Source: Thiohalocapsa sp. (GTDB lineage Bacteria; Pseudomonadota; Gammaproteobacteria; Chromatiales; Chromatiaceae). From it: a stretch of DNA of 64,000 bases. Shown piece after piece: positions 1 to 64,000 of this stretch. The notes under the pieces are model-generated. The model was not told the DNA's origin. It did not search any database and saw only the letters and a program-made list of their open reading frames with translations. Within the stretch, counting starts at the first letter, position 1, and each line of letters begins with the position of its first letter. The position numbers and the translations under genes were made by a program. The DNA is taken from contig JAIPFF010000018.1 of assembly GCA_021736785.1 (NCBI GenBank), forward strand, positions 1 through 64,000. The letters run 5' to 3'.

Positions 1-6
1 TAGACG

Positions 7-28
7 CCGCGGCGCCGTGGCGCCGCGG
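7..28. repeat. GC-only perfect palindrome beyond the glgA stop
   Basis: Ten-base arms CCGCGGCGCC and GGCGCCGCGG are separated by GT. The element lies about 50 bp past the glgA stop and could fold into a strong hairpin, but no T-tract follows on either strand, so a terminator role is only a guess. Confidence 0.4.
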
Positions 29-79
29 AGACCTCGCGGGCGGAGCGCGCGCCACGCAACGACGCGGGGCGCGACGGCA

Positions 80-1606
80 TTATGCCGAGACGGCGGTGGC
101 GTGCGACTGCCTGGCCTCCAGGGCCTCGGCGTAGAACAGCTCGTACTGGCGAGCGCTGGCCTCCCAGCTCAGATCCTGTCGCATGCCGGCGACCATCATG
201 CCGCGCCACTGCTCCGGGCGCTCGCGGGAGATATGCAAGGCCTTCTGCAGCGCGTACCAGAGTCCGTCCGCATTCGGGTCGTTGAACAGAAAGCCGGTCG
301 CGGTGCCGTTGCCGAGGGTATGGTCATCGGCGTCGATGATGGTGTCGGCAAGCCCGCCGGTGTTGTGCACGATGGGCACGGTGCCGTAGCGCAGGCTGTA
401 CATTTGGTTCAGCCCGCAGGGCTCGAAGCGCGACGGCATCAGGAAGATGTCGCTGCCCGCCTCGATGAGATGCGCGCGATCCTCGTCGTAGCCGACGTTC
501 ACGCTGACCCGATCCGGGTTGCGCGCCGCGGCCTCGGTCAGCACGCGCTCGAGCTCCCGGTCGCCGGCCCCCTGCATCACCAGTTGGACATCGGTCTCGG
601 CGATCAGCCGGGGCAGGATGTCGACGATCAGGTCGACGCCCTTTTGCTCCACCAGTCTGCCCACATGCCCCAGTACCAAGACCTGCTCGTTGCGCGGCAA
701 GTCGAACGAGCGCTGCAGCTCCAGCTTGTTCTCGACCTTCAGCGGGATGGTGTCGACGCTGTAGTTCTGCAGCAGCGACGGATCCTTGGCCGGATTCCAG
801 ACACGGTAGTCGATGCCGTTGAGGATGCCGCGGAAGCGCCCGCCGAGTTGGCGCAGCAAGCCGTCCAGCCCGCAGCCGAAGCGCGGCGTTTTCACTTCTT
901 CGGCGTAGGTGGGGCTGACGGTGTTGACGCGGTCGGCGAACACGATGCCGCCCTTGATGAACGACATCCGCTGGTGGAACTCCAAGCCGGCAACCGACCA
1001 CAGCGACGCGGGCAGTTGCAGCCGGTCGTAAGTGGCGCGATCGAAGAGCCCCTGGTAGGCGAGATTGTGTATCGTGAAAACGATGGCGGGCCGGGATTCG
1101 TGCTCGTGAAGAAAGGCCGGGGCGAGGCCGGTCTGCCAGTCATTACAATGCAGCACGTCCGGCCGCCAGTTGAGCGCCGATTGGCCCAGCGCAATGGCGC
1201 AGATGGCGCGGCAAAAGAGCAGGAAGCGCTCGGGATTGTCGCCCCAGTCGCGGCCGCTGACGTCGGTGTAGGGGTTGCCCTCGCGGCAGAAGTGCTCGGG
1301 CGCGTCCACCAGATAGACCGGCAAGTCGCGCTCGGGCAGCAGGCCCGACAGCACCCGCACCGGCAAGGCGACGCCGGGCAGGCGTAAGTCGCACAGGCGC
1401 TTGAGCTCGCGCACCTGCTTCAGGGCGCCGGGATAGGCGGGGATAATCAGGCGCGCATCGTGGCCGAGGTCGCGCAGCGCGACCGGCAGGCTCGAAGCGA
1501 CATCGGCAAGGCCGCCGGTCTTGATCAGCGGATGGGCCTCGCTGCTGGCCACGAGTACGTTGTAGCCAGGTCGCGGGGATGGGCTGGGGTCGTGTGTGGA
1601 ATCCAT
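80..1606 (-). CDS. glgA: glycogen synthase (ADP-glucose type, GT5)
   Basis: Adds glucose from ADP-glucose to the non-reducing end of alpha-1,4-glucan chains in the cytoplasm, the elongation step of glycogen synthesis. The N-terminal SSEAHPLIKTGGLADV segment carries the KTGGL motif that binds the ADP-glucose phosphate, and the C-terminal half has a GT-B nucleotide-sugar domain with SRFEPCGLNQMYSLRYGT. At 508 residues the length suits the family. I chose ATG 1606 (MDSTHD); an upstream in-frame GTG at 1651 would add 15 residues unlike the family start. No good ribosome site is visible for either. It diverges from zwf across a 94-bp gap, so the two may share a control region. No other glg gene is in the window. 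Confidence 0.95.
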   Translation of the reverse strand: MDSTHDPSPSPRPGYNVLVASSEAHPLIKTGGLADVASSLPVALRDLGHDARLIIPAYPGALKQVRELKRLCDLRLPGVALPVRVLSGLLPERDLPVYLVDAPEHFCREGNPYTDVSGRDWGDNPERFLLFCRAICAIALGQSALNWRPDVLHCNDWQTGLAPAFLHEHESRPAIVFTIHNLAYQGLFDRATYDRLQLPASLWSVAGLEFHQRMSFIKGGIVFADRVNTVSPTYAEEVKTPRFGCGLDGLLRQLGGRFRGILNGIDYRVWNPAKDPSLLQNYSVDTIPLKVENKLELQRSFDLPRNEQVLVLGHVGRLVEQKGVDLIVDILPRLIAETDVQLVMQGAGDRELERVLTEAAARNPDRVSVNVGYDEDRAHLIEAGSDIFLMPSRFEPCGLNQMYSLRYGTVPIVHNTGGLADTIIDADDHTLGNGTATGFLFNDPNADGLWYALQKALHISRERPEQWRGMMVAGMRQDLSWEASARQYELFYAEALEARQSHATAVSA

Positions 1607-1700
1607 GGCGGACGACGCGCAAAGTAGGTGAATGCAGGCCGACGTCGGCACAGTTTTGCCGACACGTTAGCACAAAGTGCAGTCAATAGGAGAAAGCCGC

Positions 1701-3176
1701 ATGATCGAATCATGTACGCTGGTGATATTCGGCTCGACCGGCAATCTTGCCAAGATCAAACTGCTGCCGGCCCTGTATCACCTGGAGCGCGGCGGTCATC
1801 TGTCCCCGTCGATGCGGGTGATCGGCTTCGGGCGCCGCGACTGGTCCGACGAGCATTGGCGCGGGGAGGTCCGCGAAGCCCTGGCGGATCACTTGGGCGA
1901 ACGCCTGGACATTGCGCTGCTCGAGCGCCTTTTGGCGCGCTGCCACTTCATCGAGGGCGATCTCGAGGACGATGCGGGCTTCCGGCGCCTGGCCGACCGG
2001 CTGCGCGGCTCGGAAGATTTTCCGCCCAACCTGGTGTTCTATTTGGCCATCGCGCCGAATTTCTACGGCGTCACGGTGGACCGTCTGGCCGAGCAGGGCC
2101 TGAACGCCGAGGAGCATGGCTGGTCGCGGCTGGTGGTGGAAAAGCCCTTCGGCTACGACCTGGAAAGCGCCGAGATCCTGGACGGGCATCTGCAACGCCA
2201 TTTCGGCGAGAGTCAGATTTACCGAATCGATCATTATCTTGGCAAGAGCACCGTGCAGAACGTGCTCGTGTTCCGATTCGCCAACCTGATGCTCGAGCCG
2301 CTTTGGAACCGCAACTACATCGACCACGTCCAGATCACGCATGCCGAGGCCAGGGGCATCGGCAGCCGGGCGGGCTTCTACGACGGTGTCGGCGCGATGC
2401 GCGACATGATCCAGAGCCACCTGCTGCAGATGCTGACGCTGGTGGCGATGGAGCCGCCGCCGAGCCTGGACGCGGAAGCGCTGCGCGACGAAAAAGTGAA
2501 GGTGCTGCGCTCGATCCGCCCGATCCCGCGCCAGGCCGTGCATGCACACGCCTTCCGCGGCCAGTACCGCTCCGGCGAGTCCGACGGCACCAAGCTGCCG
2601 GGGTATTTGGAAGAGCCGGGCGTCGATCCACGCAGCGCCACCGAGACCTATGCCGCGCTGAAGCTCTACATCGACAACTGGCGCTGGCGCGGCGTGCCGT
2701 TCTATCTGCGCACGGGCAAGCGGCTCGGCGCCACCAACTCGCTGATCAGTATCCGCTTCCGCCATCCGCCGCAGCAGCTGTTCAGCGATACGCCCATCGA
2801 ACAGCTGAAGCCCAATTGGCTGTTGCTGAATATTCAGCCCAACGAGTGCATGCGCCTGGAACTGCTGGTGAAGCAGCCGGGGCTGATGATGCGCACCCAG
2901 ACCGAGCGACTGGACGCGAGCACCTGCAACATGGGCCGCGACCAGATCGACGCCTACGAGGCCTTGATCCTCGACGTACTCCAGGGCGACCACTCGCTGT
3001 TCCTGCGCTACGACGAAGTCAACTACGCCTGGCGCGTTGTCGATCCGGTGCTGAAGCTATGGGCCACCGAGCGCGACTATATCCATACCTATCCCGCCGG
3101 CAGTTGGGGGCCGGCCGATGCCAACCGGCTGTTCGACAAGGACGACCAGGACTGGCGCAATGGGCTGGAAGAGTAG
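1701..3176 (+). CDS. zwf: glucose-6-phosphate 1-dehydrogenase
   Basis: Oxidises glucose 6-phosphate to 6-phosphogluconolactone with NAD(P)+, the first step of the oxidative pentose phosphate pathway. The N-terminal dinucleotide-binding loop [15 protein letters not shown] and the substrate site RIDHYLGK are clear, and the 491-residue length is normal. The usual Glu right after the active-site Lys (DHYLGKE) is Ser here (DHYLGKS), while the catalytic His and Lys remain. ATG 1701 is chosen because AGGAGAAAG sits 5-8 bases upstream. Pgi follows on the same strand after 211 bp, so glucose 6-phosphate can be steered either to NADPH production or to fructose 6-phosphate. Confidence 0.96.
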
Positions 3177-3387
3177 CCGCGGCAGCGCCGAGCCCTTGCG
3201 CGGCGTTCCATAGCAGGTTGTCGCGCCCGCGGCCGCATCGAGGTCTTCGCGGTGTCGCCGTGCGATTGCCGGACATTCGCGACGCCGCGCGGCGCAGCCC
3301 CGCCGGCGGCAAGGTAGAATCGACGGCAACGACCGAGCCCGCCGTCGCGGGTCGCGGTACAGCACAGACCACAGGAGCTTGATCCCC

Positions 3388-5028
3388 ATGGCACTCGTCG
3401 ACAGCACACCCGCTTGGCAGGCTTTGACCCGACATTGGCAGCAGATGTCGCAAGTGCACATGCGCGAATTGTTCGCGCGGGACCCGGGCAGAGTCCCGCG
3501 CATGATCTGCGATGCGGCCGGCCTGCATCTGGATTACTCCAAGAACCTCGCCACCGACGAGACCCTGTCGCTGCTGTTCGACCTCGCGCGCTCGGTGCAG
3601 CTCGAGCAGCAGCGCGAGCGCATGTTCACCGGCGAGCACATCAACACCACCGAAGACCGGGCGGTGCTGCACGTGGCGCTGCGCAATCGCGGCAACCAGC
3701 CGATCCTCGTGGACGGCAAAGACGTGATGCCCGGCATCAACGCCGTGCTGAACCGCGTGAAGGATTTCAGCAACCGCGTGCGCTCCGGCGAATGGAAGGG
3801 CCACACCGGCAAGCCCATCACCGACGTGGTCAACATCGGCATCGGCGGCTCCAACCTGGGCCCGAAGATGGTCTGCGATGCGCTCAAGTCCTACCAAAGC
3901 GACCGGCTGCGCCCGCACTTCGTCTCCAACGTGGACGGCACCCAGCTGGTGGAGACGGTCAAGCGCCTCGATCCGGAAACAACGCTGTTCATCGTGGCCT
4001 CAAAGACCTTCACCACCCAGGAGACCATGACCAATGCCCAGAGCGCGCGGCGCTGGCTGGTGGAGTCCCTGGGCGACGATGCCGCGGTGCGCCACCATTT
4101 CGTGGCCGTGTCGACCAATGCGCAGAAGGTGACCGAGTTCGGCATCGACACCGCGCACATGTTCGGCTTTTGGGATTGGGTCGGCGGGCGCTACTCGCTG
4201 TGGTCGGCCATCGGGCTGCCCATCGCGCTGGCCGTGGGCTACGACCGTTTCGTCGAGCTGCTGACAGGCGCCTACGACATGGACACCCATTTTCGCACCG
4301 CGCCTCTGGAGCAGAATCTGCCGGTCATCCTGGCGCTGCTCGGTGTCTGGTACGTCGACTTCGCCGGTGCCAAGACCCAGGCCATCCTGCCCTACGATCA
4401 ATACCTGGAGCACTTCTCCGCGTACCTGCAGCAGGGCGACATGGAGAGCAACGGCAAGCACGTCACCCTCGACGGCACCCGCGTCACCTATGCCACCGGC
4501 CCGGTGGTCTGGGGGCAGCCCGGCACCGACGGCCAGCACGCCTTCTATCAGCTCATCCACCAGGGCACGGAGCTGATTCCCTGCGATTTCATCGCACCCA
4601 TCCGCAGCCATAACCCCCTCGGCGATCACCACGCCAAGCTCATCGCCAACTGCATCGCCCAGACCGAGGCGCTGATGCGCGGCCTGACGCTGGAGGAAGT
4701 GAAGCAGGAAATGCTCGCCGCCGGCGCGTCGGAGGAAGAGGCCGATCGGCTGGCGCCGCACCGCCAGTTCGACGGCAACCGGCCCACCAACACCATCCTG
4801 GTGGACCAGATGACCCCGCACGCGCTCGGTGCATTGACCGCGCTCTACGAGCACAAGATCTTCTGCCAAGGCGTAATCTGGGGCGTGAATTCCTTCGACC
4901 AGTGGGGCGTCGAGCTGGGCAAGAAGCTGGCCCGCGTCATCCTGGCCGAACTGCAGGGCGGCAAGGTCACCGCCGAGCACGACGCCTCTACGTCCGCGCT
5001 GCTGGAATACTTCCTCAGCCGCCGCTGA
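3388..5028 (+). CDS. pgi: glucose-6-phosphate isomerase
   Basis: Interconverts glucose 6-phosphate and fructose 6-phosphate in the cytoplasm. Both family signatures are present: [15 protein letters not shown] in the middle and [14 protein letters not shown] near the C terminus, plus the QGDMESNGK segment of the active-site region. Length is 546 residues, as in other gammaproteobacteria. ATG 3388 is preferred over the in-frame TTG at 3379 because GGAG lies ten bases before the ATG. With zwf upstream and glgA divergent, this forms a sugar-phosphate cluster that feeds either glycogen and sucrose synthesis or the pentose phosphate route. Confidence 0.96.
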
Positions 5029-5195
5029 CGTGCCGAACCGATGCCCAGGGGGGTGCGGCCCGCCGCCAGGCATCTCTAGGCTTGTGCCGGGCGGCCGGCG
5101 GGGTCATGCGGCGACGTCGACGTTCGAGCAAATCGAGAGCGCGGTATGCTTGAGGACAACGAGGAAGGGTAAGCCATCCCGATCAGGCACCAGCC

Positions 5196-5756
5196 ATGCA
5201 ACATGCCTATCAACTGTCGCTCTACGAACAGCTTGAAGCCCTGCCGGAGGGCTTGACCGGCGAAATCCTCAACGGCCAGCTGCACACTCAACCGCGTCCC
5301 ACCGGTCCGCACGCACTCACCGAGTCGAACCTCCAGATCGAGATCGGCAGCGCCTTCGGAAAAGGCCGCGGCGGCCCTGGCGGCTGGTGGATTCTGGTCG
5401 AGCCCGAGACCCACTTCGTCACCGACCGGGAGGTGGTTGTCCCCGACCTCGCCGGCTGGAGGAAGGAACGCATGCCGGCCATCCCCCAAGGCCATCGTTT
5501 CGAGATCGTGCCGGACTGGATCTGCGAGATCCTGTCTCCATCGACCGCCAGCAAGGATCGCGAGGTCAAGATGCCGATCTACGCCAAATACGGCGTCGCC
5601 TATGCCTGGCTGGTCGATCCCCATCGCCGCACCCTCGAGGCCTTCGGCCTGGACCGCGGGAGTTGGCGCCTGCTCGCGCAGGCATCCGACAACGACTCGA
5701 TTGCCGCTGCCCCGTTCGAGGCTTTGGAACTGGAGCTTCCCGGTCTCTGGAATTGA
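5196..5756 (+). CDS. Uma2-family (DUF820) PD-(D/E)XK nuclease-like protein
   Basis: A 186-residue protein of the Uma2/DUF820 family, whose fold is a restriction-endonuclease-like PD-(D/E)XK core. Visible family marks are the N-terminal EILNGQL, the central WILVEPETHF, VVVPDLAGWRKERMP with the likely metal-binding Asp, ICEILSPSTASKDREVKMPIYAKYG with the Glu and following Lys, and the closing YAWLVDP. The biological role of the family is unsettled; copies are abundant in cyanobacteria and some proteobacteria and often look mobile. It stands alone between pgi and the nucleotidyltransferase gene, with no partner gene. The ATG start is the only reasonable one, with a weak ribosome site. Confidence 0.8.
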   Translation: MQHAYQLSLYEQLEALPEGLTGEILNGQLHTQPRPTGPHALTESNLQIEIGSAFGKGRGGPGGWWILVEPETHFVTDREVVVPDLAGWRKERMPAIPQGHRFEIVPDWICEILSPSTASKDREVKMPIYAKYGVAYAWLVDPHRRTLEAFGLDRGSWRLLAQASDNDSIAAAPFEALELELPGLWN

Positions 5757-5998
5757 ATCGGGGGCGTGGGGCGCTGCTCGCGCTATTGCATGATCCCGGC
5801 GCTACGCGACGGCCGCGGTCTGCGCCTCGGCCGACCGGAATCTCCCCCCTGACGGCGCTCACTCAGCGCTTGCCCGTTCCGCGGGAACCGGCGTGTGCAC
5901 GTGCCCGTGACCCGGGTAAATGACCGGGACTTGCCCACGCCCGAGGGTGCTTCTACAGTCCCTGTAACGAAGCAGCGCATCCGCAGCACGGGAGCACC

Positions 5999-7900
5999 AT
6001 GGAAGCGGAAGTCCTCGAGATTCGCGATCATGTCAGCGGTAATCCGCCCTTCGACGCGTTGGCCGACGAGCTCCTCGACGAGGTGGCCGGCGCGGTGGAG
6101 ATCGCCTACTTCAAGGCCGGCACCACCATCGCCGAACGGGGCGGGCCGGTGCAGGCGCTGTTCTACATTCGCAGCGGCGCGGTCGAGGTCTATCGCCCCA
6201 ACGGCCAGCTCTATGACCGCCTCGGCGAGGGCGATATCTTCGGCCAGTTCGACCTGTTGCGGAACCGCCTGATACGCTTTCCGGTGCAGGCCATCGAGGA
6301 CACCCTGCTCTACCTGATTCCGAAGCCCGTTTTCGATCGACTGTGCGACGCAGACGACAATTTCGCCGATTTCGTCGAGCTTCCCGGGGCGCGCCTCAAG
6401 AGCACGGTGGAGAACAGCCTGCGCGACAACGACATGATCGCCACGCCGGTAAGGCGGCTCATCTCGCGCCTGCCGGTCATGATCCAGGAGAGCGCCACCG
6501 CGCAGGAGGCGGCACGCCTCATGACGGAGAACGACGTCTCCTCGCTGCTGTTGCTCGAACCGGCGAAGGACGAGGATTCGGAGCGCGTGTTCACTGACGC
6601 CGACGGGCAACAATGGCTGCTGACGGGGATGATCGCGGACAAGGACCTGCGGCAACGTATCATCGCTGAAGGGGCCTCGGGTCAGACACCCCTGTCGATG
6701 ATCAGCCACGATGGGCTCATTACCATCCAGTCCAGCGAGTCGGTCAACGAGGCGATGTTGACCATGCTGCGCAACAACATCCAACGCCTGCCCGTCCTCC
6801 ATCGTCGTCGTCCCGTCGGGGTGGTGCAGCTTTCGGACATCGTGCGCTACGAGACGAACAACAGCGTCTATCTCGTCAACAATATCTTCAGCCGTACCTC
6901 GGTGAAGGCGCTGGCGCGTCTCACACCCGACGTGCGGGCCTCCTTCTTACGCCTGGTGGACGAGGGCGCCACGTCGCGGACGATCGGCGCCGCCATGTCG
7001 AGTGTCGGCCGCAGCCTGATGCGTCGCCTGGTGGAGCTTGCCGAGGCCGATCTGGGGCCACCCCCCGTCCCGTACTGCTTCATGGTGCACGGCTCTCTCG
7101 CCCGCAACGACCAGTCCATCACCACCGACCAAGACAACGCGATGGTGCTCCATGACTCCTTCGATCCGAAGCGCCATGATGAGTACTTCAAGGCGCTGGC
7201 CCAGAGCGTCAGCGACGGACTGGACGCCTGCGGCTACGCCTACTGCAAGGGGGACGTCATGGCCACCAACGACGCCTGGCGCCAGCCGCTTGCCGTCTGG
7301 AAACGTTACTTCAGCGACTGGATCGCCCGTCCGGATCCGCAGCGGCTGCTGCATAGCTCCATCTTTTTCGACCTGGACGCCGTGCACGGCGAGGAGTCTT
7401 TCGTCGAGGAGCTGCAGGACCTGATCGCTACCCGGGCCAAGGCCAGTCCGCGGTTCCTCGCGGCCCTGGCGCGCAATGCGCTCAACCGTACGCCTCCGCT
7501 GGGCTTCTTTCGGACCTTCGTCCTGGAGCACGACGGACGGCACAACAACAGCATCAATATCAAGCGCCGCGGTATCGCGCCGCTGAACGACGTCATCCGG
7601 GTGCATGCCCTCGGGGTCGGTTCGCGTGGCCAGAATGGCTTCACGCGGCTCGACGAGGTCAGTGAGGCCGGGGCCCTGCCTGCCGGGCAGACGGACAAGC
7701 TGAGCTATGCGCTGGAATTCCTGTCCATCGTGCGTATGCGTCATCAGGCCCAGGAAATCAGGAACGATCATGAGCCGAACAATGCCATCCAACCCGAGCA
7801 TGTATCGGATACCGAGCGATACAATCTCAAGGAGGCATTCCAGGTCCTGAGCAATGCCCAGAAGTTCCTGCGCTTCCGCTACCCGACCCCGGGCCGCTGA
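5999..7900 (+). CDS. cNMP-binding/CBS/DUF294 nucleotidyltransferase-like signalling protein
   Basis: A 633-residue cytoplasmic regulator of the DUF294 family. In order it shows a cyclic-nucleotide-binding-like domain (about residues 20-130, with RSGAVEVYRPNG and GEGDIFGQF), a CBS pair (about 150-290, ending LPVLHRRRPVGVVQLSDIVRY), then the DUF294 nucleotidyltransferase-like domain with GSLARNDQSITTDQDNAMVL, and a helical C-terminal substrate-binding region. Relatives usually sit beside an exonuclease and a solute symporter and are thought to sense adenylate ligands. Here the exonuclease follows 5 bp later and a BCCT carrier is convergent. GGAG four bases before ATG 5999 supports the start. 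Confidence 0.85.
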   Translation: MEAEVLEIRDHVSGNPPFDALADELLDEVAGAVEIAYFKAGTTIAERGGPVQALFYIRSGAVEVYRPNGQLYDRLGEGDIFGQFDLLRNRLIRFPVQAIEDTLLYLIPKPVFDRLCDADDNFADFVELPGARLKSTVENSLRDNDMIATPVRRLISRLPVMIQESATAQEAARLMTENDVSSLLLLEPAKDEDSERVFTDADGQQWLLTGMIADKDLRQRIIAEGASGQTPLSMISHDGLITIQSSESVNEAMLTMLRNNIQRLPVLHRRRPVGVVQLSDIVRYETNNSVYLVNNIFSRTSVKALARLTPDVRASFLRLVDEGATSRTIGAAMSSVGRSLMRRLVELAEADLGPPPVPYCFMVHGSLARNDQSITTDQDNAMVLHDSFDPKRHDEYFKALAQSVSDGLDACGYAYCKGDVMATNDAWRQPLAVWKRYFSDWIARPDPQRLLHSSIFFDLDAVHGEESFVEELQDLIATRAKASPRFLAALARNALNRTPPLGFFRTFVLEHDGRHNNSINIKRRGIAPLNDVIRVHALGVGSRGQNGFTRLDEVSEAGALPAGQTDKLSYALEFLSIVRMRHQAQEIRNDHEPNNAIQPEHVSDTERYNLKEAFQVLSNAQKFLRFRYPTPGR

Positions 7901-7905
7901 CGGCG

Positions 7906-8628
7906 ATGGTCCCCGGGAAGCAACAAGGGCGGGACTCCAATGACTGGGCGGACTATTTCGCCCGCCAGGCCCGGAGCTGCAGGGCGCCCGCCCTCGCGAG
8001 CTTCTACGCCGCCGGGGTGCCCGGGGACAAAAGACCCATCGGGGATATCCCGTTGATGGCGCTGGATTTCGAAACCACGGGCATGGATCCCGTCGAGCAC
8101 GCCATCGTCAGTATCGGCATGGTGCCCTTCGACCTGCACGTCATCCGCCCGGCCGCCGGGCGCTACTGGGTCGTCAAGCCGCCCAAACCGCTACGGGAGG
8201 AGTCGATTGCCTTCCATCGCATCACCCACTCCCAGGTGGAGCATGCGCCACCCATCGCCGCGATACTCGACGATGTGCTGGCCGAGCTTGCCGGTCACCT
8301 GGTGGTCGTCCACTACCGCAACATCGAGCGGCCTTTCCTCGATGCCGCCTTCATGGCCGCCCGTGGCGAGCACTGTCTGTTTCCGTTGATCGACACCATG
8401 GCGCTGGAGGCGCGCTGGGAACGCCAGGGTCGATTGCAGCGCATCAAGCGCTTCTTCGGCATCCGCCCGACTTCCATCCGCCTGGCCGACAGCCGCAGGC
8501 GCTACGGCCTGCCCCATTACTCCTCCCATCACGCCAAGCTCGATGCGATGGCGACGGCCGAGCTCTTCCAGGCCCAGGTGGCCCGGCACTACGCGCCCGA
8601 CACGCCGGTATCGGATCTCTGGGACTAG
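7906..8628 (+). CDS. DEDDh 3'-5' exonuclease (DNA polymerase III epsilon-like)
   Basis: A 240-residue exonuclease domain protein. Exo I is ALDFETTGMDP (Asp and Glu), Exo II is HYRNIERPFLDA (Asp), and Exo III is HHAKLDAMATAELF with the His-x4-Asp of DEDDh enzymes. The HRITHSQV segment is also typical. These residues bind two metal ions to remove 3'-terminal nucleotides. It begins 5 bp after the DUF294 gene and is almost certainly co-transcribed; this gene pair recurs in proteobacteria, so it probably serves that signalling module rather than replicative proofreading, for which it lacks polymerase-binding features. Confidence 0.88.
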   Translation: MVPGKQQGRDSNDWADYFARQARSCRAPALASFYAAGVPGDKRPIGDIPLMALDFETTGMDPVEHAIVSIGMVPFDLHVIRPAAGRYWVVKPPKPLREESIAFHRITHSQVEHAPPIAAILDDVLAELAGHLVVVHYRNIERPFLDAAFMAARGEHCLFPLIDTMALEARWERQGRLQRIKRFFGIRPTSIRLADSRRRYGLPHYSSHHAKLDAMATAELFQAQVARHYAPDTPVSDLWD

Positions 8629-8673
8629 CCATACCGCCACGCCTGGCCCGACTCACGGGCCGACCGGGCGCCC

Positions 8674-10344
8674 TCATGCCTTGCCGGGCCGGGGCTCGCT
8701 CAGCAGACCCCTGAGGATGGCATAGCAGCCCGCCAGCAGTATCAGCGTGAAGGGCAGACCCGCGGAGACCGCCACGGCCTGCAGCGCCGCCAGGCCACCG
8801 CCCAGCAGCAGGGCAATGGCGATGGCACCCTCGATGATCCCCCAGAACACGCGCTGGGGCTTCGGGGCGTCGATCTTGCCGCCCGCGGTGATCGTATCGA
8901 TCACCAGCGACCCGGAGTCCGAGGAGGTGATGAAGAACACGATCACCAGCACGATGCCGATGAACGAGGTGATCTCCATCAGCGGCAGTTGGCCCAGCAT
9001 CATGAAGAGCTGCAATGGCAGCTCGGCCGTGGCGGCACCGTCGTAGCCCGCCTGCACCTGCTCGATGGCCGTGGTGCCGAAGGCGGTGAACCAGAAGATG
9101 GAGACCGTGGAGGGGATGAGCAGTACCGAGATCAGGAACTCCCGCACCGAGCGTCCCCGGCTGACGCGGGCAATGAACATGCCGACGAACGGCGACCAGC
9201 TGATCCACCAGCCCCAGTAGAAGGTGGTCCAGCCCTGGCTGTAGTTGACGTCCTCCCGCGCGAACGGATTGGACAGGAACGGCAGCTCGCCCAGGTAGTT
9301 GGCGATGTTGTGGAAGAAGCCGGTGAAGATGAGCAGCGTCGGCCCGACGAACACGACGAAGATCAGCAGCACGAAGGCCAACACCATGTTGATCTCGGAC
9401 AGGCGCCTCACGCCCTTGTCCACGCCCAGCACGATGGAGACCACGGCCACGGCGGTGATACCGGCGATCAGCAGCACCAGCGTGGTGTCGCCACCGCCGA
9501 TTCCGAACAGGTGACTCAGCCCCGAGGTCGCCTGCTCGGCCCCGTAGCCGAGGGAGGTGGCCAGTCCGAACAGGGTTGCGAACACCGCAAGTATGTCGAT
9601 CACGTGTCCCGGCCAGCCCCAGATGCGCTCACCCAGAATCGGGTAGAAGATGGACCGCACGGTCATTGGCAGGCCCTTGTTGTACGAGAAGATGGCCAGG
9701 GACAACGCCACGATCGCGTACATGGCCCAGGGGTGCAGGCTCCAATGAAGCAGGGTCGCGGCCATGCCGAGATCGGCGGCAGCCTCCGGGTCGCCGGCAG
9801 CGCCCCCGAGCGGGGCCCAGTCGGTACGCACGCCATCCTCGCCAACGGTGATGCCGGCCAGCGAGGTGCCGAAGTGGGTCAGGGGTTCGGCCACGCCGTA
9901 GAACATCAGGCCGATGCCCATGCCGGCTGCGAACAGCATGGAGAACCAGGCGACCCGCGAGAAGTCCGGCGTCGCCTCGGCGCCGCCGATGCGTATCCGG
10001 CCCAGCGGCGAGAAGATCAGGCCTAGGCACAGCAACACGAAGACGTTGGCCGACAGCAGGTAGAACCAGGTGGCATGGGTGTTGATCCAGTTCTTCATGC
10101 CGTCGAAGACGGCGGTGGCCTGTTCGGGCAGGGCCAGCGTCAGTACCACGAAGCCGAGGACGACCAGCGACGATATGGCGAACACGACACCGTGGATGTC
10201 GATACTCACGCCGAGGGGCCTGGCTTGGTAATTGTCCTGGCCGATTTGGTAATCGGTATCGATCAGGTTGGTCGCACCCTCCGGGACCGGTATGCCGACC
10301 GACTCCGGCGGTGTCTCCGGGGGTGGTACAGGTTTTTTTGCCAA
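8674..10344 (-). CDS. BCCT-family betaine/choline/carnitine transporter
   Basis: A 556-residue inner-membrane carrier with about twelve membrane segments that takes up quaternary ammonium osmolytes with an ion gradient. FAAGMGIGLMFYGVAEP carries the glycine-rich GMGIG unwinding motif of sodium-coupled members, and WTTFYWGWWISWSPFVG near residue 370 is the tryptophan-rich binding box. The start is TTG at 10344, supported by AGGAGG six bases upstream. The C-terminal tail is short, without the long osmosensing extension of BetP. The stress-protein gene lies 51 bp upstream on the same strand, so the two are probably one operon. It is convergent with the exonuclease gene. Substrate is likely glycine betaine or choline, but this is inferred. 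Confidence 0.93.
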   Translation of the reverse strand: MAKKPVPPPETPPESVGIPVPEGATNLIDTDYQIGQDNYQARPLGVSIDIHGVVFAISSLVVLGFVVLTLALPEQATAVFDGMKNWINTHATWFYLLSANVFVLLCLGLIFSPLGRIRIGGAEATPDFSRVAWFSMLFAAGMGIGLMFYGVAEPLTHFGTSLAGITVGEDGVRTDWAPLGGAAGDPEAAADLGMAATLLHWSLHPWAMYAIVALSLAIFSYNKGLPMTVRSIFYPILGERIWGWPGHVIDILAVFATLFGLATSLGYGAEQATSGLSHLFGIGGGDTTLVLLIAGITAVAVVSIVLGVDKGVRRLSEINMVLAFVLLIFVVFVGPTLLIFTGFFHNIANYLGELPFLSNPFAREDVNYSQGWTTFYWGWWISWSPFVGMFIARVSRGRSVREFLISVLLIPSTVSIFWFTAFGTTAIEQVQAGYDGAATAELPLQLFMMLGQLPLMEITSFIGIVLVIVFFITSSDSGSLVIDTITAGGKIDAPKPQRVFWGIIEGAIAIALLLGGGLAALQAVAVSAGLPFTLILLAGCYAILRGLLSEPRPGKA

Positions 10345-10395
10345 GAGAATCCTCCTCGGTTGCCGGGCTCTCGAGCGGCGGTTTTCGGTGCGTGG

Positions 10396-10827
10396 TTATT
10401 CGTTCGGCACGTCCGGACGCACGAGAAACACGGACGCCGCGGTGTGCTTCGCGATCACGGCGCCGTTGGCGGGCATGATCGCGTCCAGGTGGGTCGGCAG
10501 GTGGGTCGCCATGACCACGATGTCCGCACCGACGTCGTCGATGGCCCGCAGCAGAATGTCATCGAGGTCGGCGACCGGGTCGGCGCTGTGGTAGACGCAC
10601 GCAGTGGGTTCGTGCCCACTGTCCGGCGCATGCTCGTGGGCGAATGCCTTTAGCTTGCGTTCGTATACCTCGGGTGTCGGAGCAATCTCGTTCGGCTGGG
10701 ATGTGGTCACGCCGACGTAGCACAGGGCCGCCCCGAAGTGGCGTGACAGATCGGCCGCGACGGTCAGGGCCTTCTCCAGCGCACCCAGGTGGGCGAGGTC
10801 CACCGGTACCAAAATCTTGCTGAACAT
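10396..10827 (-). CDS. universal stress protein (UspA-like)
   Basis: A single-domain Usp protein of 143 residues. It opens with MFSKILVPVDLAHLGALEKAL, the usual first strand and helix, and ends with ADIVVMATHLPTH and ASVFLVRP. The glycine-rich ATP-binding motif of ATP-binding Usps (Gly-x2-Gly-x9-Gly-Ser) is not preserved in the HLPTHLDAIMPANGAV stretch, so it may not bind ATP. AGGAGG nine bases before ATG 10827 fixes the start; the longer frame upstream is not coding-like. It precedes the BCCT gene, a pairing known for osmolyte carriers in which a Usp protein modulates transport. Confidence 0.85.
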   Translation of the reverse strand: MFSKILVPVDLAHLGALEKALTVAADLSRHFGAALCYVGVTTSQPNEIAPTPEVYERKLKAFAHEHAPDSGHEPTACVYHSADPVADLDDILLRAIDDVGADIVVMATHLPTHLDAIMPANGAVIAKHTAASVFLVRPDVPNE

Positions 10828-11067
10828 GAGCGCGACCCTCCTGCGGTTGCGCGAGCGCACGGCGCGGCGGATCAGGCTGCACACCGCACTGGCGGCTCGT
10901 CGGATAGGTGGAAAGTCAGTGTAACAGGAGGCCCGTCCGTGACGCCAAGGGGCGGCCGGGACCTGTTCGACTCGATGCAACGGGTCGGCGCGTTTCGCCT
11001 TCCAACGGTGCGCCTGCGCGCGGCCCGTACCGGACTATGGACGGTCCAACGGGGTCGGTCCGCAGTC

Positions 11068-11320
11068 ATGCGCCTTCAACGACGACGAGGTCGCCACCAT
11101 CCGTAGGGCCGTGCAGGCGCGCTTGCGCGCCGGTAGTGCCGTTTCGCTCTTCGGGTCGCGGCTCGACGGCGATGCGCGCGGGGGTGACGTGGACCTGTAC
11201 ATCGAGCCGGGGGCTTCGTCGCCGGAGAACCTGTTTCTTGCCCGGGAAGCCCTGCGGCCGGATGTGCGCCTTATTCCGGCACGCCCGCAGCTCGCAGATC
11301 GTCCAAAAAGGCCTGCTTGA
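11068..11320 (+). pseudogene. remnant of a minimal nucleotidyltransferase (MNT/MntA type)
   Basis: From about 11075 one frame reads FNDDEVATIRRAVQARLR and then LFGSRLDGDARGGDVDLYIE, the GSR-x-GGDxD catalytic signature of minimal nucleotidyltransferases. No ATG lies in this frame; the natural start ATG CGC CTT at 11068 is one frame off, so a single extra T near 11074 breaks the start. The C-terminal part is short and runs into the end of the opposite-strand regulator gene. Such proteins usually pair with a HEPN partner as a toxin-antitoxin system; none is present. I read it as a dead fragment, though translation from GTG 11111 could still give 69 residues. Confidence 0.55.
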
Positions 11321-12980
11321 GGCCCGGATCGGCAATCGGAATCGCGTTGTCGGTATGCGAAATCGTCTCTTCCGGATTGACCATTTGAAGCTCTTCCGCC
11401 TGCCACTCGGCATCGTCTACACGGCCGGCCTGCACATAGCTGGCGATCAGAAACAACTGGATGGGGGCGGCGTTCTCATTGCGTTCCAGCGCCTTCTCCA
11501 ACGCCGAAATCGCCTCGGCGTAGCGCCCTAACGTATAGTACGCGCGCCCGAGATTGTAGGGATAATCCCAGGTGTAATAGGGATTCAGCTGAACCCCTTT
11601 GTTGATCTGCTCAATTGCCTTTTGCGGACGTCCGAGATTGTTGTTGATGAGTGCGAGCAATCCGTAGCCGTCCGCGTAGTTGGGTGCAACTGTGATCGAT
11701 CGCATCGCGGCCGACTCTGCCTGCTCGAGCTCCTTGCGCATCAGATAGACGTACCCGAGTGCCCAATAGGTCTGTGGAATGGAGTCGTCCAGAGCGACCC
11801 CCCGCTTGGCCAGATCGAGTGCACGGGCCATGGTCTCGAGCGGGGCATCTGTCCATCCGCGGCGGAAGGCGACCGCCATCGTGAACGCCAGGGCGCCATA
11901 GGCCCGCCCGTAGCTGGGATCGAGCTCGATCGCACGCAGGTATGCAAGCTGCGCCCGCTGGTTGGATTCGTCGGTGCCGAGCTTCGATAGGGCTTGTCCC
12001 TCCAGAAAGGCATCATAGGCCTTGAGATTGTCGGTGCTGCGCTGAGCCAAGCGTTGCTTCTCCTGATCCGATATCCGCAGCGCGAGTGCTTCTACGATGC
12101 TTTGGGTGACTTCGTCCTGGACCTCGAATACTTGGCTGGTCGGTCGATCGTAACGCGCCGCCCACTTCTGGAACCCTGTGCGGGCATCGACCAGTCGCGC
12201 GTTGATCCGCAATAGATCGCCGTGTCGTCGAACACTGCCGTCCAGCACGAAATCCACATTGAGCTCCGCCCGCAGTTCTTGCGGTTCGACGCGCCGGCCC
12301 TGGTAAGTAAACGAGGTATTGGCAGCGATGGCCTGCAGCCCGGAGAGTCGGGAGAGATCCGTAATCATGTCATCCGTCATCCCGTCGACAAACGACGCGT
12401 GATCGGAATCACCGGTGAGGTTCGTGAACGGAAGTACCACAATCGAGGGAGGTGATGATGCTGGGGCGTTGGCGTCCTGTGCTTGCTTGGACCTATAGAA
12501 TACAAATGCCAGGCCGAGTAGCAGCGTGAGTACAAGTGCCCACAGGATCCATCTCGATAAGCGGGATCCTGACGTCCTTGACCAGGCCCAATCCGCGGCG
12601 CCAACCGAGGTCTCTGACGCGGGCTCTGCGGCATGCTCTCGCACTTCTGCGATGAGGCGGTAGCCTCGCTTGGGAATCGTGGCGATATAGCGTGGTTGCC
12701 GCGCGTCGTCGGTCAGCGCCTTTCGTAGCTTGATGATCGCGGTCGTGATCGAGTCATATCCAACCACCGCGCCCTTCCAGACATCCCGTTCCAACTCCTC
12801 GCGCGTCACCAACTCGCCCTGCCGAACGGCCAGGTAAGCTAGCACGTCCATTACCTTCGGTTCGAGTTTGACGGCGCGACCAGCCTTGGAGATCTGCCCC
12901 GCCGCCGGGTCGACCAGCCAGTCGCCGACCCGGAACGACGCGGAGCTTGCGCTGGTTGCTTGAATTTCGGGTGAGCTCAT
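11271..12980 (-). CDS. CadC-like membrane regulator: winged helix, TM, FlgO-like and TPR domains
   Basis: A 569-residue one-component regulator. Residues about 15-110 form an OmpR/PhoB-type winged helix (LVTREELERDVW, SITTAIIKLRKAL, YIATIPKRGYRLI). One membrane segment follows near 145-165 (WILWALVLTLLLGLAFVFY). Then comes a domain seen in adenylate-cyclase-linked and FlgO-like proteins (SIVVLPFTNLTGDSDHASFVDG, VDFVLDGSVRRHGDLLRINARLVDA), and from about residue 310 several TPR repeats. DNA binding would be cytoplasmic and sensing periplasmic. The divergent alpha/beta hydrolase gene, 227 bp away, is the obvious candidate target. The 3' end overlaps the nucleotidyltransferase remnant. Confidence 0.85.
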   Translation of the reverse strand: MSSPEIQATSASSASFRVGDWLVDPAAGQISKAGRAVKLEPKVMDVLAYLAVRQGELVTREELERDVWKGAVVGYDSITTAIIKLRKALTDDARQPRYIATIPKRGYRLIAEVREHAAEPASETSVGAADWAWSRTSGSRLSRWILWALVLTLLLGLAFVFYRSKQAQDANAPASSPPSIVVLPFTNLTGDSDHASFVDGMTDDMITDLSRLSGLQAIAANTSFTYQGRRVEPQELRAELNVDFVLDGSVRRHGDLLRINARLVDARTGFQKWAARYDRPTSQVFEVQDEVTQSIVEALALRISDQEKQRLAQRSTDNLKAYDAFLEGQALSKLGTDESNQRAQLAYLRAIELDPSYGRAYGALAFTMAVAFRRGWTDAPLETMARALDLAKRGVALDDSIPQTYWALGYVYLMRKELEQAESAAMRSITVAPNYADGYGLLALINNNLGRPQKAIEQINKGVQLNPYYTWDYPYNLGRAYYTLGRYAEAISALEKALERNENAAPIQLFLIASYVQAGRVDDAEWQAEELQMVNPEETISHTDNAIPIADPGLKQAFLDDLRAAGVPE

Positions 12981-13207
12981 GTGCGTTTCCAGGGTTTCGG
13001 CGCCTTAGGAGACGGCTGCTTATCATGCCATAAAACGCATCATTTCAAAGCCTTGTGGCGTCCTTCTGGTTTCCTTCGTTGTTTGGTCGCCTTTCGTTCG
13101 AGACAGTACACGCAGTATAGCCGAGGCTCCTGGTGCGGCCCCGGTGGGCGATGCCGCCGGGGTGCCGAGCGACGATTGCGTAACAACCGACCTCGACGGG
13201 GGCTGTG

Positions 13208-14311
13208 ATGGCAACCACTCACGTTGACTGCAAATCACCTTATCTGCGACTCGCTCTACCCTTGCTCTGCCTGATGGCCGGAATCCAGACTGCCCGGGCG
13301 ACAGAAGACGTCCGCGCAGAAGACGTCCACCTGGTAACGACAGACTACTTCCTCAGTCACGAGAGCAAGGAGCCGTTCTATCGAGAACAGAATCTCGACC
13401 CGCATGTCGTCCTTCATGTGCGCGAGGTCGTCGCAGCAGGCACCGAGCGGACGGCAGGCAAGGACAACAAGGTCTTGCTGTTTGTCCACGGTGGTACCTT
13501 TCCCGGCTATGTCGCTTTCGATTTAGACTATGAAAACGTCTCGATGATGCGCCACTTCGCCAGCCTTGGCTGGGATACCTTCGCGCTGGATCTCGAAGGC
13601 TATGGTCAATCGACGCGGCCACCGATCATGGATGAGCCGGACGAGTACCCGGACAGTAAAGCGCCCATCGGTGTGGACGTCGCCGTCGACAATGTCGAGC
13701 GCACGGTCGATTTCATTCGTAATTTGCGCGGCGTGGACAAAGTGCATCTGCTGGGTTGGTCGAGCGGCGCAATGGTGGAAGCGCCGCGCTACGCCATTCA
13801 ATACCCCGACAAAGTGGCCAAGCTCATCCTATACGCGAGCAAATACCAGGGTAAAGGCAAGACGGCGGAGGAGCGCCGGCAACAAGACGCCAAGCGCGAA
13901 GCCGAAAAAAATCGCTACGGTACTCCCGCCGACATACAACGCTGGGTCAAGTTGGGCACCAAGGAAGAGTACCTGATCCCCGGGGCTTTCGAGGCTTATG
14001 TGCAGGCCCATCTGGCGTCCGATCCAAAATCAGCCGAGCTCGGCGGGCGAGTGCGTGCCCCTTGGGGGCGATTTATCGGCTGGCCGGAACCGCATTTCGA
14101 CGCCGGCAGCATCAAGGTGCCGACACTGGTAATTCGGGGCGAGACCGATTCGCTCGCCAGCCGGGAAGATAATCAACAACTCCTGAACGATCTCGGCAGC
14201 ACCGAGAAAAAATACGTCGAGATCGAGCAGGCTGGCCACATGATCCAGTTCGAGAAGAACAACAAGGCGTTCTATCGGGCCATCGCCGAGTTTCTGGAGC
14301 CGACCGAGTAG
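13208..14311 (+). CDS. exported alpha/beta hydrolase
   Basis: A 367-residue alpha/beta-hydrolase with an N-terminal export signal (hydrophobic LALPLLCLMAGIQ, likely cleavage after TARA). The nucleophile elbow is GWSSGAM (Ser), the acid is in RGETDS (Asp) and the catalytic His is in AGHMIQFE; the oxyanion region is VHGGTFPG. The enzyme probably acts in the periplasm on an ester or similar bond; the substrate cannot be told from sequence. ATG 13208 is used, although GTG 13205 directly before it would add one residue. The divergent TPR regulator probably controls it. Confidence 0.85.
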   Translation: MATTHVDCKSPYLRLALPLLCLMAGIQTARATEDVRAEDVHLVTTDYFLSHESKEPFYREQNLDPHVVLHVREVVAAGTERTAGKDNKVLLFVHGGTFPGYVAFDLDYENVSMMRHFASLGWDTFALDLEGYGQSTRPPIMDEPDEYPDSKAPIGVDVAVDNVERTVDFIRNLRGVDKVHLLGWSSGAMVEAPRYAIQYPDKVAKLILYASKYQGKGKTAEERRQQDAKREAEKNRYGTPADIQRWVKLGTKEEYLIPGAFEAYVQAHLASDPKSAELGGRVRAPWGRFIGWPEPHFDAGSIKVPTLVIRGETDSLASREDNQQLLNDLGSTEKKYVEIEQAGHMIQFEKNNKAFYRAIAEFLEPTE

Positions 14312-14517
14312 GCGGAAAGAACAACCGCCGAGGGAAAGTCGTCAGGTCTTTCAATGCAGCGTCCGTCGACGACGCTCCAGGGTCGGGGACATCGGCACAG
14401 GGGTGGCCGCACGCTAACGCCCGGTGCGGTCTCACTCCATCCGCACGAAGCGTGCCGCCGGACTGTTGTCACACGACCTCGCGCGGTGATCGGCGCGAGG
14501 TCGTCCAAGGCCGCGAT

Positions 14518-14772
14518 TCAGTAGTGATATCGGCACTGCGCGAGGAAGACGGCGTCACCCTCGACCTTGTAGATCAGGCGATGCTCGTCGTTGATCCGCC
14601 GCGACCAGTATCCGGCGAGCCCGTGCTTTAGCGGCTCGGGCTTGCCGATGCCGTCGAACGGTGACCTTTTGATGTCTTGGATCAGCAGGTTGATTCGCTT
14701 CAAGCGTTTGCGGTCCGTCTGCTGCCAGTGAAGGTAGTCCTCCCAAGCGTGCTCCGAAAAGATCAGCCTCAC
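14518..14772 (-). CDS. yoeB: Txe/YoeB-family mRNA interferase toxin
   Basis: An 84-residue RelE-superfamily toxin of the YoeB branch that cleaves mRNA in the ribosomal A site. Typical marks are the start MRLIFSEHAWEDYLHWQ, the middle KRINLLIQDIKRSPFDGIGKPEPLKH and the end SRRINDEHRLIYKVEGDAVFLAQCRYHY with the catalytic Glu/Arg/His/Tyr set. It overlaps the antitoxin gene by 4 bp (ATGA), the normal coupled arrangement. All signature positions look intact, unlike the neighbouring toxin remnant, so this copy is probably active. Confidence 0.93.
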   Translation of the reverse strand: MRLIFSEHAWEDYLHWQQTDRKRLKRINLLIQDIKRSPFDGIGKPEPLKHGLAGYWSRRINDEHRLIYKVEGDAVFLAQCRYHY

Positions 14773-15020
14773 TCGGCGAGATCCCTCGGGACACCGCCTC
14801 CGGCTTCCAACTCGGCCACCGACTCAAGCAGGCGGCGGGCATTTTTCGGGCTTCGCAGCAGATACGCGGTCTCTTCGAGAGCCTGGTAGTCCTCGAGGGA
14901 CATCATGACCACGGAGCGGGCCCGACTGCGCGTGATGACAACGGGGGCATGGTCATCACACACTTTGTCCATCGTTTTGGCCAGTTGTGCACGGACATCG
15001 GAATAGCTGATGGTGTCCAT
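14769..15020 (-). CDS. yefM: YefM-family (Phd/YefM) antitoxin
   Basis: An 83-residue antitoxin whose N-terminal half (MDTISYSDVRAQLAKTMDKV, then APVVITRSRARSVVMMSLEDY) forms the Phd/YefM DNA-binding dimer and whose C-terminal tail (LLRSPKNARRLLESVAEL) wraps the YoeB toxin. It is first in the operon and should autorepress through the palindrome 22 bp upstream of its start. No clear ribosome site is seen before ATG 15020. Confidence 0.93.
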   Translation of the reverse strand: MDTISYSDVRAQLAKTMDKVCDDHAPVVITRSRARSVVMMSLEDYQALEETAYLLRSPKNARRLLESVAELEAGGGVPRDLAE

Positions 15021-15041
15021 CTTCGACCCAATGGTTTTTCT

Positions 15042-15061
15042 GCGTACAATTTATTGTACGC
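15042..15061. promoter_or_regulatory. yefM-yoeB operator palindrome
   Basis: Perfect 9-base arms GCGTACAAT and ATTGTACGC are separated by TT, 22 bp upstream of the yefM start. Known YefM operators are palindromes built on a TGTACA-like core, and the GTACAA/TTGTAC halves here fit that. Confidence 0.75.
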
Positions 15062-15091
15062 CAAGGCGGCTTGGAAACAAAGGTCTCGTGC

Positions 15092-15193
15092 CCGGCTGCG
15101 GAGCTCGATCGTCGGCTTGATACGTATGAGGCCGACGGTCAACGTGGCCGGCCGGAGGAGCTGGTGGTCGCCGCTATCCGCAAGCGGCTTTGA
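15092..15193 (+). pseudogene. C-terminal remnant of an unstable antitoxin (PF09720-like)
   Basis: One frame reads PAAELDRRLDTYEADG and ends EELVVAAIRKRL-stop, which resembles the C-terminal half of the small addiction-module antitoxins with the ELxxRLxxYEADP pattern. No start codon or N-terminal half remains upstream, where the yefM operator now lies. Its TGA overlaps the TTG that opens the toxin remnant, so the two were once coupled. Confidence 0.55.
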
Positions 15194-15521
15194 CGCTGCG
15201 GGTATTCTTCCGCACCGACGCCGAGCGGGATCCTGAGGAGGCGGCGACCTGGTAAGAGCGACAGCAGACCGGGCTGGGCCAGCAGTTCCTCGACGAGGTG
15301 TCCTCTCCCTCCATACCGTTCGCGGGCAGCCTGACATTTACCCTTTGGTCGGGCGGGGTCCGCGTCGCGCGCTCATCCGACGCTTCCCGTTCGGCATTCA
15401 CTACCTAGCCGAGGATGACGGAATCGTGGTCGTCGCGGTTTTGGGATGCCACTCGCTGACGCGAAAACGCCCCCCGACGCACCGCACATGCGGCACATCG
15501 GGAGGCAACGGGGCTCGGTGA
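15190..15521 (+). pseudogene. broken ParE/RelE-type toxin gene
   Basis: From TTG 15190 the frame reads LRVFFRTDAERDPEEAATW, meets TAA where a Tyr codon is expected, continues ERQQTGLGQQFLDEV, and then shifts frame to YPLVGRGPRRALIRRFPFG followed by IHYLAEDDGIVVVAVLGCHS. Together these spell a ParE/RelE toxin with one nonsense codon and at least one frameshift or small deletion near 15320-15345. The antitoxin remnant overlaps its start. It cannot make a full toxin and is a decayed relative of the live yefM-yoeB module next door. Confidence 0.7.
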
Positions 15522-15527
15522 GGGGCA

Positions 15528-15548
15528 GATCGGGCCGGCTGCCCGATC
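15528..15548. terminator. hairpin past fmdB, possible terminator
   Basis: Arms GATCGGGC and GCCCGATC enclose CGGCT, 16 bp beyond the fmdB stop. There is no T-run, so it may only stabilise the 3' end of the urt-fmd transcript. Confidence 0.3.
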
Positions 15549-15563
15549 GGCCGGCAAGCGGGG

Positions 15564-15911
15564 TTAGTGGCTGATCATCCAGGGCCGGTCGGCGGGGAAG
15601 GTCTTGCTGCCGTCGGCGGCGGTGACGGCGCGGGATTTGCCCTTGCCGCCGCCGCAGCAGGCGCAGCCGGGCCCGTGCTTGTGGGCGCGGCTCTCGGCCG
15701 TGGAGACCGCGGGGGCGTGGGCGCTGCGCTCGTTGGTGGCATGCGCCCGGCGCAGCCCGGCGTCCATGGCCAGCACCGCGGGCATGGTCAGGATGACGCG
15801 CGGCGAGGCGGTGCCGCAGCGCGGGCAGTCCCGGGGCTCGGCGCTGGCGGCGACCTTGCCGAGGGCGTCGAAGGGGCCGCAGCTCGGGCAGTCGTATTCG
15901 TAGAGTGGCAT
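15564..15911 (-). CDS. fmdB: FmdB-family zinc-ribbon protein
   Basis: A 115-residue protein with the FmdB zinc ribbon: MPLYEYDCPSCGPFDALGKV and RDCPRCGTASPRVIL give two CxxC pairs. A second Cys cluster, GPGCACCGGGKGK, lies near residue 85. In Methylophilus the fmdB product is encoded with formamidase and was proposed as a regulator of amide genes. It begins 4 bp after fmdA and is the last gene of the urt-fmd operon. Whether it regulates or helps metal handling for the amidase is not visible from sequence. Confidence 0.85.
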   Translation of the reverse strand: MPLYEYDCPSCGPFDALGKVAASAEPRDCPRCGTASPRVILTMPAVLAMDAGLRRAHATNERSAHAPAVSTAESRAHKHGPGCACCGGGKGKSRAVTAADGSKTFPADRPWMISH

Positions 15912-15915
15912 GGCG

Positions 15916-17151
15916 TCAGCCTCCCAGGTCCGGGGCCAGCGGCACGTCGATGCTGCCGTCCAGCGCGATGGTGGGGCCGTCGGCGCCGGGCTGCACGTCG
16001 AACTCGAAGATGTCCGTCGGCAGCCAGAGCGTGGCGCAGGCGTTGGGGATATCGACGACGCCGCTGATGTGACCCTGCACCGGCGCGGTGCCGAGGATGG
16101 CGTAGGCTTGGGCGCCGGTGTAGCCGAACTTCTTCAGGTACTCGATGGCGTTCAGGCAGGCCTGGCGGTAGGCGATGTGCACGTCCAGGTAATGCTGCTT
16201 GCCGGCCTCGTCCACCGAGATGCCTTCGAAGATCAAATAGTCGTCGTACTTCGGCGTGATGGGGCTCGGCTTGAAGATCGGGTTCTTGATGCCGTACTTG
16301 GCCATGCCGCCCTTGACCAGGTTCACCCGCATGTGGATCCAGCCGGCCATCTCGATGGCGCCGCAGAAGGTGATCTCGCCGTCGCCCTGGCTGAAGTGCA
16401 GATCACCGACGGACAGTCCGCCGCCGTCCACGTAGACCGGGAAGAACACCTTGGAGCCGCGCGAGAGGTCCTTGATGTCGCAGTTGCCGCCGTGCTCGCG
16501 CGGCGGCACGGTGCGCGCCGCCTCGGCGGCCGCGACCTTGGCGGCATCCGGCGCCATCCGGCCCATGTGAGCGGTGTCGGCATAGGGCAGGGCGGCCAGC
16601 GGCGGCACCCGCTCCGGGTCGGTGTTGAACAGCTCGGCCTCGCGGGTGTTCCAGGTGTCGAGCATCTCCTTGGACGGCAGGCAACCGATCAGGCCCGGAT
16701 GGATCAGGCCGGCGAACTCCACGCCCGGCACATGGCGGGACTTGGTGAACATGCCGTTGAAGTCCCAGATCGACTTTTGCGCCTCGGGAAAATGGTCGGT
16801 CAGGAAGCCGCCGCCGTTGTTGCGCGAGAAGAAGCCGTTGAAGCCCCATTCGCAGTCGCCGAAGGCCCCGATGTCGAGAATATCGACCACCAGCAGGTCC
16901 CCCGGCTCGGCGCCGTCGACACCGATGGGGCCGCTCAGGAAGTGCACCTGAGACAGGTCCACGTCGCGCACGTCTTCGGCGCTGTCGTCGTTTTTGATCT
17001 GGCCGCCGGTCCAGTCGAAGCACTCGACGATGAAGTCATCGCCGGGCTTCACCGTGGCCACCATCGGGATGTCCGGGTGCCAGCGGTTGTGGACCATGTC
17101 GTTGGAATAGGGCGACTCGCTCAGATCGATGCTGATCAATGTGTCGGTCAT
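15916..17151 (-). CDS. fmdA: formamidase (acetamidase/formamidase family)
   Basis: Hydrolyses formamide, and perhaps other short amides, to ammonium and the acid in the cytoplasm. The 411-residue protein shows the family landmarks HNRWHPDIPMVATVKPGD, GVDGAEPGDLLVVDILDIG, and GDLHFSQGDGEITFCGAIEM. ATG 17151 is chosen because GGAG lies six bases upstream and MTDTLISIDLSESPYSNDM matches family starts. It follows urtE after 101 bp and precedes fmdB by 4 bp. This placement suggests that the upstream ABC transporter delivers its substrate and that the whole operon is a nitrogen-scavenging unit. Confidence 0.93.
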   Translation of the reverse strand: MTDTLISIDLSESPYSNDMVHNRWHPDIPMVATVKPGDDFIVECFDWTGGQIKNDDSAEDVRDVDLSQVHFLSGPIGVDGAEPGDLLVVDILDIGAFGDCEWGFNGFFSRNNGGGFLTDHFPEAQKSIWDFNGMFTKSRHVPGVEFAGLIHPGLIGCLPSKEMLDTWNTREAELFNTDPERVPPLAALPYADTAHMGRMAPDAAKVAAAEAARTVPPREHGGNCDIKDLSRGSKVFFPVYVDGGGLSVGDLHFSQGDGEITFCGAIEMAGWIHMRVNLVKGGMAKYGIKNPIFKPSPITPKYDDYLIFEGISVDEAGKQHYLDVHIAYRQACLNAIEYLKKFGYTGAQAYAILGTAPVQGHISGVVDIPNACATLWLPTDIFEFDVQPGADGPTIALDGSIDVPLAPDLGG

Positions 17152-17252
17152 CGGGGTCTCCGGCGCAGCTGCGCATGATGGTGGGGCGGCTCGGTCCCTG
17201 CCTCGGTGGGAAGCACGCCGTCCCCGCGCGCTCCGCGAGCAAACGGGGTCGG

Positions 17253-17942
17253 TCAAACGGTCAGGTATCCGGCGATCTTTTCCTCGTCGACGGCAGCGCG
17301 CAGCTCCTCGTGGACAATGTGGCCGTTCTCCAGCACCAGCAGCCGGTCGGCCACGTCCAGCGCGAAGCTGACCACCTGCTCGGAGACCACGATGGCCAGC
17401 CCGTGCTCGTCGCGGATGCGCTTCAGCACGCGTGCCATGTCGCGGATGATCGACGGCTGGATGCCCTCGGTGGGCTCGTCGAGCAGCAGCACCTTGGGGT
17501 CGGTGGCCAGCGCCCGGGCGATGGCCAGCTGCTGCTGCTGGCCGCCGGAGAGGTTGCCGCCGCGCCGATGGCGCATCTCGCGCAGCACCGGGAACAGCTC
17601 GTAGATGTCGTCCGGCACCTGCTTGCGCCCCGAGATCGCGAGCCCGGTCTGGATGTTCTCCTCCACGGTCAGCGCCGAGAAGATCCAGCGGCCCTGGGGC
17701 ACGTAGGCGAGCCCGGCGGCGACGCGCTGGTGGCTCTTCATGTTGCTGATGTCGGTCTCGCCGACGCTGATGCTGCCCGCGCGGCTCGGGATCACGCCCA
17801 TCACCGCCTTCATCAGCGTGCTCTTGCCCATGCCGTTGCGGCCCATGATGGCCAGGATCTCGTTGGATTCGAGGGCGAAGTCGAGGCCGTGCAGCACCTC
17901 GCTCTGACCGTAGGCGACGTGGTAGTCGTTGACTCGAAGCAT
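17253..17942 (-). CDS. urtE: urea/short-chain amide ABC transporter ATP-binding protein
   Basis: One of the two ATPase subunits of a branched-chain-type ABC importer. Walker A is GRNGMGKST, the signature is LSGGQQQQLAIARAL, Walker B is VLLLDEPTEGIQPS, and the switch His of LivF-type ATPases is replaced by Gln (SEQVVSFAL), as is common in UrtE. At 229 residues it has the usual length. It lies 16 bp after urtD in the urtABCDE order. Confidence 0.92.
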   Translation of the reverse strand: MLRVNDYHVAYGQSEVLHGLDFALESNEILAIMGRNGMGKSTLMKAVMGVIPSRAGSISVGETDISNMKSHQRVAAGLAYVPQGRWIFSALTVEENIQTGLAISGRKQVPDDIYELFPVLREMRHRRGGNLSGGQQQQLAIARALATDPKVLLLDEPTEGIQPSIIRDMARVLKRIRDEHGLAIVVSEQVVSFALDVADRLLVLENGHIVHEELRAAVDEEKIAGYLTV

Positions 17943-17958
17943 TGGTGACCTCCGTGCC

Positions 17959-18705
17959 TCAGTGGCCCAGGTAGACTTCTTTCACGCGCGGGTCCGACTG
18001 CACGTGCTGCATCGAGCCCTCGGAGAGCACGCTGCCCTGGTGCATGACGGTGACGCGGTGGGCGATGTCGGCGACGAAGTTCATGTCGTGCTCGACGACG
18101 ATGACCGAGCGGTCCTGGATGATCCGGTGCAGTAGCTCGGCGGTCTGACGGCGCTCGGTCACGCTCATGCCCGCTACCGGCTCGTCGAGCATCATCAGCG
18201 CCGGGTCCTGCACCAGCAGCATGCCGATCTCGAGCCACTGCTTCTGGCCGTGGCTCAGCTCGCCGGCGACGTCGTACAGGTGGTCGGCCAAAAAGATGGT
18301 CTCCGCCACTTCCTCGACCCGCTCAACCAACTCGGCATCGGGGCGGAAGAACAGCGCGCCGAAGACGCTGCGCCCGCGCGGGTACGACAGCTCCAGGTTC
18401 TCGTAGACCGTCAGCTCCTCGTAGACGGAGGGGTTCTGGAAAAACCGCCCGACGCCGGCCTGCACGATCTGGTTCTCCTTCATTTTGGTCAGCTCCTTGT
18501 CCTTGAAGACGATGGAGCCGGCATCGGCCTTGGTGCGCCCGCAGATCAGATCGAGCACCGTCGTCTTGCCGGCGCCGTTCGGTCCGATGATCACGCGGAT
18601 CTCGTTCTCGTCAACGTACAGCGACAGGTCGTTGACCGCCTTGAAGCCGTCGAAGGACACGGTCAGCCCCTCGATGCTGAGCACGAACTTGTTGTCAGCG
18701 GGCAT
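17959..18705 (-). CDS. urtD: urea/short-chain amide ABC transporter ATP-binding protein
   Basis: Second ATPase subunit of the importer, 248 residues. Walker A is GPNGAGKTT, the signature is LSHGQKQWLEIGMLL (typical of UrtD, where LSGGQ becomes LSHGQ), Walker B is LMMLDEPVAGMS and the switch region is VVEHDMNFV. Its start overlaps the urtC end by 11 bp, indicating translational coupling. Confidence 0.93.
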   Translation of the reverse strand: MPADNKFVLSIEGLTVSFDGFKAVNDLSLYVDENEIRVIIGPNGAGKTTVLDLICGRTKADAGSIVFKDKELTKMKENQIVQAGVGRFFQNPSVYEELTVYENLELSYPRGRSVFGALFFRPDAELVERVEEVAETIFLADHLYDVAGELSHGQKQWLEIGMLLVQDPALMMLDEPVAGMSVTERRQTAELLHRIIQDRSVIVVEHDMNFVADIAHRVTVMHQGSVLSEGSMQHVQSDPRVKEVYLGH

Positions 18706-19867
18706 TGCTCACCTCCGGTTCGGCCAGGGGCGGCGCCGATGCGGACGTCGCCGAGGGCGCCATGCCCCGCGTGCGCTGCGCCCAGGCCCGAATGCGCGGG
18801 AAGATCGGCGCGACGTAGACGCTGTAGAGTCCGGCGAGGCCGTTCGGGAAGGCCATAACCACGGCGATGAACAAGGCGCCCATCGCGAACAGCCACAGCT
18901 CCGGGAAGGCCTCGGATAAGGCGCTCTTGGCCCAGTTGACGATCAGCGCCCCGTAGACCGCGCCGAGGATGGACAGCCGCCCGCCGACGGCGGCGAAGAT
19001 GACCATCTCGATGGACGGCACGATGCCGACGAACGACGGGGACATGAAGCCGAACTGCAGCGTGAACATGGCCCCGCCGACGCCGGACATGGCCGCGGCG
19101 ACGCAGAAGATGAAAATCTTGAAATTGGCCACGCTGTAGCCCGAGAAGCGCACCCGGTCCTCCTTGCCGCGCATGGCCACCAAAATGCGCCCGAGCTTCG
19201 ACGTCAGGATCCAGCGCGCCAGCACCAGCGCGCCGAGCAGCAGCACTGCGTTGACGAAATACAGAATGGTCTTCGCGCTTTCGCTGCGGATGTCCCAGCC
19301 CAGCAGCGTGCGCAGGTCGGTGATGCCGTTGATGCCGCCGGTGTAGCCCTGCTGACCGATGATCAGGATGGTCATGATGGCAGCGATAGCCTGGGTGATG
19401 ATGGCGAAGTAGACGCCGCTGACCCGCCGCTTGAACATGGCCACGCCGATAACGTAGGCGAACACCGCGGGTACGACGAGGACCGCGATCAGTGCCACCG
19501 GTAAGTAATTGAAGGGTTCCCAGAACCAGGGCAGGGCGGTGATCTGGTTCCAGTCCATGAAGTCCGGAATACCCGGCGTGGACTGGATGGCGGTGGCCTC
19601 GGGCGTCGACGATTCCAGCTTCAGGAACATGGCCAGGCAGTAGCCGCCGAGCCCGAAGAACACGCCTTGGCCCAGGCTCAGGATGCCGCCGTAGCCCCAG
19701 CACAGTACCAGGCCGACGGCGACGAAGGCGTAGGTCAAGTAGCGCCCGACGAGGTTCAGCCGGAAGCTGTCGAGCAGCACCGGAAACACCAGCAGGATCA
19801 GTCCTGCCAGCAGCGCGAAACCGAGCCAGAACGAACGGCTCGCGGCGGTCGATTGAGCAGCATTCAT
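18695..19867 (-). CDS. urtC: urea/short-chain amide ABC transporter permease
   Basis: A 390-residue LivM-type inner-membrane permease with about ten hydrophobic segments. It carries family features such as CWGYGGILSLGQGVFFGLGGY and RVRFSGYSVANFKIFIFCVAAAMSGVGGAMF. It pairs with urtB to form the channel. The C-terminal 40 residues are hydrophilic and Pro/Ala-rich. It lies 13 bp after urtB. Confidence 0.92.
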   Translation of the reverse strand: MNAAQSTAASRSFWLGFALLAGLILLVFPVLLDSFRLNLVGRYLTYAFVAVGLVLCWGYGGILSLGQGVFFGLGGYCLAMFLKLESSTPEATAIQSTPGIPDFMDWNQITALPWFWEPFNYLPVALIAVLVVPAVFAYVIGVAMFKRRVSGVYFAIITQAIAAIMTILIIGQQGYTGGINGITDLRTLLGWDIRSESAKTILYFVNAVLLLGALVLARWILTSKLGRILVAMRGKEDRVRFSGYSVANFKIFIFCVAAAMSGVGGAMFTLQFGFMSPSFVGIVPSIEMVIFAAVGGRLSILGAVYGALIVNWAKSALSEAFPELWLFAMGALFIAVVMAFPNGLAGLYSVYVAPIFPRIRAWAQRTRGMAPSATSASAPPLAEPEVSNAR

Positions 19868-19880
19868 GGGTTGGGTCTCC

Positions 19881-20807
19881 TCAGCGGCGCAGCTTCAGCG
19901 AGAACAGGCCCTGCGGGCGCAGCATCAGGATCACGACCACGGTCAGCAGCGTGAGCACCTTGGCCATCGAGCCGCTCAGGAAGAACTCCATGGTCGACTG
20001 CGACTGCGAGATCACGAACGCCGATGCAATGGTGCCGAGCAGGCTTTGGGCGCCGCCGAAGACCACCACCAGAAAGGTGTCGACGATGTAGAGCTGCCCG
20101 GCGGTGGGGCCGGTGGAGCCGATCATGGTGAAGGCGCTGCCGGCGACGCCGGCGATGCCGCAGCCGAGCGCGAAGGTCATGCGGTCCATGCGCCCGGTAT
20201 CGATACCGACGGCGCCGGCCATGGCCCGGTTCTGCACCACGGCGCGGCTCTGGTTGCCCCAGCGGGAGCGAAACAGAATCAGGTAGACGCCCAGCGCGAT
20301 CAGGAACGTCAGCGCCATCACGAACAGTCCGTTGATGGGCACTTCGATCAGGTCCGTGAGCTGGAACGAGCCCATCAGCCAGTCCGGCAGCGTCACGCCC
20401 ACCTCGCGGGCGCCGAAGACGGAGCGGAAGACCTGCTGCATGATCAGGCTCAGGCCCCAGGTCGCCAGCAGGGTGTCCAGCGGCCGGTGATAGAGGTGCC
20501 GGATCATGGCCCACTCGACCAAGGCGCCGAGGGCGCCCGCGGTGACGAAGGCCAGCGCCATCGCGAGAAAGAAGTAGCTGCCGAACAGGGCCGGCATGAA
20601 GTCCGCGAACACCGTCGAGACCACGTAGGTGACGTAGGCGCCGAGGATCATGAACTCCCCGTGGGCCATATTGATGACGCCCATTTGGCCGAAAATGATG
20701 GCCAGACCCAGGGCCATCAGCACGAACACCGAGAACAAAGTCAGGCCGGCGAAGCCCTGCATTGCCAGGATCGAGCCGAGCTCGCCGAGTGTGTAGCCGT
20801 CGAACAT
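19881..20807 (-). CDS. urtB: urea/short-chain amide ABC transporter permease
   Basis: A LivH-type permease of 308 residues with about eight membrane segments. ALGLAIIFGQMGVINMAHGE is the LivH family signature. ATG 20807 is preferred over GTG 20816 because GGGAG lies eight bases before the ATG and would touch the GTG. The 108-bp gap to urtA holds a GC-rich hairpin, which may lower permease expression relative to the binding protein. Confidence 0.92.
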   Translation of the reverse strand: MFDGYTLGELGSILAMQGFAGLTLFSVFVLMALGLAIIFGQMGVINMAHGEFMILGAYVTYVVSTVFADFMPALFGSYFFLAMALAFVTAGALGALVEWAMIRHLYHRPLDTLLATWGLSLIMQQVFRSVFGAREVGVTLPDWLMGSFQLTDLIEVPINGLFVMALTFLIALGVYLILFRSRWGNQSRAVVQNRAMAGAVGIDTGRMDRMTFALGCGIAGVAGSAFTMIGSTGPTAGQLYIVDTFLVVVFGGAQSLLGTIASAFVISQSQSTMEFFLSGSMAKVLTLLTVVVILMLRPQGLFSLKLRR

Positions 20808-20853
20808 GGTGGGCACTCCCCCGGGATAACGCGTGTGGAGCCGGGCCGCCCGT

Positions 20854-20881
20854 CCCGCACCGATGCCGAGGCGGGTGCGGG
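20854..20881 (-). terminator. urtA-urtB intercistronic hairpin (possible attenuator)
   Basis: Arms CCCGCACC and GGTGCGGG enclose a 12-base loop between the urtA stop and urtB start. There is no T-tract, so partial termination or 3'-end protection of urtA mRNA are both possible. Confidence 0.4.
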
Positions 20882-20915
20882 GGGCGGCGGCGTTGCCGTC
20901 GGCGGCTGCCGGCGG

Positions 20916-22181
20916 TTATTGGTAGCCCTCGGGGAAGGGATCGGGCTCCATCAGCTCTTCGGTCTCGTAGACGACGTCGTACTGACCGTCGGCGCGGGCC
21001 AACCCGACGCGGGTCTTGCTCCACAGGTGATGGTTCTCGTGGATGCGCACGTAGCCCTCGGGTGCGGTCGTCAGCTCGATGCCCGGGGAGGCCTCGCGCA
21101 CCTTGTCGATGTCGAAGCTGCCGGCCTTCTCGACGGCGGCCTTCCACAGCCAGGGACCCAGATAGGCGGCCTGGGTCACGTCGCCGATGACGCTGTCCTC
21201 GCCCCACATCTCCTTGAACGCGGCCACGAAGGCCTTGTTGTTCTCGTTGTCGAGGCTCTGGAAGTACTTCATCGCGGCGTAGGCGCCCTCGATGTTCTCG
21301 CCGCCGATGCCGAGGATCTCGTCCTCGGTGACGGAGATGGTCAGCAGCGTGGTCTTGCCTTCGTCGATGTCGAGACCGGCGGCCTTGAGCTGCTTGTAGA
21401 AGGCGACGTTGGAGCCGCCGACGACGATGGCGTAGATGACGTCCGGCTTTCTCAGCTTGATCTTGTTGATGACCGAGTTGAACTGGGTGTGGCCGAGGGG
21501 GTAGTACTCCTCGCCGACGACCTTCAGGCCCAGCTTCTCGATGTGCTTGCGGGCGATCTTGTTGGAGGTGCGCGGCCAAATGTAGTCGGAGCCGAGCAGG
21601 AAGAAGGTCTTCGCGTCCTTCTCGTCGACCACCCAGTCGATGCCGGCGAGGATCTGCTGCGTCGCCTCCTGGCCCGTGTAGATCACGTTCGGCGACTGCT
21701 CCAGGCCCTCGTAGAAGGTCGGGTAATAGAGCATACCGTTGTACTGCTCGAAGACCGGCAGTACCGCCTTTCTGGAGGCGGACGTCCAGCAGCCGAACAC
21801 CGCGGCCACCTTATCCTCGACCAACAACTTCTTGGATTTTTCCGCGAAGGTCGGCCAGTCGCTGGCGCCGTCCTCCTGGATGATCTCGATCTTGCGTCCG
21901 AGCACGCCGCCGGCGTCGTTGATCTGCTGGATGGCGAGCTTCTCGGCCTGGACCGAGCCGGTCTCGCTGATGGCCATGGTCCCGGTTGTCGAGTGCAGGA
22001 TGCCGACGGTGACGGTGTCGTCGGTGACCGCGAGTCCGGTCGTGCTGACTTCTTCCGTCGGCGGCGCCTCGGCCAGGGCGAGCAGCGGCGCAAGACAGAG
22101 TGCGGCGCCGAGCAGGACGCCCGTCGGCTTGCTGCGCGTGGCGTGCCCGAAGATCGGGATCGTTGGTCGTGGGAATCGCAT
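20916..22181 (-). CDS. urtA: urea/short-chain amide ABC transporter substrate-binding protein
   Basis: Periplasmic binding protein of 421 residues with an N-terminal export signal (TGVLLGAALCLAPLLALA). The mature part is a LivJ/AmiC-like fold: VTVGILHSTTGTMAISETG, IQEDGASDWPTFAEKS, FGCWTSASRKAVLPVFE, then LLGSDYIWPRTSNKIA. The family includes urea-binding UrtA and the amide-binding FmdD, and sequence alone does not separate them. No urease gene is in the window and formamidase is in the same operon, so formamide or other short amides are at least as likely as urea. It is the first gene of the operon, divergent from the sensor kinase gene. Confidence 0.92.
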   Translation of the reverse strand: MRFPRPTIPIFGHATRSKPTGVLLGAALCLAPLLALAEAPPTEEVSTTGLAVTDDTVTVGILHSTTGTMAISETGSVQAEKLAIQQINDAGGVLGRKIEIIQEDGASDWPTFAEKSKKLLVEDKVAAVFGCWTSASRKAVLPVFEQYNGMLYYPTFYEGLEQSPNVIYTGQEATQQILAGIDWVVDEKDAKTFFLLGSDYIWPRTSNKIARKHIEKLGLKVVGEEYYPLGHTQFNSVINKIKLRKPDVIYAIVVGGSNVAFYKQLKAAGLDIDEGKTTLLTISVTEDEILGIGGENIEGAYAAMKYFQSLDNENNKAFVAAFKEMWGEDSVIGDVTQAAYLGPWLWKAAVEKAGSFDIDKVREASPGIELTTAPEGYVRIHENHHLWSKTRVGLARADGQYDVVYETEELMEPDPFPEGYQ

Positions 22182-22767
22182 GTCGCTTTACCTGTCGTTG
22201 AGCGCGGCCGGGGAGCGCGGCGACTCCGCCGGCGGCGCGGCTGCGGTTGGACGAGAAGTGCGACCGAAGGGTCCGGCTGAACCCTTGCGGCCTGGCGAAG
22301 AGGATGCGGTGCGCCGGGAACGCACTGAATACGTCAAATGACGTATGGCAGGGATCGCCGCTCGGCCCTACGCTGCGCGACGAGCGAGTTTCCGATACCG
22401 GCTCCGCAAGATCCGCAAGCGCGAGTGCGCCGTCTTGGCGTGGCGCTGCCGGCGGCCGCGCCGAACACGCTTGGCGCGCAGACGGTCCGCGGCTCTTGCA
22501 ACCGCGGCGCCTGCCGGCATCTTTTCGCCGACAAACGCATCGGCTTCGACAAGATCACCGACACCGGTACGAGGCCGGCGGCGGCGACGCGCGGCCGGGC
22601 GAGCGTCGCCCGCAGCGCAGGCAGGCTGCACGACAACGGGCCGCGCTGCCGCAGGGCGCGCAGGCCAAGCCGGCAAGGCGCCGCGGACGGCGTCGCACAG
22701 CATCAGGATCGGACGCCATCACCCCGCGCACGTCGGCACCTCGTCCGCTCGGCGCGATTAGGCCCCT
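22182..22767. other. 586-bp divergent control region between urtA and the sensor kinase gene
   Basis: No convincing gene is seen; the reading frames here are GC-rich and without family features. It must hold the promoters of the urt-fmd operon and of the kinase-regulator pair. The palindrome at 22329-22346 is the only clear motif. Confidence 0.6.
22329..22346. promoter_or_regulatory. perfect palindrome, candidate operator of the amide operon
   Basis: ATACGTCA and TGACGTAT are separated by AA, about 150 bp upstream of the urtA start. The size suits a dimeric LuxR-type regulator such as the one encoded at 26148-27074. The link is inferred from position only. Confidence 0.5.
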
Positions 22768-25700
22768 ATGGCGAAGCCGCAGCCGATTCAGCGCATCCGG
22801 CGCACCTACAACCAATGGGTCGCGAACGAGACCCTGGAAGACTTCGCGCTGCGCTTTACCGCCGAGCGCGCGCGTAAGTGGTCCGCGGCGCGGGTCGCCA
22901 ACACCGCCCTCGGCTCGATCTCTTTCCTGGCGTTGGAGGCGATCGGTGCCGCCATCACGCTGAGCTACGGCTTCGCCAACGCGGTTGCGGCCATCCTGGC
23001 GGTGGGCCTGCTGATCTTCCTCACCGGGCTGCCCATCAGCTATTACGCGGCCCGCGACGGCGTCGATATCGACTTGCTCTCGCGCGGGGCCGGCTTCGGC
23101 TACATGGGCTCGACGGTCACCTCGCTGATCTATGCCTCGTTCACGTTCGTCTTTTTCGCACTGGAAGCGGCCATCATGGCGACGGCGCTGGAACTGGTGC
23201 TCGGCCTGCCGCTGTCCATCGGCTACGTGCTGAGCTCGCTCGCGATCATTCCGCTGGTGACCCACGGCATCACCTTCATCAGCCGTTTTCAGCTCTGGAC
23301 CCAGCCGCTGTGGATCGGGCTGCACCTGCTGCCGTTCGTCTTCATGGCCTTCCAGGGCCCGGAGCAGTATCGGGGCTGGACCGAGTTTGCGGGCGTTACC
23401 GGCGCCTCCGACGGCAGCTTCGATCTGCTGCTGTTCGGCGCCGCCTCCGCCGTGGTCTTTTCGCTGACGGCCCAGATCGGCGAGCAGGTCGACTTCCTGC
23501 GCTTTCTGCCGCCGCGGCGCGACGGCAATCGGCTGCAATGGTGGGTGTCGATGGTGTCCGGCGGCCCCGGCTGGATCGTGATCGGCGCCGCCAAGATGCT
23601 GGCCGGCTCGTTTTTGGCGTATCTCGCCATCGGTCTGCTGGCCTCGCCCGAGAGTGCGCGCGACCCCTCGTCGCTGTATCTGCTGGCCTACGGCGAGGTC
23701 TTCGGCCACCCCGCGCTGGCGCTGGCGGTGACCGGGCTGTTCGTCGTGCTCTCGCAGGTCAAGATCAACGTCACCAATGCCTACGCCGGCTCCATCGCCT
23801 GGTCGAACTTCTTCTCGCGGCTGACGCGCAGCCATCCCGGGCGGGTGGTGTGGCTGGTGTTCAATGTCGTCATCGCGCTGATGCTGATGGAGCTCGGCAT
23901 CTACAAGGCGCTGGAGCAGATCCTGGGGCTCTATTCCATCCTGGCGGTGGCCTGGGTCGGGGCGCTGGTGGCGGATCTGGTGGTGAACAAGCCGCTTGGC
24001 CTGAGTCCGCCGCGGATCGAGTTCAAGCGGGCCTATCTCTACGACATCAATCCCGTCGGCGTCGGCGCGATGATCATCGCCATTGCCGTGGCGCTGCTGG
24101 CCTACGCCGGCATCTTCGGCGAGCTGCTGCGGGCGCTGTCCTCGTTCGTCGCGTTGGGCATCGCGTTCGCGGCCGCGCCGCTGATCGCCTGGCTGACCAA
24201 AGGGCGTTACTACCTGGCGCGGCCCATCGAGCCGCCCGCCGCGGATGCCGACAAGACAACGCGCTGCTGCGTCTGCGACAACCATTTCGACGGGCCGGAC
24301 ATGGCGCCGTGCCCGGCCTACTCGGGGCCGATCTGCTCCCTATGCTGTTCGCTGGACACGCGCTGCCGGGACATGTGCAAGCAGGGCTCGCGGCTCTCGG
24401 AGCAGATGCTGGCCTGGATGCGGGCGTGGATGCCGGAGCCTCTGGTGGCGAGCTTGAACTCCAGGCTCGGGCACTATCTGGGGCTGCTGATCCTGCTCGG
24501 CGGACTGATGAGCGCAACGCTCTGGCTGATCTATCTGCAGGCCACGCTCGACGCCGGCGTCCCCGCGGAAGTCGTCGCGCAGACGCTGTGGCGGGTATTT
24601 TTTCTCTCCATGCTCGGCTTCGGCGTCGTCGCCTGGCTGATCGTGCTCGTCAGCGAGAGCCGCCGCTTTGCCCAAGACGAGGCCCGGCGGCATACGCATA
24701 TGCTGGTCAAGGAGATCGAGGCCCACGAGCGCACCGACGCGCTGCTGCAGCAGGCCAAAGAGACCGCCGAGGCCGCCAATCAGGCCAAGAGCCGCTATGT
24801 GGTGGGCTTGAGCCACGAGTTCCGCACACCGCTCAACGTCATCAGCGGCTATACGCAATTGCTGGAGCGCGACACGGCGATCCCGAGCCAGTGCGCACCG
24901 GCGCTCGGCGTCATCAAGCGCAGCGCCGACCACCTTTCCGAGCTGATCAGCGGTTTGCTCGACGTGGCCAAGATCGAGGCCGGGCGTCTGCACCTGCACC
25001 GCGACGAGGTGGACCTGCCGGGTTTCCTCGGTCAGATCGTCGACATGTTCCGGCTGCAGGCCGCCGCCAAGGGCATCGAGTTTCACTTCGAGTCGTCCGG
25101 CAAGCTGCCGCGGACCATCAGCACCGACGAGAACCGCCTGCGCCAGATCCTGATCAATCTGCTGACCAACGCCATCAAGTTCACCGCCTCCGGGCACGTG
25201 GTGCTGCGTGTGCACTACCACGCCCAGGTCGCGGAGTTGGAGGTTCAGGACACCGGCATCGGTATTGCAGCCGACGATCTGCAGCGAATCTTCGAGCCCT
25301 TCGAGCGAGCCGCCTCGCCGGTGGTGAAATCCGCCCGCGGCACCGGTCTGGGGCTCTCCATCTGCCGGCTGCTGACCGAGGTCATGGGCGGCGAGATCCG
25401 CGTCGACAGCGAGCCCGGCCGCGGCAGCAGGTTCCGGGTCAAGCTATTCTTGCCCGAGATCGCCAATCCCTTGGGACTGCCGCAGCCGGCGCGCCCCATC
25501 ATCGGCTACGAGGGCTCGCGGCGCACCGTCATCGTCGCCGACGACGAGCCCGACCACCGCGGCCTGATCGAAGACATCCTCGCGCCGCTGGGCTTCGTCG
25601 TGCTCGGCGCGGCGGACGGGCCGGACTGCCTGGCGCTGGCCGAGAAGCACCCGCCGGACTTGTTTCTGCTCGACATCTCCATGCCCGGCATGAACGGTTG

Positions 25701-26151
25701 GGAGCTGGCCCACGCGTTGCGCGACGGCGGCTTCGATCGGACGCCCATCGTCATGGTCTCCGCCGACGTCGCCGAGGGCATGGAAGGCCCCGAGGACGCG
25801 CGGGCTCACGACGGCTACGTGGTCAAGCCGATTCTGGTCTCGGTGCTGCTGGAGCAGATCCGCGCCCGCTTGGGGCTGAGCTGGATTCACGCCGCGGCGC
25901 CGGTCGAGCCGAAGGCCGTCGCTCCGGGCTCCCCGACGGCCTGGACCGACGCGGAGATCCCGCCCCGCGGCGAGCTGGAGGATCTGCTCGGGCTGGTCGG
26001 CATCGGCCATGTCCGCGGCGTGACCTCGAAGCTCGAATCACTGGGGCAGCGTTATCCCCACAGCCGCCATTTGATCGGCGAGCTGCATGAAATGCTGAAG
26101 GGATTCCAACTGAAGCAGATGTCCGCCCTGCTGGAGACCTTGCTGCGATGA
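22768..26151 (+). CDS. hybrid histidine kinase with an NCS1 transporter-like membrane domain
   Basis: A 1127-residue fusion. Residues 1-480 look like a complete NCS1 (purine/cytosine/allantoin) carrier with about twelve membrane segments (TALGSISFLALEAIGAAIT, GLPISYYAARDGVDIDLL then SRGAGFGYMGS). Residues about 499-536 are Cys-rich (CCVCDNHF, CPAYSGPICSLCC, CRDMCK). Two more membrane segments follow near 570-640. The kinase core has SHEFRTPLN with His about 683, an N box LINLLTNAIKF, and G boxes DTGIGI and GTGLGLSI. A receiver follows with Asp about 969 (LFLLDISMPGMNG), then a C-terminal helical tail. It overlaps the LuxR-type regulator gene by 4 bp and is divergent from the urt-fmd operon, so the membrane part probably senses a nitrogen compound. 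Confidence 0.87.
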   Translation: MAKPQPIQRIRRTYNQWVANETLEDFALRFTAERARKWSAARVANTALGSISFLALEAIGAAITLSYGFANAVAAILAVGLLIFLTGLPISYYAARDGVDIDLLSRGAGFGYMGSTVTSLIYASFTFVFFALEAAIMATALELVLGLPLSIGYVLSSLAIIPLVTHGITFISRFQLWTQPLWIGLHLLPFVFMAFQGPEQYRGWTEFAGVTGASDGSFDLLLFGAASAVVFSLTAQIGEQVDFLRFLPPRRDGNRLQWWVSMVSGGPGWIVIGAAKMLAGSFLAYLAIGLLASPESARDPSSLYLLAYGEVFGHPALALAVTGLFVVLSQVKINVTNAYAGSIAWSNFFSRLTRSHPGRVVWLVFNVVIALMLMELGIYKALEQILGLYSILAVAWVGALVADLVVNKPLGLSPPRIEFKRAYLYDINPVGVGAMIIAIAVALLAYAGIFGELLRALSSFVALGIAFAAAPLIAWLTKGRYYLARPIEPPAADADKTTRCCVCDNHFDGPDMAPCPAYSGPICSLCCSLDTRCRDMCKQGSRLSEQMLAWMRAWMPEPLVASLNSRLGHYLGLLILLGGLMSATLWLIYLQATLDAGVPAEVVAQTLWRVFFLSMLGFGVVAWLIVLVSESRRFAQDEARRHTHMLVKEIEAHERTDALLQQAKETAEAANQAKSRYVVGLSHEFRTPLNVISGYTQLLERDTAIPSQCAPALGVIKRSADHLSELISGLLDVAKIEAGRLHLHRDEVDLPGFLGQIVDMFRLQAAAKGIEFHFESSGKLPRTISTDENRLRQILINLLTNAIKFTASGHVVLRVHYHAQVAELEVQDTGIGIAADDLQRIFEPFERAASPVVKSARGTGLGLSICRLLTEVMGGEIRVDSEPGRGSRFRVKLFLPEIANPLGLPQPARPIIGYEGSRRTVIVADDEPDHRGLIEDILAPLGFVVLGAADGPDCLALAEKHPPDLFLLDISMPGMNGWELAHALRDGGFDRTPIVMVSADVAEGMEGPEDARAHDGYVVKPILVSVLLEQIRARLGLSWIHAAAPVEPKAVAPGSPTAWTDAEIPPRGELEDLLGLVGIGHVRGVTSKLESLGQRYPHSRHLIGELHEMLKGFQLKQMSALLETLLR

Positions 26152-27074
26152 CGACACTTAGCGCACTGACCCGAGAGACCGTGCTGGTGGTGGACGACTC
26201 GCCGGACACCCTGGGCCTGCTGACCGATTCCCTGGAGGCGCTGGGGCTGACGGTGCTTGTCGCCCTCGACGGCGAGACCACCATGACGCTGCTGGAGCGG
26301 GTCACGCCCGACGTGATCCTGATGGACGCGCTGATGCCCGGCATGGACGGCTTCGAGACCACCCGGCGCATCAAGCTCAGGCGCGAGCTGGCGCATATCC
26401 CGGTGATCTTCATGACGGGCCTGAGCGAGACCCGGCATATCGTCGAGGGCTTCAAGGCCGGCGGCGTCGACTATCTGACCAAGCCCATCGTGCCGGATGA
26501 GGTGATCGTGCGCATGCGCGTCCACCTCGCCAACGCGCGCCAGACCCACAGCGCCCACGAGGCCCTCGACGATGCGCGCCGTTTCCTGCTCTCGGTGGAC
26601 CGCGACGGACGCATTCTGTGGGGCACCCCGCAGGCAGCCCGGCTGGTGGAAGGCGGACCGCCGGAGCTGTCGGCGGACGGGGCGACTCTGGCGGTGGCGT
26701 TGCGCATCTGGCTGCGGCGCTGCATCGACGGCGGGCCGCGCGAGAGCCGCGAGTGGTCCATCGCTACCGGCGAGGACGCCAAGCTGGTGGTGACCTACTT
26801 CGGCGAGGTCGGCCGCGACGAGTTCCTGCTGCGCCTGGTGGAGCACAGTCTTGCCGGCGATCGGGCACGCCTGCAGGAGCGCTTCGGCGTCACCCCGCGG
26901 GAGGCGGAAGTCCTGTTTTGGATCGCCCGCGGCAAGTCCAACCGGGAGATCGCGCTGATCCTCGACCTCAGCCCGCGCACCGTCAACAAGCATCTGGAGC
27001 TCGTTTTCCAGAAGCTGGCGGTGGATAACCGCACCTCCGCCGCGACGCTCGCGCTGCAGGCCCTGGGCGGATGA
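26148..27074 (+). CDS. LuxR-type response regulator
   Basis: A 308-residue regulator. The receiver occupies residues 12-125 with VLVVDDSPDT, phosphoacceptor Asp 60 (VILMDALMPGMDG) and the Lys of YLTKPI. A central 100-residue PAS-like region follows (FLLSVDRDGRILWGTPQA). The LuxR/FixJ DNA-binding helix-turn-helix is at about 240-300 (GVTPREAEVLFWIARGKSN, then IALILDLSPRTVNKHLELVF). Its ATG overlaps the kinase stop (ATGA), so the two are made together. It probably activates or represses urt-fmd; the palindrome at 22329-22346 is a candidate site. Confidence 0.9.
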   Translation: MTTLSALTRETVLVVDDSPDTLGLLTDSLEALGLTVLVALDGETTMTLLERVTPDVILMDALMPGMDGFETTRRIKLRRELAHIPVIFMTGLSETRHIVEGFKAGGVDYLTKPIVPDEVIVRMRVHLANARQTHSAHEALDDARRFLLSVDRDGRILWGTPQAARLVEGGPPELSADGATLAVALRIWLRRCIDGGPRESREWSIATGEDAKLVVTYFGEVGRDEFLLRLVEHSLAGDRARLQERFGVTPREAEVLFWIARGKSNREIALILDLSPRTVNKHLELVFQKLAVDNRTSAATLALQALGG

Positions 27075-27444
27075 GGGGCGGTCCGTGCGGCCGCCGCCGT
27101 CGTGAAACCGCCCGATCCCGCGCCCGATCCTGCCCGATCCTGTTTGTATAGATTCCGCGCCCGGCCTGCGCGCGCTCGACGTACGGCACCCGCACCCCGG
27201 TATCCGCGCCGACGAAGCCGCAGCGGGTCCGGCCGCGCTCGCCCGCATCCGGCGCGTTTCCCCGTCATCGGCAATTGAGCGAGCGCAACTTCCGTCGAAT
27301 CGGAACGTCGGAAATTACCGAAACGAGAAGCGGTTCTGCGATAGGTCAATCCTCCGCATTGTATGCTCCCCGCGAGGAGATATAGTCTTATGCACCGTTG
27401 CCCGTGTACGCGGGGGATGACCCAACATCACACCAGGGGGCACG
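27075..27444. other. 370-bp region upstream of the GH13_18 gene
   Basis: No gene is seen. It contains three copies of GCCCGATCC (27110-27118, 27122-27130, 27132-27140) and, at 27397-27424, a hairpin that resembles half of a type I-E CRISPR repeat (CCCGTGTACGCGGG followed by GGATGACCCA), 20 bp before the start codon of the next gene. Confidence 0.5.
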
Positions 27445-29196
27445 ATGAACGCCGAGCGACTCGCGACCGAACAACAGATCCCGTTCGGGGTCATGCTGAA
27501 CGCCTATCCCGACAGCATCGGGGGTCGATTGACCGAGACGGTGGATCTGCTCAAGCGCCCGGAGCTCGATGGCGCCTTTTCGCTGTTCTACATTCTGCCG
27601 ACCTTCTTCAACAGCGATCTCGACCGCGGCTTCTCGATCATCGACTACGACATCAACGAGGACTTGGTCTCCGAGCAGGATCTGGAAGACCTGGCCAATC
27701 TCGAGATCACGTTCAAGTTCGACCTGATCCTGAACCATCTCTCGGTTGCCTCGCCCCAGTTCCGCGATCTGCTGGAGAAGGGCGATGCCTCCGAGTACCG
27801 CGACTTCTTCGTCGATTGGAACGCGTTTTGGCAGGCCCATGGCGACGTCGGCGAAGACGGTTACGTGATCCCGCGGCAGGATTATCTCGATAAGCTCTTC
27901 ATGCGTAAGCCGGGCCTGCCGATCCTGAAGGTGGGATTCCCCGACGGCACTGAGCGGCCCTACTGGAACACCTTCTACCAGCGCGTCGGCTACGGCGAGC
28001 TCTCCGCCGGCGACCTGTCCGGTATCCGCAGCGTCGGCGGCGAGACCGCGGTCGCCATTGCCGCGATGGTCAACGAGCAGATCCGCGCCGAGTCCGATCT
28101 GCAGACGATGGACCTCGACGGTTACGCCGACTACCGGGGCGAGATCATCAAAGCGCTGGAGCGCAAGCGCAGGTACCTGGGCCAAATGGATCTCAACGCC
28201 AAGTCCGAGCTGGTCTGGCACTTCTACGACGAGACCCTGGCCAAGCTGCGCGGCTACGGCGCCAAGATCATCCGGCTGGATGCCTTTGCCTATCTGCACA
28301 AGGAGCCCGGCGAGGCGAACTTCTTCAACAAGCCCGGCACCTGGGACTATCTGGAGCGCCTCAAGGGCATCGCGCGCAAGTACGACCTGGTCATCTTTCC
28401 GGAGGTGCACGCCGAGTACGGCGCCGGACTGCACGAAGAGGTGGCCGCCCGCGGCTTCCCGATCTACGACTTCTTCTTCCCCGGCCTGGTCATCGACGCG
28501 CTGGATCGCGGCGTCAACACGCACTTGCTGAGCTGGATCGACGATATCCGCCGCAAAGAGCTCAAGACCATCAACATGCTCGGCTGCCACGACGGCATTC
28601 CGGTGCTCGACCTGCGCGGCTCGCAGGGACAGGGCATCGATCGCCCGGGCCTGCTCAGCGATGCCCAGATCGAGGCCGTGATCGAGCGCATCATCGCCCG
28701 CGGCGGCCGCGTCAAGAACCTGTACGGGCCCGACGGGCGCAAGATCGCTTACTACCAGGTCAATGCGACCTTCTTCAGCGCGCTGGGAGAGGACGAGCGC
28801 AAGCTGCGCCTGGCCCGAGCCATCCAGATGTTCATGCCGGGCATCCCGCAGGTCTGGTACCTGGATCTGTTCGCCGGCAAGAACGACTACGCCGCCGCCG
28901 ACAGCGGCGGTGAAGCCGGACACAAGGAGATCAACCGCACCAACCTGTCCATGGACGACATCGAGGAGCGGCTGGCATGGCCCATCGTACGCCAGCAGCT
29001 CGAGCTGATCCGGCTGCGCAACACCTCGCCGGCATTCCTCGGCGAGCTCGAGATCGAGGACACCGAGCCCGATCGCCTGCGCATGACCTGGCGCAACGGT
29101 GCCAGCCGCGCGACGCTGGACGCGGATCTGAGCGGCCACGGCTTCAGCATCGAGCGCCGCGGCGACGGCGGCGACGGCATCACCGGCTACGACTGA
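27445..29196 (+). CDS. GH13_18 glycoside phosphorylase (sucrose phosphorylase-like)
   Basis: A 583-residue GH13 subfamily 18 enzyme that would use phosphate to split an alpha-glucoside, giving glucose 1-phosphate. The catalytic nucleophile is in AKIIRLDAFAYLHKEPG, the acid/base in LVIFPEVHAEYG and the third Asp in LGCHDGIPVLDLRGSQ. Compared with the classic 490-500-residue bacterial sucrose phosphorylases, about 80 extra residues sit before the nucleophile strand (the region GYGELSAGDLSGIRS to LNAKSELVWHF). Long forms include sucrose 6-phosphate, glucosylglycerol and glucosylglycerate phosphorylases, so specificity is open. Sucrose genes at 47-50 kb make sucrose plausible. AGGGGG a few bases before ATG 27445 supports the start. 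Confidence 0.82.
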   Translation: MNAERLATEQQIPFGVMLNAYPDSIGGRLTETVDLLKRPELDGAFSLFYILPTFFNSDLDRGFSIIDYDINEDLVSEQDLEDLANLEITFKFDLILNHLSVASPQFRDLLEKGDASEYRDFFVDWNAFWQAHGDVGEDGYVIPRQDYLDKLFMRKPGLPILKVGFPDGTERPYWNTFYQRVGYGELSAGDLSGIRSVGGETAVAIAAMVNEQIRAESDLQTMDLDGYADYRGEIIKALERKRRYLGQMDLNAKSELVWHFYDETLAKLRGYGAKIIRLDAFAYLHKEPGEANFFNKPGTWDYLERLKGIARKYDLVIFPEVHAEYGAGLHEEVAARGFPIYDFFFPGLVIDALDRGVNTHLLSWIDDIRRKELKTINMLGCHDGIPVLDLRGSQGQGIDRPGLLSDAQIEAVIERIIARGGRVKNLYGPDGRKIAYYQVNATFFSALGEDERKLRLARAIQMFMPGIPQVWYLDLFAGKNDYAAADSGGEAGHKEINRTNLSMDDIEERLAWPIVRQQLELIRLRNTSPAFLGELEIEDTEPDRLRMTWRNGASRATLDADLSGHGFSIERRGDGGDGITGYD

Positions 29197-29251
29197 CGGG
29201 CGCGGCGACGCGTAGCGGGCGGACCGGCCAACCGTCGGCGCCGGTCCGCGC

Positions 29252-29905
29252 TTAGCCCAGTTCCGCCTTCAGCGCATCCAACTCCTCGCGCAGTGCGGCC
29301 ACCTCCGCCTCCAGGCGCACGATCCTGTCCTCGTCGACGCCGGGAGCGGCCGCGGTCGCCTTCGCCGCCGGGCGCGCGATGTCCTCCACGTCCGGCTCCC
29401 CGCACAGCAGATGCGCGAAGCGCTGCTCGCGCATGCCCGACTGGCGCGGCAGCTCGCGCACCAGCGGCGGGTTACGGTGGGCGAGGGCATCGAGCGTCTG
29501 ATGGATCTGCGAGAGCTCGTCGAAATCCGCCATGCGCCCGACATGGGTGCGCAGCTCGCCCGGCGTCTGCGGCCCGCGCAGCATCAACACGCACAGCAGG
29601 GCCTGCTCGCGGCGGTCGAGCATGAACGTGCCTACCAACTTATGGTCGTAGCGCTCCGTGCGCCCGCTGAAGCTGGCATGGATCAGCCCCCGGTCGCGCA
29701 GCTGGCCGACGGTGTGCCCCACATCCCCCGGCGTCAGCTTCATCACCGGATGCCGGCTGGTCTTCTGGTTGCAGGCCGTCACCAAAGCATTCAGCGTCAG
29801 CGGATACTGATCCGGCGTCGTGCGCTGCTTCTCCATCAGACAACCGAGAACGCGCGCCTCGATCGGGGTGAGCATTGCTTCGGTCTGATCGGTCTGATCG
29901 CTCAT
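29252..29905 (-). CDS. YceH-family (DUF480) winged-helix protein
   Basis: A 217-residue conserved protein of unknown function with two winged-helix-like domains. Family marks are LTPIEARVLGCLMEKQRTTP, DQYPLTLNALVTACNQKTSR and the C-terminal coiled stretch EDRIVRLEAEVAALREELDA. The start at ATG 29905 (MSDQTDQTEAML) matches relatives; the upstream extension does not. GGAG lies 11 bases upstream. It is convergent with the GH13_18 gene. Confidence 0.9.
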   Translation of the reverse strand: MSDQTDQTEAMLTPIEARVLGCLMEKQRTTPDQYPLTLNALVTACNQKTSRHPVMKLTPGDVGHTVGQLRDRGLIHASFSGRTERYDHKLVGTFMLDRREQALLCVLMLRGPQTPGELRTHVGRMADFDELSQIHQTLDALAHRNPPLVRELPRQSGMREQRFAHLLCGEPDVEDIARPAAKATAAAPGVDEDRIVRLEAEVAALREELDALKAELG

Positions 29906-30004
29906 CGTGCGTGGGTCTCCATGCGGTGGTCGGGATCTAACCCGCCATATTAAGGCCATCGACAACGGCGCGCGTTCCGTTTCCGGCAGCCTGTGCACGA
30001 TCGC

Positions 30005-30412
30005 TCACCGCGCCGAGCCCGCGCAGGCGTCCCCCTCCGCGCCACCTTCCAGCCACCGGCGCAACTGCGCCGTGCGCTCGCGGGTCAGCCGGGCCTTCTG
30101 TTCTGCCAGGCACATCGGCAACATCGACCCGTAGGCCTGCTGCATCGAGCCCGATGCCGGCGGCGGGTAAAGCGCCTCCAGCTCCGCATCTCGAAATGCG
30201 ATCCACGCCCGCTGCGCATCGCGCAGCTTGGTCAAAAACTGCGGCTCGTCCCGGTAACGCTTGCGTATCTGCTGGTAGACGCCATTCAGCTCGGCGTCCG
30301 CCGCGGCAAACTCCGCGCCCGCCCGGGCGTTGAGATCGAGCTGGGTCTGGGCCGCGAGTGGTGGTGAGAGCAACAACAAGGCAACAACTAGCCAACCAAG
30401 CGTGCGATGCAT
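30005..30412 (-). CDS. exported LprI-like (DUF1311) protein
   Basis: A 135-residue secreted protein: export signal LGWLVVALLLLSPPLAAQ, then a DUF1311 domain (LNGVYQQIRKRYRDEPQFLT then KLRDAQRAWIAFRDAELEAL) with one Cys in LPMCLAEQ and another near the C terminus, as in the lysozyme-inhibitor LprI family. Its specific role is unknown; a periplasmic location and possible disulphide are likely. It lies 99 bp upstream of the YceH gene on the same strand. Confidence 0.85.
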   Translation of the reverse strand: MHRTLGWLVVALLLLSPPLAAQTQLDLNARAGAEFAAADAELNGVYQQIRKRYRDEPQFLTKLRDAQRAWIAFRDAELEALYPPPASGSMQQAYGSMLPMCLAEQKARLTRERTAQLRRWLEGGAEGDACAGSAR

Positions 30413-31133
30413 GTCGAGCCTACTTGATGGTGGGTGCTAAGATTTTGGTGGGTTATCGCTGGTTATTTTTCCGCCAGCGTCTCTAAGGTTACTTGCAGAT
30501 TGGCGTGGGCGGAACGCTGGCACCGAACTCTCGGCGATCCGCCGCGCCGGCGCGCAGCGCTTTGGAACGATTCCGAGCAACCGAAAGCTGTTTTGAGTCG
30601 TTCGATCCGAATACGCTGGGGCGTGCATCGGTGCCCACCGCGGGGCTGGCTAATGTTCAACGCGTCATCGTTATGCGACTAGCACTTACCATCGCCATCG
30701 TCGGCGGTTCCGTTTGCGTATCTTTACCCTTCTTTCAAGTTGCCGCTTGGCTGGGTGTTTTCGCGCTCTTGATCGTTTTGGCGGCGTGTATGGTCGTGGT
30801 TGGTATTCCGTCCGTGATTTTCGCCCCCGACGCGCGCTCGGCGAAACGATTCGGGCAATTTTGAGAATGATGTTCAGGATGGGCCGACTTAGCCGGCGGT
30901 TTGCAGGCGAGACGGTTCAAGCGCCGGCTCGACGCCGTTTTGCTCCGCAGGTCAATGACCGCTCCGCGGATTCGTCCGCGCCGGAGCAAACTTCTGCGAT
31001 GACTATCCCTAACGGCCGAAAGATGCGAAGCCGCTCTGCCTGATGCTCTTGCGAGCCCCTGGCCTTACGCCCGAAACGCCGAGCGGTGGCGTACGATTAT
31101 GCCATCTACGGCTCGGTCGTACGAAACAGTCGC
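30413..31133. other. low-information spacer before the CRISPR array
   Basis: About 720 bp with lower GC than the flanks and no gene that I can tie to a family. The only coding candidate is the short hydrophobic frame at 30673-30864. An inverted pair TTTGCTCCG / CGGAGCAAA lies around 30940-30990. Confidence 0.5.
30673..30864 (+). CDS. possible small membrane protein (63 aa)
   Basis: ATG 30673 opens a 63-residue frame with two hydrophobic stretches, LALTIAIVGGSVCVSLPFF and WLGVFALLIVLAACMVVVGI, and a polar tail ending AKRFGQF. The amphipathic pattern looks like a two-segment membrane protein, but there is no ribosome site and no family that I recognise. Confidence 0.3.
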   Translation: MRLALTIAIVGGSVCVSLPFFQVAAWLGVFALLIVLAACMVVVGIPSVIFAPDARSAKRFGQF

Positions 31134-31162
31134 CGATTCATGCCGCCGAAGCGGGAAGCACC
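31134..31162. repeat. vestigial CRISPR repeat beyond the array end
   Basis: Exactly 61 bp before the first degenerate repeat, the sequence begins CGATTCATGCC, 9 of 11 bases as in the repeat, and ends AAGCGGGAAGCACC. The intervening 31163-31194 is 32 nt. This is a heavily decayed leader-distal repeat. Confidence 0.5.
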
Positions 31163-31194
31163 CCCGCAGCGCGAACCGTGGAGTTCTGCACATT

Positions 31195-34100
31195 CGGTTC
31201 ATCGCCGTATGCGCGGGGAACACCGCGTCGATGCAGACGACAAAGGCCGTTGTGATGGTTCATCCCCGCGGGCGCGGGGAACACCTCGTAGGATTCGGTG
31301 GAACGCGTTCCGATGCCGGTTCATCCCCGCGGGCGCGGGGAACACGGCCGAGTATCGCCGCGGCGGTAACTGTTTTGCGGTTCATCCCCGCGGGCGCGGG
31401 GAACACAGCCGTAGACCTGTTCCATGATAGTGCGCCTCCGGTTCATCCCCGCGGGCGCGGGGAACACGCCTGGTAAAGACCGATTGCAGTCGACAGTACC
31501 GGTTCATCCCCGCGGGCGCGGGGAACACGCAGCGAGCAGCCAGTTCTCGCGCGCCTGCAACGGTTCATCCCCGCGGGCGCGGGGAACACCGTAGCACGTG
31601 ACGGACGCGGCGACGGGATAGCGGTTCATCCCCGCGGGCGCGGGGAACACCTCGGCGCCGGCACCCCCCTCGAGCTATCCGGCGGTTCATCCCCGCGGGC
31701 GCGGGGAACACCAAGAGACGGCAAAATAGGCCCGGTCAGATACGCGGTTCATCCCCGCGGGCGCGGGGAACACTCGAGCAGGTCCACCGCAGCCTTGTTC
31801 CATGCCGGTTCATCCCCGCGGGCGCGGGGAACACGCGCCGGTGTCGCTCTCCGGCGGCATCGCCGACGGTTCATCCCCGCGGGCGCGGGGAACACTATCT
31901 CCGCCAACTTAGCCGTTATGCGGGTATCGGTTCATCCCCGCGGGCGCGGGGAACACGTACCGGACCTTCTCCGGGTCTGTTGTTGTTGCGGTTCATCCCC
32001 GCGGGCGCGGGGAACACGCGCCACCCTCCTGCATACGCATTGCGCATCGCGGTTCATCCCCGCGGGCGCGGGGAACACGGCCCGTCCATTCCGAGCCCTG
32101 ATCGCCCCAACGGTTCATCCCCGCGGGCGCGGGGAACACGGATTTGGTTGCGGTCATAGCGCGCGGACTGTCGGTTCATCCCCGCGGGCGCGGGGAACAC
32201 GACGCTCAGCCGCCGCAATCGCGTGGCGCAATCGGTTCATTCCCGCGGGCGCGGGGAACACATCGATCGCTGATTTTCGTTCGAGGTTCGATGCGGTTCA
32301 TCCCCGCGGGCGCGGGGAACACGATGAAAGGCGCTCGGCGTATGTATTGCGACACGGTTCATCCCCGCGGGCGCGGGGAACACACGTGCTCCGCGAGCTG
32401 CTGTCGTGCGGTGCCCGGTTCATCCCCGCGGGCGCGGGGAACACGGTCAGGGCGAGCGAGCGCGTCCGATTGCAGTCGGTTCATCCCCGCGGGCGCGGGG
32501 AACACCGTGGCCGCGTGCTGGGTAAGGTTGATGATTGCGGTTCATCCCCGCGGGCGCGGGGAACACGCCTGAAGACGTTGGCGCTCTTGGCGCTCGTGCG
32601 GTTCATCCCCGCGGGCGCGGGGAACACAAACCGCGAAATACCGCCCTCGTCATCGTCCACGGTTCATCCCCGCGGGCGCGGGGAACACTCAACAGCATCG
32701 TTTTCGGTCCGTCGATGTGGCGGTTCATCCCCGCGGGCGCGGGGAACACGCGGTGGTCGGCAGCTATGAAGTGGCGTGAACCGGTTCATCCCCGCGGGCG
32801 CGGGGAACACGTAGTCCGCGTCGTAGTGATCCGGGATCGGCCCGGTTCATCCCCGCGGGCGCGGGGAACACCTCTCGTTGCGCCTTCAACTGTTCAATGA
32901 TCGCGGTTCATCCCCGCGGGCGCGGGGAACACTGGAATCCGGCGAGGTCACAGCCGATCGGCTGCGGTTCATCCCCGCGGGCGCGGGGAACACGGTGATC
33001 GCGATCGATCCGGACTGACTCGCGGCGGTTCATCCCCGCGGGCGCGGGGAACACCCTTTTTCCGCTGTTTGCACGCTTGCGTCTTGCGGTTCATCCCCGC
33101 GGGCGCGGGGAACACACCCCCATGTAAGCCTTGATTTGTTTTGCAACCGGTTCATCCCCGCGGGCGCGGGGAACACAAACGAACCAATGTCCGCCTATGT
33201 TCACGTATCGGTTCATCCCCGCGGGCGCGGGGAACACCTGTCATCCAGTGTGTCGGGGGGCGTTGCCTGCGGTTCATCCCCGCGGGCGCGGGGAACACTT
33301 CGCCCGTGATCGCGCACCTAAGAATCCATGCGGTTCATCCCCGCGGGCGCGGGGAACACGAATCCAATCCGGTCCGAAGTCATCTTTGCAGCTGGTTCAT
33401 CCCCGCGGGCGCGGGGAACACGCCGCAAGAAAAGAGTCGCTGTCTTCCGCGATCGGTTCATCCCCGCGGGCGCGGGGAACACGAGCCAGCGCGCGCCAGC
33501 AGTGTTTTGGCCACCGGTTCATCCCCGCGGGCGCGGGGAACACTCTTTGGCCGCGAGCGCGGTAACGGCCGCGGTCGGTTCATCCCCGCGGGCGCGGGGA
33601 ACACATGTGTGGCAGTCGGCGGCAAGTATCGAGGGGCGGTTCATCCCCGCGGGCGCGGGGAACACGTAGTCGTAGCCGCCGAATTGGTTCCTCTTGCCGG
33701 TTCATCGCCGCGGGCGCGGGGAACACGCGGCTGGATGTCTCGCGAAACCGGGGAATGGCGGTTCATCCCCGCGGGCGCGGGGAACACTCCTTCGATCGAA
33801 TGGTGCGGTTCGATGATGCCGGTTCATCCCCGCGGGCGCGGGGAACACTCTCGGTGCCATCGCGACGCATGCAGGTATCCCGGTTCATCCCCGCGGGCGC
33901 GGGGAACACTGCGCTGGCGTCTATATCACGGGATGCATCCGCGGTTCATCCCCGCGGGCGCGGGGAACACGAGCGACGGGGCCGTGGCATGAAGCAAGTC
34001 ACCGGTTCATCCCCGCGGGCGCGGGGAACACCTCGCCCGGCGCCTGGAACACTTGCTCCCAGGCGGTTCATCCCCGCGGGCGCGGGGAACACGGGCGCGT

Positions 34101-35680
34101 GGAATTCGGCGAATGGTCCAAGTGCGGTTCATCCCCGCGGGCGCGGGGAACACACGGTCTTTCCGCTGGCCAGATATTCGGATGCCGGTTCATCCCCGCG
34201 GGCGCGGGGAACACGATTACCTGTCGGTCAGTCGTTGGTCCTCGGGCGGTTCATCCCCGCGGGCGCGGGGAACACCCATCAGATTTGCACCTCCCCGCCG
34301 AATGCTTCGGTTCATCCCCGCGGGCGCGGGGAACACGATCACCTGTCCTTGTCCTTCGGCTGCCGCTGCGGTTCATCCCCGCGGGCGCGGGGAACACCGC
34401 CCGCGGCCGCACTCGCGGAAGCGAAGGTGCGGTTCATCCCCGCGGGCGCGGGGAACACGGTGGCGCGCGGTACGGGCGAATGGTTGCCGTCGGTTCATCC
34501 CCGCGGGCGCGGGGAACACGATTTAACACCCGCAGCGCAGGCCGGGTTTTTCGGTTCATCCCCGCGGGCGCGGGGAACACAGAATTGCGCCGAGGCGCGC
34601 AATTCGTCGTGGTGGTTCATCCCCGCGGGCGCGGGGAACACGTCGGTGCTGCCGAGGGCGCTGTTGTCGCAGCCGGTTCATCCCCGCGGGCGCGGGGAAC
34701 ACGCCATCGCGGCATGCGCGCGGGATGAAATAGCCGGTTCATCCCCGCGGGCGCGGGGAACACCGCCATCGACGCGGCCATCCCGGTGACGACGACGGTT
34801 CATCCCCGCGGGCGCGGGGAACACCAAATAGGCGTTGTGCCGCTCGATTGCGGTCCGCGGTTCATCCCCGCGGGCGCGGGGAACACCTTTTGCCCGATCC
34901 GGGCAGCCCGGTATACGCCGGTTCATCCCCGCGGGCGCGGGGAACACGGCAAGCTCGATGCCGTTACTGGGCTGTCCGACGGTTCATCCCCGCGGGCGCG
35001 GGGAACACCCACCGCCACCGCGCCGCCCAGGCGTAACCGGCGGTTCATCCCCGCGGGCGCGGGGAACACCGTAGCCGCGTACAGCGATGATGCCGCGTCC
35101 GCGGTTCATCCCCGCGGGCGCGGGGAACACTGCGCATTTCCGCCGAGGCGGGATCTGTATTGCGGTTCATCCCCGCGGGCGCGGGGAACACTAGTGCGTC
35201 GGCACGAAAACGATTTGCCCCGCCGGTTCATCCCCGCGGGCGCGGGGAACACGCTGTCGAGATTGGCAGCGAGTGCAAGAATTGCGGTTCATCCCCGCGG
35301 GCGCGGGGAACACGCGCGTCCACCCATTCAAGCACCATTTCGCGGCCGGTTCATCCCCGCGGGCGCGGGGAACACACTTCTAGCGTTGATTCTCCCGCGT
35401 CCCAGAACGGTTCATCCCCGCGGGCGCGGGGAACACCGTCGACCATCGAAGCGTGCCATCCTCCATGACGGTTCATCCCCGCGGGCGCGGGGAACACTGA
35501 TAACGCAGCGTCAGCGAAAACGGCGTCGTCGGTTCATCCCCGCGGGCGCGGGGAACACCGGGCCGACTTGATCGCTGTTGACGGGAATATCGGTTCATCC
35601 CCGCGGGCGCGGGGAACACGGCGCTGATTTCACGTCTGCCGGCGAAGCCATCGGTTCATCCCCGCGGGCGCGGGGAACAC
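31195..35680 (-). CRISPR. type I-E CRISPR array, 74 repeats and 73 spacers
   Basis: The 29-nt repeat reads, on the plus strand, CGGTTCATCCCCGCGG followed by GCGCGGGGAACAC. This is the reverse complement of the usual I-E orientation, so crRNAs (handle AUGAACCG) come from the minus strand, with the leader at the right. I located 74 repeats: 69 spacers are 32 nt and four are 33 nt (before the repeats at 31745, 33393, 34858 and 35347). The leftmost repeat (31195-31223) has four changes, as expected at the leader-distal end; single changes occur at 32233 and 33698. The repeat base next to the spacer is G in crRNA sense in all but three repeats (31256, 33393, 34613), where it is A. Confidence 0.99.
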
Positions 35681-35773
35681 TCTTCCTCTACTTCCTTGTA
35701 TTTTGGAACAAAAAAAGGCCACAAGAAATCCACCAACTCGGCGGCATCTTTTCAGCCAGACTTCACCAATTTG
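35681..35773 (-). promoter_or_regulatory. CRISPR leader
   Basis: About 93 bp between cas2 and the newest repeat (35652). It is distinctly A/T-rich (TTTTGGAACAAAAAAAGG, then CTTCACCAATTTGTTAAGG). By position and orientation it carries the array promoter and the acquisition site; I could not assign a firm IHF site. Confidence 0.75.
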
Positions 35774-36965
<1,192 letters not shown>

Positions 36966-37094
36966 CTGCGGTATTCCTTGGGTAATGCAATGGTCCTGAA
37001 TGCTGGTTACTGCGAGTGGTCATCTCGATAGCTGAAAGCCAAGGCGACAGAAGCGGTGGGTCGCGTAGGGGGCCTTGCGCTTGCGAACGGTACT

Positions 37095-37787
37095 TTACCC
37101 GGCGCGCTTAATAAGCATCAATCCGCATCCGAAGCCCTTTGCATGGCCGAGTCCGTTATGAAGAGATGAGACAAAGCGCTCCACATCCACTACTCTTAGT
37201 ACGCCCTGGTAGTCGAGCGTGCTGAATTGGATCGCTTGGCGCTGCCCGCGTTTAACTAGCCGGTGTTGGCAATAGTTGTCCACTTGGAGTGTCTCCAGAG
37301 CGAAACCGTTGGTGGCTGCGCGCTCTTCAAGCCAACGCGGCCCCGCGTTCTGTACCAGCTGCGACTGGCTGGAGCGTTTTGTGGGATTCGCCTCCGCCGC
37401 TTGCTCCTGACGCTTCGCATGCATGATCACGTCGTCGCGGTAGCGACGCTTATCATCCGGATCATCGCTTGCTTTGCGTGTGCGAACAGGGTTGGCCCGA
37501 AGTACGAAGCTTAGTCGCTGCCCCTCCGCCAACTTGGGTGCAAACGGCTTCGTCTGCACGGTCCAAGCGCCGTCCAACGTGGACGGTTCGCGCGGGGATA
37601 GCAAATAAAACACAGGCCAGTGGCCAAGTTGCTCGCGGCGAAACAAGAAGTCGCGAGGCTGCTCCGCGTTCGAAGCCATTAAGCGCCAGATGGCTTGGTG
37701 CTCAGCGTACGCGTTCTGAAAAATCGCATTTGCGAGGATTGCCGGTGGTTGTTCCCTGGCCAACTCGACCTTGCTCAAATACCACAT
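37095..37787 (-). CDS. cas6e: Cas6e (CasE/Cse3) crRNA endoribonuclease
   Basis: Cleaves the pre-crRNA at the base of each repeat hairpin and stays bound as the Cascade head. It has 230 residues, with the N-terminal YAEHQAIWRL carrying the likely catalytic His and the C-terminal glycine-rich loop HNGLGHAKGFGCGLMLI. It starts 2 bp after the cas5e stop. Confidence 0.95.
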   Translation of the reverse strand: MWYLSKVELAREQPPAILANAIFQNAYAEHQAIWRLMASNAEQPRDFLFRREQLGHWPVFYLLSPREPSTLDGAWTVQTKPFAPKLAEGQRLSFVLRANPVRTRKASDDPDDKRRYRDDVIMHAKRQEQAAEANPTKRSSQSQLVQNAGPRWLEERAATNGFALETLQVDNYCQHRLVKRGQRQAIQFSTLDYQGVLRVVDVERFVSSLHNGLGHAKGFGCGLMLIKRAG

Positions 37788-37789
37788 AC

Positions 37790-38539
37790 TCAGTCCCCTT
37801 CGCTGGCGGAATAGTGTTCGGTTCGCGGTGCAAACTGCCGGCGTGTTCTGGACATTGGCTGGTCGTGCCTAGGAATCGACCGCGAGGGGCGCAATCCTGC
37901 CGGGACGCCGTCTTCCCAATAGATCCCTCGTTCGCGTGCTAGCCGAGCAAGACCAAGTTCATCTAAAAAAGCTGCGCGTCCGTTGCCTGCATCCGTCTCA
38001 TCGTAGTGGGCGATTGCGGCCACGACGGTGTGCGCCTCGATAAGGCGTGGCGATAATGGGAATGCGGTGGGGCAGGATCTACGACCGAGGTAAGGGGCGA
38101 AGGTCGGTTTGAGCAGCGATGAGACGATGGTTTCCGCGGTCGCCCTGCTGTCGCGCATACGTTCATGCAGACATACAGTGTACAGACCGTCAGTGCGATA
38201 ATCTCGAGTTGAAAGCGACGCTATACGATTGTGGGGATCAAGCAGTTCGTCTCTGCGTGTGTGCAAGTGCTTGAGCCGGGAAACGCTCTTCGGGTACTGG
38301 CTCGTGTGATAGTCCCGCAACGGTACGCCGCCGGACTGCACTCGGACGGCGAACCCAAGGCTGTCGCGTAGCGCTTCATGAGCGTCGTCATCGGACCGCC
38401 GTATCCCTAATGCGGCAGCAACCAACCCCAATACAGCGGATTTGGATGGATGCGTCGCTGTCGGCCGTTGCTCGCCGACGGCAATGTCGCCCCAAGCCGC
38501 CAGCGGGCCGTAGAGTCTAAATACGATAAATCGTTCCAT
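37790..38539 (-). CDS. cas5e: Cas5e (CasD) Cascade subunit
   Basis: Binds the 5' handle of the crRNA in Cascade. FIVFRLYGPLAAWGDIAVGEQR then PTATHPSKSAVLGLVAAALG are typical of Cas5e. I use ATG 38539 (MERFIVF), which matches relatives; a TTG at 38548 that overlaps the cas7e stop is also possible. The protein is about 249 residues. Confidence 0.95.
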   Translation of the reverse strand: MERFIVFRLYGPLAAWGDIAVGEQRPTATHPSKSAVLGLVAAALGIRRSDDDAHEALRDSLGFAVRVQSGGVPLRDYHTSQYPKSVSRLKHLHTRRDELLDPHNRIASLSTRDYRTDGLYTVCLHERMRDSRATAETIVSSLLKPTFAPYLGRRSCPTAFPLSPRLIEAHTVVAAIAHYDETDAGNGRAAFLDELGLARLARERGIYWEDGVPAGLRPSRSIPRHDQPMSRTRRQFAPRTEHYSASEGD

Positions 38540-38544
38540 CGCCG

Positions 38545-39582
38545 TCAATCCGTAATGAATGCGATCAGCTTTCGCAACGTTCCGGAGCCGTTGACGGCAT
38601 CCATGATGCAGTGGTCATCGCTGCAGGCGCCATAGGCTGCATCCATCTTAGAGCGGGTGTCGGTGAGCCGCTCGATGGCTTCCGGCAGCATTCCGTGCCG
38701 GCCGTCGACTGACTTCAGAAAGGCAACCGACAGTGACCGCGGCTGCTGGTCGCCCTTTTCGGCCAAGATGTACGAGGCCCTTGCGCGAGAGGCGAAGCTG
38801 TTCTGTTTGCCGGTGGGGGCCACGGTAGCGGCGGCTTCGGTAAGAGCTGCAAGCGCTTTGTCCCGCAGGGAAAGATCGTTGCCGAGATTGTCCGCCAGGG
38901 ATTCCCGGTCTATACAAAGGTAGAGATAGAAGAGTCCGGCAGCGAACTCGGTCTCGCCCATGTGCCCTGCGCCGACGTCTTCGATGCCCTCGTTCAGGTC
39001 GTCGACGGCGGTAAAGAAATCGTCCTCGACTGCAACTTTGTGCACCGTCACGGCGTGAGCCACTTGGGCCGCAGCGTCGGTATTGTAGCTGGGCGCTGCG
39101 GCTAGCATTCGCCCGAACAGGGCGATGTCCACGGCGCGGTGCTGGTGGCGCAGCAGGTTGAGCTCGTCTTCCGTCGGCGCTGATTTCCGCTCGATGAGTT
39201 GGTCTACCAAGGTATTGATCGCACTCAGTTCTTCCGGGCTGAAGTGAGCGAGTTGCTCGATCTCCACTGAGCCGGATTTCAGCTTACCGAACCGCTTCGC
39301 AATGGCGCCGGCCCATTCTGCTGCCTGCTTCTCGGAGACACCGGCAGCCAGAAGACGTTGCTGAATTCGTGTGCCTTCCTCCTTGGTACGTGTGCCGATG
39401 TGGCCGTCGAGTGCTGATTTGAAGCTGTCGGATGTGCGCCAAGCCCTTTTTAGGCTTTGAGAGGAGATCCGAAGTCTCTTTTCGCCTCCCATAACCGCGG
39501 TCTTGGGCCGACCGAGATCGTCCCTATTAAGATTCGCTGGCGGATAGGATGTCAACAGGTGTAGTTGGATAAAACGGGTCAT
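38545..39582 (-). CDS. cas7e: Cas7e (CasC/Cse4) Cascade backbone subunit
   Basis: Six copies of this 345-residue protein form the crRNA-binding backbone; its thumb flips out every sixth base of the guide. MTRFIQLHLLTSYPPANLNR and DDLGRPKTAVMGGEKRLRIS are diagnostic. It starts 2 bp after cse2. Confidence 0.96.
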   Translation of the reverse strand: MTRFIQLHLLTSYPPANLNRDDLGRPKTAVMGGEKRLRISSQSLKRAWRTSDSFKSALDGHIGTRTKEEGTRIQQRLLAAGVSEKQAAEWAGAIAKRFGKLKSGSVEIEQLAHFSPEELSAINTLVDQLIERKSAPTEDELNLLRHQHRAVDIALFGRMLAAAPSYNTDAAAQVAHAVTVHKVAVEDDFFTAVDDLNEGIEDVGAGHMGETEFAAGLFYLYLCIDRESLADNLGNDLSLRDKALAALTEAAATVAPTGKQNSFASRARASYILAEKGDQQPRSLSVAFLKSVDGRHGMLPEAIERLTDTRSKMDAAYGACSDDHCIMDAVNGSGTLRKLIAFITD

Positions 39583-39584
39583 GA

Positions 39585-40202
39585 TCAGGCTCCTTTTGCT
39601 CTGTCAAAGTTCTCGTGTTCCAGCAGCGCGCTATAGTAGTGGAATGTCCATTCCCGCCGAGGATGCCGCGGCAAATGCTCCCACGAAGGGTGGTCCCATT
39701 TGCGGATGCTATCGATAAGGTCTCGCACCGGCACACGGTCACCGGCAAGATGAATGATCCGAAGCAAGGCTGGATAAAGGTCATCGAGCTTTCGGATCTC
39801 CGCGAAACGCTGAAAGCGCAATTCGCTGACTCTGGGGCCGAAGCCGGGCTTTGTCGGCTTGGCCAGAAAAGCGCCAACGGAACGGGGGTCTTCGATGTCG
39901 CCCTTGACATGCGCCAACAGGCCGGCAACAGCAGCGATGCTGATGCGGTCGCTCCAGCCGGTGGGGCGAAGACGATAATGAAGCCGATGGTAGGCAGGCA
40001 CGAATAAGACTTCTTCGAGAGTTTTGCAACGTCGCAACTCTGCGAGCTCTCCCCGGTTGCTAGGCTTGCCGGGCTCCGGCGGTGCGATCAATCTGTTCCA
40101 CCATTTGTACGTCTCCCCCACGTGGTCTGGTTGGTTCTTGTTAGAGGCGGGCGGTTCCATCAGGTGCTCCTTGATCGTAGGATCAGCGTATTGGTCTGTC
40201 AT
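39585..40202 (-). CDS. cse2: Cse2 (CasB) Cascade small subunit
   Basis: Small alpha-helical subunit that stabilises the displaced DNA strand in Cascade. ETYKWWNRLIAPPEPGKPS and VPAYHRLHYRLRPTGWSDR fit the family; 205 residues from ATG 40202, which has GGTGA five bases upstream. GTG 40211 is an alternative start. Confidence 0.92.
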   Translation of the reverse strand: MTDQYADPTIKEHLMEPPASNKNQPDHVGETYKWWNRLIAPPEPGKPSNRGELAELRRCKTLEEVLFVPAYHRLHYRLRPTGWSDRISIAAVAGLLAHVKGDIEDPRSVGAFLAKPTKPGFGPRVSELRFQRFAEIRKLDDLYPALLRIIHLAGDRVPVRDLIDSIRKWDHPSWEHLPRHPRREWTFHYYSALLEHENFDRAKGA

Positions 40203-40236
40203 CTGCTTCACCGGAAAGCCGCTTTGATTCGAAAAT

Positions 40237-41874
40237 TTACGCAGCCGCCGGAGGACTAGAAATGGCCCTGTCGGGTATCTCTAGTAAATCTTTGATCTTC
40301 TTGCTGTAATTGTATCGCAGCAGCGCGCGTCTGGCTTGCGCGATGCGGCGAGGATTGGATTGTTCGGTAATTTGGTTGTAGTCCACCCAGCGGTCGTAGG
40401 CTTTCTGGGTGTGCTCGTTCAGATACCGGTGCCATAGATGGCGCGCGGCGGTACTCGCTGCAGTGGTATCGGCGGCGCCCGCGATCGCGTTTATTCGCTC
40501 GTAAAATACCGCTTCGGTTTCCTGCCAGAAAGCGTCTTTCACGTGTTCCAGCTTCGCTGACTTGTGGCGCGGGTCATTTGTAGCGAACCAAGCATCCTTA
40601 ATGGCGCTGCGTAGATTGTAGAGAAATAACCCTGCTGCGTTCACCATGTCCTCGGCGGCGCTTTCCAGCGTGGTGCGGTGAATATCGCTGTAAACGCTGA
40701 ATAACGGCAATGTCGACTCGAACCAGCACCTTGGTTTCATATTGTCCATGTCGTAGCCGAACGCCCACAGGCGATATCGTAAGCCCTCTCGGTTCAGCCG
40801 ATGGGCATGAAACCGTTTGACGACGGCCGCTGGAAGGCGCTTGGCTTTTTTGTCACTCGTTTCCTGCATGAGACTTAACCAATGGCGATAGTTGATGCTA
40901 CCGCGAGGGTGCATCGGGATTAAGTCTTTTCCGTCGTGGGTGTAGGGGCTCAACGTGTGTGACCAGGCGCCGGTGTAGTTGATGCCATAGTTTTTAGTGC
41001 GATAACGGGAGATCAATGTGCATGAATGCGCGCCGGTAATCGCGCATTCACCACCGGGTTCGGACTGGTCTAGGTCAAGCCGGATGCGGCGGGGCATGCC
41101 CCAGAACATCTGCAGCGGGTGCGCCGCTTCGGGCGTCGTAGGGTTCGCGCCTTTCTCGCTGGTCCGCGTCGGAGCGAGCCATGGAAAGATGCGTGCGGCA
41201 TCGGATGGCTTGGTGGGGAATCCCAGCGTTTCTAGGGTTTCTTCATCGAGGACATTTAACCAGAGCGTTTGCCAGAGCGTCGGTGGCCGCCGCTCGTCCT
41301 CGGGTGTTGCGATCACGAGCGTCGTCAGCGGTCCGCCGCCACGCAGGGAAGTCCGGTGCCCGACACCGCCTGACGGTGCATTGGTTTGTAAGGTGTAGAG
41401 GGCCATGGCAGCCGCCGCTAGGCTCATGCCCTGAGCGGGAAGGTCTTTCACAAAATGCGTCTCGCTGCCGGCGGTATCGATGAGCAACGCGGTGATCGGC
41501 AGAGGGGCTTGGCCCGATAACGGATCCTGATCTTGCATGAACCGTGGCCCGTCGCCGTCTAAGTCGAAGGCGTGCGCGTAAGCTGAAAATGCGTCTTGAA
41601 GCACCTCCGGGGTCGGCGCTGTGGCAAAGCGCTCGAACCATTCATCCGGGTCGCGGGGAGCAAATGCGGTCTGCAATAGACCGATCAGGAACTGCACCAG
41701 TGCGCCGTTGAAGTCAGGTCGCGGCGCGTCCAACGCTACGATTGGATTGGTGTCGATGGCGTCGGTTATTTGCCAGGGAGCGATGTTTTGCTGCTCTTTG
41801 GCCGGCGATAACCGCCGAATCGGGATCCATGGGGATGTCAGAAGGTTATGCGGCATGATCCTGTCCATGGTCAA
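40237..41874 (-). CDS. cse1: Cse1 (Cas8e/CasA) Cascade large subunit
   Basis: Recognises the PAM and recruits Cas3. The 545-residue protein shows HNLLTSPWIPIRR at the N terminus, FLIGLLQTAFAPRDPDEW and SGGVGHRTSLRGGGPLTTLV, all Cse1-like. TTG 41874 is used because AGGAG lies six bases upstream; ATGs at 41868 and 41853 are in-frame alternatives. It overlaps a small coiled-coil frame by 29 bp, suggesting that both belong to one transcript whose promoter lies around 42060-42170. Confidence 0.94.
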   Translation of the reverse strand: MTMDRIMPHNLLTSPWIPIRRLSPAKEQQNIAPWQITDAIDTNPIVALDAPRPDFNGALVQFLIGLLQTAFAPRDPDEWFERFATAPTPEVLQDAFSAYAHAFDLDGDGPRFMQDQDPLSGQAPLPITALLIDTAGSETHFVKDLPAQGMSLAAAAMALYTLQTNAPSGGVGHRTSLRGGGPLTTLVIATPEDERRPPTLWQTLWLNVLDEETLETLGFPTKPSDAARIFPWLAPTRTSEKGANPTTPEAAHPLQMFWGMPRRIRLDLDQSEPGGECAITGAHSCTLISRYRTKNYGINYTGAWSHTLSPYTHDGKDLIPMHPRGSINYRHWLSLMQETSDKKAKRLPAAVVKRFHAHRLNREGLRYRLWAFGYDMDNMKPRCWFESTLPLFSVYSDIHRTTLESAAEDMVNAAGLFLYNLRSAIKDAWFATNDPRHKSAKLEHVKDAFWQETEAVFYERINAIAGAADTTAASTAARHLWHRYLNEHTQKAYDRWVDYNQITEQSNPRRIAQARRALLRYNYSKKIKDLLEIPDRAISSPPAAA

Positions 41875-42058
41875 GGGTGTCTCCTAGCGGCAATCCGTCG
41901 TGGAACGGGTCGGCTTGCATCTCCAACTCCCTCACACGTTCTCGGAGGGCGACCAACTCGTTGCGTTCCTCCCGGCGAAGCTCGGTTAGTTCGCTGAGGG
42001 TTATTTGGAGGGATTCTATTTTCTGCAGAATTTGATCTGTTCGTTTCGGTGTCGGCAT
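41846..42058 (-). CDS. small coiled-coil protein upstream of cse1
   Basis: ATG 42058 opens 70 codons (MPTPKRTDQILQKIESLQIT, then LSELTELRREERNELVALR) with a clear heptad pattern over about residues 10-45 and an acidic His-rich tail. It is not a known cas gene. Its 3' end overlaps the cse1 start by 29 bp, so it is probably the first gene of the Cascade operon, translated just before cse1. No good ribosome site is seen. It could be an accessory Cascade factor, a leader peptide for cse1 translation, or non-functional. The guide-RNA match lies 54-88 bp upstream of its start. Confidence 0.5.
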   Translation of the reverse strand: MPTPKRTDQILQKIESLQITLSELTELRREERNELVALRERVRELEMQADPFHDGLPLGDTLDHGQDHAA

Positions 42059-42111
42059 TACGCTGTGCCTGTTGCTGTACCGGTATGCCAACGGTAGCGC
42101 TGTTCGGCGCG

Positions 42112-42146
42112 TGGGGAAAGTGGCCACCGACTGATGTAGAAAGCTT
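42112..42146 (-). promoter_or_regulatory. partial protospacer with AAG PAM upstream of the Cascade operon
   Basis: On the minus strand, AAG (42146-42144) is followed by CTTTCTACATCAGTCGGTGG (42143-42124). Against the guide at 42238-42269 this matches 16 of the first 20 positions, with mismatches at 6, 10, 11 and 18 and no useful match beyond 20. The seed (1-5, 7, 8) is perfect. The site lies in the likely promoter zone of the coiled-coil/cse1 operon. Confidence 0.75.
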
Positions 42147-42208
42147 TGCTATTCCTGCCGGGGCCGGTCAGCTCGAACGGTGCATTTGCCTTCGAGTGGT
42201 AGACTGCA

Positions 42209-42298
42209 AGCGTCCTGCAGCCTTGCGGGATGAACCGCTTTCGACACTAGTCGGCGGAACGCAGCTAACACGTTCCCCGCTGCTGCGGGGTAACAGGA
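42209..42298 (+). ncRNA. crRNA-like guide RNA between cas3 and cse1 (candidate Cas-regulating RNA)
   Basis: A degenerate repeat at 42209-42237 ends in GCGGGATGAACCG, keeping the exact 8-nt crRNA handle ATGAACCG and a 7-bp hairpin (TCCTGCA/TGCGGGA, loop GCCT). A second at 42270-42298 keeps GTTCCCCGC-TGCT-GCGGGG, a 6-bp stem, but has lost the handle sequence at its end. Exactly 32 nt lie between them, starting CTTTCGACACTAGTCGGCGG. The sense strand is plus, opposite to the array and cas genes. An extended -10-like TGGTAGACT at 42197-42205 could start transcription right at the first hairpin. Cas6e could process it and Cascade could carry it to 42112-42146. The structure is read directly; the function is inferred from known crRNA-like repressors of cas or toxin promoters. 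Confidence 0.75.
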
Positions 42299-42327
42299 CG
42301 GCGCGACAGGGAGCGTCCGCAGTCCCT

Positions 42328-45042
42328 CTAGTCTTCGCGGATCCTCATTAGTCCAGTCATCGCGTCGTAGCAGAAGCATGTCGCACGGCCGCGAGCATCG
42401 ATGCCTTCGCCGACCCATGAATCGCCCTCCGCAGGCCGTAGCGGCAAGAGTCGACTCCAGCGGCCCTTGTCGTAGACGGTTTCGAGGTAGTCGGAGATCG
42501 CTTGCCGGAGAGCCGGATCGGCGGGCTCCGCATCCGTGGCGAACCACGTCGCGCGGATCGTGACTTCGCTCATGGCCCATTCGAAATCTTCCTTTGAGCA
42601 CCAAGGGGTCAACTTGCCGTCCTGCCAGCGCGCAAGACGAAGCCGTATGCTGGGATCGCCGAGTCTCGTTGGCGCGAGGATGTCGTCCCAAAAGTCCATG
42701 TCGGCGGCGTAGCCCTGCTCCAATGTCAGCGCATTGAAGCGCGCCATCGACTTGTCGTTCATCGAAGCGGCATCGGCGTCGGTGCTGGCCATTTCGATGT
42801 CGGTCGGTGCAGGTTGCGCCCTGTCGCCATAGACGCCTTCGATCAAGGGACGGGCACCCTCGGGCATGCAAATCGCTCCGTGCTCTCGGAGTAGTCGGGC
42901 CGTCCGCCAGAGGCAGCGAAGGTCCGGGTAGACCTTTCCGGTCTTGGGCAGCAGTGGTCCGAGCCAGTCTGCGTCCGCGTCCTCGGTGGGGTCCGGAGTC
43001 AGCACATGCAGGCACGGGGGCGAGCGGCGCTCTTGGTCTCGGCGCGCACCGGAGCGGTCCCGATGGTGGCGCTGCAGCCTGCCGGCCCGTTGGATGATTA
43101 GATCCATCGGCGCCAAGTCGGTGACCATGACATCGAAATCCAAATCGAGAGATTGCTCGACCACTTGAGTTGCGATCAGAAGCCGACCCTGCCGTTGTTC
43201 GAGGCCGCTGGTCGGTCCGAAATTGGTCAGCACGCGTTCCTCGATTCGTAGCCGGTCGCCCAAGGCGAAGCGCGCATGAAACAGGTCGATCTTGTCCACC
43301 GGCACGTCGGCGGCTCGGAGCGCGCGCCATGCGGTGATGGCATCGTCGACGGTGTTGCGGACCCAGCACGCGCATTGGCCCTGTCGATGCGCATTCAGCA
43401 GGATGCCGATTGCTGCCGATTCCTCGCTGATTTGCTGGACGTCGACGCAACGAGCGATTTCCGGGCGGGCTGTAAGCGGGCATTCTTCCAGTCCGTTGCT
43501 ATGGACCCGGGTCAGCATCGGGTAAGCATCGCTGGCTACGGCAGACGGTTCGGCCGAAAGCCCATTGCGGAACGCATTGATCAGCGCTTGGCGCATCGAC
43601 TTGGGTAGGGTCGCCGAGAGCAGAATTGCATGCCCGCCGATGTAGGCCTGAAAGCGCAGCAAGGTCGCGAGGAGTGTTTGCATATATGCATCGTATGCGT
43701 GCACCTCGTCGACGATCAGTACCTTGCGCGCCAACCCCAGCAGCCTCAGGGATTGGTGCCGACTGGGCAGAACGCCCAGCAAGGCTTGGTCGATATTGCC
43801 CACGCCCAGGTCCGCCAGCAGCGCCTTCTTTCTGTGATCGCCGAGCCAAGCTGCGCGAAGGTTGGCGGCGCTCGGCTCGCCGGCGGTGTAGTCGCCCTCT
43901 CGCGGGGCTTGCGGAAGCACTGCTTCTCGCGCTTCGGATTTCTTCATTAGCCGAGCCGCCGCATGGGTCAGCACAACGGCGGGCTCGCCCGCAAATAAGC
44001 GCTCGTGTAACCCCTGGTCGACGATACGCCGGTGCATTGCATTCGACGTCGCCATGGTGGGCAGTCCGAGGTAGATGCCGTCAGCTGCTCCGGTCATCTG
44101 GACACGATGCGCCAAGGTGAAGGCTGCCTCAGTCTTGCCGGAGCCGGTGATGTCTTCGAGGATGAAGAGCTGCGGGGAACTTGAGACTGGGATGTCCGCG
44201 GCAAGTTTCTGCAACGGCGTTGGTGTTTTGAGGTATCCGAACAGCTCTCGTTGACTCCGCGGAGATGCCGCGAGCGGCACCACGCCGCTCATCTCGATAG
44301 CCCGCCGAGCCCCTGGCAGCGCGTAGTCGCGCCAGTAGACGTCAATTGGCATATCGTGGGAGACGAGGCGGAATATCTCGGCATTCGAGCCGAGCCAATC
44401 GCATAACACCGCGACGCCGGCCAGCCACCAAGACAGACGCTTGAGCGTATGTTCTAGTGCCTTGGCGTCGTTGATTTCCAGCTGAACGCCGTCGAGGATC
44501 AGTTCCCCGGCGTCATTGCAGAACGCCGCGGCTGCGTGTTGATCGTCGGGCGTGAACTGGTCAGTGATCGGTCGCCCGTTCGGTGTGGCTGGCGGCTGCC
44601 CATGATGCCCCACGGCGGTGCCGATCCATGCACTCAGCGCCCGCCGCGTCGCTCTGCTCGTTGACGTCTCCGACACGAACTTCTTCAGAACGGACTCTTC
44701 CAGTACCTCGTACCAGAGCAGCAAGCCAAGGCTGTCGTGTCGCGGATGGTAGCGTTTGGCATCGGCGGGACTCTTTGCCAGGAACGGAAAATCCGGCCTC
44801 AGATTTTGGAATCGGTGGCCGAACTTGCCCCCGTCATGCAGTGCGAGCATGAAGGCTATCCAGCGCATAAGGGTCGTTTCGTCGAGGCCTAGGCGTGCCG
44901 CAAGCTCCTTCCTTAACGCGGTGTGGCGCTCAAGGAAGATCCAGCCGCATGCCGCCACATCAAGGGAATGATAGGGCAGCAGATGGAACGCTCCGTCATT
45001 GCCCGCTTTGCCCCAGTAACGGAAATACTGCTTTCCCATCAT
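42328..45042 (-). CDS. cas3: Cas3 helicase-nuclease, type I-E
   Basis: Unwinds and degrades DNA recruited by Cascade. The N-terminal HD nuclease has YHSLDVAACG and LALHDGGKFGHRF; the SF2 helicase has Walker A DITGSGKTEAAF, LIVDEVHAYDAYM, SATLPKSMR and the motif VI region IQRAGRLQRHHR. About 904 residues from ATG 45042, with GGAG ten bases upstream; ATG 45081 would add 13 unlikely residues. It is separated from the rest of the cas operon by the guide-RNA locus, so it is transcribed from its own promoter. Confidence 0.96.
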   Translation of the reverse strand: MMGKQYFRYWGKAGNDGAFHLLPYHSLDVAACGWIFLERHTALRKELAARLGLDETTLMRWIAFMLALHDGGKFGHRFQNLRPDFPFLAKSPADAKRYHPRHDSLGLLLWYEVLEESVLKKFVSETSTSRATRRALSAWIGTAVGHHGQPPATPNGRPITDQFTPDDQHAAAAFCNDAGELILDGVQLEINDAKALEHTLKRLSWWLAGVAVLCDWLGSNAEIFRLVSHDMPIDVYWRDYALPGARRAIEMSGVVPLAASPRSQRELFGYLKTPTPLQKLAADIPVSSSPQLFILEDITGSGKTEAAFTLAHRVQMTGAADGIYLGLPTMATSNAMHRRIVDQGLHERLFAGEPAVVLTHAAARLMKKSEAREAVLPQAPREGDYTAGEPSAANLRAAWLGDHRKKALLADLGVGNIDQALLGVLPSRHQSLRLLGLARKVLIVDEVHAYDAYMQTLLATLLRFQAYIGGHAILLSATLPKSMRQALINAFRNGLSAEPSAVASDAYPMLTRVHSNGLEECPLTARPEIARCVDVQQISEESAAIGILLNAHRQGQCACWVRNTVDDAITAWRALRAADVPVDKIDLFHARFALGDRLRIEERVLTNFGPTSGLEQRQGRLLIATQVVEQSLDLDFDVMVTDLAPMDLIIQRAGRLQRHHRDRSGARRDQERRSPPCLHVLTPDPTEDADADWLGPLLPKTGKVYPDLRCLWRTARLLREHGAICMPEGARPLIEGVYGDRAQPAPTDIEMASTDADAASMNDKSMARFNALTLEQGYAADMDFWDDILAPTRLGDPSIRLRLARWQDGKLTPWCSKEDFEWAMSEVTIRATWFATDAEPADPALRQAISDYLETVYDKGRWSRLLPLRPAEGDSWVGEGIDARGRATCFCYDAMTGLMRIRED

Positions 45043-45389
45043 CTCGATCTTTCTCCCTGCCTGACCTCGATTGCAACACATAAAATGTACGCGGGGCGAG
45101 TATGGGATTTCCCCATGAGCTCGGCCAAGAGCAGCAGATTATGGCGGATGTGCTGACTCAAACGGTGATGCCGTGTCGGCGCTGGATTCGGCAGTACTGC
45201 ACCTGTTAGTGCGATTCGTGCACGACGTTACGCGCAAATGGCGCGTGTACGCAAGCCGGAGACAATCGGATGGTTAAAGCCCTAAGAGGGCGCTTGGAAA
45301 GGCCGGAGTGCGGAATTTCGTGGAGTTGCAGTCTGGCCTAGCTCTAAGTTTCTGAAAACAAATCGCGATTCCACGGGATGGCGGAAGAG
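45043..45389. other. 347-bp region upstream of cas3
   Basis: Holds the cas3 promoter and the end of the opposite cassette. No gene is seen. A short inverted pair ATGGG/CCCAT lies at about 45102-45116. I looked for a second match to the guide-RNA seed here and found none with a suitable PAM. Confidence 0.5.
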
Positions 45390-47030
45390 CTATCGCTCTT
45401 GCCGCGGGCCAATGAGCCCATAGCGGCGGAACAGCTCAAGCAAACCGATGACGGCTGCTTCGAGTTGCGGCTCTACTTCGGCCTCTTCGCCAAGCGAACC
45501 GCTGAAATGCGCAAGAGCTTCCGGCGGCGCCTGCAGCCGGCCACCGGCGAGCTCTGCCGCCAGGTCTTGTGCCAGGTCGGCGAGGGTGCGGGTGCCGTCT
45601 AGGCGGCCGAGCAGGTGGAGGGCGAGCGGGTCGAGCTCCAGGTTGCGGTGGTCGAGGGTGGCGACTTCGCGGGCGCCGGCGGTGAGTTGTGCGCGGGCGA
45701 GGGCGGTGGCGCGGGGGCGCCATTGTGCGTTGCCGCGGCCACTCGCTCGCCCCCCTTTGGTCGGCTTCGATGGCCCCGTCGGCGATATGATCGGCAGCGG
45801 CGGCGGGGCCGGCCGCGGGGTAAGTCGGGCGCCGATCGCGTTGGCGATGAACAGCGAGAAGAGCTCTTCGATACTGGCTTGGATCTGCTCCGGGCCGATG
45901 GCGTCCTCGGGCGCCGCCGTGGAACTGCCGAGCTGCTCGACCGCGTCGCGCAGCAGTGTCGGCAGCGGCACGGCCTCGGGGTAGCGGCCCGCGAGTATGA
46001 GCAGGGCCGCGCGGGTGAGCGGGTGGCGGGCGGTCACCGGCTCGCCGCCGGGCAGAGTCAATTCCATGGGCTGGTGCGATTGCCGCAGGTCCGCCCACAG
46101 GGCCAGCGTCGCGAAGGCCTCCAGGCTCAGTGCCTCTTCGATGTCGGTGTCGTCGCGGAACAAGATGCTCTGGCGGAAGTTGCGGGTGCCGAGAAAGTCG
46201 AGCCATTGCTCGACGTCGGCGCCGTCGGCGAGGTCGGCCAGGGCCTGCTCGGCGCTGTCGCCGAGGCGGGACGGAAACAGGGTCTGCAGGTCGCAGTCGC
46301 AGAGGTAGCGCAGGCCGGCAGCCTCGGCGCCCGCGAGGAACTCGCGGAACGCGACCGGATGGTGCTCGCGCGCCAGCAGCTCGTGGTAGAGGTAGCTGGG
46401 CGGCGCGTCGCGCAGACGGCGAAGCTCTTCGCGCAGGTAGTCCGCGGCCAGCCCGCCGACGTCGGTCAAGCCGTACTCGAGTCGCTGCAGTGCGCCGGCG
46501 GCGGCGGCGAGCCGATCCCGCGGAGATACCGCCTCGCGCGCGGCATCCAGCAGAATGTCCCGCAGCATGCCGCGCATGCGCCAGCCGGGCAGGGTGTTGT
46601 AGCTGACGTAGAACAGCCCGTGCGGGCGCAGCAGTTGCCGACCCGCGCGCAACAGTGCACCGGCGGTGTCGGGCGGCACCCAGGAGTAGACGCCGTGGGC
46701 GATGATGTAGTCGAAGCTGCCGAGGTCGTCCGGCAGGTGGGCGATGTCGCCTTGGCGCAGTGTGATGTTGGGCAGCCCGAGTCCGTCGACGATGCGCTGC
46801 CCGGCCTTTATCTGCTCGGCGGCGAGGTCGATGCCCACCAACTCGGCGTCCGGCGTGCGCCAAGCCATGGGGATCAGGTTGCCGCCTGTCGCCGCGCCCA
46901 GTTCCAGCACCCGGCAAGCCGCGGGCTGCGCCGTTTGCAGACCGAACAGCCGGCCGAGCACCGCGAGGCGCTCCGGGTCGGTGTCCGGGATGCACAGGCT
47001 GTCGTAGAACAGCGCGTCGTAGTCGTCCAT
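45390..47030 (-). CDS. SAM-dependent methyltransferase with regulatory domain
   Basis: A 546-residue protein. Residues about 40-150 form a class I methyltransferase (RVLELGAATGGNLIPMA, VGIDLAAEQIKAGQ, FDYIIAHGVYSWVP). A methyltransferase-regulatory domain follows (about 210-310), and the C-terminal part carries a PqqD-like or lysine-methyltransferase-associated winged domain (LDPLALHLLGRLDGTRTLAD). Such proteins are described as protein-lysine methyltransferases of the outer-membrane-protein type; the substrate here is unknown. ATG 47030 (MDDYDALFYDS) is preferred over a TTG at 47057. Confidence 0.8.
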   Translation of the reverse strand: MDDYDALFYDSLCIPDTDPERLAVLGRLFGLQTAQPAACRVLELGAATGGNLIPMAWRTPDAELVGIDLAAEQIKAGQRIVDGLGLPNITLRQGDIAHLPDDLGSFDYIIAHGVYSWVPPDTAGALLRAGRQLLRPHGLFYVSYNTLPGWRMRGMLRDILLDAAREAVSPRDRLAAAAGALQRLEYGLTDVGGLAADYLREELRRLRDAPPSYLYHELLAREHHPVAFREFLAGAEAAGLRYLCDCDLQTLFPSRLGDSAEQALADLADGADVEQWLDFLGTRNFRQSILFRDDTDIEEALSLEAFATLALWADLRQSHQPMELTLPGGEPVTARHPLTRAALLILAGRYPEAVPLPTLLRDAVEQLGSSTAAPEDAIGPEQIQASIEELFSLFIANAIGARLTPRPAPPPLPIISPTGPSKPTKGGRASGRGNAQWRPRATALARAQLTAGAREVATLDHRNLELDPLALHLLGRLDGTRTLADLAQDLAAELAGGRLQAPPEALAHFSGSLGEEAEVEPQLEAAVIGLLELFRRYGLIGPRQER

Positions 47031-47087
47031 CGGCCGCGTGCCCGCCGGGTGTCTCAAGCGTGCTTTATCGTCCTCGATCGGGCGTCC

Positions 47088-47966
47088 TCAATCGGGCTCG
47101 ATCCGCAGCAACGATGGATCCGACCAGAGGCCGACGGTGTCCGGCAGGTAATGGGCGACGCCTTCGAGGATGCCGGCGGAGTAGCAGCCGTTCATGCCGT
47201 GGAAGTCACCGCGGGCCTGGTAGAGCAGGTGGCCGAGGCCGGCGGTCTCGGCCAGCGCCGTGGCGTCGGCGCGGACGTCGGACGTGGCGTTGGCCACCAG
47301 CACGGCCTGCAGCGGGCCGGTGAGCATGGCCAGGTCGTTGCCGCTGTCGCCGGCGCATACCGTGCCTTCGTGGCTGAAGCCCTGGCGCGCCATCAGGAAC
47401 TCGATGGCGTGCTGCTTGCTGGCGGCGGCCGGCAGCACGTCGAGCAGTCCGGTGCCGGTGTGCTCGTCCAGGCTCCAGATCAGGTTGGCGTCGATGCCCT
47501 GCGCGTCGAAGCGCTGCCCGATTTCGGCCAGCAGCGCGGGCCGGTCCCAGTCCTGCGGCGTGTAGTAGCTGAGCTTGAACGGCCCTTGCTTGGCAGGCTC
47601 CTGCAGCAGCAGTCCGTCGACGTCGTCGATCAGTGCGGCGAGGGCATCCGGCGTCTTTCCGCCCCAGCTCTCGCCGATGTGCTTCGCCCATTCGGGCCAG
47701 CGGGTCCAAGTGCCGTCCTGGATGCGATAGATGCTGGTGCCGACATCGCCGATGAGGAACTCCGGCACCGGAATGTCGTATTCGGCAATGGCGTCCATGA
47801 CCAGCTCGCGATGACGGCCCGTGACGTAGGCCACGCTGACGTTGGGCGCGGCGGCCAGCGCGCGGAATCGCGGGCGCGCCAGCGGTGATTCGGGCTGCGA
47901 GCCGTTCGGCAGCAGCGTGCGGTCGAGATCCGTGCAGATCAGAATGGGTTGTATCGGCTCGGACAT
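47088..47966 (-). CDS. sucrose-6-phosphate phosphatase (HAD family)
   Basis: Dephosphorylates sucrose 6-phosphate to sucrose. The HAD motifs are intact: LICTDLDRTLLPNG (nucleophile Asp and DxDxT), VAYVTGRHRE, and VCAGDSGNDLAML with the Lys upstream (ASKQHAIEFL). Length is 292 residues from ATG 47966, which has GGGAG eight bases upstream. It lies 91 bp after sucrose-phosphate synthase in the same operon and supplies the phosphatase activity that the synthase's own C-terminal domain seems to lack. Confidence 0.88.
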   Translation of the reverse strand: MSEPIQPILICTDLDRTLLPNGSQPESPLARPRFRALAAAPNVSVAYVTGRHRELVMDAIAEYDIPVPEFLIGDVGTSIYRIQDGTWTRWPEWAKHIGESWGGKTPDALAALIDDVDGLLLQEPAKQGPFKLSYYTPQDWDRPALLAEIGQRFDAQGIDANLIWSLDEHTGTGLLDVLPAAASKQHAIEFLMARQGFSHEGTVCAGDSGNDLAMLTGPLQAVLVANATSDVRADATALAETAGLGHLLYQARGDFHGMNGCYSAGILEGVAHYLPDTVGLWSDPSLLRIEPD

Positions 47967-48057
47967 TTTGGTGTCTCCCAAAGTGGCGTCCGGTTGTTGG
48001 CGGCAGGCGGGTTACGGCGCGTCGGGGCCCGGCCCGGGGTGCGCTGCAGGTTCCGCC

Positions 48058-50265
48058 TCAGGCCGCGCCGGGGCTGGATTTCGCGGGTCGCGGCATGGTG
48101 TCGCGGGCATGGCCGGGGTCCACCGGCACTTGGCAGGCATCGAAGAACCGATAGTGGGCGATGGCCTCCAGGATGCCGGCGGCGAACGGCCTCTCGGCAA
48201 AGTAAATGCTCTCGGTGTCGGTCAGCTGCGAGAGCTCCTCGTTGTGGCGGTTGGCGACCACGACGGCCAGCGTGTTGCCCCGCATCATATCCTCGTCGGA
48301 GCCCGAGCCGCCGGCGGCCAGGCAGTGCTCGAGCGGGATGCCGTATTGGTCTGCCACGTAGCGCAGTGCCAGGCCCTTCGACGCGCGCGCGGGCACCACG
48401 TCCAGGAACTGGCCGAACGACAGGAACAGGTTCACGCTGAGGTCGGCCTGGTGCAGGATGCTGGAGATCTCCTCCAGGCAGGGCGCGTGCTCGGGATCGA
48501 TATAGAAGCTGATTTTGAAGCGGCTCTGCTCCTTGCCCGGCTGGCGCTCGATGCCGGGCAGGTCGGCCATCGCGTCGCGCACGCGGCGCGGGTACCAGAG
48601 ATGGTCGATATGGCGCATCCAGGCATGGTCGGCGGTGAGCTGCGGTGCGTAGTAGATTTCGGTGCCGAGCGCGGTGATCAGTACGTCAGGACGGGGAATG
48701 CCGTAGCGGCGCATGATGCTCAGCGCCGAGTCGAGGCGCCGGCCCGTGGCGATGCCGAAACTGGTGCAGCTTCGGTTCTCGCGCATGATGCGCACGAAGT
48801 CGGCCAAGGATTCCGGGTCGCCCAGCAGATTCTGGTCCAAATCGGTGAAAATGGCCCGGTCGTGGTAGAGCATGGGCCGGCGCGTGACCGGCGCCCGCGG
48901 CGGCGGCTGCACGTCCGCGAGCAGCGGCGCGACCGCCGCCATATAGCTCTCGGCGTGCGCATGCCATGAGTAGTGCTCCGTTACGCCGTCGATGCCGTTT
49001 TTGGCCAGGCGCCGCCAGCGGGAGCGGTCGCTGATGACCTTGAGCAGCGCCTTGATGATGTCCTGTTTGTCGAGCGGGTCGATCAGGATACCGTTCTGGC
49101 AATGCTTGATGATGTCGATGGGCCCGCCGTCCTCTGTGGCGACGATGGGCAGACCGCTGGCGGCGGCCTCGATCAGCGTCAGGCCGAAGGGCTCGGTGAG
49201 CGCCGGGTTGATGAACACGCCGCGCGACGCGGTCGCGATCTGATACAGCACCGGCACCTCGTCGGCGCGGTGGTGCTTGGGATAGGCGGCACGGCCGTAG
49301 AGGTCGTACAGGTCGATCAGCAGCAGCACGTCGGTGAGCACCTGCTGGGCGCCGCTGTCGAGCTCGTGAATGTCGTCGCGGTTGCCGGCGACGATGACCA
49401 GATTGGCCGCCTTCTGCAGTTCCGCGGACTCCCCGTAGGCCTCCACCAGCGTGGCGATGTTCTTGCGCTCGTCGGGCCGCGACAAGGCCAGGATGATGGG
49501 CTTGGCGGGCTCGCGCAGAAAACGCTCCAGCTCCTTTTTGATCGGCGCCTTCTGCTCGCTGCCGTCCGGCGGGTGGAAGCGGGTCAAGTCGGTGCCGGGG
49601 GGGATGACCGACATGCGCTCGGGCTGGTAATGGTCGTAGAGGCCGTATTGCTCTTCGATCTCTTGCGTGGTGCTGGTCACCACCAGACTCGCGGCGCCCA
49701 GGGTCTCTTCCTCGGCGTGGATGCGCCGGTCCATGTTGTAGCGCTCGTCGATGCGCTCCTGCTTCACGCCCGAGGCCAGCAGCCTGCGCCGCTTCACGCG
49801 TCCGAGCGAGTGCCCGGTATGCACCAGTGGCACGCCGAGCTGCGCGGCGACGCGCAAGCCCACGTAGCCGGCGTCCGCATAATGGCTGTGGATCAGGCTC
49901 GGTAGCGGCGCGTGCTCGCGCAGGAAGCCCAACATGTTGTCGGAGAAGGCGTCGAGGTGATCCCAGAGCTGTTCCTTGGGCAGATACTCGGCAGGGCCGG
50001 CCTCGATGCGCACGATGCGCACGCCGTCGCCGATCTCTTCGATGGGGCGCGCATAGTCGGTGCTGACGTGGGGGTCGTCCACCAGCCGCGTGAACAGGTC
50101 GACGCATGCCACGTCGTCGCGCTCGGCCAGCGCACGGGCCAGCTCGACCACATACAGGGTCTGCCCGCCGGTATCCGCATCGCGCCCCAGCTCCAGGTCG
50201 CGGCCGCGGATCAGGCCGTGGACGCTGACGAGGACGATATAAGGGGTGCCGTTGTGTGCGGTCAT
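48058..50265 (-). CDS. sucrose-phosphate synthase with degenerate phosphatase domain
   Basis: Joins UDP-glucose and fructose 6-phosphate into sucrose 6-phosphate. Residues 1-480 are a GT4 synthase: SVHGLIRGRDLELGRDADTG, LIHSHYADAGYVG, HTGHSLGRVKRRRLL, and NPALTEPFGLTLIEAAASGL. The rest is HAD-like, but motif I is FTDLDQNLLGD (Thr replaced by Asn) and motif IV is GGSGSDEDMM rather than GDSGND, so this domain is probably inactive and structural. At 735 residues it fits the bacterial SPS group. With the separate phosphatase it makes sucrose, a compatible solute. Confidence 0.93.
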   Translation of the reverse strand: MTAHNGTPYIVLVSVHGLIRGRDLELGRDADTGGQTLYVVELARALAERDDVACVDLFTRLVDDPHVSTDYARPIEEIGDGVRIVRIEAGPAEYLPKEQLWDHLDAFSDNMLGFLREHAPLPSLIHSHYADAGYVGLRVAAQLGVPLVHTGHSLGRVKRRRLLASGVKQERIDERYNMDRRIHAEEETLGAASLVVTSTTQEIEEQYGLYDHYQPERMSVIPPGTDLTRFHPPDGSEQKAPIKKELERFLREPAKPIILALSRPDERKNIATLVEAYGESAELQKAANLVIVAGNRDDIHELDSGAQQVLTDVLLLIDLYDLYGRAAYPKHHRADEVPVLYQIATASRGVFINPALTEPFGLTLIEAAASGLPIVATEDGGPIDIIKHCQNGILIDPLDKQDIIKALLKVISDRSRWRRLAKNGIDGVTEHYSWHAHAESYMAAVAPLLADVQPPPRAPVTRRPMLYHDRAIFTDLDQNLLGDPESLADFVRIMRENRSCTSFGIATGRRLDSALSIMRRYGIPRPDVLITALGTEIYYAPQLTADHAWMRHIDHLWYPRRVRDAMADLPGIERQPGKEQSRFKISFYIDPEHAPCLEEISSILHQADLSVNLFLSFGQFLDVVPARASKGLALRYVADQYGIPLEHCLAAGGSGSDEDMMRGNTLAVVVANRHNEELSQLTDTESIYFAERPFAAGILEAIAHYRFFDACQVPVDPGHARDTMPRPAKSSPGAA

Positions 50266-50412
50266 GCTCGCGCCTTGTGATTCCTGCGGATCGCAGCGTC
50301 AGCCTAACAGGGTCCGGTCTCGCCGCTCCACCCCCGATGGTCCGAAGGCGCTCATCTGAAGCCGATGCTCCGCGGGCGGCGGTCGGCAGGCGCGCCTTCA
50401 GCCGGCGCCTCT

Positions 50413-52080
50413 TCAGCCGGCGCCGTTCAGCATTTCCTCGGCGTGGGCGCGGGTGGTGTCGGTGATCTCGGTGCCGCCGAGCATGCGTGCGATCTCGTCG
50501 ATACGGCGCTCGGCCGCAAGCGGCTGGATCTCGGTGAAGGTTTGGCCGTCGACGGCCTGTTTGTGAACCTTCAATTGATGATGCGCCTGGGCGGCGACTT
50601 GCGGCAAGTGGGTCACGCAGAGCACTTGCCGGGCACCGCCGAGACGGCGCAGCAGCCGGCCGACGATCTCGGCCACGCCGCCGCCGATGCCGACGTCCAC
50701 TTCGTCGAAGACCAGCGTCGGGATGCGCCCGACCTCGGCGGTGGCGACCTGAATCGCCAGGCTGATGCGCGACAGCTCGCCGCCGGACGCGACCTTGGCC
50801 AGCGGCTGCGGCGGCTGCCCCGGGTTGGCGGTGACGACGAAGGTGAGGTTGTCGAGGCCCGATGCGCTCACCTTGTGCTCATCGCCCGTCTGTACCTCGA
50901 CGGCGAAGCGCCCGCCGCCCATGCCCAGTTCCTGCATGGCGGCGGTGACCGTCGCCGACAGCCGTTCGGCGGCATCGCGCCGCGCCGTGCTCAGCATGCG
51001 GGCTTGCTCCAGCAGTGCGGCAAGCGCCGTGTCGCGCTCGTCGCCGAGCGAGCCCAGCGTCTGATCTGCCTGCTCCAGTCCGTCGAGCTCTTCGCGCAGC
51101 GCCGCGCAGGTCTCCATCAGCTGCTCGGGCAGTATGCGGTACTTGCGCGCCATGTCGTGGATCCGGCCCAGCCGTTCTTCGACGGCGGCGAGACGCCCGG
51201 GGTCCATATCGAGATCATCGAGGTACTGGCGCAGGTTCGCGGCTGCCTCGCCCACTTGCACCACGGCGCTGTCGATCAGCTCGCGCGTCTCGGCCAGCTG
51301 CGGATCGATGCCGGCGAGGCCTTCCAGCTCGCCGGCGGCATGGCCGAGCTGATCGCGCAGCGCGGTATCGCCTTCGTAGAGCAGGTCGACCAGGGCCGCG
51401 GCGGTGGACTGCAGGCTGCCGAGGTTGGCGAGCCGGCGCTGCTCCGCGTCGAGCTCGTCGAGCTCGCCGTCGGCCAGCGCCAGCCCGTCGAGCTCGTCCA
51501 CCTGAAAGCGCAGCAGATCGATGCGCGCGGCGCGCTCGTCGCGGGCGGCGGTGAGCGCGCGCCAGCGCTCGTCCAAGTCCTTGAATTTTCGATAGTGCTC
51601 GGCGACCTCGGCGGTGGCGCCCGCAAGCCCGCCGTAGCCGTCGAGGAGGGCGCGCTGGGCGGCGGGGCGCAGCAGCGACTGGTGCGCGTGCTGGCCATGG
51701 ATGTCGACCAGCAAGTCGCCCAGCTCGCGCAGCTGCGCGCTGCCGGCCGCGGTACCGTTGATGAAGGCGCGCGCGCGCCCGCCGCGCACCAACACGCGCC
51801 GGATCAGGCACTCATCGCCGTCGTCCAGCGCCTGCTCTTTGAGCCAGGCAAGCGCCTCGGGACAGCCGGCCAGGTCGAAGCCGGCGCTGACTTCCGCGCG
51901 CTCGCAGCCGCTGCGGATCATGCCCGTGTCGGCCTTCTCGCCGAGGGCGAGGCCGAGGGCGTCGATGAGAATGGATTTGCCGGCGCCGGTCTCGCCGGTG
52001 AGCGCCGTCATGCCGGCGGCGAAGTCGAGCTCCAGCGCGCTGACGATGACCAGATCGCGGATGACGATGTGGGTCAGCAC
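50413..52080 (-). CDS. recN: DNA repair protein RecN
   Basis: An SMC-like ATPase that acts at double-strand breaks. Walker A is TGETGAGKSILIDALGLALG, the signature is VASGGELSRISLAI, Walker B is LVFDEVDVGIGG, and a long coiled-coil arm lies between. It has 555 residues. The start is GTG 52080, which overlaps the nadK stop by 7 bp, so the two genes are coupled as in many gammaproteobacteria. Confidence 0.95.
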   Translation of the reverse strand: MLTHIVIRDLVIVSALELDFAAGMTALTGETGAGKSILIDALGLALGEKADTGMIRSGCERAEVSAGFDLAGCPEALAWLKEQALDDGDECLIRRVLVRGGRARAFINGTAAGSAQLRELGDLLVDIHGQHAHQSLLRPAAQRALLDGYGGLAGATAEVAEHYRKFKDLDERWRALTAARDERAARIDLLRFQVDELDGLALADGELDELDAEQRRLANLGSLQSTAAALVDLLYEGDTALRDQLGHAAGELEGLAGIDPQLAETRELIDSAVVQVGEAAANLRQYLDDLDMDPGRLAAVEERLGRIHDMARKYRILPEQLMETCAALREELDGLEQADQTLGSLGDERDTALAALLEQARMLSTARRDAAERLSATVTAAMQELGMGGGRFAVEVQTGDEHKVSASGLDNLTFVVTANPGQPPQPLAKVASGGELSRISLAIQVATAEVGRIPTLVFDEVDVGIGGGVAEIVGRLLRRLGGARQVLCVTHLPQVAAQAHHQLKVHKQAVDGQTFTEIQPLAAERRIDEIARMLGGTEITDTTRAHAEEMLNGAG

Positions 52081-52949
52081 GGCTCGTCCCCTCGCTTGTG
52101 TCCGCCCCAGCCAAGCTTGGCGCGGAGGATTCCGTAGTGATTGTGCCCGCGCGGGTGCAGGAGCTGAACGCGATGGGCGCTGCGCTCGATGACGATGGGG
52201 GCGCCGTCCGCCATGGGCAGGTCGACCTGCCCGTCGCAGGTGAGTCGGACTTGGTCCGGCTCGTAGTTGCAGATGCGGATCTGTATGCTGCTGTGGCCGG
52301 CGACCACCAGTGGGCGGTTACTCAGGGTATGCGGGCAGATCGGCACCAGCAGCAGCGCGTCGAGGCTCGGATGGATCAGCGGGCCGCCGCCGGACAGGGC
52401 GTAGGCGGTGGAGCCGGTCGGCGTCGAGATGATCATGCCGTCCGAGCGCTGCGCATTGACGAACTGACCGTCGATATAGGTCTCGAACTCGATCATGCGC
52501 ACGGTGTTCCATTTGTGCAGCACGACGTCGTTGACGGCGCGCCCGAAGGCGCCGTCGATGCGCGCATCGAGGACGGTGCGCTCGTCGGCGTCGAACTCGC
52601 CGCCGAGGATTTGATCGAGCCGCTGTTCCAGATTGTCGGGCGAGACGTCCACCAGGAAACCGAGCCGCCCGAGGTTGATGCCGACCAGGGGAACATCGAG
52701 CTCCGCCGTGTCGCGTGCCGCGTGCAGCAGCGTGCCGTCGCCGCCCACGACGACGATCAGATCGCAGCGACGGCCCAGATCCGTCAGCGTGACGCCGCCG
52801 CCGACGCCGGCGATGGCGCCCGCCTGGGATTCGTACAGTACCTCGACACCGCATTGATGCAGATGCCGGGCGAGGCGCACGAGTGTGGACGCGAGGCGAG
52901 CGTCTTCGAGCTGCTTGCCGATGATGCCGACGGTGCGGAAACGGGACAT
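52074..52949 (-). CDS. nadK: NAD kinase
   Basis: Phosphorylates NAD to NADP. The GGDG motif is VVGGDGTLLHAAR; the substrate region includes NDVVLHKWNT and PTGSTAYALSGGGPLIHPS. ATG 52949 (MSRFRTVGIIGK) gives 291 residues, the normal size; the longer frame adds an unlikely N-terminal tail. It diverges from hrcA across the CIRCE-containing region. Confidence 0.95.
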   Translation of the reverse strand: MSRFRTVGIIGKQLEDARLASTLVRLARHLHQCGVEVLYESQAGAIAGVGGGVTLTDLGRRCDLIVVVGGDGTLLHAARDTAELDVPLVGINLGRLGFLVDVSPDNLEQRLDQILGGEFDADERTVLDARIDGAFGRAVNDVVLHKWNTVRMIEFETYIDGQFVNAQRSDGMIISTPTGSTAYALSGGGPLIHPSLDALLLVPICPHTLSNRPLVVAGHSSIQIRICNYEPDQVRLTCDGQVDLPMADGAPIVIERSAHRVQLLHPRGHNHYGILRAKLGWGGHKRGDEPC

Positions 52950-53056
52950 GGGCGGGATCGTGGGCCTTGGTTGAGCGGCCGGTGTGGGCGAAACGTTAGC
53001 ATGCACGCCTTTGCGCGCCAACTGCGCACTGGCGCACGCACGGGGCCGTCGCGCGC

Positions 53057-53085
53057 TTGACAGCCCGGCCCGTTAGCCATAGATT
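53057..53085 (+). promoter_or_regulatory. promoter of the hrcA-grpE-dnaK-dnaJ operon
   Basis: A perfect -35 TTGACA (53057-53062) is followed after 17 bp by TAGATT (53080-53085). The predicted start is about 53092, immediately before the CIRCE element, so HrcA bound there would block it. Confidence 0.7.
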
Positions 53086-53093
53086 TGCGAGGC

Positions 53094-53120
53094 TTAGCAC
53101 TCTCGCGAGGAGAGTGCTAA
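53094..53120. promoter_or_regulatory. CIRCE operator
   Basis: TTAGCACTC, nine bases, GAGTGCTAA: an exact match to the CIRCE consensus, in the leader of hrcA. It is the binding site of the HrcA repressor encoded just downstream. Confidence 0.97.
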
Positions 53121-53159
53121 CACTTCTTCAGCGACGTGTGCGGGCATCTCTTTATCGAC

Positions 53160-54242
53160 GTGAGCGAACAGACGCGAGCAAACGATTCCCGCCGGATCCC
53201 GACCAAGGCCGGCGAGATCAACGAGCGCGCCTTGCACTTTTTGAAGGCGCTGATCGAGCGGCATATCCGTGACGGACAACCGGTCGGCTCGCGCACGCTC
53301 GCGAAAGATGCGGGGCTCGACCTCAGCCCGGCCACGGTGCGCAACGTGATGGCCGACCTCGAAGACATGGGGCTGGTCTCCTCGCCGCATACGTCCTCCG
53401 GGCGGGTGCCCACGGTCTCCGGCTATCGGTTGTTCGTCGACAGTCTGCTGACCGTCTCGCCCATGGAGCAGGACGATGTCAACGTCCTGCGCTCCGGGCT
53501 GGAATTCAACGGCGACCCGAAGGCGCTCATCGAGACCGCGTCGAGGCTGCTGTCCGGTGTCACGCACATGGCCGGGCTGGTGATGGTGCCGCGCCACGAG
53601 CGCGACGTGTTTCGGCAGATCGAGTTCGTCTCGCTGTCCGGCACACGCGTGCTGGCGATCCTCGTCACCGGCGAGGGCGAAGTGCACAACCGGGTCATTT
53701 ATACCGATAAGGCGTGCAGCCCGGCGCAACTGCAGCAGGCCTCGAACTTCCTCACCGAGATGTTCACGGGCCAGGATATCAATACCGTGCGCCGGCGGCT
53801 GGTGGATGACCTCAAGCGCACCCACCGACACATGGATCAACTCATGGCGCGCGCCATGGAGATGGCGCAACGTGTCATGGAGACCGCCGAGCACCGCGAC
53901 GACGTGCTGATTGCCGGCCAGACCAATTTAATGGAGTTCGAGGAACTGGCAACCATGGAACGGTTGAAGTCGCTGTTCGACGCCTTCACGGAGAAACGAC
54001 AGATACTCGATCTGCTCGACCGCTGCATCGAAGCGGACGGCGTGCAGATCTTCATCGGCTACGAATCCGGCTACGAACTGCTGGACGACTGCAGCCTGGT
54101 GACCACGACGTACCGCGTCGAGAACGAGGTGCTCGGCGTGCTCGGCGTCATCGGACCGACACGCATGGATTACCAGCGGGTGATTCCGGTGGTGGATGTT
54201 ACCGCCAAGCTGCTTGCGGCAGCGTTGCGGCAGCAACCTTAG
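53160..54242 (+). CDS. hrcA: heat-inducible transcription repressor HrcA
   Basis: Represses its own operon by binding CIRCE; activity depends on the GroE chaperonin in studied bacteria. The N-terminal winged helix reads INERALHFLKALIERHIRDG, QPVGSRTLAKDAGLDLSPA and TVRNVMADLEDMGLVSSPHT. The start is uncertain: GTG 53160 (MSEQTRAND) gives 360 residues, GTG 53136 adds eight; neither has a clear ribosome site. First gene of hrcA-grpE-dnaK-dnaJ. Confidence 0.92.
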   Translation: MSEQTRANDSRRIPTKAGEINERALHFLKALIERHIRDGQPVGSRTLAKDAGLDLSPATVRNVMADLEDMGLVSSPHTSSGRVPTVSGYRLFVDSLLTVSPMEQDDVNVLRSGLEFNGDPKALIETASRLLSGVTHMAGLVMVPRHERDVFRQIEFVSLSGTRVLAILVTGEGEVHNRVIYTDKACSPAQLQQASNFLTEMFTGQDINTVRRRLVDDLKRTHRHMDQLMARAMEMAQRVMETAEHRDDVLIAGQTNLMEFEELATMERLKSLFDAFTEKRQILDLLDRCIEADGVQIFIGYESGYELLDDCSLVTTTYRVENEVLGVLGVIGPTRMDYQRVIPVVDVTAKLLAAALRQQP

Positions 54243-54354
54243 CTGCCGCGCGCCGGCAATGACCTCGTCCTAACAATCAAACGAAGCGTATCAAGGCGCC
54301 GATACGCATGCGGCCCGGGGCTGCGTTGCGGTCGGCACCGGGGAGATCGACACC

Positions 54355-54984
54355 ATGAGCAAGGACCAGAGCAAAGACCAAGACCAGTATCAAACGCCCG
54401 GGGAAGCAGCCGATACCGAGCTGTCCGAGGCGCAGGCCGATGGCGCGCCGGGCGTCGAAGCGTCGGGCGAGCAGGGTAACCCCGGCGAGGCCGCGGACGC
54501 CGCGCCGGCCGACCCCGCGGAGCTGACCATGCTGCTGGAAGACGCCCGCTCGCGGGCCGACAAGACCCACGACCAGTTGCTGCGCACCCGCGCCGAAATG
54601 GAGAACATGAGCCGGCGCCAGGCCAAGGAGCTGGAGAACGCGCATAAGTTCGCGCTGGAGTCATTCGTGCGCGAGCTCCTGCAGGTGCGCGACAGCCTGG
54701 AGCTCGGCCATGCCGCATCGCAGGAAAATGACGCCGACATCGCCAAGCTGCGCGAAGGCACCGAGCTGACACTGAAGCTGCTCGGCGACGTGATGGCGAA
54801 GTTCGGCGTCGAGCGGATCACGCCCGAAGGCGAGCCGTTCAATCCGGAATACCACCAGGCCATGTCCGTGCAGCCGCGCGCCGATCTGCCGCCGAACACC
54901 GTCACGGCGGTGATCCAGAGCGGTTACGTGCTGAACGGGCGGCTGGTGCGTCCGGCGCTGGTCATGGTTTCCGGTCAGGCCTGA
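54355..54984 (+). CDS. grpE: GrpE nucleotide-exchange factor
   Basis: Releases ADP from DnaK. It has an acidic disordered N-terminal 60 residues, a long dimerising helix (TMLLEDARSRADKTHDQLLR then TRAEMENMSRRQAKELENAH), and the C-terminal beta domain ending NTVTAVIQSGYVLNGRLVRP. It is 209 residues. GGGGAG nine bases upstream supports ATG 54355. Confidence 0.95.
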   Translation: MSKDQSKDQDQYQTPGEAADTELSEAQADGAPGVEASGEQGNPGEAADAAPADPAELTMLLEDARSRADKTHDQLLRTRAEMENMSRRQAKELENAHKFALESFVRELLQVRDSLELGHAASQENDADIAKLREGTELTLKLLGDVMAKFGVERITPEGEPFNPEYHQAMSVQPRADLPPNTVTAVIQSGYVLNGRLVRPALVMVSGQA

Positions 54985-55084
54985 GACGGGCCCGCGGCCG
55001 ACGGCCGAACGGCCGCGCCGCCGCCCCATAGGGGCATCGATCCGGGCAGCCCGCAGTAGGCTTGAGAATCACAAGGTTTTGCCC

Positions 55085-55120
55085 CAACTGGGAACCCAAC
55101 TGAGGACCCGACCGGGGACC
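55085..55120 (+). repeat. three 12-bp tandem units upstream of dnaK
   Basis: CAACTGGGAACC, CAACTGAGGACC and CGACCGGGGACC follow one another without gaps in the 199-bp grpE-dnaK space. Flanking GGTTTTGC (about 55075) and GCAAAACC (about 55123) could pair around them. Confidence 0.6.
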
Positions 55121-55183
55121 TAGCAAAACCGCCCGGATTCACGGTTTTACAAGGTTTAAGACGAATTACTGTGGAGAAAGCAT

Positions 55184-57145
<1,962 letters not shown>

Positions 57146-57473
57146 GTCCGGCCCTCGGGCGGGGCCTGCGGGCCCGCTGCGCAACGAGCCGCCGCCGCTC
57201 GTGCGGCAGCGGCGCCGTTCGGCCGTGGTTGCCGCGCTGATCACCCCGGACCGGGGTGATCGGCGCGTTGCGTTTGGCGGCGCGCTCGTCCCGCGGCCGC
57301 CGAGAGCGCTTTCGGGGCGGCGCGGGCGCGGCCGGCGTCCGCCGGGCTCCCGTTAGCCGTCCATCATCCCGATGCCTTGCACGCGGCTGCCCGCATTCAC
57401 CGGCGGCCTGTGATGCAGCCGGCGCGCGGTGCCACGCGCCCGGCCGCTGAAAGCTGGAAGCTCGATAAGAACC
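57146..57473. other. dnaK-dnaJ intergenic region
   Basis: 328 bp without a gene. Its main feature is the strong palindrome at 57239-57261. Confidence 0.6.
57239..57261. terminator. GATCACCCCGG / CCGGGGTGATC hairpin between dnaK and dnaJ
   Basis: Eleven-base arms separated by one A. Without a T-tract it is more likely an mRNA-processing or attenuation hairpin that lowers dnaJ relative to dnaK than a full terminator. Confidence 0.45.
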
Positions 57474-58610
57474 ATGTCCCAACGTGATTACTACGAAGTC
57501 CTCGGCTTGAGCCGCAACGCCAGCGAGCAGGACATCAAAAAGGCCTTCCGCCGGTTGGCGATGAAACATCATCCCGACCGGAATCCGAACGATGCCGAGG
57601 CGCTGACTAAGTTCAAGGAAGCCAAAGAGGCGCACGATATTCTGTCCGATCCGCGCAAGCGCTCCGCCTATGATCAATTCGGCCATGCCGGCGTCAGTGG
57701 TCAGGGCGGATTCGGCGGCGGCGGACCCGGCGACTTCGGCGCCGGCGGGTTTTCCGACATCTTCGGCGACGTCTTCGGTGACATCTTCGGCGGCCGTGCC
57801 GGCGGCCGGCGCACCCATCGGGGCGCCGACTTGCGCTACGACCTGTCCATGTCGCTGGAAGAGGCGGTTGCCGGCAAGGACGTCAAGATCCGGATTCCGA
57901 CCACCGTCGAGTGCCATCACTGCGGCGGCAGCGGCGCCAAGCCCGGCACCAAACCGAAAGAGTGTCCCACCTGCCACGGCGCGGGTCAGGTGCGGATGCA
58001 GCAAGGCTTCTTCTCGATCCAGCAGACCTGCCCGCAGTGCCGCGGCTCCGGCACCGTCGTGGAAGAGGCCTGTCCGCACTGCCGCGGCGCCGGCCGGCTG
58101 CGCGAGGAGAAGACATTGTCGGTCAAGGTGCCGGCCGGCGTCGATACCGGCGACCGCATTCGGCTTTCGGGCGAGGGCGAGGCCGGGGAGCACGGCGGCC
58201 CCGCGGGCGATCTGTACGTCCAGGTCAACGTGCAGACGCACCCCATCTTTACCCGCGAGGACAGCAACCTGTTCTGCGAGGTGCCGATCAGCTTCGTTAC
58301 CGCGGCCCTCGGCGGCGAGCTCCAAGTCCCTACGCTCAGCGGCAAGGTCGTCCTGAAGGTGCCCGCTGGCACGCAGACCGGCAAGATGTTCCGCATGCGC
58401 GGCAAGGGCGTGAAGCCGGTACGCGGAGGCCCGGTGGGCGATCTGATCTGCCGCGTCTTGGTGGAAACGCCGGTGAACCTGACCGAGCGCCAAAAAGAGC
58501 TGCTGCGCGAGTTCGACGACAGCGTCAGCGCGGGCGGCAAGCACCACAGCCCGCAGTCGAGCAGTTGGCTCGACGGGGTGAAGAGCTTCTTCGAGAAAAT
58601 GGGCTTCTGA
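57474..58610 (+). CDS. dnaJ: chaperone DnaJ (Hsp40)
   Basis: Co-chaperone that stimulates DnaK. J domain [20 protein letters not shown] with HHPDRN, a Gly/Phe-rich stretch ([16 protein letters not shown]), and four zinc-binding CxxCxGxG repeats: [32 protein letters not shown]. It has 378 residues from ATG 57474. Distance from dnaK is 328 bp, so a second promoter is possible. Confidence 0.97.
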
Positions 58611-58752
58611 GGCGAAAGCCGAGCGGCCTGTTGCGGGGCTGGCTATCGCTCGCCCCATCTCCTGTCATCGACCCGCGGCTTACTGCCGCCGGGCATCGGC
58701 GCCTCTGTCTTGTGGGTGCCGCCGATTCCTGTCTGGCCAGGATACTGATTTC

Positions 58753-58794
58753 GGCTACCGGCTACCGGCTACCGGCTACCGGCTACCGGCTACC
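58753..58794 (+). repeat. six tandem GGCTACC heptamers
   Basis: Six uninterrupted copies of the 7-bp unit in the dnaJ-typA intergenic region; a likely slippage-prone simple repeat. Confidence 0.9.
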
Positions 58795-59115
58795 GGCGCG
58801 GCGAGTCATGCGTCGCGGATGCCCCGGCCGGTTTGCGGCGCGCCCGATTGCCCGCTGGGCGGCGCTGCAAACCGTCGGTCGCTCCGACGTTTCGGACAGT
58901 TGACAAATGCGCCCTCGGACATTCTCGGTGCGCGCTTTTCAACATGCTGCACGGGCCGGCGCCGTAACCTTATCCGATGTGCATGTATTTGCAGTCTTTT
59001 CCTGTCAAGAGCTGTAAAAACAGTCACTTATCGCATTGGCTAAAAATGCGCCAATCTGTTGCAGCGGCTGTCTTTTCGGGAGGTTAGGACGCTTCTCAAA
59101 GTCTTCTCAACAAAG

Positions 59116-59124
59116 TTATCCACA
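59116..59124 (+). promoter_or_regulatory. perfect DnaA-box sequence TTATCCACA
   Basis: An exact match to the strong DnaA box, upstream of typA, next to CAACAAAG. It stands alone; no cluster of boxes or dnaA/gyrB genes suggests an origin here. Confidence 0.4.
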
Positions 59125-59407
59125 GCAGTTGTGCATCCATTTTACGAAGCCGCGACCGGCGGGCTTCTTTCGGGTGACGGCAATATCGCTTGCACGACCG
59201 GCGCCGCATGCGCCGGCACACCGGTTCGAGGCAGAGGCGCCTTTGTCGCTCCATTGATGCAAGTGCCGGGGGATGCGCCGCGCGGAGTAGGCTATACTGG
59301 GCGGCCTGTTCGACGGCCGGCATCCGCTACCGCGCCGTCATCCGCACGAACTTTTTCGTCCGATTTTTTTCGTCCCGACGGTATCGACTGCCGGGCACCA
59401 TGGAGTC

Positions 59408-61243
59408 ATGTCCGCCGTGATCGAGAACCTTCGCAATATCGCCATCATCGCCCACGTCGATCATGGCAAGACGACCTTGGTCGACAAACTCCTGCAGCAG
59501 TCGGGCACGCTGGGGGACCGGTTCGGGCCCGTCGAGCGGGTCATGGACTCCAACGATCTGGAGAAGGAGCGGGGTATCACCATCCTCTCCAAGAATACCG
59601 CCCTGCGCCTTACGCTGAACGACCAGGACTACCGCATCAACATCGTCGACACCCCGGGCCATGCCGATTTCGGCGGTGAGGTGGAGCGCGTGCTCTCGAT
59701 GGTCGACTCGGTGCTGCTGCTGGTGGATGCCCAGGAAGGACCCATGCCGCAGACGCGCTTCGTCACCAGCAAGGCCTTCGCGCATGGGCTGCGCCCGATC
59801 GTGGTCGTCAACAAGATCGACAAGCCCGGAGCGCGTCCGGACTGGGTCATCGACCAAGTGTTCGACTTGTTCGACCGCCTGGGTGCCACCGACGAGCAGC
59901 TCGACTTCCCGATCGTCTACGCCTCCGCCATCAATGGCTACGCCGGGCTCGAGGACGACGTGCGCGACGGCGACATGACACCGCTGTTCGAGGCCATCGT
60001 CGAGCACTGCCCGGCGCCCGACGTGGATCCGGAAGGCACATTCCAGATGCAGGTCTCGACCCTGGATTACAGCTCCTTCGTCGGCGCCATCGCCGTAGGC
60101 CGCATCCAGCGCGGCAGCGTAAGGCCGAACCAGCAGGTGGTCGTGCTCAAGCGCGACGGTAACCGGCATAAGGCCAAGATCGGGCTCGTCTACGGCTACA
60201 TGGGTCTGGTCCGCAGCGAAGTAGCCAGCGCCAACGCGGGCGATATCGTCGCCCTGACCGGCATCGACGCACCGAACGTGTCGGACACCTTGTGCGATCC
60301 GGAGATGGTCGAGCCATTGCCGCCGCTCAATGTGGACGAGCCGACGGTGACCATGACCTTCCAGGTGAACACCTCGCCTTTCGCCGGCCGCGAAGGCAAG
60401 TATCTGACCTCGCGCCAGCTCAAGGACCGGCTCGAGCGCGAGCTGATCCACAACGTCGCGCTGCGGGTGGAAGAGGGCAACGACCCCGAGAAGTTCCGCG
60501 TCTCCGGCCGCGGCGAGCTGCACCTGTCCATCCTGCTCGAAAACATGCGCCGCGAGGGCTACGAGCTGGCGGTGTCGCGGCCCGAGGTGATCTTCCGCGA
60601 GATCGACGGGGTCATTTGCGAGCCCTACGAGCAGTTGACCGTGGACGTCGACGAAACCAGCCAGGGTGCCATCATGCAGGCCCTCGGCGAGCGCCGGGGC
60701 GATCTCAAGGACATGGTGCCGGACGGCAAGGGCCGGGTGCGCCTGGACTACGAGATCCCCTCCCGCGGCCTGATCGGCTTCCAGACCGAGTTCATGTCGA
60801 TGACCTCGGGCACCGGACTGAAGTATCACGTCTTCGACCACTACGGACCCGCCAACGCCGCCGGCATTGCACCGCGACGCAACGGTGCGATGATCTCCAA
60901 CGCCCAGGGCAAAGCGCTTGGCTACGCGCTATTCAATTTGCAGGATCGCGGCCGCATGCTGGTGGGGCATGGAGACGAGGTCTACGAGGGCCAAGTGGTC
61001 GGCATCCACTCCCGCGACAACGACCTGACGGTCAACCCGCTGAAGGCCAAGCAGTTGACCAACATCCGCGCCGCGGGCTCGGACGAGAACATCCTGCTGA
61101 CACCCCCCATCCGCTTCTCTCTGGAGCAGGCGCTGGAGTTCATCGAAGACGACGAGCTGGTGGAGATCACGCCCGCCGCCATTCGCATCCGCAAGCGCTT
61201 CCTGAAGGAGCACGAGCGCAAGCGGGCGGGACGCAGCAAGTAG
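59408..61243 (+). CDS. typA: ribosome-associated GTPase TypA/BipA
   Basis: Translational GTPase that acts in stress and ribosome assembly. G1 is [16 protein letters not shown], switch I is [13 protein letters not shown]3 is [13 protein letters not shown]4 is [14 protein letters not shown]-like domains follow, and the C-terminal domain includes [20 protein letters not shown]. It has 611 residues. Downstream lies a 15-bp minisatellite. Confidence 0.97.
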
Positions 61244-61269
61244 ATACTGCCCCGATGATCGCGGCGCTC

Positions 61270-61404
61270 CTGATGCCGGCGCCCGTGATCCGGGCGCCGC
61301 TCATTCCGGCACCCCTCATTCCGGCACCCCTCATTCCGGCACCCCTGATACCGGCACCCCTGATACCGGCACCCCTGATACCGGCACCCCTGATACCGAC
61401 TCAG
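61270..61404 (+). repeat. 15-bp minisatellite after typA (nine units)
   Basis: Nine head-to-tail units: two diverged (CTGATGCCGGCGCCC, GTGATCCGGGCGCCG), three CTCATTCCGGCACCC, three CTGATACCGGCACCC and a partial last one. The two unit types occur in blocks, which points to recent expansion. It begins 26 bp after the typA stop and would encode PAPLI repeats if read through. Confidence 0.9.
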
Positions 61405-61492
61405 GGCCATCGCAGTCGGGATATGCTGTGCGGCTACCGTCCGAAAAGACCCGGCCGCGAGAATCCGTGGCGGCCGTTCCTTGCGACGGCCG

Positions 61493-61969
61493 TCACTGCT
61501 GCTTGAACAGACGCTCCTTCTCGCGCTGCCAGTCGCGATCCTTCTCCGACGCGCGCTTGTCGTGCAGTTTCTTGCCCTTCGCGAGACCGATCTCGAGCTT
61601 CGCGCGGCCGCGCTTCCAGTACATCGCCGTCGGCACCAGCGTGTAGCCGGCGCGCTCCGTTTGGCCGATGAGCCGGTTCAGCTCGCCGCGCTTGAGCAGC
61701 AGCTTGCGGGTGCGCGTCGGGTCGGCATTGACATGCGTCGACGCCGACGTGAGCGGCGACAGATGCGTGCCGATCAGAAACGCCTCGCCGTGCAAAATCT
61801 TGACGTAGCTCTCCGACAACTGCACGCGCCCCGCGCGCAGGCTCTTCACCTCCCAGCCCTCCAGCACCAGCCCGCACTCGATGCGCTGCTCGATGTGGTA
61901 CTCGTGGGTCGCCTTCTTGTTCAAGGCGATGGTGTTGCTGTTGCCGGTCTTCTTCTTTCCCTTAGCCAT
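61493..61969 (-). CDS. smpB: SsrA-binding protein SmpB
   Basis: Binds tmRNA and brings it to stalled ribosomes. [40 protein letters not shown] and the basic C-terminal tail are typical. It has 158 residues. It is convergent with typA; the tmRNA gene itself is not in the window. Confidence 0.96.
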
Positions 61970-62083
61970 CGCGCCAGTTTATAGCAGGCGCGAGCCATCG
62001 TGAAAGCACCTTCGCAGTTGCGAGCGACGGCGATCCGGGCGATGCACGAATGCCGGTTCAGCGCCGGCGGGTGCGAAGGGGGG

Positions 62084-62113
62084 TTGACGAGGGTAAGTCG
62101 CGTCCCCTAGAAT
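62084..62113 (+). promoter_or_regulatory. promoter of tRNA-Asn
   Basis: TTGACG (62084-62089) and TAGAAT (62108-62113) with 18 bp between, 15 bp before the tRNA. Confidence 0.7.
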
Positions 62114-62128
62114 TCTCGGCTTACCAAT

Positions 62129-62204
62129 TCCCCGATAGCTCAGTTGGTAGAGCAACTGACTGTTAATCAGTGGGTCCGTGGTTCGAGTCCACGTCGGGGA
62201 GCCA
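62129..62204 (+). tRNA. tRNA-Asn (GTT)
   Basis: A 76-nt tRNA: acceptor TCCCCGA / TCGGGGA, D arm GCTCAGTTGGTAGAGC, anticodon arm ACTGA-CTGTTAA-TCAGT (anticodon GTT), T arm CGTGG-TTCGAGT-CCACG, discriminator G and encoded CCA. Confidence 0.98.
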
Positions 62205-62213
62205 AAAAATTAA

Positions 62214-62243
62214 GGGCTTACGGGAAATCGTAAGCCCTTTTTT
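62214..62243 (+). terminator. intrinsic terminator of tRNA-Asn
   Basis: Perfect 9-bp stem GGGCTTACG / CGTAAGCCC with loop GGAAAT, followed by TTTTTT; ten bases after the tRNA. Confidence 0.93.
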
Positions 62244-62680
62244 CGTTTTGGATCATTTCCGGTAGCCGTTCGCCGCCATCAAGTTGAACATCGGTCGACC
62301 ATCGCCTCCGCCCGCGGCCGACCTGCTGGGGAGGAGACTTCCCGGCCGGCGCCGGACCGAAACCTCCTCGGCCAGGACGAGCCTGACTTCGCGCTCGACC
62401 GGCGCATCTCATGGTAACCGCCACCAGCGACGAACGATGGTGTTCCCGCCCGGGATGTCGCCCTGTATGTCGCCGTACCTCCCCTCTTCCCAAGAGCGGG
62501 CACAGCCTGGCGCCGGCGCTGCTCAAGTGCCCCTCAAGCAGCCTCACCGCGTCCTGACCGACATTCCCGCCCTCGCCAGCCTCTCCAGCTAGCTCGACTT
62601 GTACGCACAGGGTCGCTTGGATTTCCGATCCCTATCCCTTATACCTTAGCGATTGTCCCTTATCCCTCTTGCAACATGTG
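62244..62680. other. 437-bp region between the tRNA-Asn terminator and the GTPase gene
   Basis: No gene, no obvious copy of the tRNA 3' end, and no inverted repeat beyond chance. The last 60 bp are A/T-richer and probably hold the GTPase promoter. Confidence 0.5.
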
Positions 62681-64000
62681 ATGGAAAAATTCGCGAACCG
62701 GATCCGCGGCTACTACGAGGACACTCTCGACCCGCTGGCAACAGAGTTCATGTTCCGACGTCCGCCCACGATGGGCGAGTTGCGTCGGCCGCCGCAGGTC
62801 TTGCTCTTGGGCAATCACTCATCGGGGAAGTCCACTTTCGTGAACTATCTCCTAGGCGAGGATGTGCAGAGCACTGGGGTTGCTCCCACGGATGACGGGT
62901 TCACGATCATCACTTATGGCGCGACCGCGACCGAGCGAGACGGCGCTGCTGTCGTCAGCAATCCGGACTTGCCCTATGAGGGGCTGCGGCAGTTTGGTGG
63001 CCAACTGGTCTCGCATGTGCAGCTGAAGCTGCGCCCCGCTGAGCTCTTGCAAACGGTGACGCTGATCGACAGCCCGGGCATGATCGATGCGGCCAAAGCC
63101 GAGAGCGGGCGTGGTTTTGACTTCCCCGGTGTGGTGCGTTGGTTCGCCGAACGAGCCGACCTCGTGATGGTCTTCTTCGATCCGGATAAGCCGGGGACGA
63201 CGGGCGAAACACTTCAAGTCTTCCGCGAGTCCTTGGCGGGCATCGACCATAAGATGTTGATCGTCTTGAACAAGGTGGATCAGTTCCAGAGCTTGCACGA
63301 CTTCGCGCGGGCCTATGGGGCGCTCTGCTGGAATCTGGGAAAGGTGATTCCGCGCAAAGACTTGCCGATGATCTACAACACCTTTGTACCGCTGGCCGAC
63401 AAGCCGAAGTCGCGCCTGCCGATGGAGGACTTCGAGAAGGCGCGCAACGACCTGATCGGTGAGTTACGCCGTGCACCCACCCGGCGGATGGACAACCAGA
63501 TTACACAGATTCAGGCCTATGCCGAGCGGCTGCGGCTGCATGCGATGGTGATCGGCGAGGCTGCGGACAGGTTAAGATCGGTCCGCGCGCGCTGGGTAGG
63601 CTTCTCGATCCTACTCTTGGGCGGGCTGAGTGCGGCCGCATTTGCCACGGGCATGGTTGTGGCGTTGCCGGGGATTGCATTGGCCGCAGTCCTGGCTTTC
63701 GTTTTCATCGGGTACATAGCGCTCCCGCGGACCAAACGGCGCCTGATTGCTCGCTTCGACCAGATCTTCGAGGAGCTGCATAATCGAGAGTTGCTGTTGC
63801 GCGAAAGGGCGGAGGACCTGCGCATGATGTGGGAAGAGGTCAGCCCACGCGCCCGCGAGATTGCCGAGAAGCGCGGCCTCCAGTCGTTCGAGAAGATGCG
63901 TTGGGACGACCGCGAGCATCTCGAGGAACTGACGGGCAAGCTGATCCCGCAGCTTCGGAGCGAGCTCTACAACGCCATGCGTGATAGCGATGCGCCTGCA
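62681..64000 (+). CDS. dynamin/EHD-like GTPase (3' end beyond the window)
   Basis: ATG 62681 opens 440 codons still in frame at the window edge. Translated by hand it begins MEKFANRIRGYYEDTLDPLA; G1 is LLLGNHSSGKSTF, G3 is LIDSPGMID and G4 is LNKVDQ, the pattern of EHD-type dynamin GTPases. Two adjacent hydrophobic stretches near residues 310-345 (FSILLLGGLSAAAFATGMVV, LPGIALAAVLAFVFIGYIAL) suggest membrane anchoring. It probably remodels or tethers membranes; bacterial relatives also act in stress or phage tolerance, and nothing here decides between these. Confidence 0.8.
   Translation, partial: MEKFANRIRGYYEDTLDPLATEFMFRRPPTMGELRRPPQVLLLGNHSSGKSTFVNYLLGEDVQSTGVAPTDDGFTIITYGATATERDGAAVVSNPDLPYEGLRQFGGQLVSHVQLKLRPAELLQTVTLIDSPGMIDAAKAESGRGFDFPGVVRWFAERADLVMVFFDPDKPGTTGETLQVFRESLAGIDHKMLIVLNKVDQFQSLHDFARAYGALCWNLGKVIPRKDLPMIYNTFVPLADKPKSRLPMEDFEKARNDLIGELRRAPTRRMDNQITQIQAYAERLRLHAMVIGEAADRLRSVRARWVGFSILLLGGLSAAAFATGMVVALPGIALAAVLAFVFIGYIALPRTKRRLIARFDQIFEELHNRELLLRERAEDLRMMWEEVSPRAREIAEKRGLQSFEKMRWDDREHLEELTGKLIPQLRSELYNAMRDSDAPA

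Follow-up and report, generated by a model that had tools for sequence, protein, structure and literature searches.

The type I-E CRISPR-Cas locus of this Thiohalocapsa-like member of the Chromatiaceae raises the question of why a single spacer lies between two degenerate repeats beside the cas genes, outside the main array, and of what its guide is directed to. Cas-regulating RNAs (CreR) are known from type I-B, I-E and V-A systems, and CreR autorepression in type I-E has been published (Liu et al. 2023, Cell Host Microbe 31:1481; doi 10.1016/j.chom.2023.08.005), according to the available portions of PMC13131331, in which that work is cited, and of PMC12737573. A first-pass annotation of the window, that is, of the whole stretch of 64,000 nucleotides analysed here, had proposed that Cascade could limit its own synthesis through this guide. 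That proposal stands as the best reading of the locus: pairing, PAM, seed, tolerance at positions 6, 12 and 18, and location recur in 21 further loci, and repression is what they would imply. It is highly likely that the mini-CRISPR encodes a CreR that steers the cell's own Cascade to a site upstream of its own operon and represses it.

The locus and its mini-CRISPR

The window carries a complete type I-E locus on its minus strand (Table 1), and the nearest named relatives of its cse1 belong to Chromatiaceae and Thiohalocapsa. The main array comprises 73 repeats at 31256-35680, each within 3 mismatches of the consensus, followed at the far end by an extra degenerate repeat at about 31196-31223; in crRNA sense (minus strand) the main repeat reads GTGTTCCCCGCGCCCGCGGGGATGAACCG, as in relatives. 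Other repetitive stretches of the window are a run of head-to-tail 15-bp units (GCACCCCTGATACCG-like) at 61234-61413 and a short tandem array at 58752-58800, in which the 7-bp unit CGGCTAC is repeated head to tail.

Table 1. Features of the type I-E locus, its mini-CRISPR and the target site in the window
Feature	Coordinates	Strand	Remarks
Main CRISPR array	31196..35680	minus (crRNA sense)	73 repeats and one degenerate end repeat
Putative cas2	35774..36076	minus	ORF only, assigned by position after cas1
cas1e	36054..36965	minus	TIGR03638
cas6e/casE	37095..37787	minus	TIGR01907; expected processor of the mini-CRISPR transcript
cas5/casD	37790..38548	minus	TIGR01868
cas7/casC	38545..39582	minus	TIGR01869
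cse2/casB	39585..40211	minus	TIGR02548
cse1/casA	40237..41856	minus	TIGR02547, E 1.2e-95; start (ATG 41856) set by MPxNLL of relatives
Small ORF	41846..42058	minus	Start ATG 42058; first frame past the site; 70 aa, coiled-coil-like
Candidate Cascade-operon promoter, TTTCCC-17-TACCGT	42091..42119	minus	Position relative to that in L007; predicted start about 42084
Target site	42112..42146	minus	PAM AAG 42146-42144; matched part 42143-42124; 32-bp protospacer to 42112
Candidate extended -10 of the mini-CRISPR, TGGTAGACT	42197..42205	plus	Motif and position only; predicted start about 42212
psiR1, degenerate first repeat, AGCGTCCTGCAGCCTTGCGGGATGAACCG	42209..42237	plus	Repeats compared in crRNA sense
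Guide (spacer), 32 nt, CTTTCGACACTAGTCGGCGG then AACGCAGCTAAC	42238..42269	plus	First 20 nt pair with 42124-42143
psiR2, degenerate second repeat, ACGTTCCCCGCTGCTGCGGGGTAACAGGA	42270..42298	plus	Perfect CCCCGC/GCGGGG stem
cas3	42328..45081	minus	NF007248/TIGR01587/TIGR01596; end about 30 bp beyond psiR2, facing the mini-CRISPR

The gap between cas3 and cse1 measures 453 bp and holds the mini-CRISPR, whose anatomy can be read directly: on the plus strand, divergent from the Cascade operon, a degenerate repeat is followed by a 32-nt guide and a second degenerate repeat. The first of them, psiR1, retains a stem and, unchanged, the last 8 nt of the main repeat (ATGAACCG), which form the 5' handle, and a -10-like hexamer is found 8-16 nt ahead of psiR1 in many related loci. 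The fold predicted for the lone mini-CRISPR RNA pairs psiR1 with the sequence after psiR2. Because psiR1 is strongly degenerate and engaged in this predicted fold, processing by Cas6e is not assured. The element was also considered as a canonical immune spacer, with perfect repeats and a match throughout, and was rejected as such, its repeats being degenerate and its match absent past position 20.

The guide and its target site

Read on the minus strand from 42146 to 42112, the site consists of AAG, then CTTTCTACATCAGTCGGTGG, then CCACTTTCCCCA. The first-pass annotation had placed a 5'-AAG PAM on this strand, which is seen directly at 42146-42144, and had claimed a match at 16 of the first 20 guide positions with a perfect seed (1-5, 7 and 8), which comparison position by position confirms: positions 1-5, 7-9, 12-17, 19 and 20 match, and 6, 10, 11 and 18 do not. 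As it had also stated, the match ends at position 20, with positions 21-32 unmatched. Its view of positions 10 and 11 as real mismatches holds for 10, but not fully for 11, where the guide U lies opposite a target-strand G and a G-U pair is possible, so that position 10 is the sole plain mismatch outside the flipped positions discussed below. The distance of 54-88 bp from the site to the first cse1-side reading frame, counted from the ATG, was given correctly, as was the binomial chance of near 4e-7 per position for such a match.

Shuffled guides gave a full seed with at least 16/20 at PAM-flanked sites of the gap in none of 20,000 trials, at any gap site irrespective of PAM in 1 of 20,000, and at PAM-flanked sites anywhere in the 64 kb in none of 1,500. 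In a smaller whole-window run scored by seed plus total, the best of 300 shuffles reached 24 against the observed 23, which is a rare chance hit in 64 kb. The best match among the 72 main-array spacers tested was 12/20. No place in the 5.2-Mb genome other than the target site matches AAGCTTTCNACANNAGTCGG exactly, and looser matches to the guide pattern are no commoner there than those to a reversed control pattern.

Recurrence across type I-E loci

Comparison across loci supplies the decisive evidence. For 56 cse1 relatives (loci numbered with the prefix L), the upstream sequence was searched for the end of a repeat with a guide after it. The handle pattern brought out the mini-CRISPRs of relatives; ungapped repeat scoring missed the window's own degenerate repeats. 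Such elements lie upstream of cse1 in many relatives, usually divergent from it and with guides mostly unrelated in sequence, and in the first set the guides of 16/16 relatives match a PAM-flanked site upstream of their own cse1. Two later genome draws under the same handle rule contributed seven more loci where a mini-CRISPR, both of its repeats recognisable, lies ahead of cse1. Of these, six fit (L066, L067, L068, L088, L091 and L106); in L073 the mini-CRISPR, about 222 bases upstream of cse1, has near-perfect repeats and a seed-matching site preceded by AAA, not AAG. At least 21 systems besides the window thus combine a mini-CRISPR guide with a site of their own (the six just named and L007, L010, L012, L016, L032, L034, L037, L041, L042, L043, L044, L048, L050, L052 and L061). 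L045 repeats L043 and was not counted separately; the two have one common guide, and their sites agree at positions 1-15 and then diverge. Over positions 1-17 without 6 and 12, own guide-site pairs average 13.1/15 against 8.3/15 for foreign pairs, in a comparison that includes L013 and near-duplicates, and guide and site are directly seen to co-vary.

The guides fall into two length classes, of about 32 nt (the window, L010, L012, L016 and L067) and of about 19-22 nt (most others), with those of L037 and L042 near 26 nt. L052 has two sites for one guide, 23 bp apart, at about 462 and 439 bases ahead of cse1; both are 16/20 and both lie behind AAG.

A mismatch profile was compiled from 21 non-redundant systems, including the window and five loci of a later draw, with L013 and L073 set aside before counting. 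It used uniform weights and demanded no PAM, which avoids the bias of a score that ignores positions 6 and 12. The top site is nevertheless preceded by AAG in 19 of these 21 systems and by ATG in the other 2; in the weaker systems L037 and L041, as well as in L052 and L091, another site equals it in raw count, and the reported one has both PAM and seed. Mismatches fall at position 6 in 15/21 systems, at position 12 in 11/21 and at position 18 in 18/21, and at the remaining positions 1-17 in 35/315 (Fisher 1.5e-12 for positions 6 and 12 against these). Positions 6, 12 and 18 are 70% mismatched, against 0-17% in the other phases. In type I-E systems Cascade flips one guide base in six out of the R-loop, so that positions 6, 12 and 18 need not pair. 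The observed 6-nt periodicity is what Cascade would impose, and it would not be expected from a decaying spacer or a chance match.

Ordinary array spacers near cse1, taken as negative controls (L039, L049, L056 and L112), have no such site. L011 has the repeats with an altered handle, and four guide registers tried gave no PAM-flanked site; L013 has a similar mini-CRISPR and no convincing site, the best being 13/20 with AAC. These two elements may be decaying or acting elsewhere. The same-genus loci L003/L004 and L008/L009 are without both the mini-CRISPR and the small ORF described below, and their cas3 and cse1 are close together. The mini-CRISPR is therefore dispensable, and these relatives offer no close pair for a footprint; mini-CRISPR and small ORF may be gained or lost as a unit, as one whole insert.

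Position of the site relative to the candidate promoter

The first-pass annotation had described the site as part of the likely promoter of the Cascade operon. The sequence of the window does not by itself reveal such a promoter; what supports one is position relative to a clear promoter in L007, the closest relative with the element. A consensus promoter scan of the cas3-cse1 gap found no match, and the window's best weight-matrix candidate scores 4.1 against 5.4 +/- 2.5 for shuffles; because the motif scores no better than shuffles, the assignment is one of position, not of motif. The promoter of L007, TTGACA-17-TAGGCT, is clearly of the sigma-70 type (11.5 against 6.0 +/- 1.9 for shuffles) and is overlapped by the distal end of the site, with a predicted footprint from -61 to -27. 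In the window, where site and candidate promoter are spaced as in L007, the predicted footprint runs from -62 to -28. Elsewhere among the loci the site can be on one strand or the other, and most of the sites are close to predicted promoter elements or cover them.

The small ORF ahead of cse1

Both in the window and in L007 the small ORF overlaps the start of cse1 by 11 nt, and it is therefore regarded as part of the Cascade operon. Relatives of it precede cse1 in L007, L010, L012, L032 and, less clearly, L013, and most have a common C-terminal stretch (ADxxHDGxPxxDTL-like); among the loci seen, they occur only before cse1, and only where a mini-CRISPR is present as well. Comparison with protein families, PADLOC and the PDB gave no convincing match, only weak coiled-coil hits, and no relatives were found in plasmids. 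Profile searches of genome draws of 93 and 398 recovered the window's copy only, and the ORF therefore appears rare and tied to one branch of loci.

In the Gilliamella loci L043, L044, L045, L048, L050, L052 and L061, the interval from the CreR site to cse1 holds another kind of small ORF, about 255 to 70 bases ahead of cse1, which encodes about 52-76 aa and has an IEIK...RSY-LS-EINK-like stretch. L016 also has another, different small ORF ahead of cse1.

The small coiled-coil protein could be a dedicated part of the loop, either a modulator of Cascade or a toxin as in CrePA, which would make the system a CreR/CrePA hybrid; this is unlikely.

Proposed mechanism and rival explanations

We infer a CreR loop of transcription, processing, binding, repression and sensing, which would operate as follows. 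The mini-CRISPR would be transcribed divergently from the Cascade operon, and Cas6e would cut both degenerate repeats, so that the small RNA could be loaded into the cell's own Cascade. The complex would recognise the AAG and form a partial R-loop that spans the first 17-20 bp, with positions 6, 12 and 18 tolerated. Bound at about -62 to -28 of the predicted operon start, Cascade would block RNA polymerase and so repress the unit small ORF-cse1-cse2-cas7-cas5-cas6. Because the match between guide and site is incomplete, Cas3 should spare the chromosome. The loop may sense free Cascade: spare Cascade would load CreR and bring about repression, and the operon would be derepressed when crRNAs are plentiful or when an anti-CRISPR takes Cascade out of play.

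It could be argued that the element is a CreTA- or CrePA-like module, in which the guide represses the promoter of a toxin encoded by the small ORF (or its RNA) that is freed when Cascade fails, and does not serve to tune the cas operon. CreTA and CrePA share the guide logic; a small ORF follows the site as the first gene both in the window and in relatives, and in other lineages (Gilliamella, L016) its place is taken by different small ORFs. The overlap with cse1, however, puts the ORF in the Cascade operon in both the window and L007, its product has no convincing match to known families, and L041 has guide and site with no ORF of at least 30 aa between the site and cse1; a toxin module is accordingly judged improbable.

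Still less probable is a remnant of an ordinary array, that is, a functionless, decaying spacer that had been taken up from the cas region of the host itself, as the degenerate psiR1 and the incomplete match might suggest. Decay would not place mismatches at 6, 12 and 18, leave each system with an AAG or ATG, or make guide and site co-vary across 22 loci, and the unmatched positions 21-32 are to be seen beside the many relatives whose guides are only about 20-22 nt long. A chance resemblance of the guide to the cas upstream region, the least credible of these explanations, has in its favour that about 0.2% of shuffled guides reach 16/20 by chance at some PAM-flanked site in the 64 kb. Against it stand the absence of any such shuffle within the gap, the uniqueness of the site in the genome and the recurrence of the pattern in 21 other loci; the comparison across loci already refutes it.

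Repression of the Cascade operon by its own CreR thus very probably extends to purple sulfur bacteria. The evolutionary signature is unusually clean, combining the co-change of guide and site with mismatches at every sixth, Cascade-flipped base, and it could serve to find such regulators by sequence alone. A small unnamed gene is now placed at the head of the operon that would be regulated, and this gene, together with the comparative signature, is potentially useful to specialists.

Comparison with known systems

Among described systems outside CreR, a likeness is seen to the CreA of CreTA, which has degenerate repeats psiR1 and psiR2, the first being the more degenerate, and a PAM with seed complementarity that skips position 6, as in the window (PMC8501985, PMC9458426); CreA requires seed positions 1-5 and 7-11 (PMC8501985). 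It represses a toxin RNA, whereas the unit controlled in the window would be the Cascade operon, in which no toxin has been identified. The CreA of CrePA likewise directs Cascade to repress a gene adjoining cas, as described in the available portions of PMC13131331 and PMC12737573, where the system depends on a protein toxin; the small ORF of the window bears no sign of being one by its sequence. SpyCas9 autorepression shares the principle that an effector limits its own expression, but belongs to type II, with an unrelated RNA and architecture, as far as the accessible text of PMC13131331 describes it. CreR itself agrees with the window in its mini-CRISPR beside the cas genes, its type I-E effector and a guide that is partly complementary, on its seed side, to sequence upstream of cas. 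It differs in that the window's element is known from sequence alone, and in that the available portions of PMC13131331 and PMC12737573 mention, for CreR, no small protein gene preceding cse1. The element of the window is thus very probably a new example of the already described class CreR, to which the first-pass annotation had not assigned it.
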